Shown: in pieces, positions 1-46,699 of the stretch
How the letters are laid out: the number at the start of each line of letters is the position of its first letter
Position numbering within the stretch: position 1 is the first letter of the stretch
Source: an uncultured Alphaproteobacteria bacterium
Lineage (GTDB): Bacteria > Pseudomonadota > Alphaproteobacteria > VGEJ01
Direction of reading: 5' to 3'
DNA length: 46,699 nucleotides
Assembly: GCA_913041535.1 (NCBI GenBank)
Contig: CAJWJK010000014.1
Span: 1 to 46,699, forward strand
Made by a program: the position numbers and the translations under genes
The notes under the pieces: generated by a model
The model's input: the letters and a program-made list of their open reading frames with translations, nothing else
Told to the model about the DNA's origin: nothing
Database searches by the model: none

Positions 1-1
1 C

Positions 2-3000
2 CAGCCGCTCGTGAAAGAACTTCGCGATCCTCTCGGATCCATGGGAAATGACAGTGCTTTGGCAGTGATGTCAGAAAAAACCCGCATGCCATACGACTAC
101 TTCAAGCAACTCTTCGCTCAAGTAACTAATCCCGCTATAGACTCTATCCGAGAAGAGGTGGTCATGGCCTTAGGATGTTACATCGGGCCTGAGGGAAACT
201 TACTGGAGCCAACTGAGGAAAATGCTCACCGACTTCGGGTTTCACACCCCATCATTACCAACAATGAACTAATGGCCCTCAAACATCTCGATATGCGAGA
301 CTGGCGATCGTGCACGATCGATATTTCATTTCAGAAGGGCTCGGGAAAAGAGGGTCTTCTGGCGGCACTCGATCGCATTTGCAGCGAGGCTACGGCTGCT
401 ATCCGAAGCGGTATTGAGATTGTGATTTTAAGTGACCGTAACATCGATGCTGATAATGTACCCATCAGTGCTCTTGTGGCTGTTGGTGCTGTACATCACC
501 ATTTGGTGCGATCGTACCTTCGCACCAGAGTTGGCATTGTGGTTGAAACGGGCGAGGCACGGGAGGTCCACCACCATTGTCTTCTGATAGGTTATGGTGC
601 AGATGCCATTAACCCATACCTGGCGTTTGAGTCTTTATGGGATGCTCGTCGAAAAGGGTATCTGGAAGGCGTTGATCATATCAGCGATGACGCCGACGTT
701 GTTGCGGCCTATCAGAAAGGTGTCGGTAAAGGCATGCTCAAGGTGATGGCAAAAATGGGCATTTCGACTCTTCAATCATATAAAGGTGCGCAAATTTTTG
801 AGGCTGTAGGCCTTGCTAAAGATGTTGTTGAGCGCTGTTTCTCTGGAACAGCGAGTCGTGTGCAGGGCGTCGGGTTTGATGTGCTTGCTGACGAAATGGA
901 GAAACGTCACGCCTTGGGCTTTCCTCCTCGTGATACCGTGGCAATTCCCGTGTTGCAAAACCCCGGTGATTATCATTGGCGTCGACATGGTGATGTTCAT
1001 ATGTGGGATCCAGCGTCGATTTCATATCTACAAGTTGCGGCTAGGGGTAACGACGAGGAATCCTATAAAAAATTCGCCAATCAAGCCAATGAAGAAAGCA
1101 CGCGGCATTCCACTCTTCGGGGTCTCTTGCGTTTTAACGCTGAGGCAAACGGTGGGCCAATTGCGCTTGCTGAGGTGGAGCCTGAAAGTGAAATCCTAAA
1201 ACGTTTTGCGACAGGAGCTATGAGTTTCGGCTCTATCTCTAAGGAAGCTCATGAATCGCTAGCGGTTGCAATGAACCGTATTGGCGGGAAATCCAATACC
1301 GGTGAGGGTGGGGAAGACCCCGAGCGCTTCTTCAGAATGGCAAATGGCGACTCGAAACGCTCTGCGATTAAACAAGTGGCCAGCGGTCGTTTTGGTGTGA
1401 CAATTAACTACCTTACCAATGCGGATGAACTTCAGATAAAAATCGTTCAGGGCGCAAAACCCGGTGAGGGGGGGGAATTACCAGGCCGCAAGGTTGATGA
1501 ATATATAGCATCGATACGTCACTCGACACCGGGGGTTGGTCTCATTAGCCCTCCACCGCATCATGATATCTATTCCATCGAGGACATGGCTCAACTCATT
1601 CATGATCTAAAAAATAGTAACCCTGAAGCCCGTATCAGCGTAAAGCTTGGGTCCGCCATTGGTGTTGGGACGGTTGCTGCGGGAGTGGTAAAAGCGCGGG
1701 CAGAGCACCTTGTAATTGCAGGTGATTCAGGTGGAACGGGGGCTTCTCCTTTGACTTCAATCAAACATGCCGGACTTCCATGGGAGCTTGGCATCGCTGA
1801 AACTCATCAAACTCTCGTGATGAACAATCTACGCTCGCGGGTCACACTACAAACTGATGGGCAGTTGAAAACGGGGCGTGACGTTGCGGTCGCTATACTT
1901 CTCGGCGCAGAGGAATTCAGTTTCGGTACAGCCCCATTGGTTGCTCTCGGCTGTATCATGATGCGTAAATGCCATTTAAACACATGCCCAGTCGGAATTG
2001 CGACTCAGGACTCGTACCTTCGGTCAAAGTTTAATGGCCTACCCGAGCATGTCATAAATTACTTTTTTATGATGGCGAACGAACTGAGGACAATCATGGC
2101 GGAACTGGGTTTTTCAACAGTCAACTCTATGATTGGTCGGACTGATGCGCTTCATGTCGATACAGCGGTGAATCACTGGAAAGCTAAAAATATTGACCTT
2201 TCAAACTTATTAACTAAAGCTATTGAGCCAGACAATTGCCTTGGTGTTTTTCGGATACATGATCAAGACCATGGTCTTGATCATGCGCTCGATAATCAAC
2301 TCATTCGCATGGCCGAACCTGCTCTCGCGCGCGGTGATAAGGTGCGTGAAGAACTCACTATTCGCAACGTCAATCGTGTGGTTGGCGGAATGCTATCCAA
2401 TTGGATAATTCGACGCGTCGGCCCGGAAATGCTTTCGGATGGAACCATTCATTTCAAGTTTAATGGCAGCGCGGGGCAGAGTTTTGGGGCTTGGCTTGCT
2501 AAAGGCGTGACATTGGAGTTAGAGGGTGACGCTAACGATTATGTGGGTAAAGGTATGTCTGGTGGAAAACTCATCATATTTCCGCCAAAGGCGAGCACTT
2601 TTGTGCCGGAAGAACAGATAATCGTTGGCAACGTTGCGCTCTATGGCGCTACATCTGGCGAATGCTACTTTCAGGGAATTGCGGCTGAACGTTTTTGCGT
2701 ACGAAACAGCGGAGCATCGGCTGTTGTTGAGGGAGTAGGGGACCACGGTTGCGAATACATGACCGGTGGGCGGGTGGTGATACTTGGAAATACCGGCAGA
2801 AATTTTGCGGCGGGGATGAGTGGTGGTATTGCTTACGTTTTTGACGAAAAACATACATTCAGTGAACGTTGTAACCAAGATATGGTCGCTTTAGAGAAAC
2901 CGATTGAAGCTGATGATGTTGGCGAGCTTAAACATCTCATTGAGAGTCATCATACATATACGGGTTCAGAAGTCGCGGCGCGTATTCTTAACGACTGGAA

Positions 3001-3100
3001 AGGGGCACTAACGAAGTTTGTCAAGGTCATGCCGCTTGACTACAAGCGTGTTCTTCATGAACGGAATGAAGCACGAAGCAGGATAACTGCAGGTGGGTAA
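2..3100 (+). CDS. gltB: Glutamate synthase (NADPH) large subunit, C-terminal part (5' end outside window)
   Basis: Makes glutamate from glutamine-derived ammonia and 2-oxoglutarate, in complex with GltD in the cytoplasm. The reading frame is open to the left edge, so the GTG at 11 is internal. About 1030 residues remain of a protein usually near 1500; the N-terminal glutaminase domain is missing because of the window edge. The fragment begins in the central domain, followed by the FMN-binding synthase domain (roughly residues 380-750) with its glycine-rich GEGGE segments, and ends in the GXGXG beta-helix domain (about residues 800-980). The 3Fe-4S cysteines are visible in the [12 protein letters not shown] segment, encoded at 1952-1987. 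The stop overlaps the start of gltD by 8 bases, so the two are translationally coupled. An eight-G run lies near 1468-1475 without breaking the frame. Identification is secure. Confidence 0.97.
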
Positions 3101-4580
3101 GCCAACAGGATTCAGAGAATACAGTCGAAAAGTTGCGCCGTATCGGGACGCAGCGGAACGTATTAGGGATTTTAATGAAATTTACACGGATCACGATTTC
3201 GACCAACTAAAGACGCAAGCGTCACGCTGCATGGATTGCGGTGTTCCATTTTGTCAATCTCCTGATCTGAATCCGATAACGGCAAGAAGCGGATGTCCTA
3301 TACATAACCTTATTCCAGAGTGGAATGACCTCGTTTATAGCGATCAATGGCGCGATGCACTTGATCGACTGCATGAAACAAATAATTTTCCGGAATTTAC
3401 AGGGCGTGTCTGTCCGGCGCCTTGCGAAGGTTCTTGTGTTCTAGGAATTACCGATCCTGCCGTGACCATCAAGAATATTGAAATGGCGATTATCGACAAT
3501 GGCTTTGCCAAAGGGTGGGTGAAACCAATGGTTCCGCCATCGCGCACCGGAAAGACAGTTGCTATTATTGGATCAGGGCCTACTGGTCTTGCTGCTGCTG
3601 CACAGCTCAATAAAATCGGGCATCAAGTGACGGTATATGAACGTGCAGACCGTATAGGCGGCTTGTTGATGTACGGTATTCCCAATATGAAACTCAGTAA
3701 AAAGGACGTAGTTGAACGAAGAATTGATATTTTACGTCAAGAAGGTATTGAGTTCATCGTTAACGCTGACGTGGGAAATGGTGAAGGAGGGACGCTTTCA
3801 GTGTCTGAGCTTTTAGCGGGGGTTGACGCATTGCTCCTCGCAACTGGAGCCACCGTGCCGCGTGACCTACCAATACCGGGCCGTAAGCTGGATGGCGTGC
3901 ACTTTGCGATGGATTTTCTTACCAAGAATACCAAAAGCCTGCTGGATTCGGAGTTTAGGGACGGCAATTATATCAACGCCAAGGACAAAGATGTAATTGT
4001 AATTGGAGGTGGGGATACAGGAACAGATTGCCTGGGCACCTCACTAAGACAGACCTGCAAAAGTCTAACTAACTTTGAACTATTTCCGACACCCCCCATT
4101 GAGCGCGCACCAAATAATCCTTGGCCGATCTGGCCAACTACTTTTCAAGTGGATTACGGTCATGAGGAAGCTTCAGCACGATTCAACAAGGACCCTCGAA
4201 TTTACTCTATCTCAACTACCGAATTCGTAGGGGACGACTACGGCACTCTCAGTGGTCTTAGAACTGTCAGTGTAATATCTGATGACGGGCAGTTCAGTCA
4301 GATCGAGGGTTCAGAACAAGTTTGGGATGCTCAGCTCGTCTTCCTTTCCATGGGGTTTTTAGGGCCTGAGAGCTATGTTTCTGAACCGCTTGGGGTGGAG
4401 CTGGATGAACGCTCAAACTACAAAGCGACAAAGGGTGTATACCAAACGTCAGCGCCAAAGGTGTTTGCTGCAGGGGATTGCCGTAGCGGCCAATCGTTGA
4501 TAGTTCGTGCTATTAACGAAGGTCGGGAGGCAGCCCGGGAAATTGACAGGTTTCTCAGCAGCATGTCAGTCCCAGTATAG
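3093..4580 (+). CDS. gltD: Glutamate synthase (NADPH) small subunit
   Basis: Supplies electrons from NADPH through FAD and 4Fe-4S clusters to GltB. The 495-residue protein has the full family length. Cluster cysteines are seen at C46, C49, C54 and C68, and again at C107, C111 and C115. A FAD-binding Rossmann motif (GSGPTG) lies near residue 161, and the NADPH-binding motif (GGGDTG) near residue 305. The start is GTG at 3093, inside the end of gltB (8-base overlap), and the protein starts with the typical KPTGF(R/L)EY segment, which supports this start. A short hairpin covers its stop codon, so the gltBD transcript may end there. Confidence 0.97.
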
Positions 4581-4588
4581 GGGGACTG
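4567..4588 (+). terminator. Hairpin over the gltD stop codon, possible terminator
   Basis: A 7-bp perfect stem (CAGTCCC with GGGACTG) encloses an 8-base loop that contains the gltD stop codon. It is followed by TATTCTC, only a weak T-rich tail, so it may act as a weak terminator or as an mRNA 3'-end stabiliser. The call rests on sequence alone. Confidence 0.35.
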
Positions 4589-4623
4589 TATTCTCATAGC
4601 GCGGACTATGGAAAGGCAGGGCT

Positions 4624-4728
4624 ATGGATTTAGAGCTAAATGGCAAGAAGGTAGTGGTGTTCCAAGAAACACCAGTATCAAGCCTCACTATCGGAGTAAA
4701 TGTTGTCATCCTGAGGGGCGGCGGGTAA
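4624..4728 (+). pseudogene. 34-codon ORF resembling a decayed short-chain dehydrogenase N-terminus
   Basis: The short ORF starts MDLELNGKKVVV, which resembles the first strand of many short-chain dehydrogenases (pattern MDL-L-GKK-VVTG). The expected glycine-rich TGxxxGIG then fails to appear, and the frame ends in TAA directly abutting the GTG of the next gene. No SDR body follows. It could be the stub left after deletion or replacement of an SDR gene between gltD and the acetyltransferase, or a chance short ORF. The similarity covers only about ten residues, so this is tentative. Confidence 0.2.
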
Positions 4729-5292
4729 GTGAAAGACAAGCTGTATCAGCAAGGCGTAAAAGAGAAGATAGTTATAGATGTCGATGATGATTTAGTGATT
4801 CGGACCTTAAAACCCTCTGATATCAATGACGCCTACCTTCAATGGATGAATGACATGGAGGTTGTGCGGTATACGGAGCAGAGGTTTGTCAAACATCAGC
4901 ATTCAGATGTTGAGAAATTTGTTAGGGATAAGCTTGGATCCGACATGGATTTTTTGTTTGGTATTTTTTTTAAAAATAGACATATCGGAAATATTAAGCT
5001 TGGACCTATAAAATGGGAAAGCTTGAGCGCTGAGGTTTCATACTTGATAGGCAATAAAGAGTTGTGGGGCAAGGGTATAGCAACAAAAGTGGTAAAGTCC
5101 GTAGTGGCGTTTGGCTTTTCTGAACTAGGATTGAAAAAAATCAGTGCCGGTTACTATGAAATAAACATTGGTTCAGCAAAAGTCCTGGAGAAATGTGGTT
5201 TTTCGGTTGAAGGTATGGGCAGCCGCGTGATCGAGGTAGAGGGCGTTCGATACAGTTCGGTTGTGGTTAGCTTAACTAATAGCAAGTTTTGA
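4729..5292 (+). CDS. GNAT-family N-acetyltransferase (RimJ/RimL type)
   Basis: Probably transfers an acetyl group from acetyl-CoA to an amine; the substrate cannot be read from sequence. The 187-residue protein has the single-domain GNAT fold. It opens with an IRTLKPSD strand at about residues 24-31, carries the acetyl-CoA pyrophosphate loop WGKGIAT at 113-119, and has the terminal NIGSAKVLEKCGF segment typical of RimJ/RimL-like enzymes. The closest general resemblance is to GNATs that modify sugars or surface polysaccharides, but that is only an impression. The start at GTG 4729 directly follows a stop codon and lacks a clear ribosome-binding site; the domain begins near residue 22, so the true start could be slightly downstream. 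The gene looks more AT-rich than gltBD and may be a later arrival. Confidence 0.8.
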   Translation: MKDKLYQQGVKEKIVIDVDDDLVIRTLKPSDINDAYLQWMNDMEVVRYTEQRFVKHQHSDVEKFVRDKLGSDMDFLFGIFFKNRHIGNIKLGPIKWESLSAEVSYLIGNKELWGKGIATKVVKSVVAFGFSELGLKKISAGYYEINIGSAKVLEKCGFSVEGMGSRVIEVEGVRYSSVVVSLTNSKF

Positions 5293-5456
5293 TTCGTGCT
5301 TTTCTGTTGTTAATAGTCGTGTACATAACACTTAACCATAAATAGAGAAAAGTCAGTTTTGTATGACGGACAGTGATCTTTGTCTTACGTGCAAGAATAA
5401 ATATTAATAGGTTAGTGAGTGCGTAAAGTGGCACTTGTCCGATAAAAGGAAATTCG

Positions 5457-6254
5457 ATGCTCGGTCATATAGAGATAGAGAGAGCTGCACGACTTATCTG
5501 GAATTGCTGGCAAACTGGGGAGACAATAGAGCGGTTACCCGATTCTTTGAGCCCCAGTACGCGAGCAGAAGCATATGAAATTCAGGCACATTATGGGACG
5601 TTTAGTGGGAGTCCCATATTTGGGTGGAAGATTGCTGCTACCAGCACTGCTGGGCAGAACCATATTGGTGTGTCTGGGCCAATAGTTGGGAGACTTTTAC
5701 GGAATCGAGTCTTTCAACCAGATTCTTCTCTACGTTTCGGGTCAAATCGGATGGCCGTTGCTGAGCCAGAATTTGCCTTTCGAATAGGGACAACGTTATA
5801 TCCTAGGTCCACTGAGTATAAACTTGAAGAAGTAAGTGCAGCTGTTGCCTCACTTCATGGCGCAGTTGAAATTCCTAACTCCCGCTTTCTTAATTATGCT
5901 TGTGTCGGAGAGAATAATTTGATTGCTGATAATGCATGTGCTCATGAGGTGGTAGTGGGCCCCTCAATGTGTAATTCATGGAGGTCTTTGGACCTTGCAC
6001 ACCATGAAGTCAGCATTTCGGTTTTAAATGGTGAAACTAATAAGGGGATAGGGGCCAACGTACTTGGAGACCCGTGGGCAGCTTTGACATGGATTGCAAA
6101 TGAACTTAGCGAAAATAATACAAGTTTGTCAGCAGGAGATACTGTGATAACTGGAACATGCGCAGACCCAATTAGTATCAGTTCAGGTGATACTGTTATT
6201 GTTGATTATGGCACGCTTGGTCTTATTCAGGTCAGCTTTTCCGAAGATGGGTAG
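5457..6254 (+). CDS. 2-keto-4-pentenoate hydratase / fumarylacetoacetase-fold family enzyme
   Basis: Belongs to the MhpD-like hydratase/decarboxylase group, metal-dependent enzymes that hydrate or decarboxylate 2-oxo acids in aromatic and related catabolic pathways. The 265-residue length is normal. The GWKIAAT segment places the family lysine at K58, and the E-x-E metal-binding pair is E103/E105 in AEPEFAFRIG. A further conserved stretch, AVEIPNSRF, follows near residue 138. The ATG at 5457 has an AAAGGA ribosome-binding site just upstream (about 5444-5450). It ends 41 bases before the thioredoxin-like gene and probably shares its transcript. A relative of identical length lies at 27220-28017. 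No other ring-cleavage pathway genes are adjacent, so the substrate is unknown. Confidence 0.85.
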   Translation: MLGHIEIERAARLIWNCWQTGETIERLPDSLSPSTRAEAYEIQAHYGTFSGSPIFGWKIAATSTAGQNHIGVSGPIVGRLLRNRVFQPDSSLRFGSNRMAVAEPEFAFRIGTTLYPRSTEYKLEEVSAAVASLHGAVEIPNSRFLNYACVGENNLIADNACAHEVVVGPSMCNSWRSLDLAHHEVSISVLNGETNKGIGANVLGDPWAALTWIANELSENNTSLSAGDTVITGTCADPISISSGDTVIVDYGTLGLIQVSFSEDG

Positions 6255-6295
6255 TGCGGGTCAAGGCCGGGCACACAAGTTTATTAAGGACTAGT

Positions 6296-6856
6296 ATGGT
6301 TTTAACAGAAACAGAGATATGCGAATTCGGGTGGAAAGCTCCCGATTTCAATTTAGTTGGAACAGATGGTGAGAGGCATGGGCTACGAGACATTCGAGGG
6401 GTCAACGGCACTCTCGTAATGTTCATTTGTAATCACTGCCCCTATGTTAAAGGTGTTATAGACCTGATTGTTCAGGATGCTCGAGAGTTGCAGAAACTTG
6501 GCATCGGAGTGATCGCTATTATGCCTAATGATATTAAAGAGTATCCTCAGGATGGCCTTGGTCCTATGACTGCGTTGGCTCTTGAAAAGGGATTTAGTTT
6601 CCCATTTGTTCTTGACGATCTTCAATTGGTAGCTCGAAGCTATAATGCTGTCTGTACACCAGACTTTTTTGGCTTTAACGCTAATTTAGAACTTCAATAT
6701 CGAGGGCGAATTGCTGAAGTTCGCGATGCTAAGGTGGTGCCTGGAGGAAAGCGTGATTTGTTTGAGGCAATGACGACCATTGCTTCAACCGGCCAGGGCC
6801 CGAGTCACCAAGTGGGGGGTATGGGCTGCTCAATCAAGTGGAGAGACGGTCACTAA
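6296..6856 (+). CDS. Thioredoxin-fold (AhpC/TSA-redoxin) family protein with CNHC motif
   Basis: A redoxin-type thiol protein, likely a cytoplasmic thiol oxidoreductase or peroxidase-like enzyme. The 186-residue protein has the FICNHCPYVK motif (C45 and C48 form a CxxC pair) after the first strand, a YNAVCTPDFFGF segment, and the C-terminal MGCSIKW signature seen in this family of proteins annotated only as thioredoxin family. The ATG at 6296 is preferred over the in-frame GTG at 6254 because an AAGGA ribosome-binding site lies at 6286-6290 and the protein then begins at the domain boundary. It follows the hydratase on the same strand. No signal peptide is seen, so it is probably cytosolic. 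Its partner is unknown. Confidence 0.85.
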   Translation: MVLTETEICEFGWKAPDFNLVGTDGERHGLRDIRGVNGTLVMFICNHCPYVKGVIDLIVQDARELQKLGIGVIAIMPNDIKEYPQDGLGPMTALALEKGFSFPFVLDDLQLVARSYNAVCTPDFFGFNANLELQYRGRIAEVRDAKVVPGGKRDLFEAMTTIASTGQGPSHQVGGMGCSIKWRDGH

Positions 6857-6964
6857 TCCATTGAATTATTGCAGTATTACCGATTGATATTGTAGTAACT
6901 TTAGATCGCCTATGTAATACTTCTTATTAATTGCGTCGTAACAGCAATAACTAGGGGAATGGAA

Positions 6965-8353
6965 ATGGATGATTCAATGGAGAGAGCGTGCAAGGATGTT
7001 TATAAAGGTGTCGCTCGCGCTAAAGTGACTCGTAGACGGTTAATGCAAACCGCGGCAGCATCGACCGCTGCTTTTGCTGCAACATGGAAGCCCGAAGAGG
7101 TTCGAGCCGATGTTAATGGAACTGTTAATGTATATGCGGCGTCCGGCTTGCGATGGGACGGCTCAATGCGTGCAGCTTACCCTATTTTCAAAGAGTACTT
7201 TCCAAATATAACTGTTAATTTTACCTCGGAACCTATAGGAGATACTTACCAAAAGATCTCTGTGATGATGAATTCGAAAGTTGACTCTTTCAATGTCATC
7301 TACACCGACTTTGGTCAATGGCCGCAGATGCATTCAATCGGTGCCCTAACTCCACTACAGCAGTATGCTGATCAGGACACGGAATGGTTTGATGATTATC
7401 TCAGTGATGTTCCGGAGTCGATAACCAAGCTTTATCGATTCCCTCAGGTTCCCAGTGGCGACCTTTATGGGTTGTGTCCCGACGGCAATGCAATGTTGGC
7501 TGCCTACCGTAAGGATGCATTTGATAAGGCGGGCATTGAATTCCCCATGACTTGGGAGGGTTGGATCGAGGCTGCAAAAGAACTTAATGATCCAGATCGT
7601 GAAGTCTATGCCTACTGTGCTGCTATGGCCCGTGGTTTCTGGTTTGGTTTTGAATTTTGGGGGGCACACGCGTCATTCGGTGGCGAATGGTTTGATCGGA
7701 TGGAGGATGGTTATTGGAATCCCACCTTTAACACGGAAGCTGGTTATCAGGCACTTTTGGCCCTAAATGAATTGAATAAGTACGCACACCCAATTACAGC
7801 AAATGGTGGTGAAGATGAAGTGAACACTGCTTTTGCAAATGGAAGTGCATTGTTTGGCCCGTTAACTTGGGGTACAGCGAATTTGAACAATCCCGACTTC
7901 AGTCATTTCCCTGATGAGTTTCACTGGGACGTTCCGCCCCGTGGATCAAATGCTGAGGGCAGTCATCGGCCGTTAATGGGAGGCTTAGGCCAGTTTGTAC
8001 CACCGTGGTCTCCTGATCATCAAGCAGCTTGGGAATGGATCAAGTGGATCAACTCAGGCGATAAGACCGATCCGCGTATTGGTGAGGTCATGGTTAAAGC
8101 AGGAAGCCAGCCGTCACGTATTTCGCTATTGTCAAAGTATGGAGCCGAGCGAAATTTCTTTAACGGTTTGTCCAAGGCGTTTCCTACGGCAATTCCATTC
8201 GTCATGCTTATTCCAGAGGCTAATAGTTTAGTCCAGATGATCGGTGAAGAAGGTGCCGACTATATTAATGGCGACATCGACATCGAAGATGCTTTGAAGG
8301 CCATGGATAAACGCGCGCGTCGTATCATGGAAGATTCAGGTTATTATGGTTAG
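6965..8353 (+). CDS. Tat-exported ABC transporter solute-binding protein, family 1 (sugar-type)
   Basis: A periplasmic binding protein of the family 1 (maltose/glycerol-3-phosphate-like) class. With the start at ATG 6965 the protein has 462 residues. A twin-arginine signal is clear: TRRRLMQ at residues 22-28, an alanine-rich hydrophobic stretch, and probable cleavage after VRA at about residue 48. The mature part begins with a strand (VNVYAASGLRW) and holds typical features such as a WEGWIEAAKEL helix and GSALFGPLTWG. ATG 6965 is preferred over ATG 6959 because the AGGGGA ribosome-binding site at 6953-6958 would touch the latter. No permease or ATPase gene is adjacent, so it is an orphan here and its partners must be elsewhere. 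The ligand, probably a carbohydrate or polyol, cannot be told. Confidence 0.88.
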   Translation: MDDSMERACKDVYKGVARAKVTRRRLMQTAAASTAAFAATWKPEEVRADVNGTVNVYAASGLRWDGSMRAAYPIFKEYFPNITVNFTSEPIGDTYQKISVMMNSKVDSFNVIYTDFGQWPQMHSIGALTPLQQYADQDTEWFDDYLSDVPESITKLYRFPQVPSGDLYGLCPDGNAMLAAYRKDAFDKAGIEFPMTWEGWIEAAKELNDPDREVYAYCAAMARGFWFGFEFWGAHASFGGEWFDRMEDGYWNPTFNTEAGYQALLALNELNKYAHPITANGGEDEVNTAFANGSALFGPLTWGTANLNNPDFSHFPDEFHWDVPPRGSNAEGSHRPLMGGLGQFVPPWSPDHQAAWEWIKWINSGDKTDPRIGEVMVKAGSQPSRISLLSKYGAERNFFNGLSKAFPTAIPFVMLIPEANSLVQMIGEEGADYINGDIDIEDALKAMDKRARRIMEDSGYYG

Positions 8354-8370
8354 AATGTAAATTGGTGGCG

Positions 8371-8424
8371 TCAGGGTCTGAGCAAACTGTAATTTATCTT
8401 AATTGCAGCCAGGTCAGACTCTGA
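8371..8424 (+). ncRNA. Nested-hairpin structured RNA element between two genes
   Basis: Two nested stems are seen in the gap after the solute-binding protein gene. The outer stem pairs 8371-8380 with 8415-8424 (10 bp, one G-T wobble). The inner stem pairs 8387-8394 with 8401-8408 (8 bp, one wobble) around a 6-base loop, and a symmetric 6 by 6 internal loop separates them. A T6 run at 8436-8441 lies 11 bases downstream. This may be an extended terminator for the upstream gene or a cis-acting leader for the yfgM-bamB transcript. Function is inferred only from shape. Confidence 0.4.
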
Positions 8425-8470
8425 TGTTACTAGTGTTTTTTGATCATGGCGTTAGCTAACGAGGCTGGAA

Positions 8471-9136
8471 TTGGCCGATATTTTCCGAGAAGTCGATGAA
8501 GATGTTCGTAAAGAACGATATGTTAAGTTGTGGCGAACCTATGGCCGGTACGCAATTGGCTTTGCTGTCGCCGTGGCTTTGATCGTGGTCGGAATGTCCG
8601 GTTGGGATCAATACAGGCAGTCAGCTAATGAAGCGGAGAGTGAGCGGTTTGCAAATGCCGTTTCGATGTTTAATTCCCGTAATTATACCGGTGCAATAGA
8701 GGAATTCTCACAACTCGGGAGTGAAGCAAATAGCGGCTACCGAGAGCTCTCTCTTTTTCGGGAGGCAGCATCTCGTACAGCCGCTGGTAACCGCGACGAG
8801 GCAATAGCTATATACGATGGGATAGCGGCTAATTCTAGTAATAGAAAAGAATTTAGGGATCTTTCCAGGTTGCTGGCCATCATGAATATTCTTGAGTCAC
8901 CAGATTTGATTGTGGGGTCCAGCGATATGTCTGCACGTCTTGATAGTTTGGATGAGGTAGGTAGTCCCTGGTACTATTCTGCGAGGGAGTTGGCTGCTCT
9001 CATTAAGCTATATGACAATGATAGGAATGGGGCTCTGGAGGAGTTTGCTGCGATTAGAGATGATATCCATGCTCCCCCGGCTCTTCGAGCGCGATCGACT
9101 GAGTTGTACGAATCTATAAAAGATAGAACACATTAA
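8471..9136 (+). CDS. YfgM-like membrane-anchored TPR protein (Sec translocon ancillary)
   Basis: A single-pass inner-membrane protein with a periplasmic TPR-like domain, related to E. coli YfgM, which associates with SecYEG and periplasmic chaperones. The 221-residue protein starts MADIFREVDED, a typical N-terminus for alphaproteobacterial members, with one transmembrane helix at about residues 28-43. Alanine-rich TPR-type helices follow (for example FNSRNYTGAIEEFSQL). The start is TTG at 8471; the conserved N-terminus fixes it despite the non-ATG codon, with a GAGG-like site at 8461. The neighbour 35 bases downstream is bamB, a common pairing, and the two are probably one operon for envelope protein biogenesis. 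Confidence 0.88.
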   Translation: MADIFREVDEDVRKERYVKLWRTYGRYAIGFAVAVALIVVGMSGWDQYRQSANEAESERFANAVSMFNSRNYTGAIEEFSQLGSEANSGYRELSLFREAASRTAAGNRDEAIAIYDGIAANSSNRKEFRDLSRLLAIMNILESPDLIVGSSDMSARLDSLDEVGSPWYYSARELAALIKLYDNDRNGALEEFAAIRDDIHAPPALRARSTELYESIKDRTH

Positions 9137-9171
9137 CGATATTTGATTTGGCTAGGTGGTGACGGGTAGCG

Positions 9172-10512
9172 ATGTTGGTTAACTCGTGGGCTAAACATAG
9201 TAGTGGATGGTTAATTTTTACCGTTTTGTTTGTTAGTGCTTGCGAATCCTCTTGGCTTGGCGGTCGAGAAGATCCTCCGCTACCTGGGGAAAGAATATCA
9301 ATTTTATCCCTGGAGCAACGACTAGATCCCGATCCAGGTTTAAGTGGTATGGTTGTTCGCTTGCCAAAACCGTACGTCAACAGAGCTTGGCCACAGCAAG
9401 GTGGTTATCCAAGTCATGCGATGCATCATCTTGCGTTGGGTGATTCGCTGGTTCAGTTGTGGCGCACTGATGTGGGAGAAGGGTCAGGGAGGACTCAACG
9501 GCTAATAAATCCTCCTGTCGTAGCTGACGGAAAGCTCTTCGTCTATGACTCTGAGTCAAATGTCGCTGCTTTTGATGTTCTTAACGGAGAAAGACTCTGG
9601 AGAGTTAACTTAACTCCCGAACATGAGGAGGTTGGCACCTTGGGTGGGGGGCTTGCCTACGATGAGGGACGTTTGTTTGCGACAACTGGTTACGGCGAGG
9701 TGGTAGCTATTGACCCTAGTAGTGGAAGTATTCTATGGCACCACAAGGCTACAGGACCCGTTCGTGCCGGGCCTACGGCAGCAGGGGGTAGGATATTTGT
9801 TGTAAGCCTTGATAATCAACTTCATGTGTTGGCTGCAGAGGATGGGCGGCTCATTTGGTCGCACGTTGGTATAGAGGAGCCTGCAGCTTTATTGGGTGCT
9901 GCGAGCCCAGCCGTTGAAGGTGATCTAGCTATAGTACCGTATTCCTCTGGTGAAGTTTTTGCGCTCCGTGTTGAAAATGGTCGCGTAGCTTGGGCAGACA
10001 GCCTCAGTACAGCAAGTGCTGCAACAAGTACGCTAGCATCGTTAAGCGATATTAATGGTGCCCCCGTTATCGACCGCGATCGAGTGCTTGTAATCAGTCA
10101 CAGTGGGCGCATGATTTCATTGGACTTTCGCACTGGGCAACAGGTGTGGGATCAAACTATAGGAGGTCTAGAGACCCCCTGGGTCGCAGGAAACTTCATA
10201 TATGTAGTGACGACAGAGGGTGCACTTTTATGTTTGTCACGTAAGGATGGTCGCATAAGGTGGGTTAAGGAGTTGCCGCGGTTCACTAATACGGGTTCAC
10301 GGAGCGAAACCATTACTTGGGAAGGGCCCGTTTTAGCAGGGGACAGACTGGTACTAGCGTCATCACACGGCTTTGCTATTTCTGTATCACCCTACACTGG
10401 AGAGTTATTGGGCGTACTTGAGCTCGGTGCACCGGTTGTAGCTGCCCCGATAATTGCTAATAAGGTTCTATATTTACTTACGGATAACGCGGAGCTGATA
10501 GCATTGCGGTGA
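9172..10512 (+). CDS. bamB: Outer membrane assembly lipoprotein BamB (PQQ-like beta-propeller)
   Basis: BamB is a lipoprotein of the BAM complex that helps insert beta-barrel proteins into the outer membrane. The 446-residue protein has a lipoprotein signal ending in LFVSAC, putting the lipidated cysteine at C24. The rest is a repeated PQQ-type eight-bladed propeller, with blade motifs such as VAAFDVLNGERLWRVN, VVAIDPSSGSILWHHK and ISLDFRTGQQVWDQT. It lies 35 bases after the yfgM-like gene. In many alphaproteobacteria the GTPase gene der comes next; here glnE faces it convergently instead, with a hairpin between them. Confidence 0.93.
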   Translation: MLVNSWAKHSSGWLIFTVLFVSACESSWLGGREDPPLPGERISILSLEQRLDPDPGLSGMVVRLPKPYVNRAWPQQGGYPSHAMHHLALGDSLVQLWRTDVGEGSGRTQRLINPPVVADGKLFVYDSESNVAAFDVLNGERLWRVNLTPEHEEVGTLGGGLAYDEGRLFATTGYGEVVAIDPSSGSILWHHKATGPVRAGPTAAGGRIFVVSLDNQLHVLAAEDGRLIWSHVGIEEPAALLGAASPAVEGDLAIVPYSSGEVFALRVENGRVAWADSLSTASAATSTLASLSDINGAPVIDRDRVLVISHSGRMISLDFRTGQQVWDQTIGGLETPWVAGNFIYVVTTEGALLCLSRKDGRIRWVKELPRFTNTGSRSETITWEGPVLAGDRLVLASSHGFAISVSPYTGELLGVLELGAPVVAAPIIANKVLYLLTDNAELIALR

Positions 10513-10536
10513 TAATGCTAATTACGCTATTGGGTT

Positions 10537-10559
10537 AAAGCCCTTGAGTGAAAGGCTTT
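10537..10559. terminator. Convergent hairpin terminator between bamB and glnE
   Basis: A 6-bp stem AAAGCC/GGCTTT with an 11-base loop sits in the 59-base gap between the two convergent stop codons. A T-run ends the plus-strand arm and an A-run opens it, so it can act on both strands. The stem is short, so its strength is uncertain. Confidence 0.5.
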
Positions 10560-10571
10560 TCTTGTTGTGCC

Positions 10572-13499
10572 TTATTCGCCAATTATCAACTTATAGTGAT
10601 GCCGTACGATCTCTTCCGCATCAATGAGTGCTTTTTCTATAGCCCCTGGGTCTTCCACTCCTACTGTGCGAGAAAGCAATGCCATTAAGCCTTCAGGCAT
10701 CCTGGTGTAGTCAGTTGATTCTGATTGGCAAAGGCGTAACAACGCGTGTGCATCACGTAATAGTCTCCCAGTTATTATAAGTTCCTCTGTTGTGCTGTGT
10801 GACAGAAGTTCAGCTTCGCAAAGTCTTTGCAGCATTTCATCTGTATTGGTGTGCAGAATTGTTGGGTAATTATAAGCGTATTTCAAAACGAGGTATTCAG
10901 ATAAAAACTCCAGGTCGATGAGTCCTCCTCGCGCGAATTTGATGTTCCACGGATCGCTGTCGGGATGGTCATTGGCAACTCGTTTACGCATATCTTGAAC
11001 ATCGATGAGGAGTTGGGAGGTGTTACGGGGAAGACTGAGCACTTCAAAAAGCACGGTATCAATCCTTTTTGTCAGCCTTGCGGGGCCCGCGACCACGCGT
11101 GCTCGCGTTAGGGCTAGATGTTCCCAAGTCCATGCGGATTCGCGCTGATAGTGCTCAAACCCATCAACTATAGCAGCAATTGGTCCTGCGTCTCCGGAGG
11201 GACGTAGACGCATATCGATTTGGTATAAGTCACCGTCAGTTGTGAGAACGGTCATAGCATTAATGAACCGTTGACTTAGCCGCGCAAAATATTGGCTGGT
11301 CGGTAATGGAAAGTCTCCATCAGATGAATCAGCATTAGATTTATTCTCGTACAAAAAGATTAAGTCAAGATCCGACTCTGGTGTCATCTCTCGGGCACCG
11401 AGCTTTCCCATAGCGACGATGGCCATCGCACCACCTGGCACTACACCGTGACGTTTTGCGAATTCTTTCTGAACTTTAGGAAGTAGAGCCTTGAGAACGG
11501 CTTCAGCAATGTTGGACAAGGATGGTCCTGATTCTTTTGCGGTGCTTCGTCTGAGCAGTATGTTAACACCCACTTGGAAACGGCGCTCTCGAGCCCATCT
11601 TCTTGTGATATCTAAAACGTCCTGATAATCGCGCGAAAGGGATAGCCTCTGATCAAGCTCATCTATCAAATTTGGCAAGGGTGGTAATGAATCGGTATTA
11701 TCTAGAACACTATCTAGTAATGATGGATCATGTCCCAAGTATTCGGCTAGGTGTGGTGCACTGCCTGTGATTTCAGCAACGAGGTCCAAAAGTTCTGGAT
11801 TGGTTCGAAATAGTGCTAAAAGGGGTCCTCCAAATGGTAAGCGCGAGAGAAAGTCATCGAAACGAAGTAACGCTCTATCAGGATCAAGGGTTTTTGCCAT
11901 TGCTTCCAGAATGGTGGGGATTAGCGCTGTAAGTAACTCCCTGGCTCGGGCCCCAGAAAACGCACGATATCTGCCGTGGTGCCATCTTCGAATACTTGAT
12001 GCAATAGTTTCGGGTGATTTAAAACCTAACAATTCTAGCGTTTTCAATGTATCCGGGTCATCCTCCGTGCCAGTAAAAACGAGGTTTCCGGGCCCTCCAA
12101 GTGAAGGTGCATGTTCAAATAGAGCAGCATAATGTCGCTGGACACGTCGAAGGTGATTGAGAGTCACCTCCGTTAAGGATGACTCATTGTCGAAACCAGC
12201 GAACACCGCTAGATGGCAAAGCCTTGAGGGGTCACTCGGAAGTGTGTGTGTTTGTTCATCCGAGATCATTTGAAGGCGGTGCTCTATTTGGCGCAGAAAA
12301 CGGTATGCGGTATTTAAATCTCTAGCGGCAACATCAGTAATGCGGCCCGCAGTTGCAAGGGCTTCAATCGCATCTTGTGTTGATGGAGATCTTAGGCTTG
12401 GCTCTCGGCCACCGGCGATCAATTGTTGAGTTTGTGCAAAAAACTCAATCTCTCTAATACCGCCACGACCAAGTTTGATGTTGTGGCCTGACACTGCAAC
12501 TTCTTTATGACCTCGATGCGCTGCAATTTGCCTTTTGATTGAATGGATGTCCTCTATAGCAGCAAAATCTAAATGCTTGCGCCAAATGAATGGGCGTAAA
12601 CGAGAAAGGAATGCCGCTCCAAGTACACTATCACCTGCCACAACGCGTGCTTTGATCAAAGCAGCCCTTTCCCAATTTTGTCCGACGTTCTCATAGTAGG
12701 ATTCGGCTGCTGTTACCGATATTGCAAGAGGTGTTGCACCTGCATCGGGACGAAGGCGCAAGTCTGTTCTAAATACATAACCATCGCCAGTTCGTTCGGA
12801 TAAATTACGGAGAAGTGCCCTAGTAAGGCCAATGTAACAATCGGCTATTGAACGGTGGCCAATATATGGAGCTACATCGGGGTCGTAGAGTACAATTAGG
12901 TCTATATCACTAGAATAGTTAAGTTCATTAGCGCCAAGTTTGCCCATAGCTATGACGACATAGCCTGAACCATGCTGTGGATTTTCACTATCTGGAAGAT
13001 CAAGTTCACCCGCGTTGGCGTGTTGTCGCAATAGGTTGCTGACAACCGTAGATAGTGAAGAGTCGGCAAAGCTAGACAAAGCTCCGGTAACCTGTTCTAA
13101 GCTCCAATAACCAGAGACGTCTGCCGCAGCTGTGAGAAGTGCAAGGCGTCGTCGGGCAATACGAAGATCACCCATTAGCTGGTACGATGGTGCATCAGCT
13201 AATTCACTGACTTCGGCGAGAAGCTCTGATAGTAATTTTTCAGGGGGTATAGTGCAGATGCGTGCCGTGAAATACGGTTCGTTTAAGATACATCGATCTA
13301 AAAACGGGCTGTTTCCAAACAGTGATTCCAAAAGTTCCCGTTGGGGTGATTCCGTAACGATTGTTGCAAATTTGTGGGCGTTTTCTAGTTCACTTGTTTG
13401 GAGCGCGACCGATAGTTCCTCGATACCGCGGCGGGACCGCTCAAGGTCAAAGGGTCGTGGCAGGACTCTATCTGTGTTGCAAATTGAAAATAGGGACAT
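10572..13499 (-). CDS. glnE: Bifunctional glutamine synthetase adenylyltransferase/adenylyl-removing enzyme
   Basis: Adenylylates and deadenylylates glutamine synthetase in response to PII and glutamine, setting nitrogen assimilation. About 975 residues, the usual size. The two nucleotidyltransferase halves are both visible: the N-terminal removase half has GKLGANELNYSSDIDL near residues 187-201 (D198, D200), and the C-terminal transferase half has GKLGAREMTPESDLDL near residue 700. A GlnE-type helical linker separates them. The ATG at 13499 starts MSLFSICN; a GTG at 13526 would add nine residues and cannot be excluded. It is divergent from the AsmA-like gene with only 80 bases between starts. 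Together with gltBD it makes the left part of the window a nitrogen-assimilation neighbourhood. Confidence 0.95.
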   Translation of the reverse strand: MSLFSICNTDRVLPRPFDLERSRRGIEELSVALQTSELENAHKFATIVTESPQRELLESLFGNSPFLDRCILNEPYFTARICTIPPEKLLSELLAEVSELADAPSYQLMGDLRIARRRLALLTAAADVSGYWSLEQVTGALSSFADSSLSTVVSNLLRQHANAGELDLPDSENPQHGSGYVVIAMGKLGANELNYSSDIDLIVLYDPDVAPYIGHRSIADCYIGLTRALLRNLSERTGDGYVFRTDLRLRPDAGATPLAISVTAAESYYENVGQNWERAALIKARVVAGDSVLGAAFLSRLRPFIWRKHLDFAAIEDIHSIKRQIAAHRGHKEVAVSGHNIKLGRGGIREIEFFAQTQQLIAGGREPSLRSPSTQDAIEALATAGRITDVAARDLNTAYRFLRQIEHRLQMISDEQTHTLPSDPSRLCHLAVFAGFDNESSLTEVTLNHLRRVQRHYAALFEHAPSLGGPGNLVFTGTEDDPDTLKTLELLGFKSPETIASSIRRWHHGRYRAFSGARARELLTALIPTILEAMAKTLDPDRALLRFDDFLSRLPFGGPLLALFRTNPELLDLVAEITGSAPHLAEYLGHDPSLLDSVLDNTDSLPPLPNLIDELDQRLSLSRDYQDVLDITRRWARERRFQVGVNILLRRSTAKESGPSLSNIAEAVLKALLPKVQKEFAKRHGVVPGGAMAIVAMGKLGAREMTPESDLDLIFLYENKSNADSSDGDFPLPTSQYFARLSQRFINAMTVLTTDGDLYQIDMRLRPSGDAGPIAAIVDGFEHYQRESAWTWEHLALTRARVVAGPARLTKRIDTVLFEVLSLPRNTSQLLIDVQDMRKRVANDHPDSDPWNIKFARGGLIDLEFLSEYLVLKYAYNYPTILHTNTDEMLQRLCEAELLSHSTTEELIITGRLLRDAHALLRLCQSESTDYTRMPEGLMALLSRTVGVEDPGAIEKALIDAEEIVRHHYKLIIGE

Positions 13500-13579
13500 T
13501 CCGTAATGCCGTGCTTTCAGGCACACTGCGGGAACAGTACGATCTGGTCAAGACAAAGCTTGGGACGCTAGTCATTGGT

Positions 13580-16500
13580 ATGCCATCGACTCTAAGACTA
13601 CTCACTTACCTAATTGCTGCTACTGTTGCGGGCCTGTCAATCGTTTTCGCCGCTGCCGCGTGGCGCCTTTCAGCGGGGCCAGTCTCTTTACTTCCGTTAA
13701 CACCTTACCTCGAAAAGGCTATCAGCGAGTCGGCTGGCGGTTTAGGGGTAAGGTTTAATGATACTGTTCTCGGATGGGATCGGGAGAGGCAATCCCTTGA
13801 GGTTCAAGCTGTTGGAGTTGATTTGATTGGGGTTAGTGGTGATGTGTTACGTCTCCCAAGAATCTCTATTAGCTTGAGCAGCAAAGCGCTTATTAGAGGA
13901 ATTATTGCCCCAAAGTCGGTGGATCTAGAGGCTCCGGAGTTAGTCTTTATTAGGAAATCTGATGGAACTTTTGATACTTCATTAGGAATAGAGAGTGGCG
14001 GGTGGGTTCGCTTAATGATCGACGAATTACTGCGGCCTCCAGACCTAAGTAAATCTTCAGGCTACCTGCAAAGAATAACCTTGGTTAGAGCAGACTTAAC
14101 CCTTATTGACGACTCTACGACTATAAAATGGTTCTCTCCAGCCGCGGATGTTGCTGTGTTGCGAGATGTTAGTGGGCTGCTAGTTGATTTTTCAGGTTTA
14201 GTTTTTTTGGACCAAGTGTCGGCTAGTGTTAACGTTACAGCCCGCTACGATGCAGAGTCGGGTCTGACTAAGGTTTCGACTAGCTTTGAAGGAGTGCAAC
14301 CCAACCAGCTTGCCACTCCACTTGGCGTTAGTTTTCTTCATGCAATTCAAGCCGAAGTATCGGGAGGTGCCAACATCACACTGTTACTAGGCGATGGGGT
14401 TATTTCACATCTAGATTATTATCTTGCTGCCGATAGTGGTTTTATTGATTTGCCACAGTACTTTAAACCACCTATTCGCTTTGATGACCTTATGTTGCGA
14501 GGGTCAATGAATGGTCGCGATACCTTGGTGATAGAGGAGCTTATTGCACAGCTGGGACCGACAGCGTTCGAGTTTGCGGGTGATATTACTTATGGTGGCG
14601 TTGGCCTTGGCATTAAGGGTAAAGGTAGCGTAAAGCACTTGTTAATTGACGCAATACCTGGTTATTGGCCATATAGGGTTAACCCTGGTGCGCGCGCTTG
14701 GTTTGCCACAAATGTATCTCAGGGCCACGTAGAAAGTGGTAGTTTTGACGTTGATATTCCCCCAGAAGTTTTTCAAGGGGAACCATTTCCTGATGATATT
14801 ATAGATGCGAAATTTACATTTCGGGGGGCAGCAGCAAGGTATTTGGGCGAGTTTCCATTGGCTACGAATATTTCTGGGGCGGGGCGTTTAACTGGTGGGA
14901 TGCTAGATGCTTCCGTCGAAAGTGCTGTTATCGATGAAATTAAGCTAAATGATGGACTGATCTTGTTAAAGGGTCTGAATACTCGCAATCCAGTTGCCAA
15001 GATCTCACTTGTAGGTCGTGGCGGCATGATGCAAGCCCTTGAACTACTTGATCACGCGCCGTTACACCTAGCTGAGAGAATGGATATCGCTCCGCAAATG
15101 ATTGAGGGGGATATTGCTGCTCGGGCGCAGTTTGAATTTCCCATTCGTACTACACTGCATCCATCCGAGGTCGTATACCGTGCTGCTGCGAATGTTCGAG
15201 GCGCCAAAATTCCTCAAATTTATAAAAGTTATGGTATCACAGGGGGGGATCTTCTAATCCGTGCCGTCAATGGTCGTATCGAAAGTACTGGTCCTGTAGA
15301 AATTAACCGTGTGCCCATGGAATTGCTATGGCGCAGGGATACCATTGACGCTGATAGGACTGAGGTTTTGTTGAGCGGAAGTTTGAGCGAGGCGGATCGG
15401 GCCGCGTTGGGTGTTTCATTTCCAACCTTTCTGTCTGGACGGGTGGTGGTGGATTTGAGGGGAGCGACGGACGGAACCGAGACGTCAACCGAGGTCGAAG
15501 TTGATCTCGCAGGCGCTAGATTGGCATTTGACGCGATTAAGTGGGTAAAGCCTGTTGGGGTTCCAGGAAAGGCACACTTCGTAGTAGTTGACGGAGAAGA
15601 TGGCGGTATTGCCTTGCGTAATTTAGCGGTAGATGCGGAAGGCCTTTTGGCACGTGGTGATATAGCTTTTACTTCCGATGGTTCTATTAAGTCAGCCAGT
15701 TTCAATCAACTGCATTATGGGCAAAGCGATATGACTGCGCTGGCATGGTTTAACGATGATGGTCAGTTAGCAATGAAACTTCGGGGTCAAACAATGGACT
15801 TTCGACCATACACAGACGACCTTTTTGATTTCGCTACACCGTCACAGTTGCCTTCCATGATTTTGGATGCTCAATTTTCAACTCTTCTCTTAGGTGATGA
15901 TTTACAGCTTAAGAATGTGGATATTCAGGGTAGGCGCGACGACGTGAGTTGGCAGTATATCACTGCTGGTGGTGAATTTTCTCCTGGCGAAGAGGTCAAG
16001 TTATCCTTAATGGGCGGAATCAAGCATCGACAGTTGGATATTTCCGCCGCAAACGCTGGAAAATTTCTTCGTACCATTGGGTATTTCGATAATGCGGTAG
16101 GAGGTAAGCTCCGTTTACGAGCTGATATCCACGACGATATTCCTGGTTCACCTGTCCATGGTAAAATTCGTGTAGATCGCTTTCATCTTGTGGAAGTTCC
16201 GGCTTTGGCTCAGGTGCTATCGCTGGCGTCTCTTCAAGGAATTGTTGATACTCTTGGAGGCGAGGGAATTTCGTTTGTTAGGTTTGAGGCTCCTTTCATG
16301 CTGACAGACAACATTCTTTCCATTGGTGAGGCTCGAGCGGTAGGGCCGGCTTTAGGAATTACTGTTGGGGGTACGGTTGATCGTGGCGATGGACATATTG
16401 ACTTAAGCGGCACGGTGATACCTGCATACACAATAAATTCGTTGTTAGGAAATATCCCTATACTTGGTACTATTTTGGTAGGAAGGGCGGGTGAAGGAGT

Positions 16501-16684
16501 ATTCGCTCTAAGCTATAGAATTCGTGGTGCAACAGGAAGACCGCAGATAACGGTAAATCCTCTGACAGCTCTGGCGCCCGGGTTTCTACGAAACTTTGTT
16601 GTGGGCCTTGAACGAGGAGACTGGGTATCTGATGCGTCTGCGGGTGATACTAGTGTTTCGCCCAGCCTAAGAAAGTTAAACTAA
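13580..16684 (+). CDS. Large AsmA-like / DUF3971 envelope protein
   Basis: A giant (about 1034-residue) envelope protein of the YhdP/AsmA-like superfamily, whose members bridge the periplasm and are implicated in phospholipid transport to the outer membrane. An N-terminal membrane anchor lies at about residues 5-24. Long beta-rich repeats of the DUF3971 type follow, and an AsmA-like C-terminal region ends with the ASLQGIVDTLGGEGISF...IPILGTILVGRAGEGVFALSYRIRG type of segment typical of the family. The ATG at 13580 is chosen because it starts right at the anchor helix; the frame stays open upstream to 13361 only through overlap with glnE. Exact function is inferred from family membership. Confidence 0.85.
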   Translation: MPSTLRLLTYLIAATVAGLSIVFAAAAWRLSAGPVSLLPLTPYLEKAISESAGGLGVRFNDTVLGWDRERQSLEVQAVGVDLIGVSGDVLRLPRISISLSSKALIRGIIAPKSVDLEAPELVFIRKSDGTFDTSLGIESGGWVRLMIDELLRPPDLSKSSGYLQRITLVRADLTLIDDSTTIKWFSPAADVAVLRDVSGLLVDFSGLVFLDQVSASVNVTARYDAESGLTKVSTSFEGVQPNQLATPLGVSFLHAIQAEVSGGANITLLLGDGVISHLDYYLAADSGFIDLPQYFKPPIRFDDLMLRGSMNGRDTLVIEELIAQLGPTAFEFAGDITYGGVGLGIKGKGSVKHLLIDAIPGYWPYRVNPGARAWFATNVSQGHVESGSFDVDIPPEVFQGEPFPDDIIDAKFTFRGAAARYLGEFPLATNISGAGRLTGGMLDASVESAVIDEIKLNDGLILLKGLNTRNPVAKISLVGRGGMMQALELLDHAPLHLAERMDIAPQMIEGDIAARAQFEFPIRTTLHPSEVVYRAAANVRGAKIPQIYKSYGITGGDLLIRAVNGRIESTGPVEINRVPMELLWRRDTIDADRTEVLLSGSLSEADRAALGVSFPTFLSGRVVVDLRGATDGTETSTEVEVDLAGARLAFDAIKWVKPVGVPGKAHFVVVDGEDGGIALRNLAVDAEGLLARGDIAFTSDGSIKSASFNQLHYGQSDMTALAWFNDDGQLAMKLRGQTMDFRPYTDDLFDFATPSQLPSMILDAQFSTLLLGDDLQLKNVDIQGRRDDVSWQYITAGGEFSPGEEVKLSLMGGIKHRQLDISAANAGKFLRTIGYFDNAVGGKLRLRADIHDDIPGSPVHGKIRVDRFHLVEVPALAQVLSLASLQGIVDTLGGEGISFVRFEAPFMLTDNILSIGEARAVGPALGITVGGTVDRGDGHIDLSGTVIPAYTINSLLGNIPILGTILVGRAGEGVFALSYRIRGATGRPQITVNPLTALAPGFLRNFVVGLERGDWVSDASAGDTSVSPSLRKLN

Positions 16685-16687
16685 CTG

Positions 16688-16710
16688 CCCAACGAATTTC
16701 ATTCGCTGGG
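16688..16710. terminator. Convergent hairpin terminator overlapping the tyrS stop
   Basis: A 9-bp stem (CCCAACGAA with TTCGCTGGG) encloses a 5-base loop between the stop of the AsmA-like gene and the end of tyrS. On the minus-strand RNA the single mismatch becomes a G-U pair, so the stem is complete there. The loop contains the tyrS stop codon. No long T-tract follows on either side. Confidence 0.4.
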
Positions 16711-17955
16711 ACAGATCAGTATGTGCTTCTTGCGGCCGGCTGAGATCTTTATCGTTCCATGCACCGAAACATCATCAAGGGTTACCATGTATGTTTCGCT
16801 CGAGATAATCGAGTCGTTTATTCTGCACCCGCGACCCTTTATCAATCTTTTTGCTTCTCCACCACTTTTGCTCAAGTTCATCCGTCGAACGAGATCAAAA
16901 AGCGGAATGCCCGCGCCCAATTCATTCCTAGGCATATCTATAGCTGGTATGTTTGAGATGCCGTCTTTCTCTTCAAAAAGCTGGCGAGCGGTATTGGCTG
17001 CTCTTTTAGCTTCGTCGTCGCCATGGCAAAGCCGCGTTGCCTCAGTTGCTAGTATCTTTTTTGCTTCGTTAAGTTCTTCACCTTCAACAGATTCCAGACG
17101 GACGATTTCATCAACGCTGATATCTGTGAAAAGACGCAAAAATCGACCTACATCTGCATCGGCGGTGTTTCTCCAATATTGCCAATAGTCATACGCGTTG
17201 AGTTGGTCGCTGTTTAGCCAGACGGCTCCTCGAGCGGTCTTGCCCATTTTGGAGCCACTTGCAGTTGTAATTAGAGGAACCGTCAGGCCAAAGAGGTTGC
17301 GCCTATCCAGACGACGGCCTAATTCGATACCATTTACTATATTTCCCCACTGGTCGGACCCTCCCATTTGAAGATTGCAATTATATTTGCGGGAAAGCTG
17401 AACGAAGTCGTATGCCTGAAGGACCATATAGTTGAATTCTAGAAAACTCAGTGCTTGCTCACGGTCAAGTCTCTGTTTAACACTATCCATTGATAGCATT
17501 CGGTTAACTGAGAAGTGCTGTCCGTAATCCCGCAAAAAATCAATGTAATTAAGTTCTTCAAGCCACTCGGCGTTATTAAGCATTATCGCGTCGCTAGGCC
17601 CTGATCCAAAAGTGAGGAACTGTTCGAAGATTCCTCTAATACTTTTCATATTATTAGCGATTGTGTCATCTGTCAGAATGGTACGAGATTCTTCCTTGCC
17701 AGAAGGATCGCCAACCTTGGTAGTGCCCCCACCCATTAGAACTATAGGTCGATGTCCCGCCTTTTGCAGGCGCCGCAATAACATGATTCCAACCAAGCTG
17801 CCCACGTGTAGGCTGGGTGCAGTGCAGTCAAAACCGATGTATGCTGTTACGCAATGTTGGGCCAGCATGGCATCAACTGCTTGTAGATCTGTGCACTGAT
17901 GCAAGAGCTTTCGTTCTTGTATCTCTTGGATAAATTGCGAGCGTGGAAATTCCAT
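16699..17955 (-). CDS. tyrS: Tyrosyl-tRNA synthetase
   Basis: Charges tRNA-Tyr with tyrosine. The 418-residue length is usual for the bacterial class Ic enzyme. The HIGH-type motif appears as HVGS at residues 50-53, the tyrosine-site segment [10 protein letters not shown] at 197-206, and the KMSKS-type loop as KMGKT at 236-240. An S4-like RNA-binding domain ([18 protein letters not shown]) lies near residues 360-380. The ATG at 17955 is only 25 bases from the divergent anmK start, so the two promoters must overlap or lie inside the opposite genes. Confidence 0.97.
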
Positions 17956-17980
17956 AATGCAATTTAGAACGGTATAGCCG

Positions 17981-19075
17981 ATGATGGAAGAGGGCTTGCA
18001 AACTCCAATTATTGCTATCGGGTTAATGAGCGGGACGTCTCTCGATGGTATAGATGTGGCGCTTGTCAGAACAGACGGTGTGAGAGTTTCACCGTTTGGA
18101 CCGTGGTTGACACGGCGATATCAAGAAAGTTTGCGAACCCAAATCGCACGGGCGTTGGGTAGTTGTGGAACGCCTGAACTGTCGCGCGCGCTTACGCTAG
18201 CCCACAACGATGCAGTTGATGCACTGTTATTGGATGCTGGACTTGACAAATCCAGTATTCGGGTCATCGGATTTCACGGTCACACACTCATGCATCGACC
18301 TAAAGATAAACTTACTGTCCAATCAGGAGATGGAGACTACCTGGCTGAACTAACTGGAATAGACGTAGTAAGCAATTTTCGAACCAGAGATGTCGCTGAG
18401 GGCGGCCAAGGCGCACCGTTAGTGCCGCTATACCATGCAGCACTATCGAAATCGCTTTCCGCACCTATTGTGGTCTTGAATCTCGGTGGCATAGCTAATT
18501 TGACGTGGATTGGTGCCGACGGGGATCTATTAGCGTTCGACTCTGGTCCGGGAAATACACTAATTGATCGCTGGTCTGTGCGTCACCTTAACGAATGTAT
18601 GGATAGAAATGGCTCTCTTGCTTCGCAAGGCACCGTTAATAAAGAAAGACTTTCAAGAGCTATGAGCGAATCTTATATATTAACTCATCCTCCTAAGTCT
18701 CTAGATATTAATGATTTATCATTAAATTTCGTAGATGACTTATCGCCGGAAGATGGTGCCGCTACCCTTACGGCGTTCACGGCCGCCACTGTTGCAAAGG
18801 CTATGTCCTTTCTGCCCTCTAACCCAACAACACTGCTTGTATCGGGCGGGGGGAGACATAATCCAATATTGATGCGGATGCTAGCGGTCGAATTGGGTTT
18901 CGATGTCACACCCGTAGAGTCGGTGGGCTGGCGTGGCGACGCTGTGGAGGCAGAAGCATTTGCATTCCTCGCTGTGCGGACACTTTTAGGATTACCGCTA
19001 AGTCTACCCAAGACCACAGGTGTCGCTTCTCCATGTCGGGGTGGCCAAATTCACTTTGCTCAATCTTCACTTTGA
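17981..19075 (+). CDS. anmK: Anhydro-N-acetylmuramic acid kinase
   Basis: Phosphorylates and opens 1,6-anhydro-MurNAc during recycling of cell-wall muropeptides. The 364-residue protein has the ASKHA-type phosphate loop [13 protein letters not shown] at about residues 12-24, the FHGHT segment, the [10 protein letters not shown] loop and [11 protein letters not shown], all in the expected order. Two successive ATGs (17981, 17984) are possible starts. It is divergent from tyrS, an arrangement that I believe is common in alphaproteobacteria. Its last 16 bases overlap the end of the convergent hydrolase gene. No other recycling gene is in the window. Confidence 0.95.
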
Positions 19076-19746
19076 GGTGGCGTATCCATTGGCATGTCGC
19101 CGGGTGCGTAATCAACATTAGCCGATAGGTGTTCACTCACTGATTTTGTCAACTCTTCAAGTTTATCCTCAAAAAAATGATTGGCTCCACGGATTAACCT
19201 GTACTTGATATCCAAACCTCTTTGGGCAATCAATTTCTCTACCAGCTTTTCAACTTCCTCATGTGAAACGTGTTCGTCTTTGTCTCCGTGTATAAGAAGT
19301 CCTGCAGAGGGACACGGTGCAAGAAAGGTAAAGTCATAAAGTCCAGCTGGCGGCGCCACTGCGATAAAGCCATTGATCTCTGGTCTTCGCATTAACAATT
19401 GCATAGAAATCCAGGCACCAAAAGAAAAACCTGCCACCCAGCAGTCTGACGCATCAGATAGTTGGCTCTGAAGCCAGTCGAGAGCAGCCGCTGCATCAGC
19501 CAGTTCCCCATGGCCACTGTCATACTGGCCTTGGCTACGTCCGACACCCCTATAGTTGAACCGCATGACCGAAAAGCCATGTTGAACAAAACAGTGGTAC
19601 ACCGCGTACGTAATCTTATTATTCATGTTGCCGCCATGTTGTGGGTGTGGGTGCAATACGACAGCAATTGGTGCGGTGGGGCTTTTACCTTGTTGGAAAC
19701 GACCTTCTAGTCGTCCCTCTGGTCCATTAAAGTTTACTTCTGGCAT
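19060..19746 (-). CDS. Alpha/beta hydrolase (dienelactone hydrolase-like serine hydrolase)
   Basis: A cytosolic serine hydrolase of unknown substrate. The 228-residue protein has the alpha/beta hydrolase pattern: an oxyanion-side segment HPHPQHGGNMNN near residue 32, the nucleophile elbow GFSFGAW (serine near residue 107), an aspartate in the LLIHGDKDEHV strand near residue 174, and a histidine in GANHFF near residue 207. The HPHPQ-GG-M-N start and NYRGVGRSQG segment match a widespread family usually annotated simply as alpha/beta hydrolase. It overlaps the end of anmK tail to tail. Confidence 0.88.
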   Translation of the reverse strand: MPEVNFNGPEGRLEGRFQQGKSPTAPIAVVLHPHPQHGGNMNNKITYAVYHCFVQHGFSVMRFNYRGVGRSQGQYDSGHGELADAAAALDWLQSQLSDASDCWVAGFSFGAWISMQLLMRRPEINGFIAVAPPAGLYDFTFLAPCPSAGLLIHGDKDEHVSHEEVEKLVEKLIAQRGLDIKYRLIRGANHFFEDKLEELTKSVSEHLSANVDYAPGDMPMDTPPQSED

Positions 19747-19959
19747 AGGATTCCTTCATTATGGAGCGTGGATTGATCTAACGGCAAAGACTGGAATATG
19801 CTAGTGTAATCACCTGCATTCTTTAGTGGTCATCGGCAATGTGAGCTTGAACGATATTTTGTAAACTCCTATATCCCTTTCTGACACATAGTTATGGATA
19901 AATAAACTTCCGTAAACTAGAGGCTAACACGAAAATGATCGTGCAGGGGAGCTTTAGAG

Positions 19960-20706
19960 ATGCTAGCCCGTATACGTGAAGACATTGAATCGGCAATGCA
20001 GCGTGATCCATCGGTGAGATCCAGAATTGAGGTCGTACTTTGCTACCCAGGTTTTCATGCCATATTGCTCCATCGCGTGTCTCATGCAGCGTGGGGTCAC
20101 GGGTGGTTTGTTTTGGGGCGAATGGTTTCTCATTTCGCTCGAGTTTGCACGGGAATAGAGATTCATCCTGGTGCTGTTATTGGTAGAAGACTCTTTATAG
20201 ATCATGGGATGGGAGTGGTTATCGGCGAGACTTCGAATATTGGCGATGATGTAACTTTGTATCATAATGTTACTCTCGGTGGAATCGCTCCTGCTGTCGA
20301 TTCACATACACAAGCAAACCAGAAACGCCATCCCACATTGAGCGACAATGTTATTGTCGGCTCCGGTGCTCAAATCCTTGGCCCCATCGTAATCGGTGTA
20401 GGTGCTCGGATTGGAGCTAATTCGGTGGTGCTGGCAAATGTAGACGCAAACACAACCGTTGTAGGAATACCTGCTAAACCAATTTCGTCCAGAGATTCGG
20501 AGGGTGGTACGAGTTTCGATGCGTATGGAACAGGGAGTCGTGATGTTCAGGACCCTCAATTAAGTGCTATTGACGATTTGCTCATACAGGTTGAAGAGCT
20601 ATCTGGCCGTGTTCGAACATTGGAGGCAAGACTTCAAGAACGGACTTCGGCGGGTGACGAGACTGACTCAACATCAGAACTACAGTCAGGTCATTCAAGA
20701 GATTAA
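19960..20706 (+). CDS. cysE: Serine O-acetyltransferase
   Basis: Makes O-acetylserine from serine and acetyl-CoA, the first step of cysteine synthesis. The 248-residue protein has a short N-terminal helical domain and a left-handed beta-helix of hexapeptide repeats from about residue 65 to 170. The catalytic segment FIDHGMGVVIGE and the GNVTLGG-type loop (YHNVTLGGIA) are seen. It is the short EpsC-like form without the long E. coli N-terminus. The C-terminal 70 residues form a predicted helical, heptad-like tail (LSAIDDLLIQVEELSGRV). The start at 19960 has an AGGGGAG ribosome-binding site at about 19945. The next gene, cysteine desulfurase, starts 22 bases after its stop, so cysteine supply and sulfur release are linked in one operon. 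Confidence 0.94.
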   Translation: MLARIREDIESAMQRDPSVRSRIEVVLCYPGFHAILLHRVSHAAWGHGWFVLGRMVSHFARVCTGIEIHPGAVIGRRLFIDHGMGVVIGETSNIGDDVTLYHNVTLGGIAPAVDSHTQANQKRHPTLSDNVIVGSGAQILGPIVIGVGARIGANSVVLANVDANTTVVGIPAKPISSRDSEGGTSFDAYGTGSRDVQDPQLSAIDDLLIQVEELSGRVRTLEARLQERTSAGDETDSTSELQSGHSRD

Positions 20707-20728
20707 TTGTCAGTTTGGGGCGCAAAAA

Positions 20729-21868
20729 GTGGTGGTTTATTTAGACTATAATGCGTCAGCACCAATTCGGCCGGAGGTGGCAGACTCTATTAACCTAGCC
20801 ATAAACCGATGTGGGAATCCTTCATCGATTCATGAAGCAGGAAGAATAGCTAGGCAAGAAGTTGAAAAGGCTCGTGCAGCGGTGGCAAGCTTGGTAAGTG
20901 GAAATTCGAGAAGCGTCACATTCACAAGCGGTGCAACAGAGGCTAACAATCAAATTCTGGTAGGTACTGCTGAGAAAAATCAATCTATCGACGTTATTAT
21001 TACAAGTTCAATTGAACACCCATCGCTGCTGATTCCGGCCACCACAGCATCGATCCCCTGCAGGTTGGTGCCGGTTGGTAATGAGGGCACTATAGATCTT
21101 AACGTTTTGGCTGATTTGTTAGCGCAGCATGAAGGTCGGGCACTTGTTTCTATTATGTGGGCCAATAATGAGACCGGAGTGATACAGCCAATAGAAGAGG
21201 CGGCAGAATTGGCACACCGATTCGGTGCATTGTTTCATTCTGATGCCGCCCAAGCGGTTGGAAAAATTCCAGTTGATATGGCACGGACAGGCGTTGATGC
21301 TCTTTCAATATCGGCTCACAAGTTGGGGGGTGCTACGGGCGTAGGAGCGGTTGTGGTACGCCCTGGTATCGATTTGAAGCCATTGATTCGTGGTGGCGGG
21401 CAAGAAAATCGTTTGCGAGCTGGCACAGAAAACGTTCCGGGCATTGTTGGATTTGGAACGGCAGCTGCCTTGGCGAAGTCAGACATTGTAGAAAGTAGCA
21501 GCATTTCTTCATTACGTAACAGAATGGAAGCGGCTATATCGAGTATCGGGGGGGGGGATATAACAGTTCATGGAAAACGATCTCCTCGATTGCCCAACAC
21601 GAGCTGTATTTCGACACGATTAATCCGGTCCGAGACGCAAGTTATTGCACTTGATCTCGCTGGTTGTGCGGTGAGTTCTGGTGCCGCATGTTCTTCGGGT
21701 AAGGTTGAGAGATCTCACGTTCTGACCTCAATGGGACTTCCCGAATCAAAAGTCAAAACTGCTATTCGTATTAGTCTCGGATGGGGTACAACACAAGAGG
21801 ACGTTGATCAATTAGTTGGTGCCTGGAGTAAAATGTATCGTCGTGTTGTCCATTCCTCTGCAGCGTAA
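20729..21868 (+). CDS. Cysteine desulfurase (NifS/IscS-like class V aminotransferase)
   Basis: Removes sulfur from cysteine as a protein persulfide for Fe-S cluster or thio-cofactor synthesis. With a GTG start at 20729 it has 379 residues and begins MVVYLDYNASAP, the usual family N-terminus. The open frame reaches back to 20564 only through overlap with cysE. The PLP lysine is K198 in SAHKLGG, and the catalytic cysteine is C321 in SSGAACSSGKVERSH, a group I-type active-site loop. It lies between cysE and a 2Fe-2S ferredoxin. No scaffold (IscU), chaperone or IscR-like gene is present. A run of ten G residues at 21548-21557 lies inside the coding region and could be prone to slippage. Whether it is the main IscS of the cell cannot be told. 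Confidence 0.92.
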   Translation: MVVYLDYNASAPIRPEVADSINLAINRCGNPSSIHEAGRIARQEVEKARAAVASLVSGNSRSVTFTSGATEANNQILVGTAEKNQSIDVIITSSIEHPSLLIPATTASIPCRLVPVGNEGTIDLNVLADLLAQHEGRALVSIMWANNETGVIQPIEEAAELAHRFGALFHSDAAQAVGKIPVDMARTGVDALSISAHKLGGATGVGAVVVRPGIDLKPLIRGGGQENRLRAGTENVPGIVGFGTAAALAKSDIVESSSISSLRNRMEAAISSIGGGDITVHGKRSPRLPNTSCISTRLIRSETQVIALDLAGCAVSSGAACSSGKVERSHVLTSMGLPESKVKTAIRISLGWGTTQEDVDQLVGAWSKMYRRVVHSSAA

Positions 21869-21984
21869 GTCAATGTGGACCAGTTGGACGGTTACTGGGG
21901 ACTTTGTCATAAAGTGTAGGATATTATAGGGTTTCTGAGACTCGATTTTCAGCAGTTTAAGAAACGTATTTCAAGTATCGCACA

Positions 21985-22317
21985 ATGCCATATATGACAT
22001 TTATTCATAAGAACGGAACACAGAGCCGAGTGAATGCGCCAATCGGGCTTTCTGTCATGGAGATTGCGCATCTTCATGAAATCGAAATAGAAGGAGCATG
22101 TGATGGTTCTCTTGCGTGTTCGACATGTCACGTAATTCTTGATGCCCAGACATATAGCGCGCTGGACCCACCTTCTGAAGATGAAGAGGACATGCTGGAT
22201 CTTGCGTTAGGCCTTACATCGACCTCGAGGCTTGGTTGCCAGATAATAATGACTGAGGAGCTCGATGGTTTAGTAGTAAAATTGCCAGCATCCACAAGAA
22301 ATCTGTTTTCGGGATAG
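21985..22317 (+). CDS. ISC-type 2Fe-2S ferredoxin (adrenodoxin family)
   Basis: A small electron carrier of the adrenodoxin/Fdx type that donates electrons in Fe-S cluster assembly or to P450-like oxidases. The 110-residue protein has the cluster cysteines in [16 protein letters not shown] (three cysteines) and LGCQI (fourth). The acidic segment [11 protein letters not shown] between them is typical of ISC ferredoxins. The ATG at 21985 gives the usual length. It lies 116 bases after the desulfurase gene on the same strand, which supports a role in cluster assembly. The 116-base gap holds only weak inverted repeats. Confidence 0.93.
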
Positions 22318-22393
22318 TGCGGTGAATAGATAATTTGGGTCAATACAATTCCCATAAATGTGCTTAGTTCTCAAAGGGAAGTATGGGTTTAAT

Positions 22394-23323
22394 ATGACAA
22401 ATGAATCACTTGGTTTTCGAAGAGCGACGCCGTATGCCATTTTGGTATTAACGATGGGATTCTGGGCACTTAACAATATTGTGCAGAAAATAGCGGTGGG
22501 TGCGATGCCTCCGACGGCTCTAGCGTTTTGGTCATGGGGGCTTGGTTTAGCGATATTGACGCCGTTTGCACTACCAAAACTAAGGGCGCGCTGGGATTTA
22601 GTCGCAAAGCACTGGTTAAAAATGGTGTGTATAGGTGTATTAGGAATTAACTTCTTCTACCATCTTTTCTTAAACTCTCTTACCTACACCACTGCTCTAA
22701 ACGCGACACTGGTGTTGTCGTCCATGCCGATCGCGATCATTTTACTGTCTTGGATGATTTTTCGAGATCCAATGTCTTGGAGAGTAGCTTTCGGTACCTG
22801 TGTAGGCCTTGTTGGCGTTGTGGCCGTTATTGTACAGGGTGATTTGGCAGTGCTTTTGAGTCTGGGCGTTAATTGGGGTGATATTTTGGCCCTTGCAGCC
22901 GTAGTTTCCTGGGGGCTCTATACTGTATTTTTGCGCAAGGTACCGGAAGGCCTAGATCCTCTTGCATATCTTTGGGTGTTTGCTATTGGGGGTACTCTGA
23001 TCAATGGAATCATCTATGTTTCTGAGGTTTTCTCGCCAATAGCGTTTGAGTTGACGTGGGAAGGGGCAGGTGCGATAGGTTATGCTGCGGTCTTTCCTCT
23101 GGTGCTAGCATTTGTACTCTATAATGCGGGAGTGCGGGCTCTTGGCGCTTCTGCAGCCGGACAATTTTTCTACTTGTTACCTATATTTGCTGCATTTTTA
23201 GCTGTTTTTGTTTTGGGGGAGAAGTTTGAGCTATACCATTTATTGGGTCTCCTTATTATTTTGGTAGGTCTGTTTTTAGCCACTGCGCCTTCGGATGTAT
23301 TTAAGCGTATATTTAAATCTTGA
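22394..23323 (+). CDS. EamA/DMT-family transporter
   Basis: A ten-helix inner-membrane protein of the drug/metabolite transporter superfamily, probably an exporter of an amino acid or other metabolite. Two EamA repeats are visible, each about 140 residues, the first starting PYAILVLTMGFWALNNIVQK and the second beginning near VNWGDILALAAVVSWGLYTV. The ATG at 22394 (309 residues) is preferred to ATG 22358, because an AAGGGAAG sequence lies upstream of it and the protein then begins shortly before the first helix. The substrate cannot be told. A related transporter lies at 43056-43958. Confidence 0.88.
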   Translation: MTNESLGFRRATPYAILVLTMGFWALNNIVQKIAVGAMPPTALAFWSWGLGLAILTPFALPKLRARWDLVAKHWLKMVCIGVLGINFFYHLFLNSLTYTTALNATLVLSSMPIAIILLSWMIFRDPMSWRVAFGTCVGLVGVVAVIVQGDLAVLLSLGVNWGDILALAAVVSWGLYTVFLRKVPEGLDPLAYLWVFAIGGTLINGIIYVSEVFSPIAFELTWEGAGAIGYAAVFPLVLAFVLYNAGVRALGASAAGQFFYLLPIFAAFLAVFVLGEKFELYHLLGLLIILVGLFLATAPSDVFKRIFKS

Positions 23324-23382
23324 TCATCTCGATATTTGCACTGTTCATCGCTCAGTGGGTTGACACTGTCATGAAGGCTGAG

Positions 23383-23394
23383 CTCAAGCTTGAG
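23383..23394. repeat. 12-bp perfect palindrome in the gap before the desaturase gene
   Basis: The sequence CTCAAGCTTGAG lies in the 199-base gap 23324-23522. A TTGACA hexamer occurs 17 bases upstream (23360-23365) but no good -10 follows at normal spacing. It could be an operator or chance. A second weak stem (CGACG/CGTCG around a T-rich loop) lies at 23419-23439. Confidence 0.2.
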
Positions 23395-23522
23395 TTGAAT
23401 TTCGGGTTTGGTTTGTCACGACGTAATTTTTTTTCGTCGCGCCATAGATGTTGATTTTTACGTGGTAGTATCCGTAGGGTTTTTTAAAGGCCCAAAAAAT
23501 ATAGGGTTATAGGTCGAGTGTT

Positions 23523-24380
23523 TTGATTAACCTGTTGGGGTCACTGGCTGTAGAGCTTGAGTTGTTCCTGCGCCTCATCTTCTTTGGCGGCATTTTATCG
23601 CTGATGATTCTGTGGGAGTGGCGCGTGCCACTCCGAAAAAGCATTATATCTCGGCGTGTGCGGTGGCTAAACAACTTTGGCCTTATGGTATTGAATGCAG
23701 CTCTTCTTCGCTTAACTATGCCTGCTGTATTAGTTGGTATGGCGGCGTTAGCTGCAAGCGAGGGCTGGGGTCTTCTTAACATGGTTACATTGCCATGGTT
23801 CATTTCGTGTTTTCTTGCCCTAATTCTTTTCGATCTATCAATATATGTTCAGCATGTACTGTTTCATATAGTTCCATGTTTATGGCGCATACATCGAGTA
23901 CATCACACGGATGTTCATTTTGATGTGACAACTGGGTTGCGGTTTCACCCTTTTGAAATGATTCTGTCCAATGCTATCAAATTAATCATTATTTTGATAA
24001 TTGGTGCTCCGGTAGTTGCGGTAATATCGTTTGAAGTTCTTCTTAATGGAACTTCGATGTTCAATCATGGGAACGTTAACATATCAAACCCGTTTGATAG
24101 GGCACTAAGGTGGCTGGTGGTTACTCCAAATATGCACAGAATCCATCATTCAGTATCGTCACACGAGTACGGTTGTAACTTTGGGTTTAACCTTCCGTGG
24201 TGGGATAAGTTGTTCGGAACCTATGTAGTCAAACCAGCCCTCGGTCATCTTGATATGGAGATTGGCACTCAGCAGTTTCGGACCCGCAGAGATCTATGGC
24301 TTGATAAACTGCTGATACAGCCATTTTTGTCTGAACGGGATAATAGTAATCAAGGCAGGCGCTCGAGTGGTCGTTTTTAG
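23523..24380 (+). CDS. Fatty acid hydroxylase / sterol desaturase family membrane protein
   Basis: A membrane di-iron oxygenase of the ERG3/FAH superfamily, acting on a lipid, sterol, hopanoid or carotenoid-like substrate that cannot be read from sequence. About 285 residues with four or more hydrophobic segments. The histidine boxes are complete: H111-x3-H115, H124-x2-H127-H128, H142, H182, and H205-x2-H208-H209 (roughly). The start is TTG at 23523; in-frame ATGs occur only later, inside the membrane region. The gene overlaps the next one by 14 bases, so the two are translationally coupled. Confidence 0.87.
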   Translation: MINLLGSLAVELELFLRLIFFGGILSLMILWEWRVPLRKSIISRRVRWLNNFGLMVLNAALLRLTMPAVLVGMAALAASEGWGLLNMVTLPWFISCFLALILFDLSIYVQHVLFHIVPCLWRIHRVHHTDVHFDVTTGLRFHPFEMILSNAIKLIIILIIGAPVVAVISFEVLLNGTSMFNHGNVNISNPFDRALRWLVVTPNMHRIHHSVSSHEYGCNFGFNLPWWDKLFGTYVVKPALGHLDMEIGTQQFRTRRDLWLDKLLIQPFLSERDNSNQGRRSSGRF

Positions 24381-25047
24381 ATTCGCAAAAAGTACACGTC
24401 TGGTGTTAAGAATAATTTTGGCGACCATTATTGTTGGGGCATCTGCCTGGCTTTTAATTCAGTTTACGACTCTTGATGTGCGTAGGATTGATGATTGGAT
24501 ATCCAGTTTCGGCAGCTGCGCCCCTGTTGCTTACATCTTGGCATACATTGTAGGCGCCATATTATTTTTCCCCGGTAGTCTGTTAGGGTTAGCAGGAGGA
24601 GCATTGTTTGGTCCTATATGGGGTACACTGTTAAACCTATGTGGGGCTACGCTGGGTGCTACTGCATCCTTCGCCTTGTCTAGATACTTTTTTAGAGATT
24701 GGATTCAACGTCGGCGGAGCCGAGTTTTGGTAAGGATCCTTAACGGAGTCAATTCAGAGGGGTGGAGGTTTGTTGCATTAGTGAGGTTGGTCCCCATAGT
24801 ACCGTTTAACCTTGCAAACTACGCCCTCGGTGTGACACGTATTCGTCTTGTTGAATATATTTTTACTTCGTTTGTCTGTATGGCCCCCGGGGCGGTTGCG
24901 TACTCTTGGGTGGGACATGCTGGACGTCAGGCGATGTTAGGTGATGAGGCAGCAATTCAATATGGCATGATAGCGATAGGAATATTTGCGGCCATAATAT
25001 TTGTTCCACGTTTGATTAAACGGCTATGTTTCCCTCACGTTCTGTGA
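24367..25047 (+). CDS. TVP38/TMEM64 (VTT-domain) membrane protein
   Basis: A polytopic protein of the VTT/DedA superfamily. Members are thought to move or scramble lipids, but the bacterial role is not settled. The 226-residue protein has the family re-entrant segment FFPGSLLGLAGGALFGPIWG near residues 66-85 and the later RLVPIVPFNLANYALGVT segment near 137-154. Helices flank these. GTG at 24367 is used, overlapping the desaturase gene by 14 bases, so co-translation with a lipid-modifying enzyme is likely. This hints at a shared lipid-related function. Confidence 0.88.
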   Translation: MVVFRFAKSTRLVLRIILATIIVGASAWLLIQFTTLDVRRIDDWISSFGSCAPVAYILAYIVGAILFFPGSLLGLAGGALFGPIWGTLLNLCGATLGATASFALSRYFFRDWIQRRRSRVLVRILNGVNSEGWRFVALVRLVPIVPFNLANYALGVTRIRLVEYIFTSFVCMAPGAVAYSWVGHAGRQAMLGDEAAIQYGMIAIGIFAAIIFVPRLIKRLCFPHVL

Positions 25048-25129
25048 TGCATGCGAATAGTGGTTTGAGAGGCGATACTGGCCGGTTTTGAAACTAGCAT
25101 AGTTTTATTTCGAGTGTACCTATGCATCA
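25045..25129 (+). repeat. Inverted repeats after the VTT gene
   Basis: A perfect 8-bp inverted repeat (TGATGCAT at 25045-25052, ATGCATCA at 25122-25129) spans the gap and overlaps the upstream stop codon. Inside it is a perfect 6-bp hairpin AAACTA-GCA-TAGTTT at 25091-25105 followed by TATTT. This could be a transcript end or structured 3' region. The evidence is shape only. Confidence 0.25.
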
Positions 25130-25217
25130 AAGGCTGGATGGACCCCTTGGGTTTAAGGGTTATATTTGGGAGCGTGATTGCTGAGACACCAGTCGATAGA
25201 AGATAAGACAGTTAGTA

Positions 25218-26021
25218 ATGATTCCACTTCACGATGATAACCCTACTACGACTCGTCCATTGGTAACCTGGCTTCTTATTGGGTCATGTGTTGCGCTATT
25301 TCTGTGGCAGATCACCCTTTCTGTGCGGGACAACCATGAACTGATTTATGGGCTTGGTCTAATACCCGCAGTATTGTTTGGCGAAGTGGAATTGGACCAA
25401 GACATAAGGTTGCTTCCGACAATGGCCACACTGATCACCTCCATGTTTTTGCACGGTGGATTTCTGCATGTTGGTGGAAACATGCTGTACTTATGGATTT
25501 TTGGTAATAACGTCGAAGACTCGATGGGTCACGGGCGCTTTATCGTATTCTACCTATTATGTGGCGTGGCAGCAGGTCTCACGCAAGCGGTAAGTGACTC
25601 GTCGTCAGTGTTGCCAATGATAGGGGCATCCGGGGCTATTGGCGGAGTTTTAGGAGCGTACCTGATACTTCACCCTAAGGCCCGTGTTTTAGTCGTGTTG
25701 CCCATATTTATAATCATTTACTTTTTGCGTATTAGGGCATTTTTTGTTCTAGGGTTTTGGTTCGTTCTGCAGTTGGTCAATTCTATTATTTTTAACGAAT
25801 CAAGCGGGGGTGGTGTGGCCTACTGGGCACATATAGGAGGCTTTCTTGCAGGTGCCGGACTGGTTTTATTATTTAGGAAAAAGGGAGTTCTGTTGTTTGA
25901 TCAAAATCGACCGGCAAGTTTTTCAGAAGATCAAGTTCCCCGATTACCTTGGATTGAGAGGCGATATAGTCTTCTCGGTAAACGTGTGCAAAAGAGTTAT
26001 ATCAAAAGATTCTTTAATTAA
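25218..26021 (+). CDS. Rhomboid-family intramembrane serine protease
   Basis: Cleaves membrane-protein substrates inside the bilayer. The 267-residue protein has six or so membrane helices. The family hallmarks are present: HGGFLHVGGNMLYLW near residues 79-93, the catalytic serine S138 in GASGA, and the catalytic histidine H205 in AHIGGF. The N-terminus starts MIPLHDDNPT, typical of alphaproteobacterial members that act on unknown substrates. A soluble tail of about 45 residues follows the last helix. The start at ATG 25218 is well supported by the conserved N-terminus. Confidence 0.93.
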   Translation: MIPLHDDNPTTTRPLVTWLLIGSCVALFLWQITLSVRDNHELIYGLGLIPAVLFGEVELDQDIRLLPTMATLITSMFLHGGFLHVGGNMLYLWIFGNNVEDSMGHGRFIVFYLLCGVAAGLTQAVSDSSSVLPMIGASGAIGGVLGAYLILHPKARVLVVLPIFIIIYFLRIRAFFVLGFWFVLQLVNSIIFNESSGGGVAYWAHIGGFLAGAGLVLLFRKKGVLLFDQNRPASFSEDQVPRLPWIERRYSLLGKRVQKSYIKRFFN

Positions 26022-26112
26022 TAATGATGGCATTGGACTTGCAGTTTTTTTGGCTGACAAACTGCTGAGCTGCCAAGCATCGTAACTACGGATACTTATA
26101 GTAGGAGGGATT

Positions 26113-27030
26113 ATGAAGGAACCCAAAACAATCGCTATCTTAGGACTTGGTGAAGCTGGTACAGCATTAGCCTCTGGACTGCGCGACGGCTTAGTTTGGA
26201 GTGAAGGAAAGGGCGATTTGCTGGCTGTTGATATTGCGTTTGACGATGGTGCTCGAGGGCATGCCATTCGCGACCGTGCTACGACCTTGAATGTGCCAGT
26301 TTACAAAGATTATGGTCAATTCTTAGCTGGTGCTGACATCGTGATTTCGGTGGTTACTGGTGTTGAGGCGCTGAGTGCCATTACTGAAGCGAAACCGCAC
26401 CTTAAGGATGGTGCTGTTTTTCTCGATCTAAACACGGTTACTCGTGAAATGGCCATTACCAATGCGTCTGTTGTTGAGGACTCTGGTATTAACTACATAG
26501 ATGTGGCTGTAATGGGCATGTTTTATAACTTTGGCTATAAAGCGCCGCTACTATTGGCAGGGCCGAATGCTTCTATGGTAGGTGACTGGATGTCGGCAGC
26601 TGGTTTCGATATTACGGTGTTAAGTGAACATATAGGTGACGCATCCGCCGTTAAGATGCTTCGCAGTATTCTAATGAAAGGCCTAGAGGCGCTCAGTGTG
26701 GAATGCCTTGTTGCTGCTGAACGCCATGGATTGCGCTCGGCTGTACTAAATTGCCTTGCTGATTTGGATAATATTTCATTCGCGGACTTTGTATGCAAGC
26801 TAGTCACTACCCATACCGTACATGCACAAAGACGATTAGAAGAGATGACACTTGTCCGAGAGACCTTGATTGATAGTGGTGTCCAGCCATTGATGACAGA
26901 TGCAATATGTCGTTCTCATGCCCGGACAATTGACTCGAAGGCAATTGTGGAAAATGGGGTGGTGCCAGAGTTAAGCGAAGCGCTCTCTAGGCTAATGGGG
27001 ACGGTGCAGGCGTCGGCGGCTCAAACTTAG
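26113..27030 (+). CDS. NAD(P)-dependent oxidoreductase, beta-hydroxyacid dehydrogenase type with DUF1932 C-terminus
   Basis: A 6-phosphogluconate dehydrogenase-like enzyme, probably oxidising a 3-hydroxyacid or reducing an aldehyde acid. The 305-residue protein opens with a Rossmann motif GLGEAG at residues 11-16. The catalytic-lysine region (KMLRSILMKGLEAL, K near 181) starts the second domain, which matches DUF1932. An AGGAGG ribosome-binding site (26102-26107) supports the ATG at 26113. It lies immediately before the catabolic cluster and faces the FAH-fold hydratase gene convergently. I infer that it belongs to that cluster; no substrate can be assigned. Confidence 0.82.
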   Translation: MKEPKTIAILGLGEAGTALASGLRDGLVWSEGKGDLLAVDIAFDDGARGHAIRDRATTLNVPVYKDYGQFLAGADIVISVVTGVEALSAITEAKPHLKDGAVFLDLNTVTREMAITNASVVEDSGINYIDVAVMGMFYNFGYKAPLLLAGPNASMVGDWMSAAGFDITVLSEHIGDASAVKMLRSILMKGLEALSVECLVAAERHGLRSAVLNCLADLDNISFADFVCKLVTTHTVHAQRRLEEMTLVRETLIDSGVQPLMTDAICRSHARTIDSKAIVENGVVPELSEALSRLMGTVQASAAQT

Positions 27031-27098
27031 ATTGTGTTGAGAGCACGAGAATGTTTCATTTCATGAATATTAGTTTTCCTATTCTGCCTATTGGTATA

Positions 27099-27131
27099 AG
27101 CGTTCTTTTTATGCTTCTGTCATGGAACGCT
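27099..27131. repeat. Inverted repeat between convergent genes
   Basis: A perfect 7-bp repeat (AGCGTTC and GAACGCT) with a 19-base AT-rich loop sits in the 189-base gap between the dehydrogenase and the convergent hydratase. It may be a weak bidirectional terminator. Nothing else is seen in the gap. Confidence 0.25.
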
Positions 27132-27219
27132 GAAATTTAACGAATTAATGGTTTGCTGCTAGATCGCAGGTTGCCGAATTGTCACTGTCTTATCTTGTCA
27201 TCTTTACCTGTATACAGGC

Positions 27220-28017
27220 CTACTCCACAAAGACTTGAAGATCACCAAAGGGTTTGCTATAGGAACAGAGGTAGTTGGTACCGGGATGTTTAGTCCAATG
27301 TGTCTGTACGAGTGATCCCGTTAGCACTAACTCACCCTCTAAAATGGAAATGCCTGCTGCAGCGAGCGTGTTTACCAGGTGTGAGAGAGCTTTATAGGGG
27401 TGTCCCATAACATCGACTCCCCTACCACTTCCATGTTCGATACCATTTACGGTTGTCGTTGCTGAGACTTCTTTGAGATCAACCGTTTCTGGTGAGAATG
27501 GTTTCCCAAGCACACAGCCAGCATTGAAGAAATCATCGGCGATTAGTGATTCAACAGGCCACGAGGGGTAGTCATCATAGCGGTCATCGACTATTTCAAG
27601 GGCTGCCATGATCTCTCCTACATAACGTGCAATACTATCACAATCGTAGGGTGCGTTATTAATAGGTGGTGAACTTTTTAGGCGAACGGCTAATTCAGTT
27701 TCAATGCCAATACGCCGATACTCATTAGAGGATAGATTAACGTTTTGCGAGTAAACTAGTTTACTCAATACACCGCCACCAAGCGGTTGGTCGAAACCAA
27801 CATGAGCTTGTTGAACTGCTGTCGTGCAACCAATCTTATAACCAGCATTTTCTCCCAGACCATTATCCGAAAACCAATTATGTAGAGTCTTCATAGCTTG
27901 ATAGGCTTCATTCTGATCCGATGGGGTTAATTCATCGGGTGGTCGTTTAACAATTCGTTTATTTTGTCGGGCGGACCCAAGGTGTTTTGCTATAGATGAC
28001 TGTTTTGATATATCCAT
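27220..28017 (-). CDS. 2-keto-4-pentenoate hydratase / fumarylacetoacetase-fold family enzyme (second copy)
   Basis: A member of the same hydratase/decarboxylase group as the gene at 5457. The start at ATG 28017 is chosen over the upstream one at 28077 because a GAGGAAG ribosome-binding site lies at the right distance. It gives 265 residues, identical in length to the other copy. The GYKIGCTT segment places the family lysine at K61, and the E-x-E pair is E106/E108 in IGIETELAVRLK. The two proteins are clearly diverged, so they probably use different substrates. It is divergent from hyuA across a 340-base gap, which suggests joint control with the hydantoinase-type genes. Confidence 0.86.
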   Translation of the reverse strand: MDISKQSSIAKHLGSARQNKRIVKRPPDELTPSDQNEAYQAMKTLHNWFSDNGLGENAGYKIGCTTAVQQAHVGFDQPLGGGVLSKLVYSQNVNLSSNEYRRIGIETELAVRLKSSPPINNAPYDCDSIARYVGEIMAALEIVDDRYDDYPSWPVESLIADDFFNAGCVLGKPFSPETVDLKEVSATTTVNGIEHGSGRGVDVMGHPYKALSHLVNTLAAAGISILEGELVLTGSLVQTHWTKHPGTNYLCSYSKPFGDLQVFVE

Positions 28018-28300
28018 AGGTTTCTTCCTCAGTGTTCGTTCTAACGTATTTGTCCAGGGATCAGTTCTAGCAGGCAATAAGCCAACTATATAGTTTCTTT
28101 AAAATAATTATTTCCTAAGTATACGGAAGGCCTTTCTAGAGAGGGATGTGGCAGCACGCGCGTTTTGTGGCGGTGCAGATTTTTTGCTGATACTGCATGG
28201 CCATATAGGGACTGCATGTACATAATTTGTAGGCTAAAAATCTTGTAGTTTACTAAGATGCATTTACGCGGGTTGTTATTAAATTTAAGTATTTAATTAA

Positions 28301-28327
28301 CTCATTAGATGAGATAAGCAATATAAT
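28301..28327 (+). promoter_or_regulatory. Candidate hyuA promoter with operator-like repeat; 340-base divergent gap
   Basis: A perfect TATAAT (28322-28327) lies near the 5' end of hyuA. At 16-17 bases upstream there is no -35 match; instead a 13-bp inverted repeat CTCAT-TAG-ATGAG occupies 28301-28313. That pattern suits an activator-dependent promoter. Transcription from it would start near 28334, which rules out TTG 28331 as the hyuA start. The rest of the gap 28018-28300 is AT-rich and holds no ORF or other signal that I can see. Confidence 0.35.
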
Positions 28328-28357
28328 ACATTGGAAATATGTAATAAGTGGTTTGAT

Positions 28358-30445
28358 GTGTGTTCGGATAGTCTAGTACGTATTGGTGTTGATATCGGCG
28401 GAACCTTTACAGACGTTGCTCTGGAAATTGGTGAAAAACAACACACGGTGAAAGTGTTAACAACCGTCGAGGCCCCAGAACGGGGTGTAATCAGTGCGAT
28501 AAATCAAGTTTTGCATGAGACGTCAGTTTCGTCTGCAAGCGTCGGAATTGTTATTCACGGAACCACTCTTGCAACGAACGCTATTATTGAACGAAAAGGT
28601 GCACGGACGGCTCTTTTAACGACGGAAGGCTTTCGAGATATCGTTGAAATAAGGCACGAGAGTAGGTTTGATCAATACGATTTAGATATAGAGCTACCAA
28701 AACCTTTAGTCCCTCGATATTTAAGGCTTCCCATTATGGAAAGAGTAAATGCCCAAGGTGGAGTTCTGGTGCCCCTATGTGAATCTGATGTCGAGAATGC
28801 AATTAAGCTTATGCGCGCATCTGAAGTCGAGAGCGTGGCTGTGGGGTATCTTCATAGTTTTATGAATTCAACTCACGAGGAACGAACGGCAGAAATTCTT
28901 AAGGAAAAAATGCCTGATGTAGGCATATCACTATCGTGTGAGGTGTCGCCTGAGATGCGCGAATATGAGCGCCTTTCAACTGCATGTGCAAATGCATATG
29001 TTCAGCCGTTAATGTCTGAGTATTTGGGTAAGCTAGCTAATGGGCTCAAAACTCACGGTATCGAAGCACCACTTTTCCTCATGTCATCTGGAGGAGGAAT
29101 TACCACAGTGGAGACGGCTAGACGCTTTCCGGTTAGATTGGTGGAGTCTGGTCCGGCAGGTGGTGCAATATTCGCGTGCGGGATAGCGAATGTGTACGAC
29201 CTGGACGAAGTGCTTTCTTTTGATATGGGTGGTACCACGGCGAAGGTGTGTCTTATTGACAAAGGGAACGCTCAGGTAGGAAGGGCACTTGAGGTTGCTC
29301 GAGTATACCGCTTCAAGAAGGGAAGTGGTTTGCCACTCCGTATTCCGGTTATTGAGATGGTAGAGATTGGTGCTGGAGGTGGTTCGATAGCACGCCAGGA
29401 CTCAATGGGGCGGATCACGGTGGGCCCAGACAGCTCGGGTGCTAAGCCTGGGCCCGTTTGTTATGGACTAGGTGGGTCGGAGCCAACTGTAACCGATGCT
29501 AATCTCATTCTTGGAAGACTTGATACGGGAGACTTTACATTGAGTGGCCTAAGTCTTGACTTGCCGTCAACTATGAGCGTTTTGCATCAGTTTGGTGAAA
29601 AAATTGGATTGTCAGCAGAACATGCAGCACTAGGCATTAGTGAGGTTGTGGAAGAAAATATGTCAAATGCTGCACGTGTCCATGCGGTAGAGAGTGGCAA
29701 GAGTATTGAGACGCGGACGCTTGTGGCGTTTGGTGGTGCAGCGCCACTACATGCTGCGAGAATTGCAGACAAACTGGGTATTCAACGCGTAATAGTTCCC
29801 AATGGTGCTGGAGTGGGATCTGCTCTTGGCTTTTTGCGAGCTCCATTCTCTTTCGAAGTTGCTCGGTCGCATCATCAGGAATTAGTGAACTTTGATCCAA
29901 AGGCTACTAACACAGTACTTGATGCTATGCGTAAGGAGGCCGAATCAGTTGTGAAAAGCGCTGCTGAAGGGGCACCGCTGATTGAAGAGAGGGCTGCATT
30001 TATGCGGTATAGCGGACAAGGACATGAGATCCGTGTTCCGTTGACGTCCAGAAACTATTTGAAGGGGGATGAACTTGTTTTGCAGTCGGAATTCGAGGAA
30101 CGCTATAAAGAACTCTATCGTCGCATTATACCGGGTGCTCCTGTTGAGGTGATGAGTTGGGTATTGACCATTAGCACTGAAGTGGCATCTTTTGGGTCTT
30201 CAGTTATTGCTAAAGAATATTTGCTGGCTGAATCTGTAGGCATGAGAGATGTAGTAGACCCTGTTAGTGGCAGTTTTGAGAAAATCCCGATTTATCAACG
30301 GCATCAACTTCACGATGGGAGTAAGGTTAAGGGCCCAGCAATTATTGTAGAAAGTGAAACTTCAACGATGGTAGGCGCGAACTTTGATGCCCGTATCGAT
30401 AATCTGGGGAACATAGATATGAATCGTAAACCAAGCGAATCATAG
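28358..30445 (+). CDS. hyuA: Hydantoinase/oxoprolinase family protein, subunit A
   Basis: ATP-dependent ring-opening subunit of the N-methylhydantoinase / 5-oxoprolinase / acetone carboxylase family; works with HyuB. About 695 residues. The actin-like phosphate loop IGVDIGGTFTDVA starts near residue 8, and the FDMGGTTAKVCL segment near residue 290 is the second nucleotide-binding signature. The ESGPAGGA motif precedes it. GTG 28358 is preferred because a -10 box sits at 28322-28327 and an AAGTGG site is 6 bases upstream; alternatives are TTG 28331 or a later codon. The stop abuts the hyuB start with no gap. The substrate class (hydantoin, oxoproline, or a ketone) cannot be resolved from sequence, so the symbol is used in its general family sense. 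Confidence 0.88.
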   Translation: MCSDSLVRIGVDIGGTFTDVALEIGEKQHTVKVLTTVEAPERGVISAINQVLHETSVSSASVGIVIHGTTLATNAIIERKGARTALLTTEGFRDIVEIRHESRFDQYDLDIELPKPLVPRYLRLPIMERVNAQGGVLVPLCESDVENAIKLMRASEVESVAVGYLHSFMNSTHEERTAEILKEKMPDVGISLSCEVSPEMREYERLSTACANAYVQPLMSEYLGKLANGLKTHGIEAPLFLMSSGGGITTVETARRFPVRLVESGPAGGAIFACGIANVYDLDEVLSFDMGGTTAKVCLIDKGNAQVGRALEVARVYRFKKGSGLPLRIPVIEMVEIGAGGGSIARQDSMGRITVGPDSSGAKPGPVCYGLGGSEPTVTDANLILGRLDTGDFTLSGLSLDLPSTMSVLHQFGEKIGLSAEHAALGISEVVEENMSNAARVHAVESGKSIETRTLVAFGGAAPLHAARIADKLGIQRVIVPNGAGVGSALGFLRAPFSFEVARSHHQELVNFDPKATNTVLDAMRKEAESVVKSAAEGAPLIEERAAFMRYSGQGHEIRVPLTSRNYLKGDELVLQSEFEERYKELYRRIIPGAPVEVMSWVLTISTEVASFGSSVIAKEYLLAESVGMRDVVDPVSGSFEKIPIYQRHQLHDGSKVKGPAIIVESETSTMVGANFDARIDNLGNIDMNRKPSES

Positions 30446-32203
30446 GTGGTTTCTTTGTTGCAAAATCCAAACTCGCCGTTAGATCATATAAAACACCAAA
30501 TCATGTGGAGTCGGCTTATTGCTGTAGTAGAGGAGCAGGCGCAGACGCTCGTGCGCACCGCATTTAGCACAGCTGTACGTGAAGCAGGAGATCTATCTGC
30601 AGGGGTTTTTGATAGTCGGGGACGCATGTTAGCACAAGCAGTTACTGGAACTCCGGGACACGTTAATTCAATGGCAAACGCCGTAAAACATTTTCTTCAG
30701 CGCTATCCATTAAACGAAATGGCGGAGGGAGATCACTACATTAGCAATGACCCATGGTTGACCAGTGGGCATTTGCACGACTTTACCCTTGTAAGCCCTG
30801 CTTTTTTCAGCGGAAGAGCAGTTGGATTGTTTGCCTCTACAGTTCACGTGGTTGACATTGGGGGTCTTGGATTAGGGCCAGATGGGAGGCAAGTATTTGA
30901 AGAAGGACTGGCCATACCTATTATGCCGCTAGCTAGGCATTCGGAATTCAATGATGATCTTCTCAAGATAGTATCGGAGAATGTCCGAATGCCAGACCAA
31001 GTTGTAGGAGATCTATATGCGTTGGCATCATGCAATGATGAGGGTGCACGACGATTAGATGCAATGATGGTCGAATTTCAAATCGAAAACTTGGAGAATC
31101 TTGGGGAATACATATTGGTATCATCTAAGAATGCAAAAATGCAGGCAATTCGTGAATTGCCCAGTGGTAAATACTGTAATGAACTGACCATGGATGGCTA
31201 TGATTCGCCTGTGGTGTTGTGTGCTGAGCTGACGATTGATGACAATCATATACACGTCGATTATTCGGGAAGCTCCTCCGCAAGTCGTTACGGAATAAAT
31301 GTTGTAATGAACTATTGTGAAGCCTATACAGCTTATGGCGTCAATTGTGTCATTGCTCCTCATGTTCCCAACAACGCGGGGTCTCTTGCTGCAATTACAG
31401 TGAGTGCGCCAGAGGGATCAATTCTCAACGTTAAACGTCCTTGGCCAGTTGCCGCACGTCATACCATAGGACATATGCTTCCAGATGTTATTTTTGGTTG
31501 TTTACAACAGGTGATACCTGAACGGGTACCAGCGGAGGGCGCTGCATCTCTATGGAATCCTCAAATCAACGGGGGAGGGTCAGTAGTGGATCATGTGTAT
31601 TCGCAGGATGGAAGCGACTGCTCAAGCCTACAGGAATTTTCGAGCGTGATTTTTCACTGTGGTGGGGCCGGGGCAAGACCAAATAAGGACGGTCTTGACG
31701 TGACCGCATTTCCTAGTGGTGTTAGGACAATCCCAATAGAGGCAACAGAGACCATCGCCCCGATAGTGTTTTGGCGGCGAGAATTTCGTGAGAACTCCTG
31801 CGGATCAGGGCAATACCGAGGCGGGCTTGGTCAAGTAATAGAGATAGGTGGTGCCAACGGTTCGCCTTTCACGATTCTTTGTAATTTTGAACGAATTAAT
31901 AATCCTGCCCGCGGTAGACAAGGTGGCTTAAATGGTGCGCCTGGGGCGGTGTCGTTAGCTTCTGGAGAGCCTATACGGCCGAAAGGCCGACAATCCGTTC
32001 CTTCAGGAGATCGTATTTGTTTAGCACTTCCTGGTGGTGGAGGGTTTGGAGAGCCCTTTGAGCGGGATCCTAACTTGGTAGCACTTGACATTCGTGATGG
32101 TATTATTTCGGCAGATCTTGCTAAGAAGGACTATGGCGTAATTATTGAGGATAATATCGTTGATTTATTAGCTACAAACCGTGCGCGCAAGCAACATGAT
32201 TAA
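30446..32203 (+). CDS. hyuB: Hydantoinase/oxoprolinase family protein, subunit B
   Basis: Catalytic-partner subunit of the HyuA/HyuB family. The 585-residue protein has the subunit B hallmarks: a SRLIAVVEEQAQTLVRTAFS opening near residue 23, REAGDLSAGVFD, and NDPWLTSGHLHDF with likely metal-site histidines near residue 110. The C-terminal RGGLGQVIEI and PGGGGFGEP segments are also typical. GTG 30446 follows the hyuA stop directly, so translation is coupled. Six bases separate its stop from the ATG of the EF-hand gene. Which ring or carbonyl compound it opens is unknown. Confidence 0.88.
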   Translation: MVSLLQNPNSPLDHIKHQIMWSRLIAVVEEQAQTLVRTAFSTAVREAGDLSAGVFDSRGRMLAQAVTGTPGHVNSMANAVKHFLQRYPLNEMAEGDHYISNDPWLTSGHLHDFTLVSPAFFSGRAVGLFASTVHVVDIGGLGLGPDGRQVFEEGLAIPIMPLARHSEFNDDLLKIVSENVRMPDQVVGDLYALASCNDEGARRLDAMMVEFQIENLENLGEYILVSSKNAKMQAIRELPSGKYCNELTMDGYDSPVVLCAELTIDDNHIHVDYSGSSSASRYGINVVMNYCEAYTAYGVNCVIAPHVPNNAGSLAAITVSAPEGSILNVKRPWPVAARHTIGHMLPDVIFGCLQQVIPERVPAEGAASLWNPQINGGGSVVDHVYSQDGSDCSSLQEFSSVIFHCGGAGARPNKDGLDVTAFPSGVRTIPIEATETIAPIVFWRREFRENSCGSGQYRGGLGQVIEIGGANGSPFTILCNFERINNPARGRQGGLNGAPGAVSLASGEPIRPKGRQSVPSGDRICLALPGGGGFGEPFERDPNLVALDIRDGIISADLAKKDYGVIIEDNIVDLLATNRARKQHD

Positions 32204-32209
32204 GCATTG

Positions 32210-32770
32210 ATGGCGTTTCGGTTTGAATTGTCTGGAATGCACAAACAGATATTATTGATAACGGTAGTGACGTTTTTTTTATACGCACATGGGCATTCGG
32301 AAGAGTCTTTATCAGAGGTTTTTCTTATGGATCAATTCATATTGGATGCAGGACTAATCTGCAACGTTCGCCCAAGTGCCGAATGTATAGATATTGGATG
32401 GGAATATGTTGATACCGATGCAGATGGTAAATTAACTTTATCGGAAGTCATCGTGTCTAAAAAAGCACTGTCGGATTGGACTGTTTGGGAAAAGGCATCT
32501 CTCAGTACGCGGCAACGTGATGCTTTTGCAATCAGTTTATGGTTTATAGATGGGGTGGGCATAGAAAATATATTTCAATCCTATGATTCAGATGGAAACG
32601 GTTTTCTAAGGCTTGAAGAATTTATTGTTGATATTGACCTTGACCACCGTCCACTTATCGCTGTTTTATCAGATCCTACAGCAGTTGATACAGAGTCAGT
32701 GTCCCGCCGCTTTGGAAATTTTGAGCCCCTTATCGGAGAGCTGCTAATGGGCGAACAATTTCGTCAATAG
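32210..32770 (+). CDS. Secreted EF-hand calcium-binding protein
   Basis: A small protein with two canonical EF-hand loops. Loop 1 is D68-x-D70-x-D72-G-K-x-T76-x-x-E79, and loop 2 is D126-x-D128-x-N130-G-F-x-R134-x-x-E137, with all main calcium ligands present. A hydrophobic signal-like stretch near residues 10-27 (HKQILLITVVTFFLYAHG) suggests export; two cysteines at C51 and C59 could form a periplasmic disulfide. The ATG at 32210 gives 186 residues; ATG 32237, just before the signal, is an alternative. It begins six bases after hyuB, so it is almost certainly co-transcribed with hyuAB. I know of no established link between such a protein and hydantoinases. Confidence 0.75.
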   Translation: MAFRFELSGMHKQILLITVVTFFLYAHGHSEESLSEVFLMDQFILDAGLICNVRPSAECIDIGWEYVDTDADGKLTLSEVIVSKKALSDWTVWEKASLSTRQRDAFAISLWFIDGVGIENIFQSYDSDGNGFLRLEEFIVDIDLDHRPLIAVLSDPTAVDTESVSRRFGNFEPLIGELLMGEQFRQ

Positions 32771-32857
32771 TAACGCTAAATTGGCCGTGAACTTAGGAGC
32801 GTTTAGGGAACGCCATTTGCACGGAGACTTTTGGCGACATAGAAGCAATTACATATA

Positions 32858-34231
32858 TTAGATCAATTGTTCATTCTTTAGCATGGATAGCGATTCTCTG
32901 AATGCACTGGCAGTGTCCGTTAGTTCTCTTTCTGTATGTGCTGCCGATATAATAGCTCCTGGCCACCCATTAAAGTCGACACCATTAATAATCATTGCCA
33001 AGCGTAGTTTCTGTATAACATCCCCATTTTGCTTTATTAATTGATCGTATCGGTACTCATTTGCTTTGAAGTTTTCGGGGTCTATTGAATAATTATCGGG
33101 GTTGGTAAAAAGATGCAATGCCGAATATTCGCCATATGCGGCCCACGGAATTGACTCCTCTTTGAGTACGGAATTCAATAGCGTGCGCAGGCGATTTCCA
33201 TAATCGTTTGCGATATCGCATGGGTTGGTGTGACGAACAATATTAAGTGTTGAGATGCCTGCGGCTGCTGAAACCGGGTTTGCGTTAAAGGTGCCTTGAT
33301 GTTGAATCTTTTCCCTATCTGTGCGACGGGCTGCATCAAAATCAAGGGCTGCAAGAATATCCTCTCGGCCTACAACTGCACCTCCAGGAAGGCCGCCGGC
33401 CAAGATCTTAGCAAGGGTTGTTAAGTCGGGAATAATGTCGTGGCGGCCCTGAAATCCGGTTGGCGAGACGCGAAAACCAGTTACCACTTCGTCAAAAATT
33501 AACAAAATATCATTTTTAGTCGTAATATCTCGCAATTCGGAAACAAATTGGGTTGTCACAGGGACTTTTCCAAACAATCCCCCGGTGGGCTCTAGTATAA
33601 TGGCTGCAATATCAGGATCGCGCTCTAGGGTCTCTTTTGTTGCCTCCACGTCTCCTGGTGGGAGCAGAACAATCTTTTCAGCGAGTCCAGGCAGAACGCC
33701 GGGAGTTGCTTTGCCGTCAAAATGAGAACTAAATCCGGAAGTCATGTGGTCATGCCAGCCATGAAAATTTGTTCTGTAACGTATAAGTTTGTCCTTTCCT
33801 GTAAAGGCTCGAGCAAGCCTTAGCGCCATATGGGTTGCTTCAGTACCTGAGGAGGTGAATCTAACTCTAGCTGCGCTGGGCACTAGTTCTTGAACAATTT
33901 GAGCCCATCGGACTTCTCGAGGATGGTTAGCTCCAAAATGGGTGCCTTCGTCATAAGCTTCGTGAACGGCCTTTGAAACCTCGGGTGGGTTATGGCCCAG
34001 CATTAATGCGCCGTGACCGCCGAAGTAGTCTATGTATTCGTTGCCATCAATGTCCCATTTTCTTGCACCCATAGCCTTTTCTATATAGATCCCGTAGGGC
34101 TTTAGGTATCGGCTATCATGTGTAATACCACTAGGAAATGATTTCCGTGCATCCGCTATCAACTCGGCAGACCTTTTAGTCCTCTCCTTATAAGCAGCTA
34201 TTATGCGTGAGTTTGATAAACCAATGGACAT
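32858..34231 (-). CDS. Class III aminotransferase, glutamate-1-semialdehyde aminomutase-like
   Basis: A PLP enzyme of fold type I related to HemL. The 457-residue length exceeds typical HemL (about 430). The cofactor lysine is K275 in TTLAKILAGGLPGGAVVG, and the cofactor aspartate is in FDEVVTGFR near residues 246-254. The SSGTEATHMALRLAR segment near residue 127 binds the phosphate. The closest groups are the catabolic HemL-like aspartate aminotransferase family rather than heme-pathway HemL, which I infer from the context (last gene of a transport and CoA-enzyme run). It probably transaminates an amino acid or amine made by the neighbouring enzymes. Confidence 0.82.
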   Translation of the reverse strand: MSIGLSNSRIIAAYKERTKRSAELIADARKSFPSGITHDSRYLKPYGIYIEKAMGARKWDIDGNEYIDYFGGHGALMLGHNPPEVSKAVHEAYDEGTHFGANHPREVRWAQIVQELVPSAARVRFTSSGTEATHMALRLARAFTGKDKLIRYRTNFHGWHDHMTSGFSSHFDGKATPGVLPGLAEKIVLLPPGDVEATKETLERDPDIAAIILEPTGGLFGKVPVTTQFVSELRDITTKNDILLIFDEVVTGFRVSPTGFQGRHDIIPDLTTLAKILAGGLPGGAVVGREDILAALDFDAARRTDREKIQHQGTFNANPVSAAAGISTLNIVRHTNPCDIANDYGNRLRTLLNSVLKEESIPWAAYGEYSALHLFTNPDNYSIDPENFKANEYRYDQLIKQNGDVIQKLRLAMIINGVDFNGWPGAIISAAHTERELTDTASAFRESLSMLKNEQLI

Positions 34232-34302
34232 GGTGTTGTCTCCAAAACGATTCGCAGAACAAATGATAGATTACCAAAAAAAAACGCGCTTCATTATATT
34301 AA

Positions 34303-34719
34303 TTAACTCTGTCGCCATGGTAATCCTTTGAATTTCCAGCCACCCAAATTGGCGCGGTGTTGGGAGTCATCAAGGTCACCTTCAAATCCTTCAAGCACGT
34401 TATAGCATTGGGGGTAACCGTGTTCCGTCATCAGGCTTGCCGCCGCCATGGAGCGTGAACCGCTACGACAGATAAACAGTAACTCATTATCTGGCAAAGC
34501 CCCATACGTAATAAGCTGGCTCGCAAAATTTGCTGTCAACTGTGGGTCAGGTTGCAGCGGCCACTCTGCCATGATCAATTCTTTTCCTAGGGGTTTAACG
34601 TCAGGTATTCCAACAAAATTCCATTCTGCTTTTGTCCTAACGTCGATTAACAAGGTCTTAAGGTTTTTCTGCAGCATATCCCATGCTGTGTTTGGGCTAA
34701 CATCATCTTTATATTTCAT
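34303..34719 (-). CDS. Rhodanese-like sulfurtransferase domain protein
   Basis: A single-domain rhodanese, probably moving sulfane sulfur. With ATG 34719 the protein has 138 residues. The DVRTKAEW segment (residues 26-33) and the active-site loop CRSGSRS with C84 are both intact, so it should be catalytic; the C84-R-S-G-S-R pattern is of the usual six-residue loop type. The longer frame to 34770 adds 17 residues with no better ribosome-binding site. It sits inside the CoA-enzyme run, which might only reflect co-transcription. No sulfur pathway link is visible. Confidence 0.82.
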   Translation of the reverse strand: MKYKDDVSPNTAWDMLQKNLKTLLIDVRTKAEWNFVGIPDVKPLGKELIMAEWPLQPDPQLTANFASQLITYGALPDNELLFICRSGSRSMAAASLMTEHGYPQCYNVLEGFEGDLDDSQHRANLGGWKFKGLPWRQS

Positions 34720-34791
34720 GTGATGAATCCATTTATTAGCGCTAATGAGGTTGCTACCTATCCAAAGCATTTAACCACAGTGTGGTATAAA

Positions 34792-35583
34792 CTACTTGCC
34801 AGTAAAGACAGGGTCTCGCTTTTCCATGAACGCGCGTCTTCCCTCAATATAATCTTCACTTTCAAAGCAAGCTCGTACGAGGGCTTCATTAGCAGATATA
34901 TCGCGTTCATCAGAATCCTTGAGTGACTCGCTCACAGCATGCTTCATCGCCGCTATAGTCAAAGGCGCGTTCCTGGCTATGCGTTCGGCATAGTCATTAA
35001 CTGTTCTCTGAAGACTGGAGGAGGGGACGACACAGTTCGCAAGGCCAATGGCATATGCCCGCTGTGCATTTAGATTGGTTGCTGAAAAAGCTATCTCTTT
35101 TGCCATGGCTGGGCCAACCACCTCCATAAGGCGCCTTATACCTTCTAGAGAGTATCCGAGACCTAACCGTGCAGCAGGAAGGCCAAACATTGATGTGTCA
35201 GAGCAAATCCTTAGATCACACGATAGTGCTAGGGCCAACCCTCCTCCAATACAGTATCCATTAATCATGGCGATAGTGGGTATCTTTGAAGAGTGCAGGC
35301 TATTAAACACACGCGCTGTGATTTCTTCGTACTTCTCAATATCATTCACTAGGGATCTATTTTCCTCAAATTCAGAGATATCCGCACCAGATACGAAAGA
35401 TTTTCCTCCTGCACCGCTTAGCACCAAAACCCGAATCTTGGACTCTTGTAGGTAGTTATCGATCACAAGCTGTGCTTTTTGCCACATTGCTAGCGAAACT
35501 GCATTGTGACGTTCGGGGTTGTTGAAGATCAGATTGCCAATTAATCCTTCGGTTTTTGCCAGTATTTTTTGATTAGGTGTCAT
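34792..35583 (-). CDS. Crotonase-fold protein (enoyl-CoA hydratase/isomerase family)
   Basis: A crotonase-superfamily enzyme acting on an acyl-CoA. With ATG 35583 it has 263 residues; GTG 35601 is an alternative. The oxyanion-hole segments SGADISEF near residues 66-73 and GYCIGGGLALA near 109-119 are intact. However, both glutamates used by classical enoyl-CoA hydratase are replaced: the first position reads GGGLA instead of GGGCE, and the second reads LPAARLGLG instead of PEI-LG. It is therefore unlikely to be a standard hydratase; isomerase, decarboxylase or hydrolase activity is possible. The neighbouring CoA-transferase and SDR make a CoA-linked catabolic role likely. Confidence 0.85.
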   Translation of the reverse strand: MTPNQKILAKTEGLIGNLIFNNPERHNAVSLAMWQKAQLVIDNYLQESKIRVLVLSGAGGKSFVSGADISEFEENRSLVNDIEKYEEITARVFNSLHSSKIPTIAMINGYCIGGGLALALSCDLRICSDTSMFGLPAARLGLGYSLEGIRRLMEVVGPAMAKEIAFSATNLNAQRAYAIGLANCVVPSSSLQRTVNDYAERIARNAPLTIAAMKHAVSESLKDSDERDISANEALVRACFESEDYIEGRRAFMEKRDPVFTGK

Positions 35584-35605
35584 CCGCGACCCCACTTTCA
35601 CATCT

Positions 35606-36808
35606 TCATATAATATCGCGAGATCGTAGCGCGTCTATATCTGTTTGTGAGTAACCGAATTCAGCGAGGATTTCTCGGGAGTGTTGTCCACAGTCTGGTG
35701 CTGATGCAGTAATCGAACTAGGTGTGCGAGTCAGAGTAACCGGGCTGCCGACTAGCTTAATTGAACCTAGTTCTGTGGATTCAACTTTACGCGCGATATC
35801 AAGATGTTTAACTTGTGGGTCTGCAAACATTTCATCTATATTGTATATTGGTCCACATGGCACGCCTTCCTCATTTAACTTGTTTATCCAATATTCGCTA
35901 TCATGTGATGATAGGTGTTGATTGAGTTCCGCATTGAGGGTTTTGCGATTAAGAGATCGGGATTGTGCATCTCTATACAATGAATTTTCCGGTAATCCGA
36001 CAGCTCCAACCGCTTTACACAGCCGCTTCCAAATAGTCTCGCCGGAGGCACCAATCGTTATATAGCCATCTCTCGTTTTGTACACACCCATTGGAATACG
36101 GGTAGGGTGGTCATTCCCAGCTTGTTTTGGGATTTCACCATCAATTAAATAACGTGCTGCCTGGAAATCCAGCATAAAAATCTGCGCTTCTAAAAGTGAG
36201 GTGTGTAACCATTGCCCTTTTCCAGATACTTCTCTTTCGAGTAAGGCTATTAAGATACCGTTGGCACAAAGGAGTCCCGCTGCAAGGTCGGAGATAGGGA
36301 CACCCACGCGAAGAGGCCCTTGCTCGGGAAGGCCAGTTATGGACATTAGACCACCCATACCCTGGGCAATCTGATCGAATCCGGGGCGATTCTTGTATGG
36401 GCCGTCTTGACCAAAGCCTGAGATACTAGCGTATACGATACGGTCATTAAGACTTTGTATAGAATTGTAGTCGATACAAAGTCTATTTTTCACCTCAGGT
36501 CGGTAGTTTTCAATAATAACGTCAGCGTGAGAAGCCATTTTCAAAAAAACACTTAATCCGTCTTTCTGCTTAAGGTCGAGAGCAATACTTCTTTTGTTCC
36601 GATGAAGATTCTGAAAGTCTGCATCATGGCGGCTCCCTCCTGTGGTGTCACCTTCAATGCCTGTTGGACGTTGTTCAATTTTTATTACATTGGCACCCCA
36701 ATCGGCCAACTGACGTGCTGCAGTTGGCCCGGCACGGGCTCTCGTGAGATCCAGGACAACGAAGCGGGATAAGGGATGTAATTTTGATCCATTATTCATA
36801 GTAGACAT
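35606..36808 (-). CDS. Class III CoA-transferase (CaiB/BaiF family)
   Basis: Moves CoA between carboxylic acids, activating a substrate for the next step. The 400-residue length is typical. The N-terminus has RARAGPTAARQLADWGANVIKIE, and the IIENYRPEV and SGFGQDGPY segments are characteristic. The usual catalytic aspartate (in a S-x-x-D-A context, as in formyl-CoA transferase) appears here as glutamate E207 in SLLEAQI. Related sequences in this subfamily also vary at the site, so activity cannot be ruled out. The start ATG 36808 is one base after the SDR stop codon (TAG-G-ATG), so translation is coupled. The crotonase gene follows closely. Confidence 0.9.
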   Translation of the reverse strand: MSTMNNGSKLHPLSRFVVLDLTRARAGPTAARQLADWGANVIKIEQRPTGIEGDTTGGSRHDADFQNLHRNKRSIALDLKQKDGLSVFLKMASHADVIIENYRPEVKNRLCIDYNSIQSLNDRIVYASISGFGQDGPYKNRPGFDQIAQGMGGLMSITGLPEQGPLRVGVPISDLAAGLLCANGILIALLEREVSGKGQWLHTSLLEAQIFMLDFQAARYLIDGEIPKQAGNDHPTRIPMGVYKTRDGYITIGASGETIWKRLCKAVGAVGLPENSLYRDAQSRSLNRKTLNAELNQHLSSHDSEYWINKLNEEGVPCGPIYNIDEMFADPQVKHLDIARKVESTELGSIKLVGSPVTLTRTPSSITASAPDCGQHSREILAEFGYSQTDIDALRSRDII

Positions 36809-36809
36809 C

Positions 36810-37559
36810 CTACACCATTACATCTCCGCCATTCATGTTCATTGAGGCGCCAACGTAATAGCTTCCTTCGTCTGAAGCTAATAGCAATGCGCTAGGTGCA
36901 ATCTCCTCAACGCGAGCAAATCGACCAATTGGCTGTCGGTCAAAATAGTCGTCAAACCACTCGCTAGGCAATGAGCGGTTCATGGGAGTGTCAACGCTCG
37001 CAGGTGCCAACGCATTTACAGTTATTCCTTCTCTTGCTACCTCGTAAGCAAGAGAGCGCGTGAAACCTAGCACTCCAGCCTTCGAAGCGGAATAATGGGT
37101 TAAGCCTGGGGCCCCTCTATGTGCTACTTGGGATGCCACGTTGATTATCCTTCCCCATTTATTATTGCGCATCGCCGGGAGCGCTTCCCGTGAGCATAAG
37201 AACATGCTTCGGAGGTTGACACGCATAACTTCATCCCATTGGGCGAGAGTCATTTCATTAAACGGAACCACCGAGCCAATACCTGCGTTATTAACAAGGA
37301 TATCAATATCTCCAAGTTTCTCTCTGATAGTTGTAAACGCGCTATACACTCCTCGTTCATCCCCAACGTCTGCGGCAACTCCTAGCGTTAGGGTTCCATA
37401 GACCCCAATTTTTTCTGCTGCTGTCTGACAAGCGACGTCATCAAGGTCGATAATTGAGACGGAGGCTCCTTCTTTGGCAAATAATTTTGCAATAGCAAAA
37501 CCTATACCCTGGGCTGCCCCAGTGACTAAAGCTTTCTTATTATCTAGTTTGCCAGACAT
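36810..37559 (-). CDS. Short-chain dehydrogenase/reductase (SDR)
   Basis: NAD(P)-dependent oxidoreductase of the classical SDR type, likely acting on a hydroxyacyl or alcohol intermediate. With ATG 37559, supported by a GAGGA ribosome-binding site, it has 249 residues. The cofactor motif TGAAQGIG (residues 13-20) and NNAG (90-93) are present, as is the catalytic triad S143, Y156, K160. An aspartate after the second strand (IIDLDD) suggests a preference for NAD. It leads directly into the CoA-transferase gene with one base between stop and start. Confidence 0.93.
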   Translation of the reverse strand: MSGKLDNKKALVTGAAQGIGFAIAKLFAKEGASVSIIDLDDVACQTAAEKIGVYGTLTLGVAADVGDERGVYSAFTTIREKLGDIDILVNNAGIGSVVPFNEMTLAQWDEVMRVNLRSMFLCSREALPAMRNNKWGRIINVASQVAHRGAPGLTHYSASKAGVLGFTRSLAYEVAREGITVNALAPASVDTPMNRSLPSEWFDDYFDRQPIGRFARVEEIAPSALLLASDEGSYYVGASMNMNGGDVMV

Positions 37560-37698
37560 GAATTTCCTCATCAGTTGCGATATCAGTTGATAGAATTGCT
37601 AGTTTACAATGGTCCGCCGTTCAGCCGTATTGTTTGTGCCTGAAATAATATTCGGCCAATTATATAGACTACTAGGGTACAGTTGGATGAAAGGTAAG

Positions 37699-38421
37699 TT
37701 AACGAAAATTAGATGGAGAGACGTTGGGGGATGAACGCTTGCGTAAGTGAGCTGATAACCTATGTTCTACCCGTTTTGAAATATATAGAATCACGTATGT
37801 GATCAGGAGATATATTACTCCCGCTGCTATATACAATTTGTATGGTTCGAAACTACGGGCGACGATTATCCGCGCGACGCCTGTTAGGTCGAGCAAGGTT
37901 ATGATCGACACTAAGGAAGTTGCCTGTAGGAGAAAAATTACCTCGTTAGTATACGCCGGTAAGGCAAGACGAAATGCTTTCGGCAGGACGATGCGGCGGT
38001 ATAACAGAACGCTCGACATTCCGTGTGCTCTGGCAGCTTCCACCTCACCACGTGGTATGCTTTGGATAGATCCCCGCAGTATTTCTGCAGTATATGCGGC
38101 CGTGTTCAGTGTTAATGTTAGTACCGCGCAGAAATATGCTTCACGAAAGAACAACCAAAGGCCGACCCTATCAAGGAATTCTTGGAATTGACCAGAGCCG
38201 TAGTACACCAAGAATAGCTGGACTAGAAGCGGCGTTCCTCGAAAATAAAATATGTAACTATAAACCGGAATGCGAATATAGGACTTATCGGACAATCTCA
38301 TGATGGCTAAGGGAACGGCGAGAGCCAGGCCAATCAATATGCTAAGGCCCGTGATTTCCAAAGTCAGCAGAGCTCCGCCCAAAAGGCGGGGCAGGCTTTC
38401 CCAAATTATAGTTAGGTCCAT
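37699..38421 (-). CDS. Polar amino-acid ABC transporter permease (HisM-like)
   Basis: Inner-membrane subunit of a His/Glu/Arg-type importer. About 240 residues with five predicted helices. The FRGTPLLVQLFLVYYG opening of the permease domain and the EAA loop (EVEAARAHGMSSVLLYRRIVLPKA) that docks the ATPase are visible. The start is ATG 38421; the longer frame adds only one TTG codon. It overlaps nothing and follows the other permease by 11 bases. A 139-base gap then separates it from the SDR gene, so the transport genes could be one transcript and the enzymes may or may not continue it. Confidence 0.9.
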   Translation of the reverse strand: MDLTIIWESLPRLLGGALLTLEITGLSILIGLALAVPLAIMRLSDKSYIRIPVYSYIFYFRGTPLLVQLFLVYYGSGQFQEFLDRVGLWLFFREAYFCAVLTLTLNTAAYTAEILRGSIQSIPRGEVEAARAHGMSSVLLYRRIVLPKAFRLALPAYTNEVIFLLQATSLVSIITLLDLTGVARIIVARSFEPYKLYIAAGVIYLLITYVILYISKRVEHRLSAHLRKRSSPNVSPSNFR

Positions 38422-38432
38422 CAAGGTTCTCT

Positions 38433-39122
38433 CTATACGTTACGGATGCCTCGGTTTGCCCAGACTTCCGCCTTCCGTTGAATGGTGATTGAGATAATCG
38501 TTATTCCCAGATACATGACCGAAGCTGCCAAAAAAAACGTGAAGGGTTGTCGGGTTGCACCGGCAGCGATAGATGCATTCCTCATTAATTCGTCTAACTG
38601 AATTACAGAAATAAGCGCTGTTGCCTTTATAAGAACCATCCAGACATTACCTAGTCCTGGAAGTGCAAAACGCCACATTTGCGGCAATATAATCCGACGG
38701 AATGCTGTAGAGGAATTCATTCCAATAGCGTGAGCTGACTCAATTTGACCTCGGGGTACTGCTAGGTAAGCACCGCGAAATACTTCTGTTGCAAAGGCAC
38801 CATATATAAAGCCAATTGTCAGAAAACCAGCTACGAAAGGGTTGAGGTCAACAATAAAACTGTAACCAAGATTAGACGAAAGATCCTGGATTAGTGTTGG
38901 TGCTCCATAATAAACTAAAAGAATAAGTAAAAGTTCTGGCACTCCGCGGATCAGCGAGGTGTATGTGTTTGCTATGCTCTTAATAATACTTGGTTGGGAT
39001 AGCTTGGCCCAAGCTCCAAGCAAACCTAATCCTATAGCGATGAGCATGGCACACAACCCGACCGCAACGGTCAGTTCCAAGCCTTGCCACAGCATCCAAC
39101 CGTAACCTTGTAAATCCATCAT
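38433..39122 (-). CDS. Polar amino-acid ABC transporter permease (HisQ-like)
   Basis: Second inner-membrane subunit of the same importer. The 229-residue protein has five predicted helices, the IRGVPELLLILLVYYGAPT segment, and the EAA loop IESAHAIGMNSSTAFRRIILPQ near residue 145. Two ATGs (39122, 39119) lie together. It is separated from the binding-protein gene by a 72-base gap that contains a strong hairpin, an arrangement that commonly makes the binding protein more abundant than the membrane subunits. Confidence 0.9.
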   Translation of the reverse strand: MMDLQGYGWMLWQGLELTVAVGLCAMLIAIGLGLLGAWAKLSQPSIIKSIANTYTSLIRGVPELLLILLVYYGAPTLIQDLSSNLGYSFIVDLNPFVAGFLTIGFIYGAFATEVFRGAYLAVPRGQIESAHAIGMNSSTAFRRIILPQMWRFALPGLGNVWMVLIKATALISVIQLDELMRNASIAAGATRQPFTFFLAASVMYLGITIISITIQRKAEVWANRGIRNV

Positions 39123-39152
39123 TAAGGAATCAATATAATCTGTGAAGATGAT

Positions 39153-39182
39153 GGTGTGGCCACGTTTTTATGTGGCCACACC
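39153..39182 (-). promoter_or_regulatory. Strong intercistronic hairpin in the transporter operon
   Basis: A perfect 11-bp GC-rich stem (GGTGTGGCCAC with GTGGCCACACC) around an 8-base loop lies between the binding-protein gene and the first permease gene. On the minus-strand transcript no T-tract follows, so it is unlikely to be a full terminator. It more likely limits read-through or protects the upstream mRNA from 3' decay, favouring the binding protein. Confidence 0.6.
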
Positions 39183-39194
39183 CATATGATGCGT

Positions 39195-39968
39195 TTAGTC
39201 GCCGTAGACGTCGAAGTCAAAGTACTTTGCATTAATCTCCGCGTATGTACCATTGCTTCTGATGGCATCAATTGCTGCATTCAGGGATTCCGTCAGTTGT
39301 GCATCACCTTTGCGGGTTGCAATTCCCACTCCTTCCCCGAACCACCTGGGATCTGTAAAGTCTGGGCCAACAAATTCGGCATTGTTTCCATCATCCGTAT
39401 TGATGAAACCATCTAATAAGGCGACCGAGTCAGCCAAAAGTAGGTCGACGCGACCCGCCAAAAAGTCAAGGTTGGCCTCTTCTTGGGATGCATAGGCTTT
39501 GATGCTAACCACATCACCATAGTTGTCGCGCAAAAAGTTTTCGTGAATGGTAGCTCTTTGAACTCCGACAGTTTTTCCGTTCAGGCTGTCCTTATTGATC
39601 TCTATACCTGAGCCCTTTACACGAACAAATTTAGCCGGGGTATTATAGTATTTTTTTGTGAAATCTACCTTTTGTTTTCGCTCTTTGGTAATCGACATTG
39701 ACGCAACAATTGCATCGTATTTCTGTGCCAGCAATCCAGGAATGATTCCGTCCCAATCTTGAACGACCCACTCGCATTCCAAGTTGGCAGCATTACATAG
39801 CGCGTTTCCAATATCTACATCAAATCCTTGTAAGTCTCCGTTTTCGTCTATCCAGTTGAAAGGGGGATATGCCCCCTCTGTCCCCAACGTCACCCGCGTT
39901 TGTGCGGATACAATAGTTGCTGTTGAAGCTAGGATTAGACACATTACCGTACAAAGTAATTTTCTCAA
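39195..39968 (-). CDS. Periplasmic polar amino-acid-binding protein (family 3)
   Basis: The binding protein of the adjacent ABC importer. The 257-residue protein has a signal peptide with likely cleavage after VSA at residue 22. The mature N-terminus (TRVTLGTEGAYPPFNWIDENG) and the FDVDIGNALC and DAIVASMSITKERKQKVDFT segments are typical of family 3 (His/Gln/Arg-type) proteins. The start is TTG 39968, strongly supported by an AGGAGGT sequence six bases upstream and by the signal peptide starting right there. The amino acid bound cannot be told from sequence. Confidence 0.92.
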   Translation of the reverse strand: MRKLLCTVMCLILASTATIVSAQTRVTLGTEGAYPPFNWIDENGDLQGFDVDIGNALCNAANLECEWVVQDWDGIIPGLLAQKYDAIVASMSITKERKQKVDFTKKYYNTPAKFVRVKGSGIEINKDSLNGKTVGVQRATIHENFLRDNYGDVVSIKAYASQEEANLDFLAGRVDLLLADSVALLDGFINTDDGNNAEFVGPDFTDPRWFGEGVGIATRKGDAQLTESLNAAIDAIRSNGTYAEINAKYFDFDVYGD

Positions 39969-39974
39969 TTGGTA

Positions 39975-39981
39975 ACCTCCT
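39975..39981 (-). promoter_or_regulatory. Strong ribosome-binding site that fixes a TTG start
   Basis: AGGAGGT, a near-ideal Shine-Dalgarno sequence, lies six bases before TTG 39968. No in-frame ATG or GTG is available at suitable spacing, so the binding-protein gene evidently uses TTG. The strong site fits high demand for a binding protein despite the weak start codon. Confidence 0.7.
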
Positions 39982-40009
39982 GTAAGTACGTATTTATATT
40001 TGGGTATGC

Positions 40010-40804
40010 CTAGATAGTCCTCCTATAGTTTCCCGATAGGAAACGCTTTAAGCGTTCCGACTGGGGGTTGTCAAGAACGTTGTCTGGTGAACCTTGCTCT
40101 TCAATGCGGCCTTGATCGAGAAAGACGGTTTGTGATGATACATCGCGAGCAAAGTTTAGCTCGTGTGTAACAATGAGCATTGTACACCCTTCAGAAGCTA
40201 GATTTTGGATAACCTTCAAAACTTCCCCTACGAGTTCGGGGTCGAGTGCAGAAGTGGGCTCGTCAAAAAGGATAAGGTCCGGCTCCATTGCCAGGGCTCT
40301 CGCAATAGCGGCTCTCTGTTCTTGTCCTCCTGACAAGTGTGAGGGGTAATAGTCCAGCTTGTCACTGAGTCCTACTTTTTCGAGCAGTTCTTGGGCACGT
40401 TCTATGGCTTCTCGACGTTGCAATCCAAGAACGTGTATGGGTGCTTCAATAACGTTCTGTAGAACGGTTAGATGGGACCACAGATTGAATTGCTGAAAAA
40501 CCATACCAAGGCGCGCACGTATTCGACTGACTTGCCGCCTGTTGGTCGGTACGGCTTGCCCGTCACGGTTAGTTGACATCTCTATAAGTTCGCCGCGAAC
40601 ATACACTTTTCCGCTGTCAGGTGTCTCAAGAAGGTTTATGCATCGGAGAAGTGTACTTTTCCCTGAACCACTGGCGCCGAGCAGTGTGATAACATCGTTT
40701 TCATATGCCGTAAGTGAAATACCTCTTAGTACCTCTAGTGACCCGAAACGTTTACAAATGTTTTCTACTAGTAGTGAAATCGGCGTCCCCTCATTAATGG
40801 TCAT
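40010..40804 (-). CDS. Polar amino-acid ABC transporter ATP-binding protein
   Basis: The ATPase of the neighbouring importer. With ATG 40804 it has 264 residues. Walker A is GASGSGKST at residues 43-51, the Q-loop is VFQQFNLW near 102-109, and Walker B is LILFDEP at 177-183 with E182. The signature reads LSGGQEQR at 157-164, where the second Q of the usual QQQR is E. The open frame extends to 40912 and would overlap pckA by 14 bases, but the added residues do not resemble the family. It leads the transporter run; the binding-protein gene follows after a 41-base gap. Confidence 0.92.
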   Translation of the reverse strand: MTINEGTPISLLVENICKRFGSLEVLRGISLTAYENDVITLLGASGSGKSTLLRCINLLETPDSGKVYVRGELIEMSTNRDGQAVPTNRRQVSRIRARLGMVFQQFNLWSHLTVLQNVIEAPIHVLGLQRREAIERAQELLEKVGLSDKLDYYPSHLSGGQEQRAAIARALAMEPDLILFDEPTSALDPELVGEVLKVIQNLASEGCTMLIVTHELNFARDVSSQTVFLDQGRIEEQGSPDNVLDNPQSERLKRFLSGNYRRTI

Positions 40805-40898
40805 AGGTATTTGCCCAAATAAGTCGGAAAAAGCCTCCATCGGTGTGAATATGCCAACGATGTGCTTGCAGAGAAGTGAATCCGCAGAATATGCAACT

Positions 40899-42503
40899 TT
40901 ACTGTGCTCCAATGGCAGCAGCCGTTATAGATGCATCAACACCTGGGGCGAATTGTTCAAAATTCTGCGAAAAACGGGAGACTAAAGATGTTGCAGCTTC
41001 GTCGTATGCCACTGGATTCGTCCATGTCTTACGAGCATCAAGAATTTCGTTTGGTACACCTGGACACGATTGAGGAACCATCAAGCCAAATGTTGGATGT
41101 CGATGCATAGGGGTGTTTGCTAATTGTCCATTAAGCGCTGCGCTTACAATTGCTCTGGTATAACCAATTTCCATCCTATTTCCTGTTCCGTAGGGGCCGC
41201 CGCTCCATCCGGTATTTACGAGCCAACAGTTAGTATGATTTGCAGACATCTTCTGACCAAGTAAGTTTGCATATACGGAAGGGTGTCGAGGCATGAATGG
41301 CGCGCCAAAGCAAGTGGAAAACGTTGCTGCTGGTTCCTTTAGCCCCTTCTCTGTACCAGCAACCCTAGCGGTGTACCCAGAAAGAAAGTGGTACATAGCC
41401 TGCTCGGGACTTAAGTGTGAAATTGGTGGCAAAACTCCGAAAGCATCTGCAGTTAGCATGATTATGTTGTTGGGATGATTGGCAATGCCGGTCGGACTTG
41501 CATTGGGAATGAAGTCGATTGGATAACTGGCACGCGTATTCTCAGTATGCTGAGCATCATCAAGATCTAACAAACCTGTGTCGGGATCCATGACAACGTT
41601 TTCGAGAATTGTTCCGAATCTTGATGTGGTCGAGTATATCTCAGGCTCGGCCTCAGGGGAGAGACGAATGACTTTTGCATAACAGCCACCCTCAAAATTA
41701 AACACTCCATTGCCAGACCAACCATGTTCGTCATCGCCAATTAGCGTTCTCGAGCTGTCAGCAGATAGAGTTGTCTTGCCCGTTCCCGAGAGACCAAAAA
41801 AGATTGCTGTGTCTCCGTTGGGCCCAACATTTGCCGAGCAGTGCATGGGCAAAACACCTTGATCAGGAAGAAGGTAATTGAGTATTGAGAAAATCGATTT
41901 TTTAATTTCACCGGCATATATAGTTCCGCCGACAAGCACTATAGATCTCTCAAAGTTCACGACTACGAAACATTCGGAATTAGTACCGTCTTTTTCGGGG
42001 TCTGCATGTAGCTCGGGAGCATGAAGAATAGTGAATTGGGGATTGAATGCTTTCCGTTCATGGGGAGCGGGTTCAAGAAACATGTTGTGCGCAAACAAAC
42101 TATGCCATGGGCTTTCACTTACTACACGTATGTTCATTCGATAGTTGGTGTCAGTTCCGGCACATAGATCCTGAACGTATAAATCTCTTTGTTTGAAATG
42201 GTTCAATACTTTTGCGTGAAGCTTTTCAAAACCTACTGAGCCAATCCCAACGTTTACGTCACCCCACCAAATCTTATCTTCTGTTCCGCTATCCCGAACG
42301 ATGAACTTATCTTTGGGTGAACGCCCCGTATACACGCCAGTCATAACCACCAGCGCTCCGCCAGAAGCTAGTGAGCCCTGCCCGCGTCGGATTGTGTGTT
42401 CATACAAAGTCGCTGGCGGTAAGTTCCAATAACAAATGCCGCTGGTTTGGATTTCATGTTGACTCAGGCCATGACGGCTAACTATTGGTCCTGTATCGGT
42501 CAT
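40899..42503 (-). CDS. pckA: Phosphoenolpyruvate carboxykinase (ATP)
   Basis: Converts oxaloacetate to phosphoenolpyruvate, the entry to gluconeogenesis from TCA-cycle carbon. The 534-residue protein starts at ATG 42503 with a GGAGA ribosome-binding site; the frame extends 51 codons further upstream without family similarity. The substrate-binding TGRSPKDKF segment starts at residue 59, and the P-loop GLSGTGKT is at 237-244, followed by the GDDEHGW metal-site segment near 256. The EGGCYAK segment follows. Growth on amino acids through the neighbouring transporter would require gluconeogenesis, so the placement is sensible but may be coincidental. Confidence 0.96.
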   Translation of the reverse strand: MTDTGPIVSRHGLSQHEIQTSGICYWNLPPATLYEHTIRRGQGSLASGGALVVMTGVYTGRSPKDKFIVRDSGTEDKIWWGDVNVGIGSVGFEKLHAKVLNHFKQRDLYVQDLCAGTDTNYRMNIRVVSESPWHSLFAHNMFLEPAPHERKAFNPQFTILHAPELHADPEKDGTNSECFVVVNFERSIVLVGGTIYAGEIKKSIFSILNYLLPDQGVLPMHCSANVGPNGDTAIFFGLSGTGKTTLSADSSRTLIGDDEHGWSGNGVFNFEGGCYAKVIRLSPEAEPEIYSTTSRFGTILENVVMDPDTGLLDLDDAQHTENTRASYPIDFIPNASPTGIANHPNNIIMLTADAFGVLPPISHLSPEQAMYHFLSGYTARVAGTEKGLKEPAATFSTCFGAPFMPRHPSVYANLLGQKMSANHTNCWLVNTGWSGGPYGTGNRMEIGYTRAIVSAALNGQLANTPMHRHPTFGLMVPQSCPGVPNEILDARKTWTNPVAYDEAATSLVSRFSQNFEQFAPGVDASITAAAIGAQ

Positions 42504-42885
42504 ATTAATCTCCGAGTCACGCCGCCTATCATTTGACGGGTGTGAAAAAGAACTGCAAACAAAATTGGCAACCTTTAGTTTGGCATGTTGGTAGTTTATC
42601 CGCCAAGTCCTTGGAGGACATATGAATAATTTGTTATTGAGTTGATAGAAAAGCAATACAGAAGTTTGTTATGGGAAGTTCTCTTTGTGTTCAAGCTGTA
42701 CTCATTCTTTGGCGGCCATTAAGAGGAAGTTAGTTTGGCCGACTCGCGATTGCATGTGTGTTAAAAAAAGAGGCATGTTTTCCGTTGAAATCCTGTCTAT
42801 CGCTTTCTAGGGATTCACTTGCCAATCTAACAAGAAGTGGTATGGGAGTGGCCAATAATTGAAATTATGCCGTCTCGACAGTATT
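42504..42885. other. Gene-free stretch upstream of pckA (382 bases)
   Basis: I see no ORF or RNA gene here. The region contains overlapping short palindromes at 42603-42619 (GTCCT-TGG-AGGAC and CCAA-GTCC-TTGG) that might be a regulator site for pckA. No clear -35/-10 pair was found on the minus strand. The part near 42720-42880 shows nothing notable and includes the end of the tRNA-Asn transcript. Confidence 0.5.
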
Positions 42886-42961
42886 TGGCTCCCCGGGCCG
42901 GACTCGAACCAGCGACATGGTGGTTAACAGCCACCCGCTCTACCAACTGAGCTACCGGGGA
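42886..42961 (-). tRNA. tRNA-Asn (GTT)
   Basis: A 76-base cloverleaf including an encoded CCA. The 7-bp acceptor stem is TCCCCGG with CCGGGGA, with discriminator G. The anticodon stem GGTGG/CCACC encloses a CTGTTAA loop, giving anticodon GTT. The T arm contains GGTTCGAGTCC. A promoter with good -35 and -10 elements lies just upstream. Confidence 0.97.
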
Positions 42962-42976
42962 TCAAATAACCCTGAA

Positions 42977-43005
42977 ATCTAGCCGTGTGGTAAACTACAA
43001 GTCAA
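42977..43005 (-). promoter_or_regulatory. Promoter of tRNA-Asn
   Basis: On the minus strand, TTGACT (43000-43005) is followed after exactly 17 bases by CTAGAT (42977-42982). The tRNA 5' end lies 15 bases further on, consistent with a transcription start about seven bases after the -10. The hexamers and spacing suit a vegetative alphaproteobacterial promoter. Confidence 0.6.
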
Positions 43006-43055
43006 AGCAAGTCCAGCTCTTAACCAGTTCAGAACGATTAAGTGTTACTGACAAA

Positions 43056-43958
43056 CTATTGTTTTGAAGTAAATTTCTTTGGAATTAATGCCATCGACAG
43101 AGCTGATACAACCAGGGTTAAGGCAGAAACTTCCTGAATGCCAATTTGTTCATGCAAAATCATGCCACTTGCACAAACGCCAATAATGGGGATGGTGAGT
43201 ATGCTGATTGCTGAAACGCTGACCGGCACTTCATTTACTATGCGAAACCACGCCCAGTAAGAAAAGTTAAACGCAAGCACTATGTTATAGATGACGGCTA
43301 GCGTCGGCCACAGCTTGAGAGCAGGAAGTGTTGTTCCCTCAAAGAGTATGGTTAGAATAGCTATCGGAATAGCAGCAAATAATAACTGCCAAGCGGTCAT
43401 GACCGTTATGGGAATGGTGAGTTTGGCAAATTTGATAATAACCGTTCCAGTGGCCCAAGAGACGGCGGCACCTAAAACTAGTAGTGCTCCAGTAGGAGCT
43501 GCCTGTAGTATCAAAATATCACTTCCCATTAGTATTGCGAGGCCGATAAGACCAAGGGTCAGAGCACAATATCTTCGTATGGTGATCTTCTCACGAAGGA
43601 ATACTGCGCTTAATAATATGCCCCAAAGTGGCATAGTGTAGGCAAGGATTACGGATCGCCCAGCTGCCATCAGATCAAGTCCATATATTACCACAACATT
43701 CCAACCAAGTATGTTGAATACGGATCCCAAAATTAACCATTTCCACTCGCGTCGAGGAACCCAGAGCGAGAGTCCTGCACATTTAGCGATAATTGATAGG
43801 CCAATTGCAGCAGAGCCAATGCAAAACGTTCGGAAAGTTAATGGTTCAAACGAAGTGAGAGCAACTTTCATTATGGGCCAGTTCAACCCCCAAATAAGAG
43901 AGAGAGCTACAAGAAGAAGGAAGCTTGTGCGTGTGAGAGTCTCTCGCTGAATTTGCAT
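43056..43958 (-). CDS. EamA/DMT-family transporter (second copy)
   Basis: A ten-helix metabolite exporter-type membrane protein. About 300 residues when started at ATG 43958, which has a purine-rich site upstream; the ATG at 44006 would add 16 residues. The first EamA repeat begins SFLLLVALSLIWGLNWPIMK and the second near GALLVLGAAVSWATGTVIIK, both with the W-G/A pattern near the first helix of the repeat. It is not closely similar to the copy at 22394. The substrate is unknown. Confidence 0.88.
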   Translation of the reverse strand: MQIQRETLTRTSFLLLVALSLIWGLNWPIMKVALTSFEPLTFRTFCIGSAAIGLSIIAKCAGLSLWVPRREWKWLILGSVFNILGWNVVVIYGLDLMAAGRSVILAYTMPLWGILLSAVFLREKITIRRYCALTLGLIGLAILMGSDILILQAAPTGALLVLGAAVSWATGTVIIKFAKLTIPITVMTAWQLLFAAIPIAILTILFEGTTLPALKLWPTLAVIYNIVLAFNFSYWAWFRIVNEVPVSVSAISILTIPIIGVCASGMILHEQIGIQEVSALTLVVSALSMALIPKKFTSKQ

Positions 43959-44045
43959 TCTCTGAACTAGTGTATGGTGTGTTTGCTGGTGCAAGAGAGA
44001 AAACATTATGTGTGTCTATACAGGGTGCCCACAGCAATCGTCGTT

Positions 44046-44381
44046 CTAAGCAACAAACAATGAATCAGTTTTTGCGGCCATGATGAAATCATTTTCGTGT
44101 AGACCATTAATTTTATGAGTGTAAAACACGACATTTACGTAGCCCCAGCCAACGCAAATGTCTGGGTGATGGCCTTCCTTCTCCGCCAAATCGCCAACAC
44201 TATTCGTAAATGCCAGGGCGGATATGAAATCATTAAATGAGTAGCGACGTTCTATGCGTGATCCATCACTGATTAGTTCCCAGTCAGGTACTTGAGTTAA
44301 ATAGTCACTAGCTTCCACACTGGTTAGTGGGGGCATTCCCCCGCGACAGGGTACACATACTTTATTTGAAAGAGAGGTCAT
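44046..44381 (-). CDS. phhB: Pterin-4a-carbinolamine dehydratase
   Basis: Dehydrates 4a-hydroxytetrahydropterin to regenerate the pterin cofactor of aromatic amino-acid hydroxylases; may also serve other pterin pathways. The 111-residue protein has the active-site segment EGHHPD with H71 and H72, and YTHKINGL with T88 and H89, all at normal spacing. The N-terminal C9-V-P-C12-RGG stretch is also common in the family. The AAGGAG ribosome-binding site 8 bases before ATG 44381 fixes the start. No phenylalanine hydroxylase gene lies in the window. Confidence 0.94.
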   Translation of the reverse strand: MTSLSNKVCVPCRGGMPPLTSVEASDYLTQVPDWELISDGSRIERRYSFNDFISALAFTNSVGDLAEKEGHHPDICVGWGYVNVVFYTHKINGLHENDFIMAAKTDSLFVA

Positions 44382-44442
44382 TCGTTTGTCTCCTTAGTGT
44401 AACTGTGGTTTAAGGCTTGGCGTTGGATATCCTCGCTGTGGG

Positions 44443-45606
44443 TTAACTCAACTCCTTCTTAATTCGGGATATAGCTTCTCGGATGTTGTCAATTGAATTT
44501 GCGTATGAAAATCGTATGTAGCCCTCGCCTTGAGATCCAAAGTTAGATCCAGCGATAGTTGCAACTCCAGCCCTATCTAAGAATCTGTTTTGTAAGTCAA
44601 CGGCACTGACTCCTGTCTTTTGAATGTTGGGGAAAGCGTAAAACGCCCCTAACGGTTTAATGCAGTGAAAACCAGGAATTTCATTCAGCGCTTTTGTTAG
44701 AAACAGCCTTCTCTCGTTAAATGCCGACATCATCTTATTAACATGATTTTGGGAGCCACGGAGTGCTGCTATTGCTGCCCATTGTGTAGCGGCATTTACA
44801 CAAGAGTGATCATTGATTGCAAGTTTCTCTGCGTGGGAAAAGAGTTTTTGAGGCCAAACAGAGTAGCCGATTCTCCACCCAGTCATTGCATAGGTTTTTG
44901 ACCATCCATCAAGAAGTATCAGGCGCTCACGGATTGATTCGAAATCAAGTAGGGAGATATGATCTTGATCATCGTAAAGCATACGTGAATAAATTTCGTC
45001 ACTCAAAATAGCCACGTCAGGAAACGCGCCAAGCCCGGCAACAAGGCGCTCAATTTCCTCACGGGGGATGACTCCCCCAGTTGGATTAGCTGGACTGTTG
45101 ATGATGATAAGCCTGGTCATCGGAGTGATTTTGTCCAGCACTTCGTCTGCGCGAAAAGAGAATCCTCTTTCTTCGTATAGCTGGATTGGAACGGGCGTAG
45201 CTCCAGAAAAGCCAATCATTGATTCATATATAGGAAACCCAGGGTCAGGGTACATAATCTCTGCGCCTGGTTCGCCAAACATAGTTATCGCAAAAAATAT
45301 GGTTACCTTTCCGCCTGGTACGATCAGTATTTTGTCAGGATCAATTGAAACATTTCTATATTCATAAATGTGTTCTGAGACAGCTTCACGGAGCGGAAGA
45401 ATTCCATTGGCTGGTGTATATCCATGGTGTCCATCCTTTAAAGCCTTACATGCAGCGTCGACAATATGTGGCGGGGTGGGGAAGTCAGGTTGACCGATTC
45501 CAAGATTGATAACCGTCTTGCCGGTTCGAGCAAGTTTTTCGGCACGGCTCAGAACTTCGAATGCGCCTTCCGCTTTTAGATAGGGCATTTGCTGTATTAG
45601 TTTCAT
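44443..45606 (-). CDS. Class I pyridoxal-phosphate aminotransferase (aspartate aminotransferase-like)
   Basis: Transfers amino groups between an amino acid and a 2-oxoacid. The 387-residue protein has the fold type I (class I) features: NLGIGQPDFPTPPHIVDAA near residue 34, SPANPTGG near 171 (N174 region), SDEIYSRM near 202, and the cofactor lysine K237 in SKTYAMTGWRIG. It is of the aspartate/aromatic aminotransferase type common in bacteria; the exact substrate cannot be told. It lies 62 bases upstream of phhB on the same strand, so the two may form an operon. An aromatic amino-acid link would fit phhB but is an inference. Confidence 0.88.
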   Translation of the reverse strand: MKLIQQMPYLKAEGAFEVLSRAEKLARTGKTVINLGIGQPDFPTPPHIVDAACKALKDGHHGYTPANGILPLREAVSEHIYEYRNVSIDPDKILIVPGGKVTIFFAITMFGEPGAEIMYPDPGFPIYESMIGFSGATPVPIQLYEERGFSFRADEVLDKITPMTRLIIINSPANPTGGVIPREEIERLVAGLGAFPDVAILSDEIYSRMLYDDQDHISLLDFESIRERLILLDGWSKTYAMTGWRIGYSVWPQKLFSHAEKLAINDHSCVNAATQWAAIAALRGSQNHVNKMMSAFNERRLFLTKALNEIPGFHCIKPLGAFYAFPNIQKTGVSAVDLQNRFLDRAGVATIAGSNFGSQGEGYIRFSYANSIDNIREAISRIKKELS

Positions 45607-45838
45607 AATGTACAGCCACCAATTCTACTCTCCATTGAGGAAACGGAGACGACTAAATGGACAGCAAACATAATAGCATTTCCAATTGTGCTCTGTGTGG
45701 CCGTAAATATGTGTAGTTGTCAACTCAGACAGAGAAGTTTCTATATACCATGTAATAATAATCTTTAGCGGGTATATGGTATTGCAACGTGTTTGGAGGC
45801 TTGACGCAAACCCGTAGTAACTCCATAACGGATGTACT

Positions 45839-45916
45839 GGCGGGTGTAGCTCAGTTGGTTAGAGCACCAGATTGTGGATCTGGGGGCCGTGGGTTCAAAT
45901 CCCATCACTCGCCCCA
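45839..45916 (+). tRNA. tRNA-His (GTG)
   Basis: A cloverleaf with the extra G at position -1 typical of tRNA-His. The acceptor is GGCGGGTG with CACTCGCC, 8 bp including one G-T pair, followed by an encoded CCA. The anticodon stem CCAGA/TCTGG encloses TTGTGGA, giving anticodon GTG. A weak promoter-like pair (TTGACG at 45801-45806 and CATAAC at 45824-45829, 17-base spacer) lies upstream. The mtaB gene starts 24 bases after its CCA end. Confidence 0.96.
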
Positions 45917-45939
45917 CTCTTCACATATTAGTTCCTTTA

Positions 45940-46699
45940 ATGAGCAAAACTTCTTCGACAAATAAAACAATTACTTTTGGATGCAGACTTAATATTTACG
46001 AATCTCAAGTCATGCAGAATCTTGCCGATGAAGCAGGGCTGAAAGATACCATTATTGTGAATACATGTGCAGTTACGGCTGAAGCTGAACGAAAAGCAGT
46101 GCAAACAATCCGCAAGATGCAGCGACAAAACCCAGAAGCGGGGATAATCGTCACTGGATGCGCCGCACAAATTAACCCAGACAAGTTTCTAAATATAAAA
46201 GGCGTGTCTAAGGTTCTGGGCAATCAAGATAAAATGAAGTTAGACAGCTTTGTTCAAGATCAACAAAGAATTGTCAGCGACATTATGCAAGTAAAAGAAA
46301 CTGCAACCCACATGGTCAGCAGTTTCGATGACAAAACGCGCGCGTTTATTGAAATTCAAAATGGATGCAATCATCGCTGTACTTTTTGCACCATTCCCTT
46401 TGGTCGGGGTAACAGTCGCAGTGTGCCCATCGGTGCAATTGTGACACAAATTCGACATCTTGTGGCCCAAGGCATTCACGAAGTTGTTTTTACAGGCGTC
46501 GACATTACTTCTTATGGCGAAGATTTACCCCATGAAGCTCCCCTGGCCCGCCTCATCCGTCGTGTTCTGGTGAATGTGCCAGAGTTAAAAAGACTGCGCC
46601 TTTCATCCATTGACCCCGTTGAATTTGATGATGAATTATTCGACCTTTTCCATACTGAAACAAGGCTGTTGCCACATATTCATATCAGCTTACAAGCGG
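45940..46699 (+). CDS. mtaB: tRNA threonylcarbamoyladenosine methylthiotransferase, 5' part (cut by window end)
   Basis: A radical SAM enzyme that adds a methylthio group to t6A37 in tRNAs reading ANN codons. The frame is open to the right edge with 253 codons. The N-terminal domain has the three cluster cysteines C15 (in ITFGCRLN), C43 (NTCAVT) and C74 (TGCAAQ). The radical SAM CxxxCxxC motif is C143, C147 and C150 in NGCNHRCTFC. The FGCRLN-Y-E-S-x-V start favours the MtaB subgroup over MiaB or RimO. ATG 45940 has no clear ribosome-binding site and lies 24 bases past the tRNA-His CCA end, so it may be read through from the tRNA. The missing part will be about 40 percent of the protein. Confidence 0.93.
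   Translation, partial: MSKTSSTNKTITFGCRLNIYESQVMQNLADEAGLKDTIIVNTCAVTAEAERKAVQTIRKMQRQNPEAGIIVTGCAAQINPDKFLNIKGVSKVLGNQDKMKLDSFVQDQQRIVSDIMQVKETATHMVSSFDDKTRAFIEIQNGCNHRCTFCTIPFGRGNSRSVPIGAIVTQIRHLVAQGIHEVVFTGVDITSYGEDLPHEAPLARLIRRVLVNVPELKRLRLSSIDPVEFDDELFDLFHTETRLLPHIHISLQA

Follow-up and report, generated by a model that had tools for sequence, protein, structure and literature searches.

A putative exported EF-hand protein encoded behind hyuAB in an uncultured alphaproteobacterium is very probably not a HyuAB partner

Introduction

In the window (the whole stretch of 46 699 nt that was analysed, contig CAJWJK010000014.1), hyuA and hyuB are followed on the same strand by a small gene for a protein with EF-hand motifs. 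The first-pass annotation of this DNA took the protein to be secreted and coupled to hyuAB, and suggested that it might sense or stabilise a periplasmic component of the import step. The question raised by the locus is whether the EF-hand protein belongs functionally with HyuAB or whether it stands alone and lies behind hyuB in this lineage only.

Results

hyuAB and the surrounding genes

The genes hyuA (28331-30445, + strand; Hydantoinase_A) and hyuB (30446-32203, + strand; Hydantoinase_B/oxoprolinase) have as their best NCBIfam models CapA (E 1.4e-142) and CapB (E 2.9e-54), neither of which reaches its cut-off. As these are the models of caprolactamase, HyuAB is likely to be a cyclic-amide hydrolase and, like CapAB as described in PMC8453981, would be cytosolic and ATP-dependent. 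The run of hyuA, hyuB and the EF-hand gene contains no transporter gene, and the amino-acid-type ABC permease of the window (37699-38424) is encoded on the strand opposite to hyuAB. Nothing here therefore links hyuAB and the EF-hand gene to an import step, and the suggested role for the protein at a periplasmic component of that step finds no backing here.

A convergent run lies at 32858-37571 on the - strand. Genes for a class III aminotransferase and an enoyl-CoA hydratase belong to it, as does one for a CaiB-type CoA-transferase, whose best model, succinate-glutarate CoA-transferase, scores below the cut-off; a rhodanese-like protein and an SDR were named by eye. Taken with 28331-32203 on the + strand, this run could be a cluster for the degradation of lactams or omega-amino acids.

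Position and start of the EF-hand gene

The stop codon of hyuB (TAA, 32201-32203) is separated by six bases from the next ATG (32210), as had been noted at first pass, and the ORF that begins there (P0001; 32210-32770, + strand) encodes 186 aa. The six-base gap requires this first ATG to be used. Most homologues start near residue 10 of P0001 in the family alignment, which suggests that the ATG at 32237 is perhaps the true start, with a gap of 33 bases after hyuB; we regard this start as at least as likely. A convincing Shine-Dalgarno sequence was seen at neither ATG 32210 nor ATG 32237.

The G+C content of the EF-hand gene is 0.408, compared with 0.473 in hyuB and 0.464 across the window. There is no terminator-like site in 31900-33000, and a promoter-like site within the start of the EF-hand gene (32228-32255) is at the level of chance (2 sites in a region where 2.6 are expected). 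Close spacing is common in the window: the mechanically called ORFs 34792-35601 and 35606 onwards, 35606-36808 and 36810 onwards, and 5457-6254 and 6254 onwards are equally tight or overlapping.

Judging from its homologues, the ORF is a genuine gene and belongs to an alphaproteobacterial family. It is more than a chance ORF, since 14 of 384 other genomes of the class sample encode a homologue with 27-39% identity to P0001 (best E 1.2e-29).

Features of the predicted protein

Pfam EF-hand_1 matches P0001 over two stretches with 30.5 bits (cut-off 25.4). Loop 1, DTDADGKLTLSE, occupies residues 68-79 (32411-32446, + strand) and loop 2, DSDGNGFLRLEE, residues 126-137 (32585-32620, + strand). Each has 12 residues within a predicted helix-loop-helix and passes our ligand check, which asks for acceptable residues at loop positions 1, 3, 5 and 12; the first-pass observation that both loops keep the main calcium ligands was therefore correct. 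The same is true of the signal-like N-terminus with two cysteines. Residues 10-29 (32237-32296, + strand) resemble a signal peptide, with Met-His-Lys, a hydrophobic core and AHG at a possible cleavage site, and the evidence for export consists of hydropathy and a predicted helix (residues 10-27 in the AlphaFold2 model). The core (residues 14-25) has a mean Kyte-Doolittle value of 2.64, compared with 1.69 to 2.83 in the 14 foreign members of alignment A1, and a hydrophobic N-terminal stretch is present in 15/15 members of A1, whose start sites were mostly chosen by us. Cys51 and Cys59 (32360-32386, + strand) are invariant in every row of both family alignments, A1 and A4, and in P0001 probably form a disulphide. 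Loop 2 is followed by DIDLDHRPL (32630-32656, + strand), for which the family consensus is DVxLDxRPL. In silico, these features support P0001 as a calcium-binding protein with two EF-hands, probable export and a probable disulphide.

AlphaFold2, run with 13 sequences, predicts a paired EF-hand lobe (mean pLDDT 87, pTM 0.73). Foldseek against the PDB gave weak matches (best E 0.062, none at E < 0.001). When the Foldseek candidates were aligned structurally, the top row was Frq2 (4by4; Z 7.5, rmsd 4.5 over 100 residues), and residues ~53-144 fitted calmodulin and troponin C lobes in many rows (Z 6-7, rmsd 2.2-2.9 over 65-71 residues; for the calmodulin-type 1mxe, Z 6.7, rmsd 2.4 over 68 residues), values below the Z of 8 under which, by the aligner's own warning, only a common arrangement may be shared. 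The structural alignment together with the EF-hand sequence motifs leads us to take the fold as a paired EF-hand lobe. P0001 resembles calmodulin-type proteins in this lobe but differs in having a single one, in the longer helical insert that separates its loops, in additional helices on either side, and in its probable export. In a PDB sequence search (E up to 0.01), nearly all of the best 60 of 362 distinct sequences have their best match over about one EF-hand.

Distribution and conservation of the family

In the class sample 15 of 385 genomes have a match, the window's own included; the 14 foreign homologues occur one per genome in 10 families. Only 2 of 96 nearby genomes have a match, and the window's own is one of them. 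A scan of named genomes with P0001 alone gave no match, and a scan with a four-member alignment gave 12 loci, all in records titled MAG, from Rhodospirillaceae, Geminicoccaceae, uncultured Alphaproteobacteria, Proteobacteria and one Rhizobium sp. Five of these (L060, L063, L066, L070 and L071) duplicate proteins of the class sample, which leaves 7 new ones and 21 distinct foreign homologues. A profile search of 349 genomes of the phylum found full-length members in G000, G029 and G159 only, and six more, shorter matches, one of them at a second place in G029. P0001 has no match at E 1e-5 in 72 556 plasmid records. The window's genome has no second copy of the gene, and its only match to EF-hand_7 (E up to 0.01) is the EF-hand gene itself, below that family's cut-off.

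Neither Pfam nor NCBIfam gave a model specific to the family. Pfam finds EF-hand models, a weak EH match (below the cut-off) for P0001 and weak dockerin matches in 3/13 members. P0001 has no NCBIfam match up to E 0.1; of 15 members, 13 match XopAW (best E 4.7e-7), 4 a deiodinase-like model, 3 lanmodulin (best E 0.0015) and 1 HadA, which we tentatively take as similarity at the level of the EF loop.

The invariant columns are M1, C51, C59, D126, E137 and D141 in A1 (15 sequences), and C51, C59, W90, D126, G131, E137, D141, L144, D145, R147, D155 and R167 in A4 (13 sequences). Six of the 21 homologues do not pass the ligand check at loop 1 (L025, identical to L070, and L064, L065, L067, L068 and L069), and all six retain both cysteines, loop 2 and the motif that follows it (with RSL for RPL in one). 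Loop 2 passes in 20/21, the exception being L026 with threonine at position 5. This pattern suggests that the family core consists of the cysteine pair, EF-hand 2 and DVxLDxRPL, and that two intact loops are optional across the family. Membership was defined by similarity along residues ~34-180 and by the presence of the two cysteines, of EF-hand 2 and of the D141/D145/R147 motif. P0001 has all of these as judged from searches with P0001 alone and from the alignment columns, its match to the profile being circular because it is part of that profile. A distant member of 279 aa in G365 (L029/L015; E 2.6e-4) has ~90 extra N-terminal residues and lacks DVxLDxRPL; it is included in all counts of 14 and 21.

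Adjacency to hyuAB in other genomes

The coupling proposed at first pass implies that the two kinds of gene should be neighbours in relatives. HyuA and HyuB were searched by tblastn (E up to 1) against the flanks of the 21 distinct homologues and had a convincing match in 0/21. The matches of HyuA at L064 (E 0.53) and L069 (E 0.68) are at the level of chance, and the controls L030 and L032 were strong in the same run. The flanks cover ~3.5-6.4 kb per side; shorter ones occur at L029 and L064, on one side each (72 bases and 2.4 kb), and on both sides at L068 (2.0 and 2.3 kb).

In the other direction, the family profile (E up to 0.01) matched 0/29 foreign HyuB loci (L031-L059), with the window's own locus (L030) matched as a control. 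The sequence 3' of HyuB in these loci is ~1.5 kb in 24/29, ~0.75-0.78 kb in L032, L033 and L036, 0.24 kb in L037 and nil in L031. Nine HyuB genes taken with longer surroundings where the contig allowed (L081-L089) had no family member at E up to 0.1. In G001, the only genome in the comparison from the same taxonomic family as the window's, and in four others with a close HyuB, a search at E up to 0.01 found no EF-hand family member. The G001 assembly (93% complete, 450 contigs) has its hyuB truncated by a contig end (L031), so that the downstream neighbour is unreadable. An adjacency screen of 14 loci run without a positive control had the same outcome as the later screens, which had controls (L001 and L030-L059 in one, L030 and L032 in the other). 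The genes behind hyuB vary among genomes, as in L087, where a peroxiredoxin-like gene (by eye) lies two bases on. Within the sequence covered, adjacency is thus absent in both directions, and the proposed partnership was rejected on this ground.

The EF-hand gene itself is found beside a variety of genes. It lies directly after mutS, with a 4-base overlap, in L027 (mutS by Pfam) and L062 (protein 56.5% identical to that of L027), directly after phaC in L022 (phaC by Pfam) and L024 (74% identical), at 11 and 14 bases, and 10 bases after a gene judged lipoprotein-like by eye and without a Pfam match in L018 and L019, where adenylosuccinate lyase is next. Tight spacing behind an unrelated gene is therefore seen in 6/21 homologues, which suggests that the close spacing to hyuB is nothing special. 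Elsewhere the neighbours are FMO-like and fatty-acid-desaturase-type genes (L016), MFS and M20 peptidase genes (L017), genes for an RTX-repeat protein and an amidohydrolase (L020), luciferase-like and Rieske oxygenase genes (L025), an AraC/Ada-type gene and EamA (L026) and a zinc alcohol dehydrogenase gene (L028). Neighbouring genes were called by a home-made amino-acid score; this caller missed the EF-hand homologue in L016, L021, L024 and L027, choosing overlapping ORFs, and the positions were taken from tblastn. In L020 (4880-6653) the EF-hand homologue is convergent with the RTX calcium-binding-repeat gene, four bases apart.

Some HyuB match is present in 14/14 foreign carriers of the EF-hand gene and in 218/384 genomes overall (Fisher p 4e-4, uncorrected for genome size or kinship), and a close HyuB (best E at most 1e-149) in 7/14 carriers and 79/384 overall (p 0.012, likewise uncorrected). 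The carriers have genomes of 2.9-5.9 Mb, and many of the HyuB-free genomes listed, a minority of all those that lack HyuB, are small. Among the matches listed for the seven carriers with a close HyuB, the HyuB places are on contigs other than that of the EF-hand gene. The enrichment favours coupling weakly.

Discussion

The EF-hand protein is real and ordinary, and very probably not a partner of HyuAB. We hold with good confidence that it is a stand-alone, exported, periplasmic calcium-binding protein whose position behind hyuAB is lineage-specific and carries no functional partnership. What stands of the first-pass interpretation, on in silico grounds, is the probably exported calcium-binding protein; what lacks support is its partnership with HyuAB or an import step. 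The gene is the last behind hyuAB and probably co-transcribed with it, and the small product would be exported through Sec to the periplasm. There the two loops are predicted to pair into a calmodulin-like lobe that would bind calcium, and the helix before the loops would probably be held by the Cys51-Cys59 disulphide; calcium binding most likely takes place after export and oxidation of this cysteine pair. A stand-alone calcium sensor or a calcium-stabilised adaptor appears the most likely function, with the conserved DVxLDxRPL segment as the likeliest contact with a partner.

The loss of EF-hand 1 in some members suggests that in these calcium is merely needed to present the C-terminal segment, and a variant of the stand-alone reading, compatible with it, extends this to a chaperone-like or structural periplasmic adaptor in which calcium, bound in EF-hand 2, would serve only to maintain the fold on which DVxLDxRPL is displayed. 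The persistence of the cysteines, EF-hand 2 and the motif in the six homologues with a degenerate loop 1 speaks for such an adaptor, but both loops of P0001 are canonical and there is no known partner, so that we entertain it only as a tentative possibility. A partnership with HyuAB, recruited in this lineage, would have the protein sense calcium or stabilise a periplasmic component that imports the HyuAB substrate. The shared strand, the gap of 6 (or 33) bases without a terminator-like site and the enrichment of HyuB among carriers would fit this; set against the lack of adjacency at the 21 foreign homologues and the 29 foreign HyuB loci, and against a gene run with no transporter and a permease on the other strand, it is improbable. 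More improbable still is a lanmodulin-like periplasmic protein whose metal is a lanthanide. The loops of lanmodulin have proline at position 2, which is found in neither DTDADGKLTLSE nor DSDGNGFLRLEE, and P0001 has only two loops, 46 residues apart, and no NCBIfam match, even though the lanmodulin model reaches three of the 15 family members.

The six-base adjacency, being unconserved, is poor evidence on the function of HyuAB, and a false lead is avoided. As a by-product, an EF-hand family with clear conserved residues emerges for which Pfam and NCBIfam gave no specific model, a candidate alphaproteobacterial periplasmic calcium binder. It is conceivable, though we would not press the point, that this exported family, with its invariant cysteines, its DVxLDxRPL motif and some members with a single calcium site, represents a periplasmic calcium module that inserts after genes as unrelated as mutS, phaC and hyuB and is transcribed along with them.

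Known exported EF-hand proteins offer comparisons, among them CasA of Rhizobium etli, also named calsymin. By its description in PMC9132961, CasA is a secreted bacterial EF-hand protein, as P0001 probably is, but differs in having three EF-hands and a role in symbiosis. The same source describes EfhP (PA4107) of Pseudomonas aeruginosa as a small protein with a signal peptide, predicted to be periplasmic, which has two canonical EF-hands and binds calcium. In its small size, its number of canonical EF-hands and, probably, its signal peptide EfhP is like P0001, whereas it has 123 residues after the signal peptide and loop starts 27 residues apart (D88 and D115), compared with 58 in P0001 (PMC9132961). 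The one paper found to name both hydantoinase and EF-hand concerns carbonate precipitation.

The alphaproteobacterial EF-hand protein CaBP (CCNA_02838) of Caulobacter vibrioides is, by its description in PMC13171946, periplasmic with a Sec signal peptide, as is probable for P0001. It differs from P0001 in its length (133 aa), its three EF-hand motifs and a coding sequence that contains the promoter of sigV, a gene for a sigma factor (PMC13171946). In L024 (6260-7444) an ECF-like gene, in which sigma-70 regions 2 and 4 are recognised, lies 75 bases after the EF-hand homologue, an arrangement that recalls cabp-sigV of Caulobacter.
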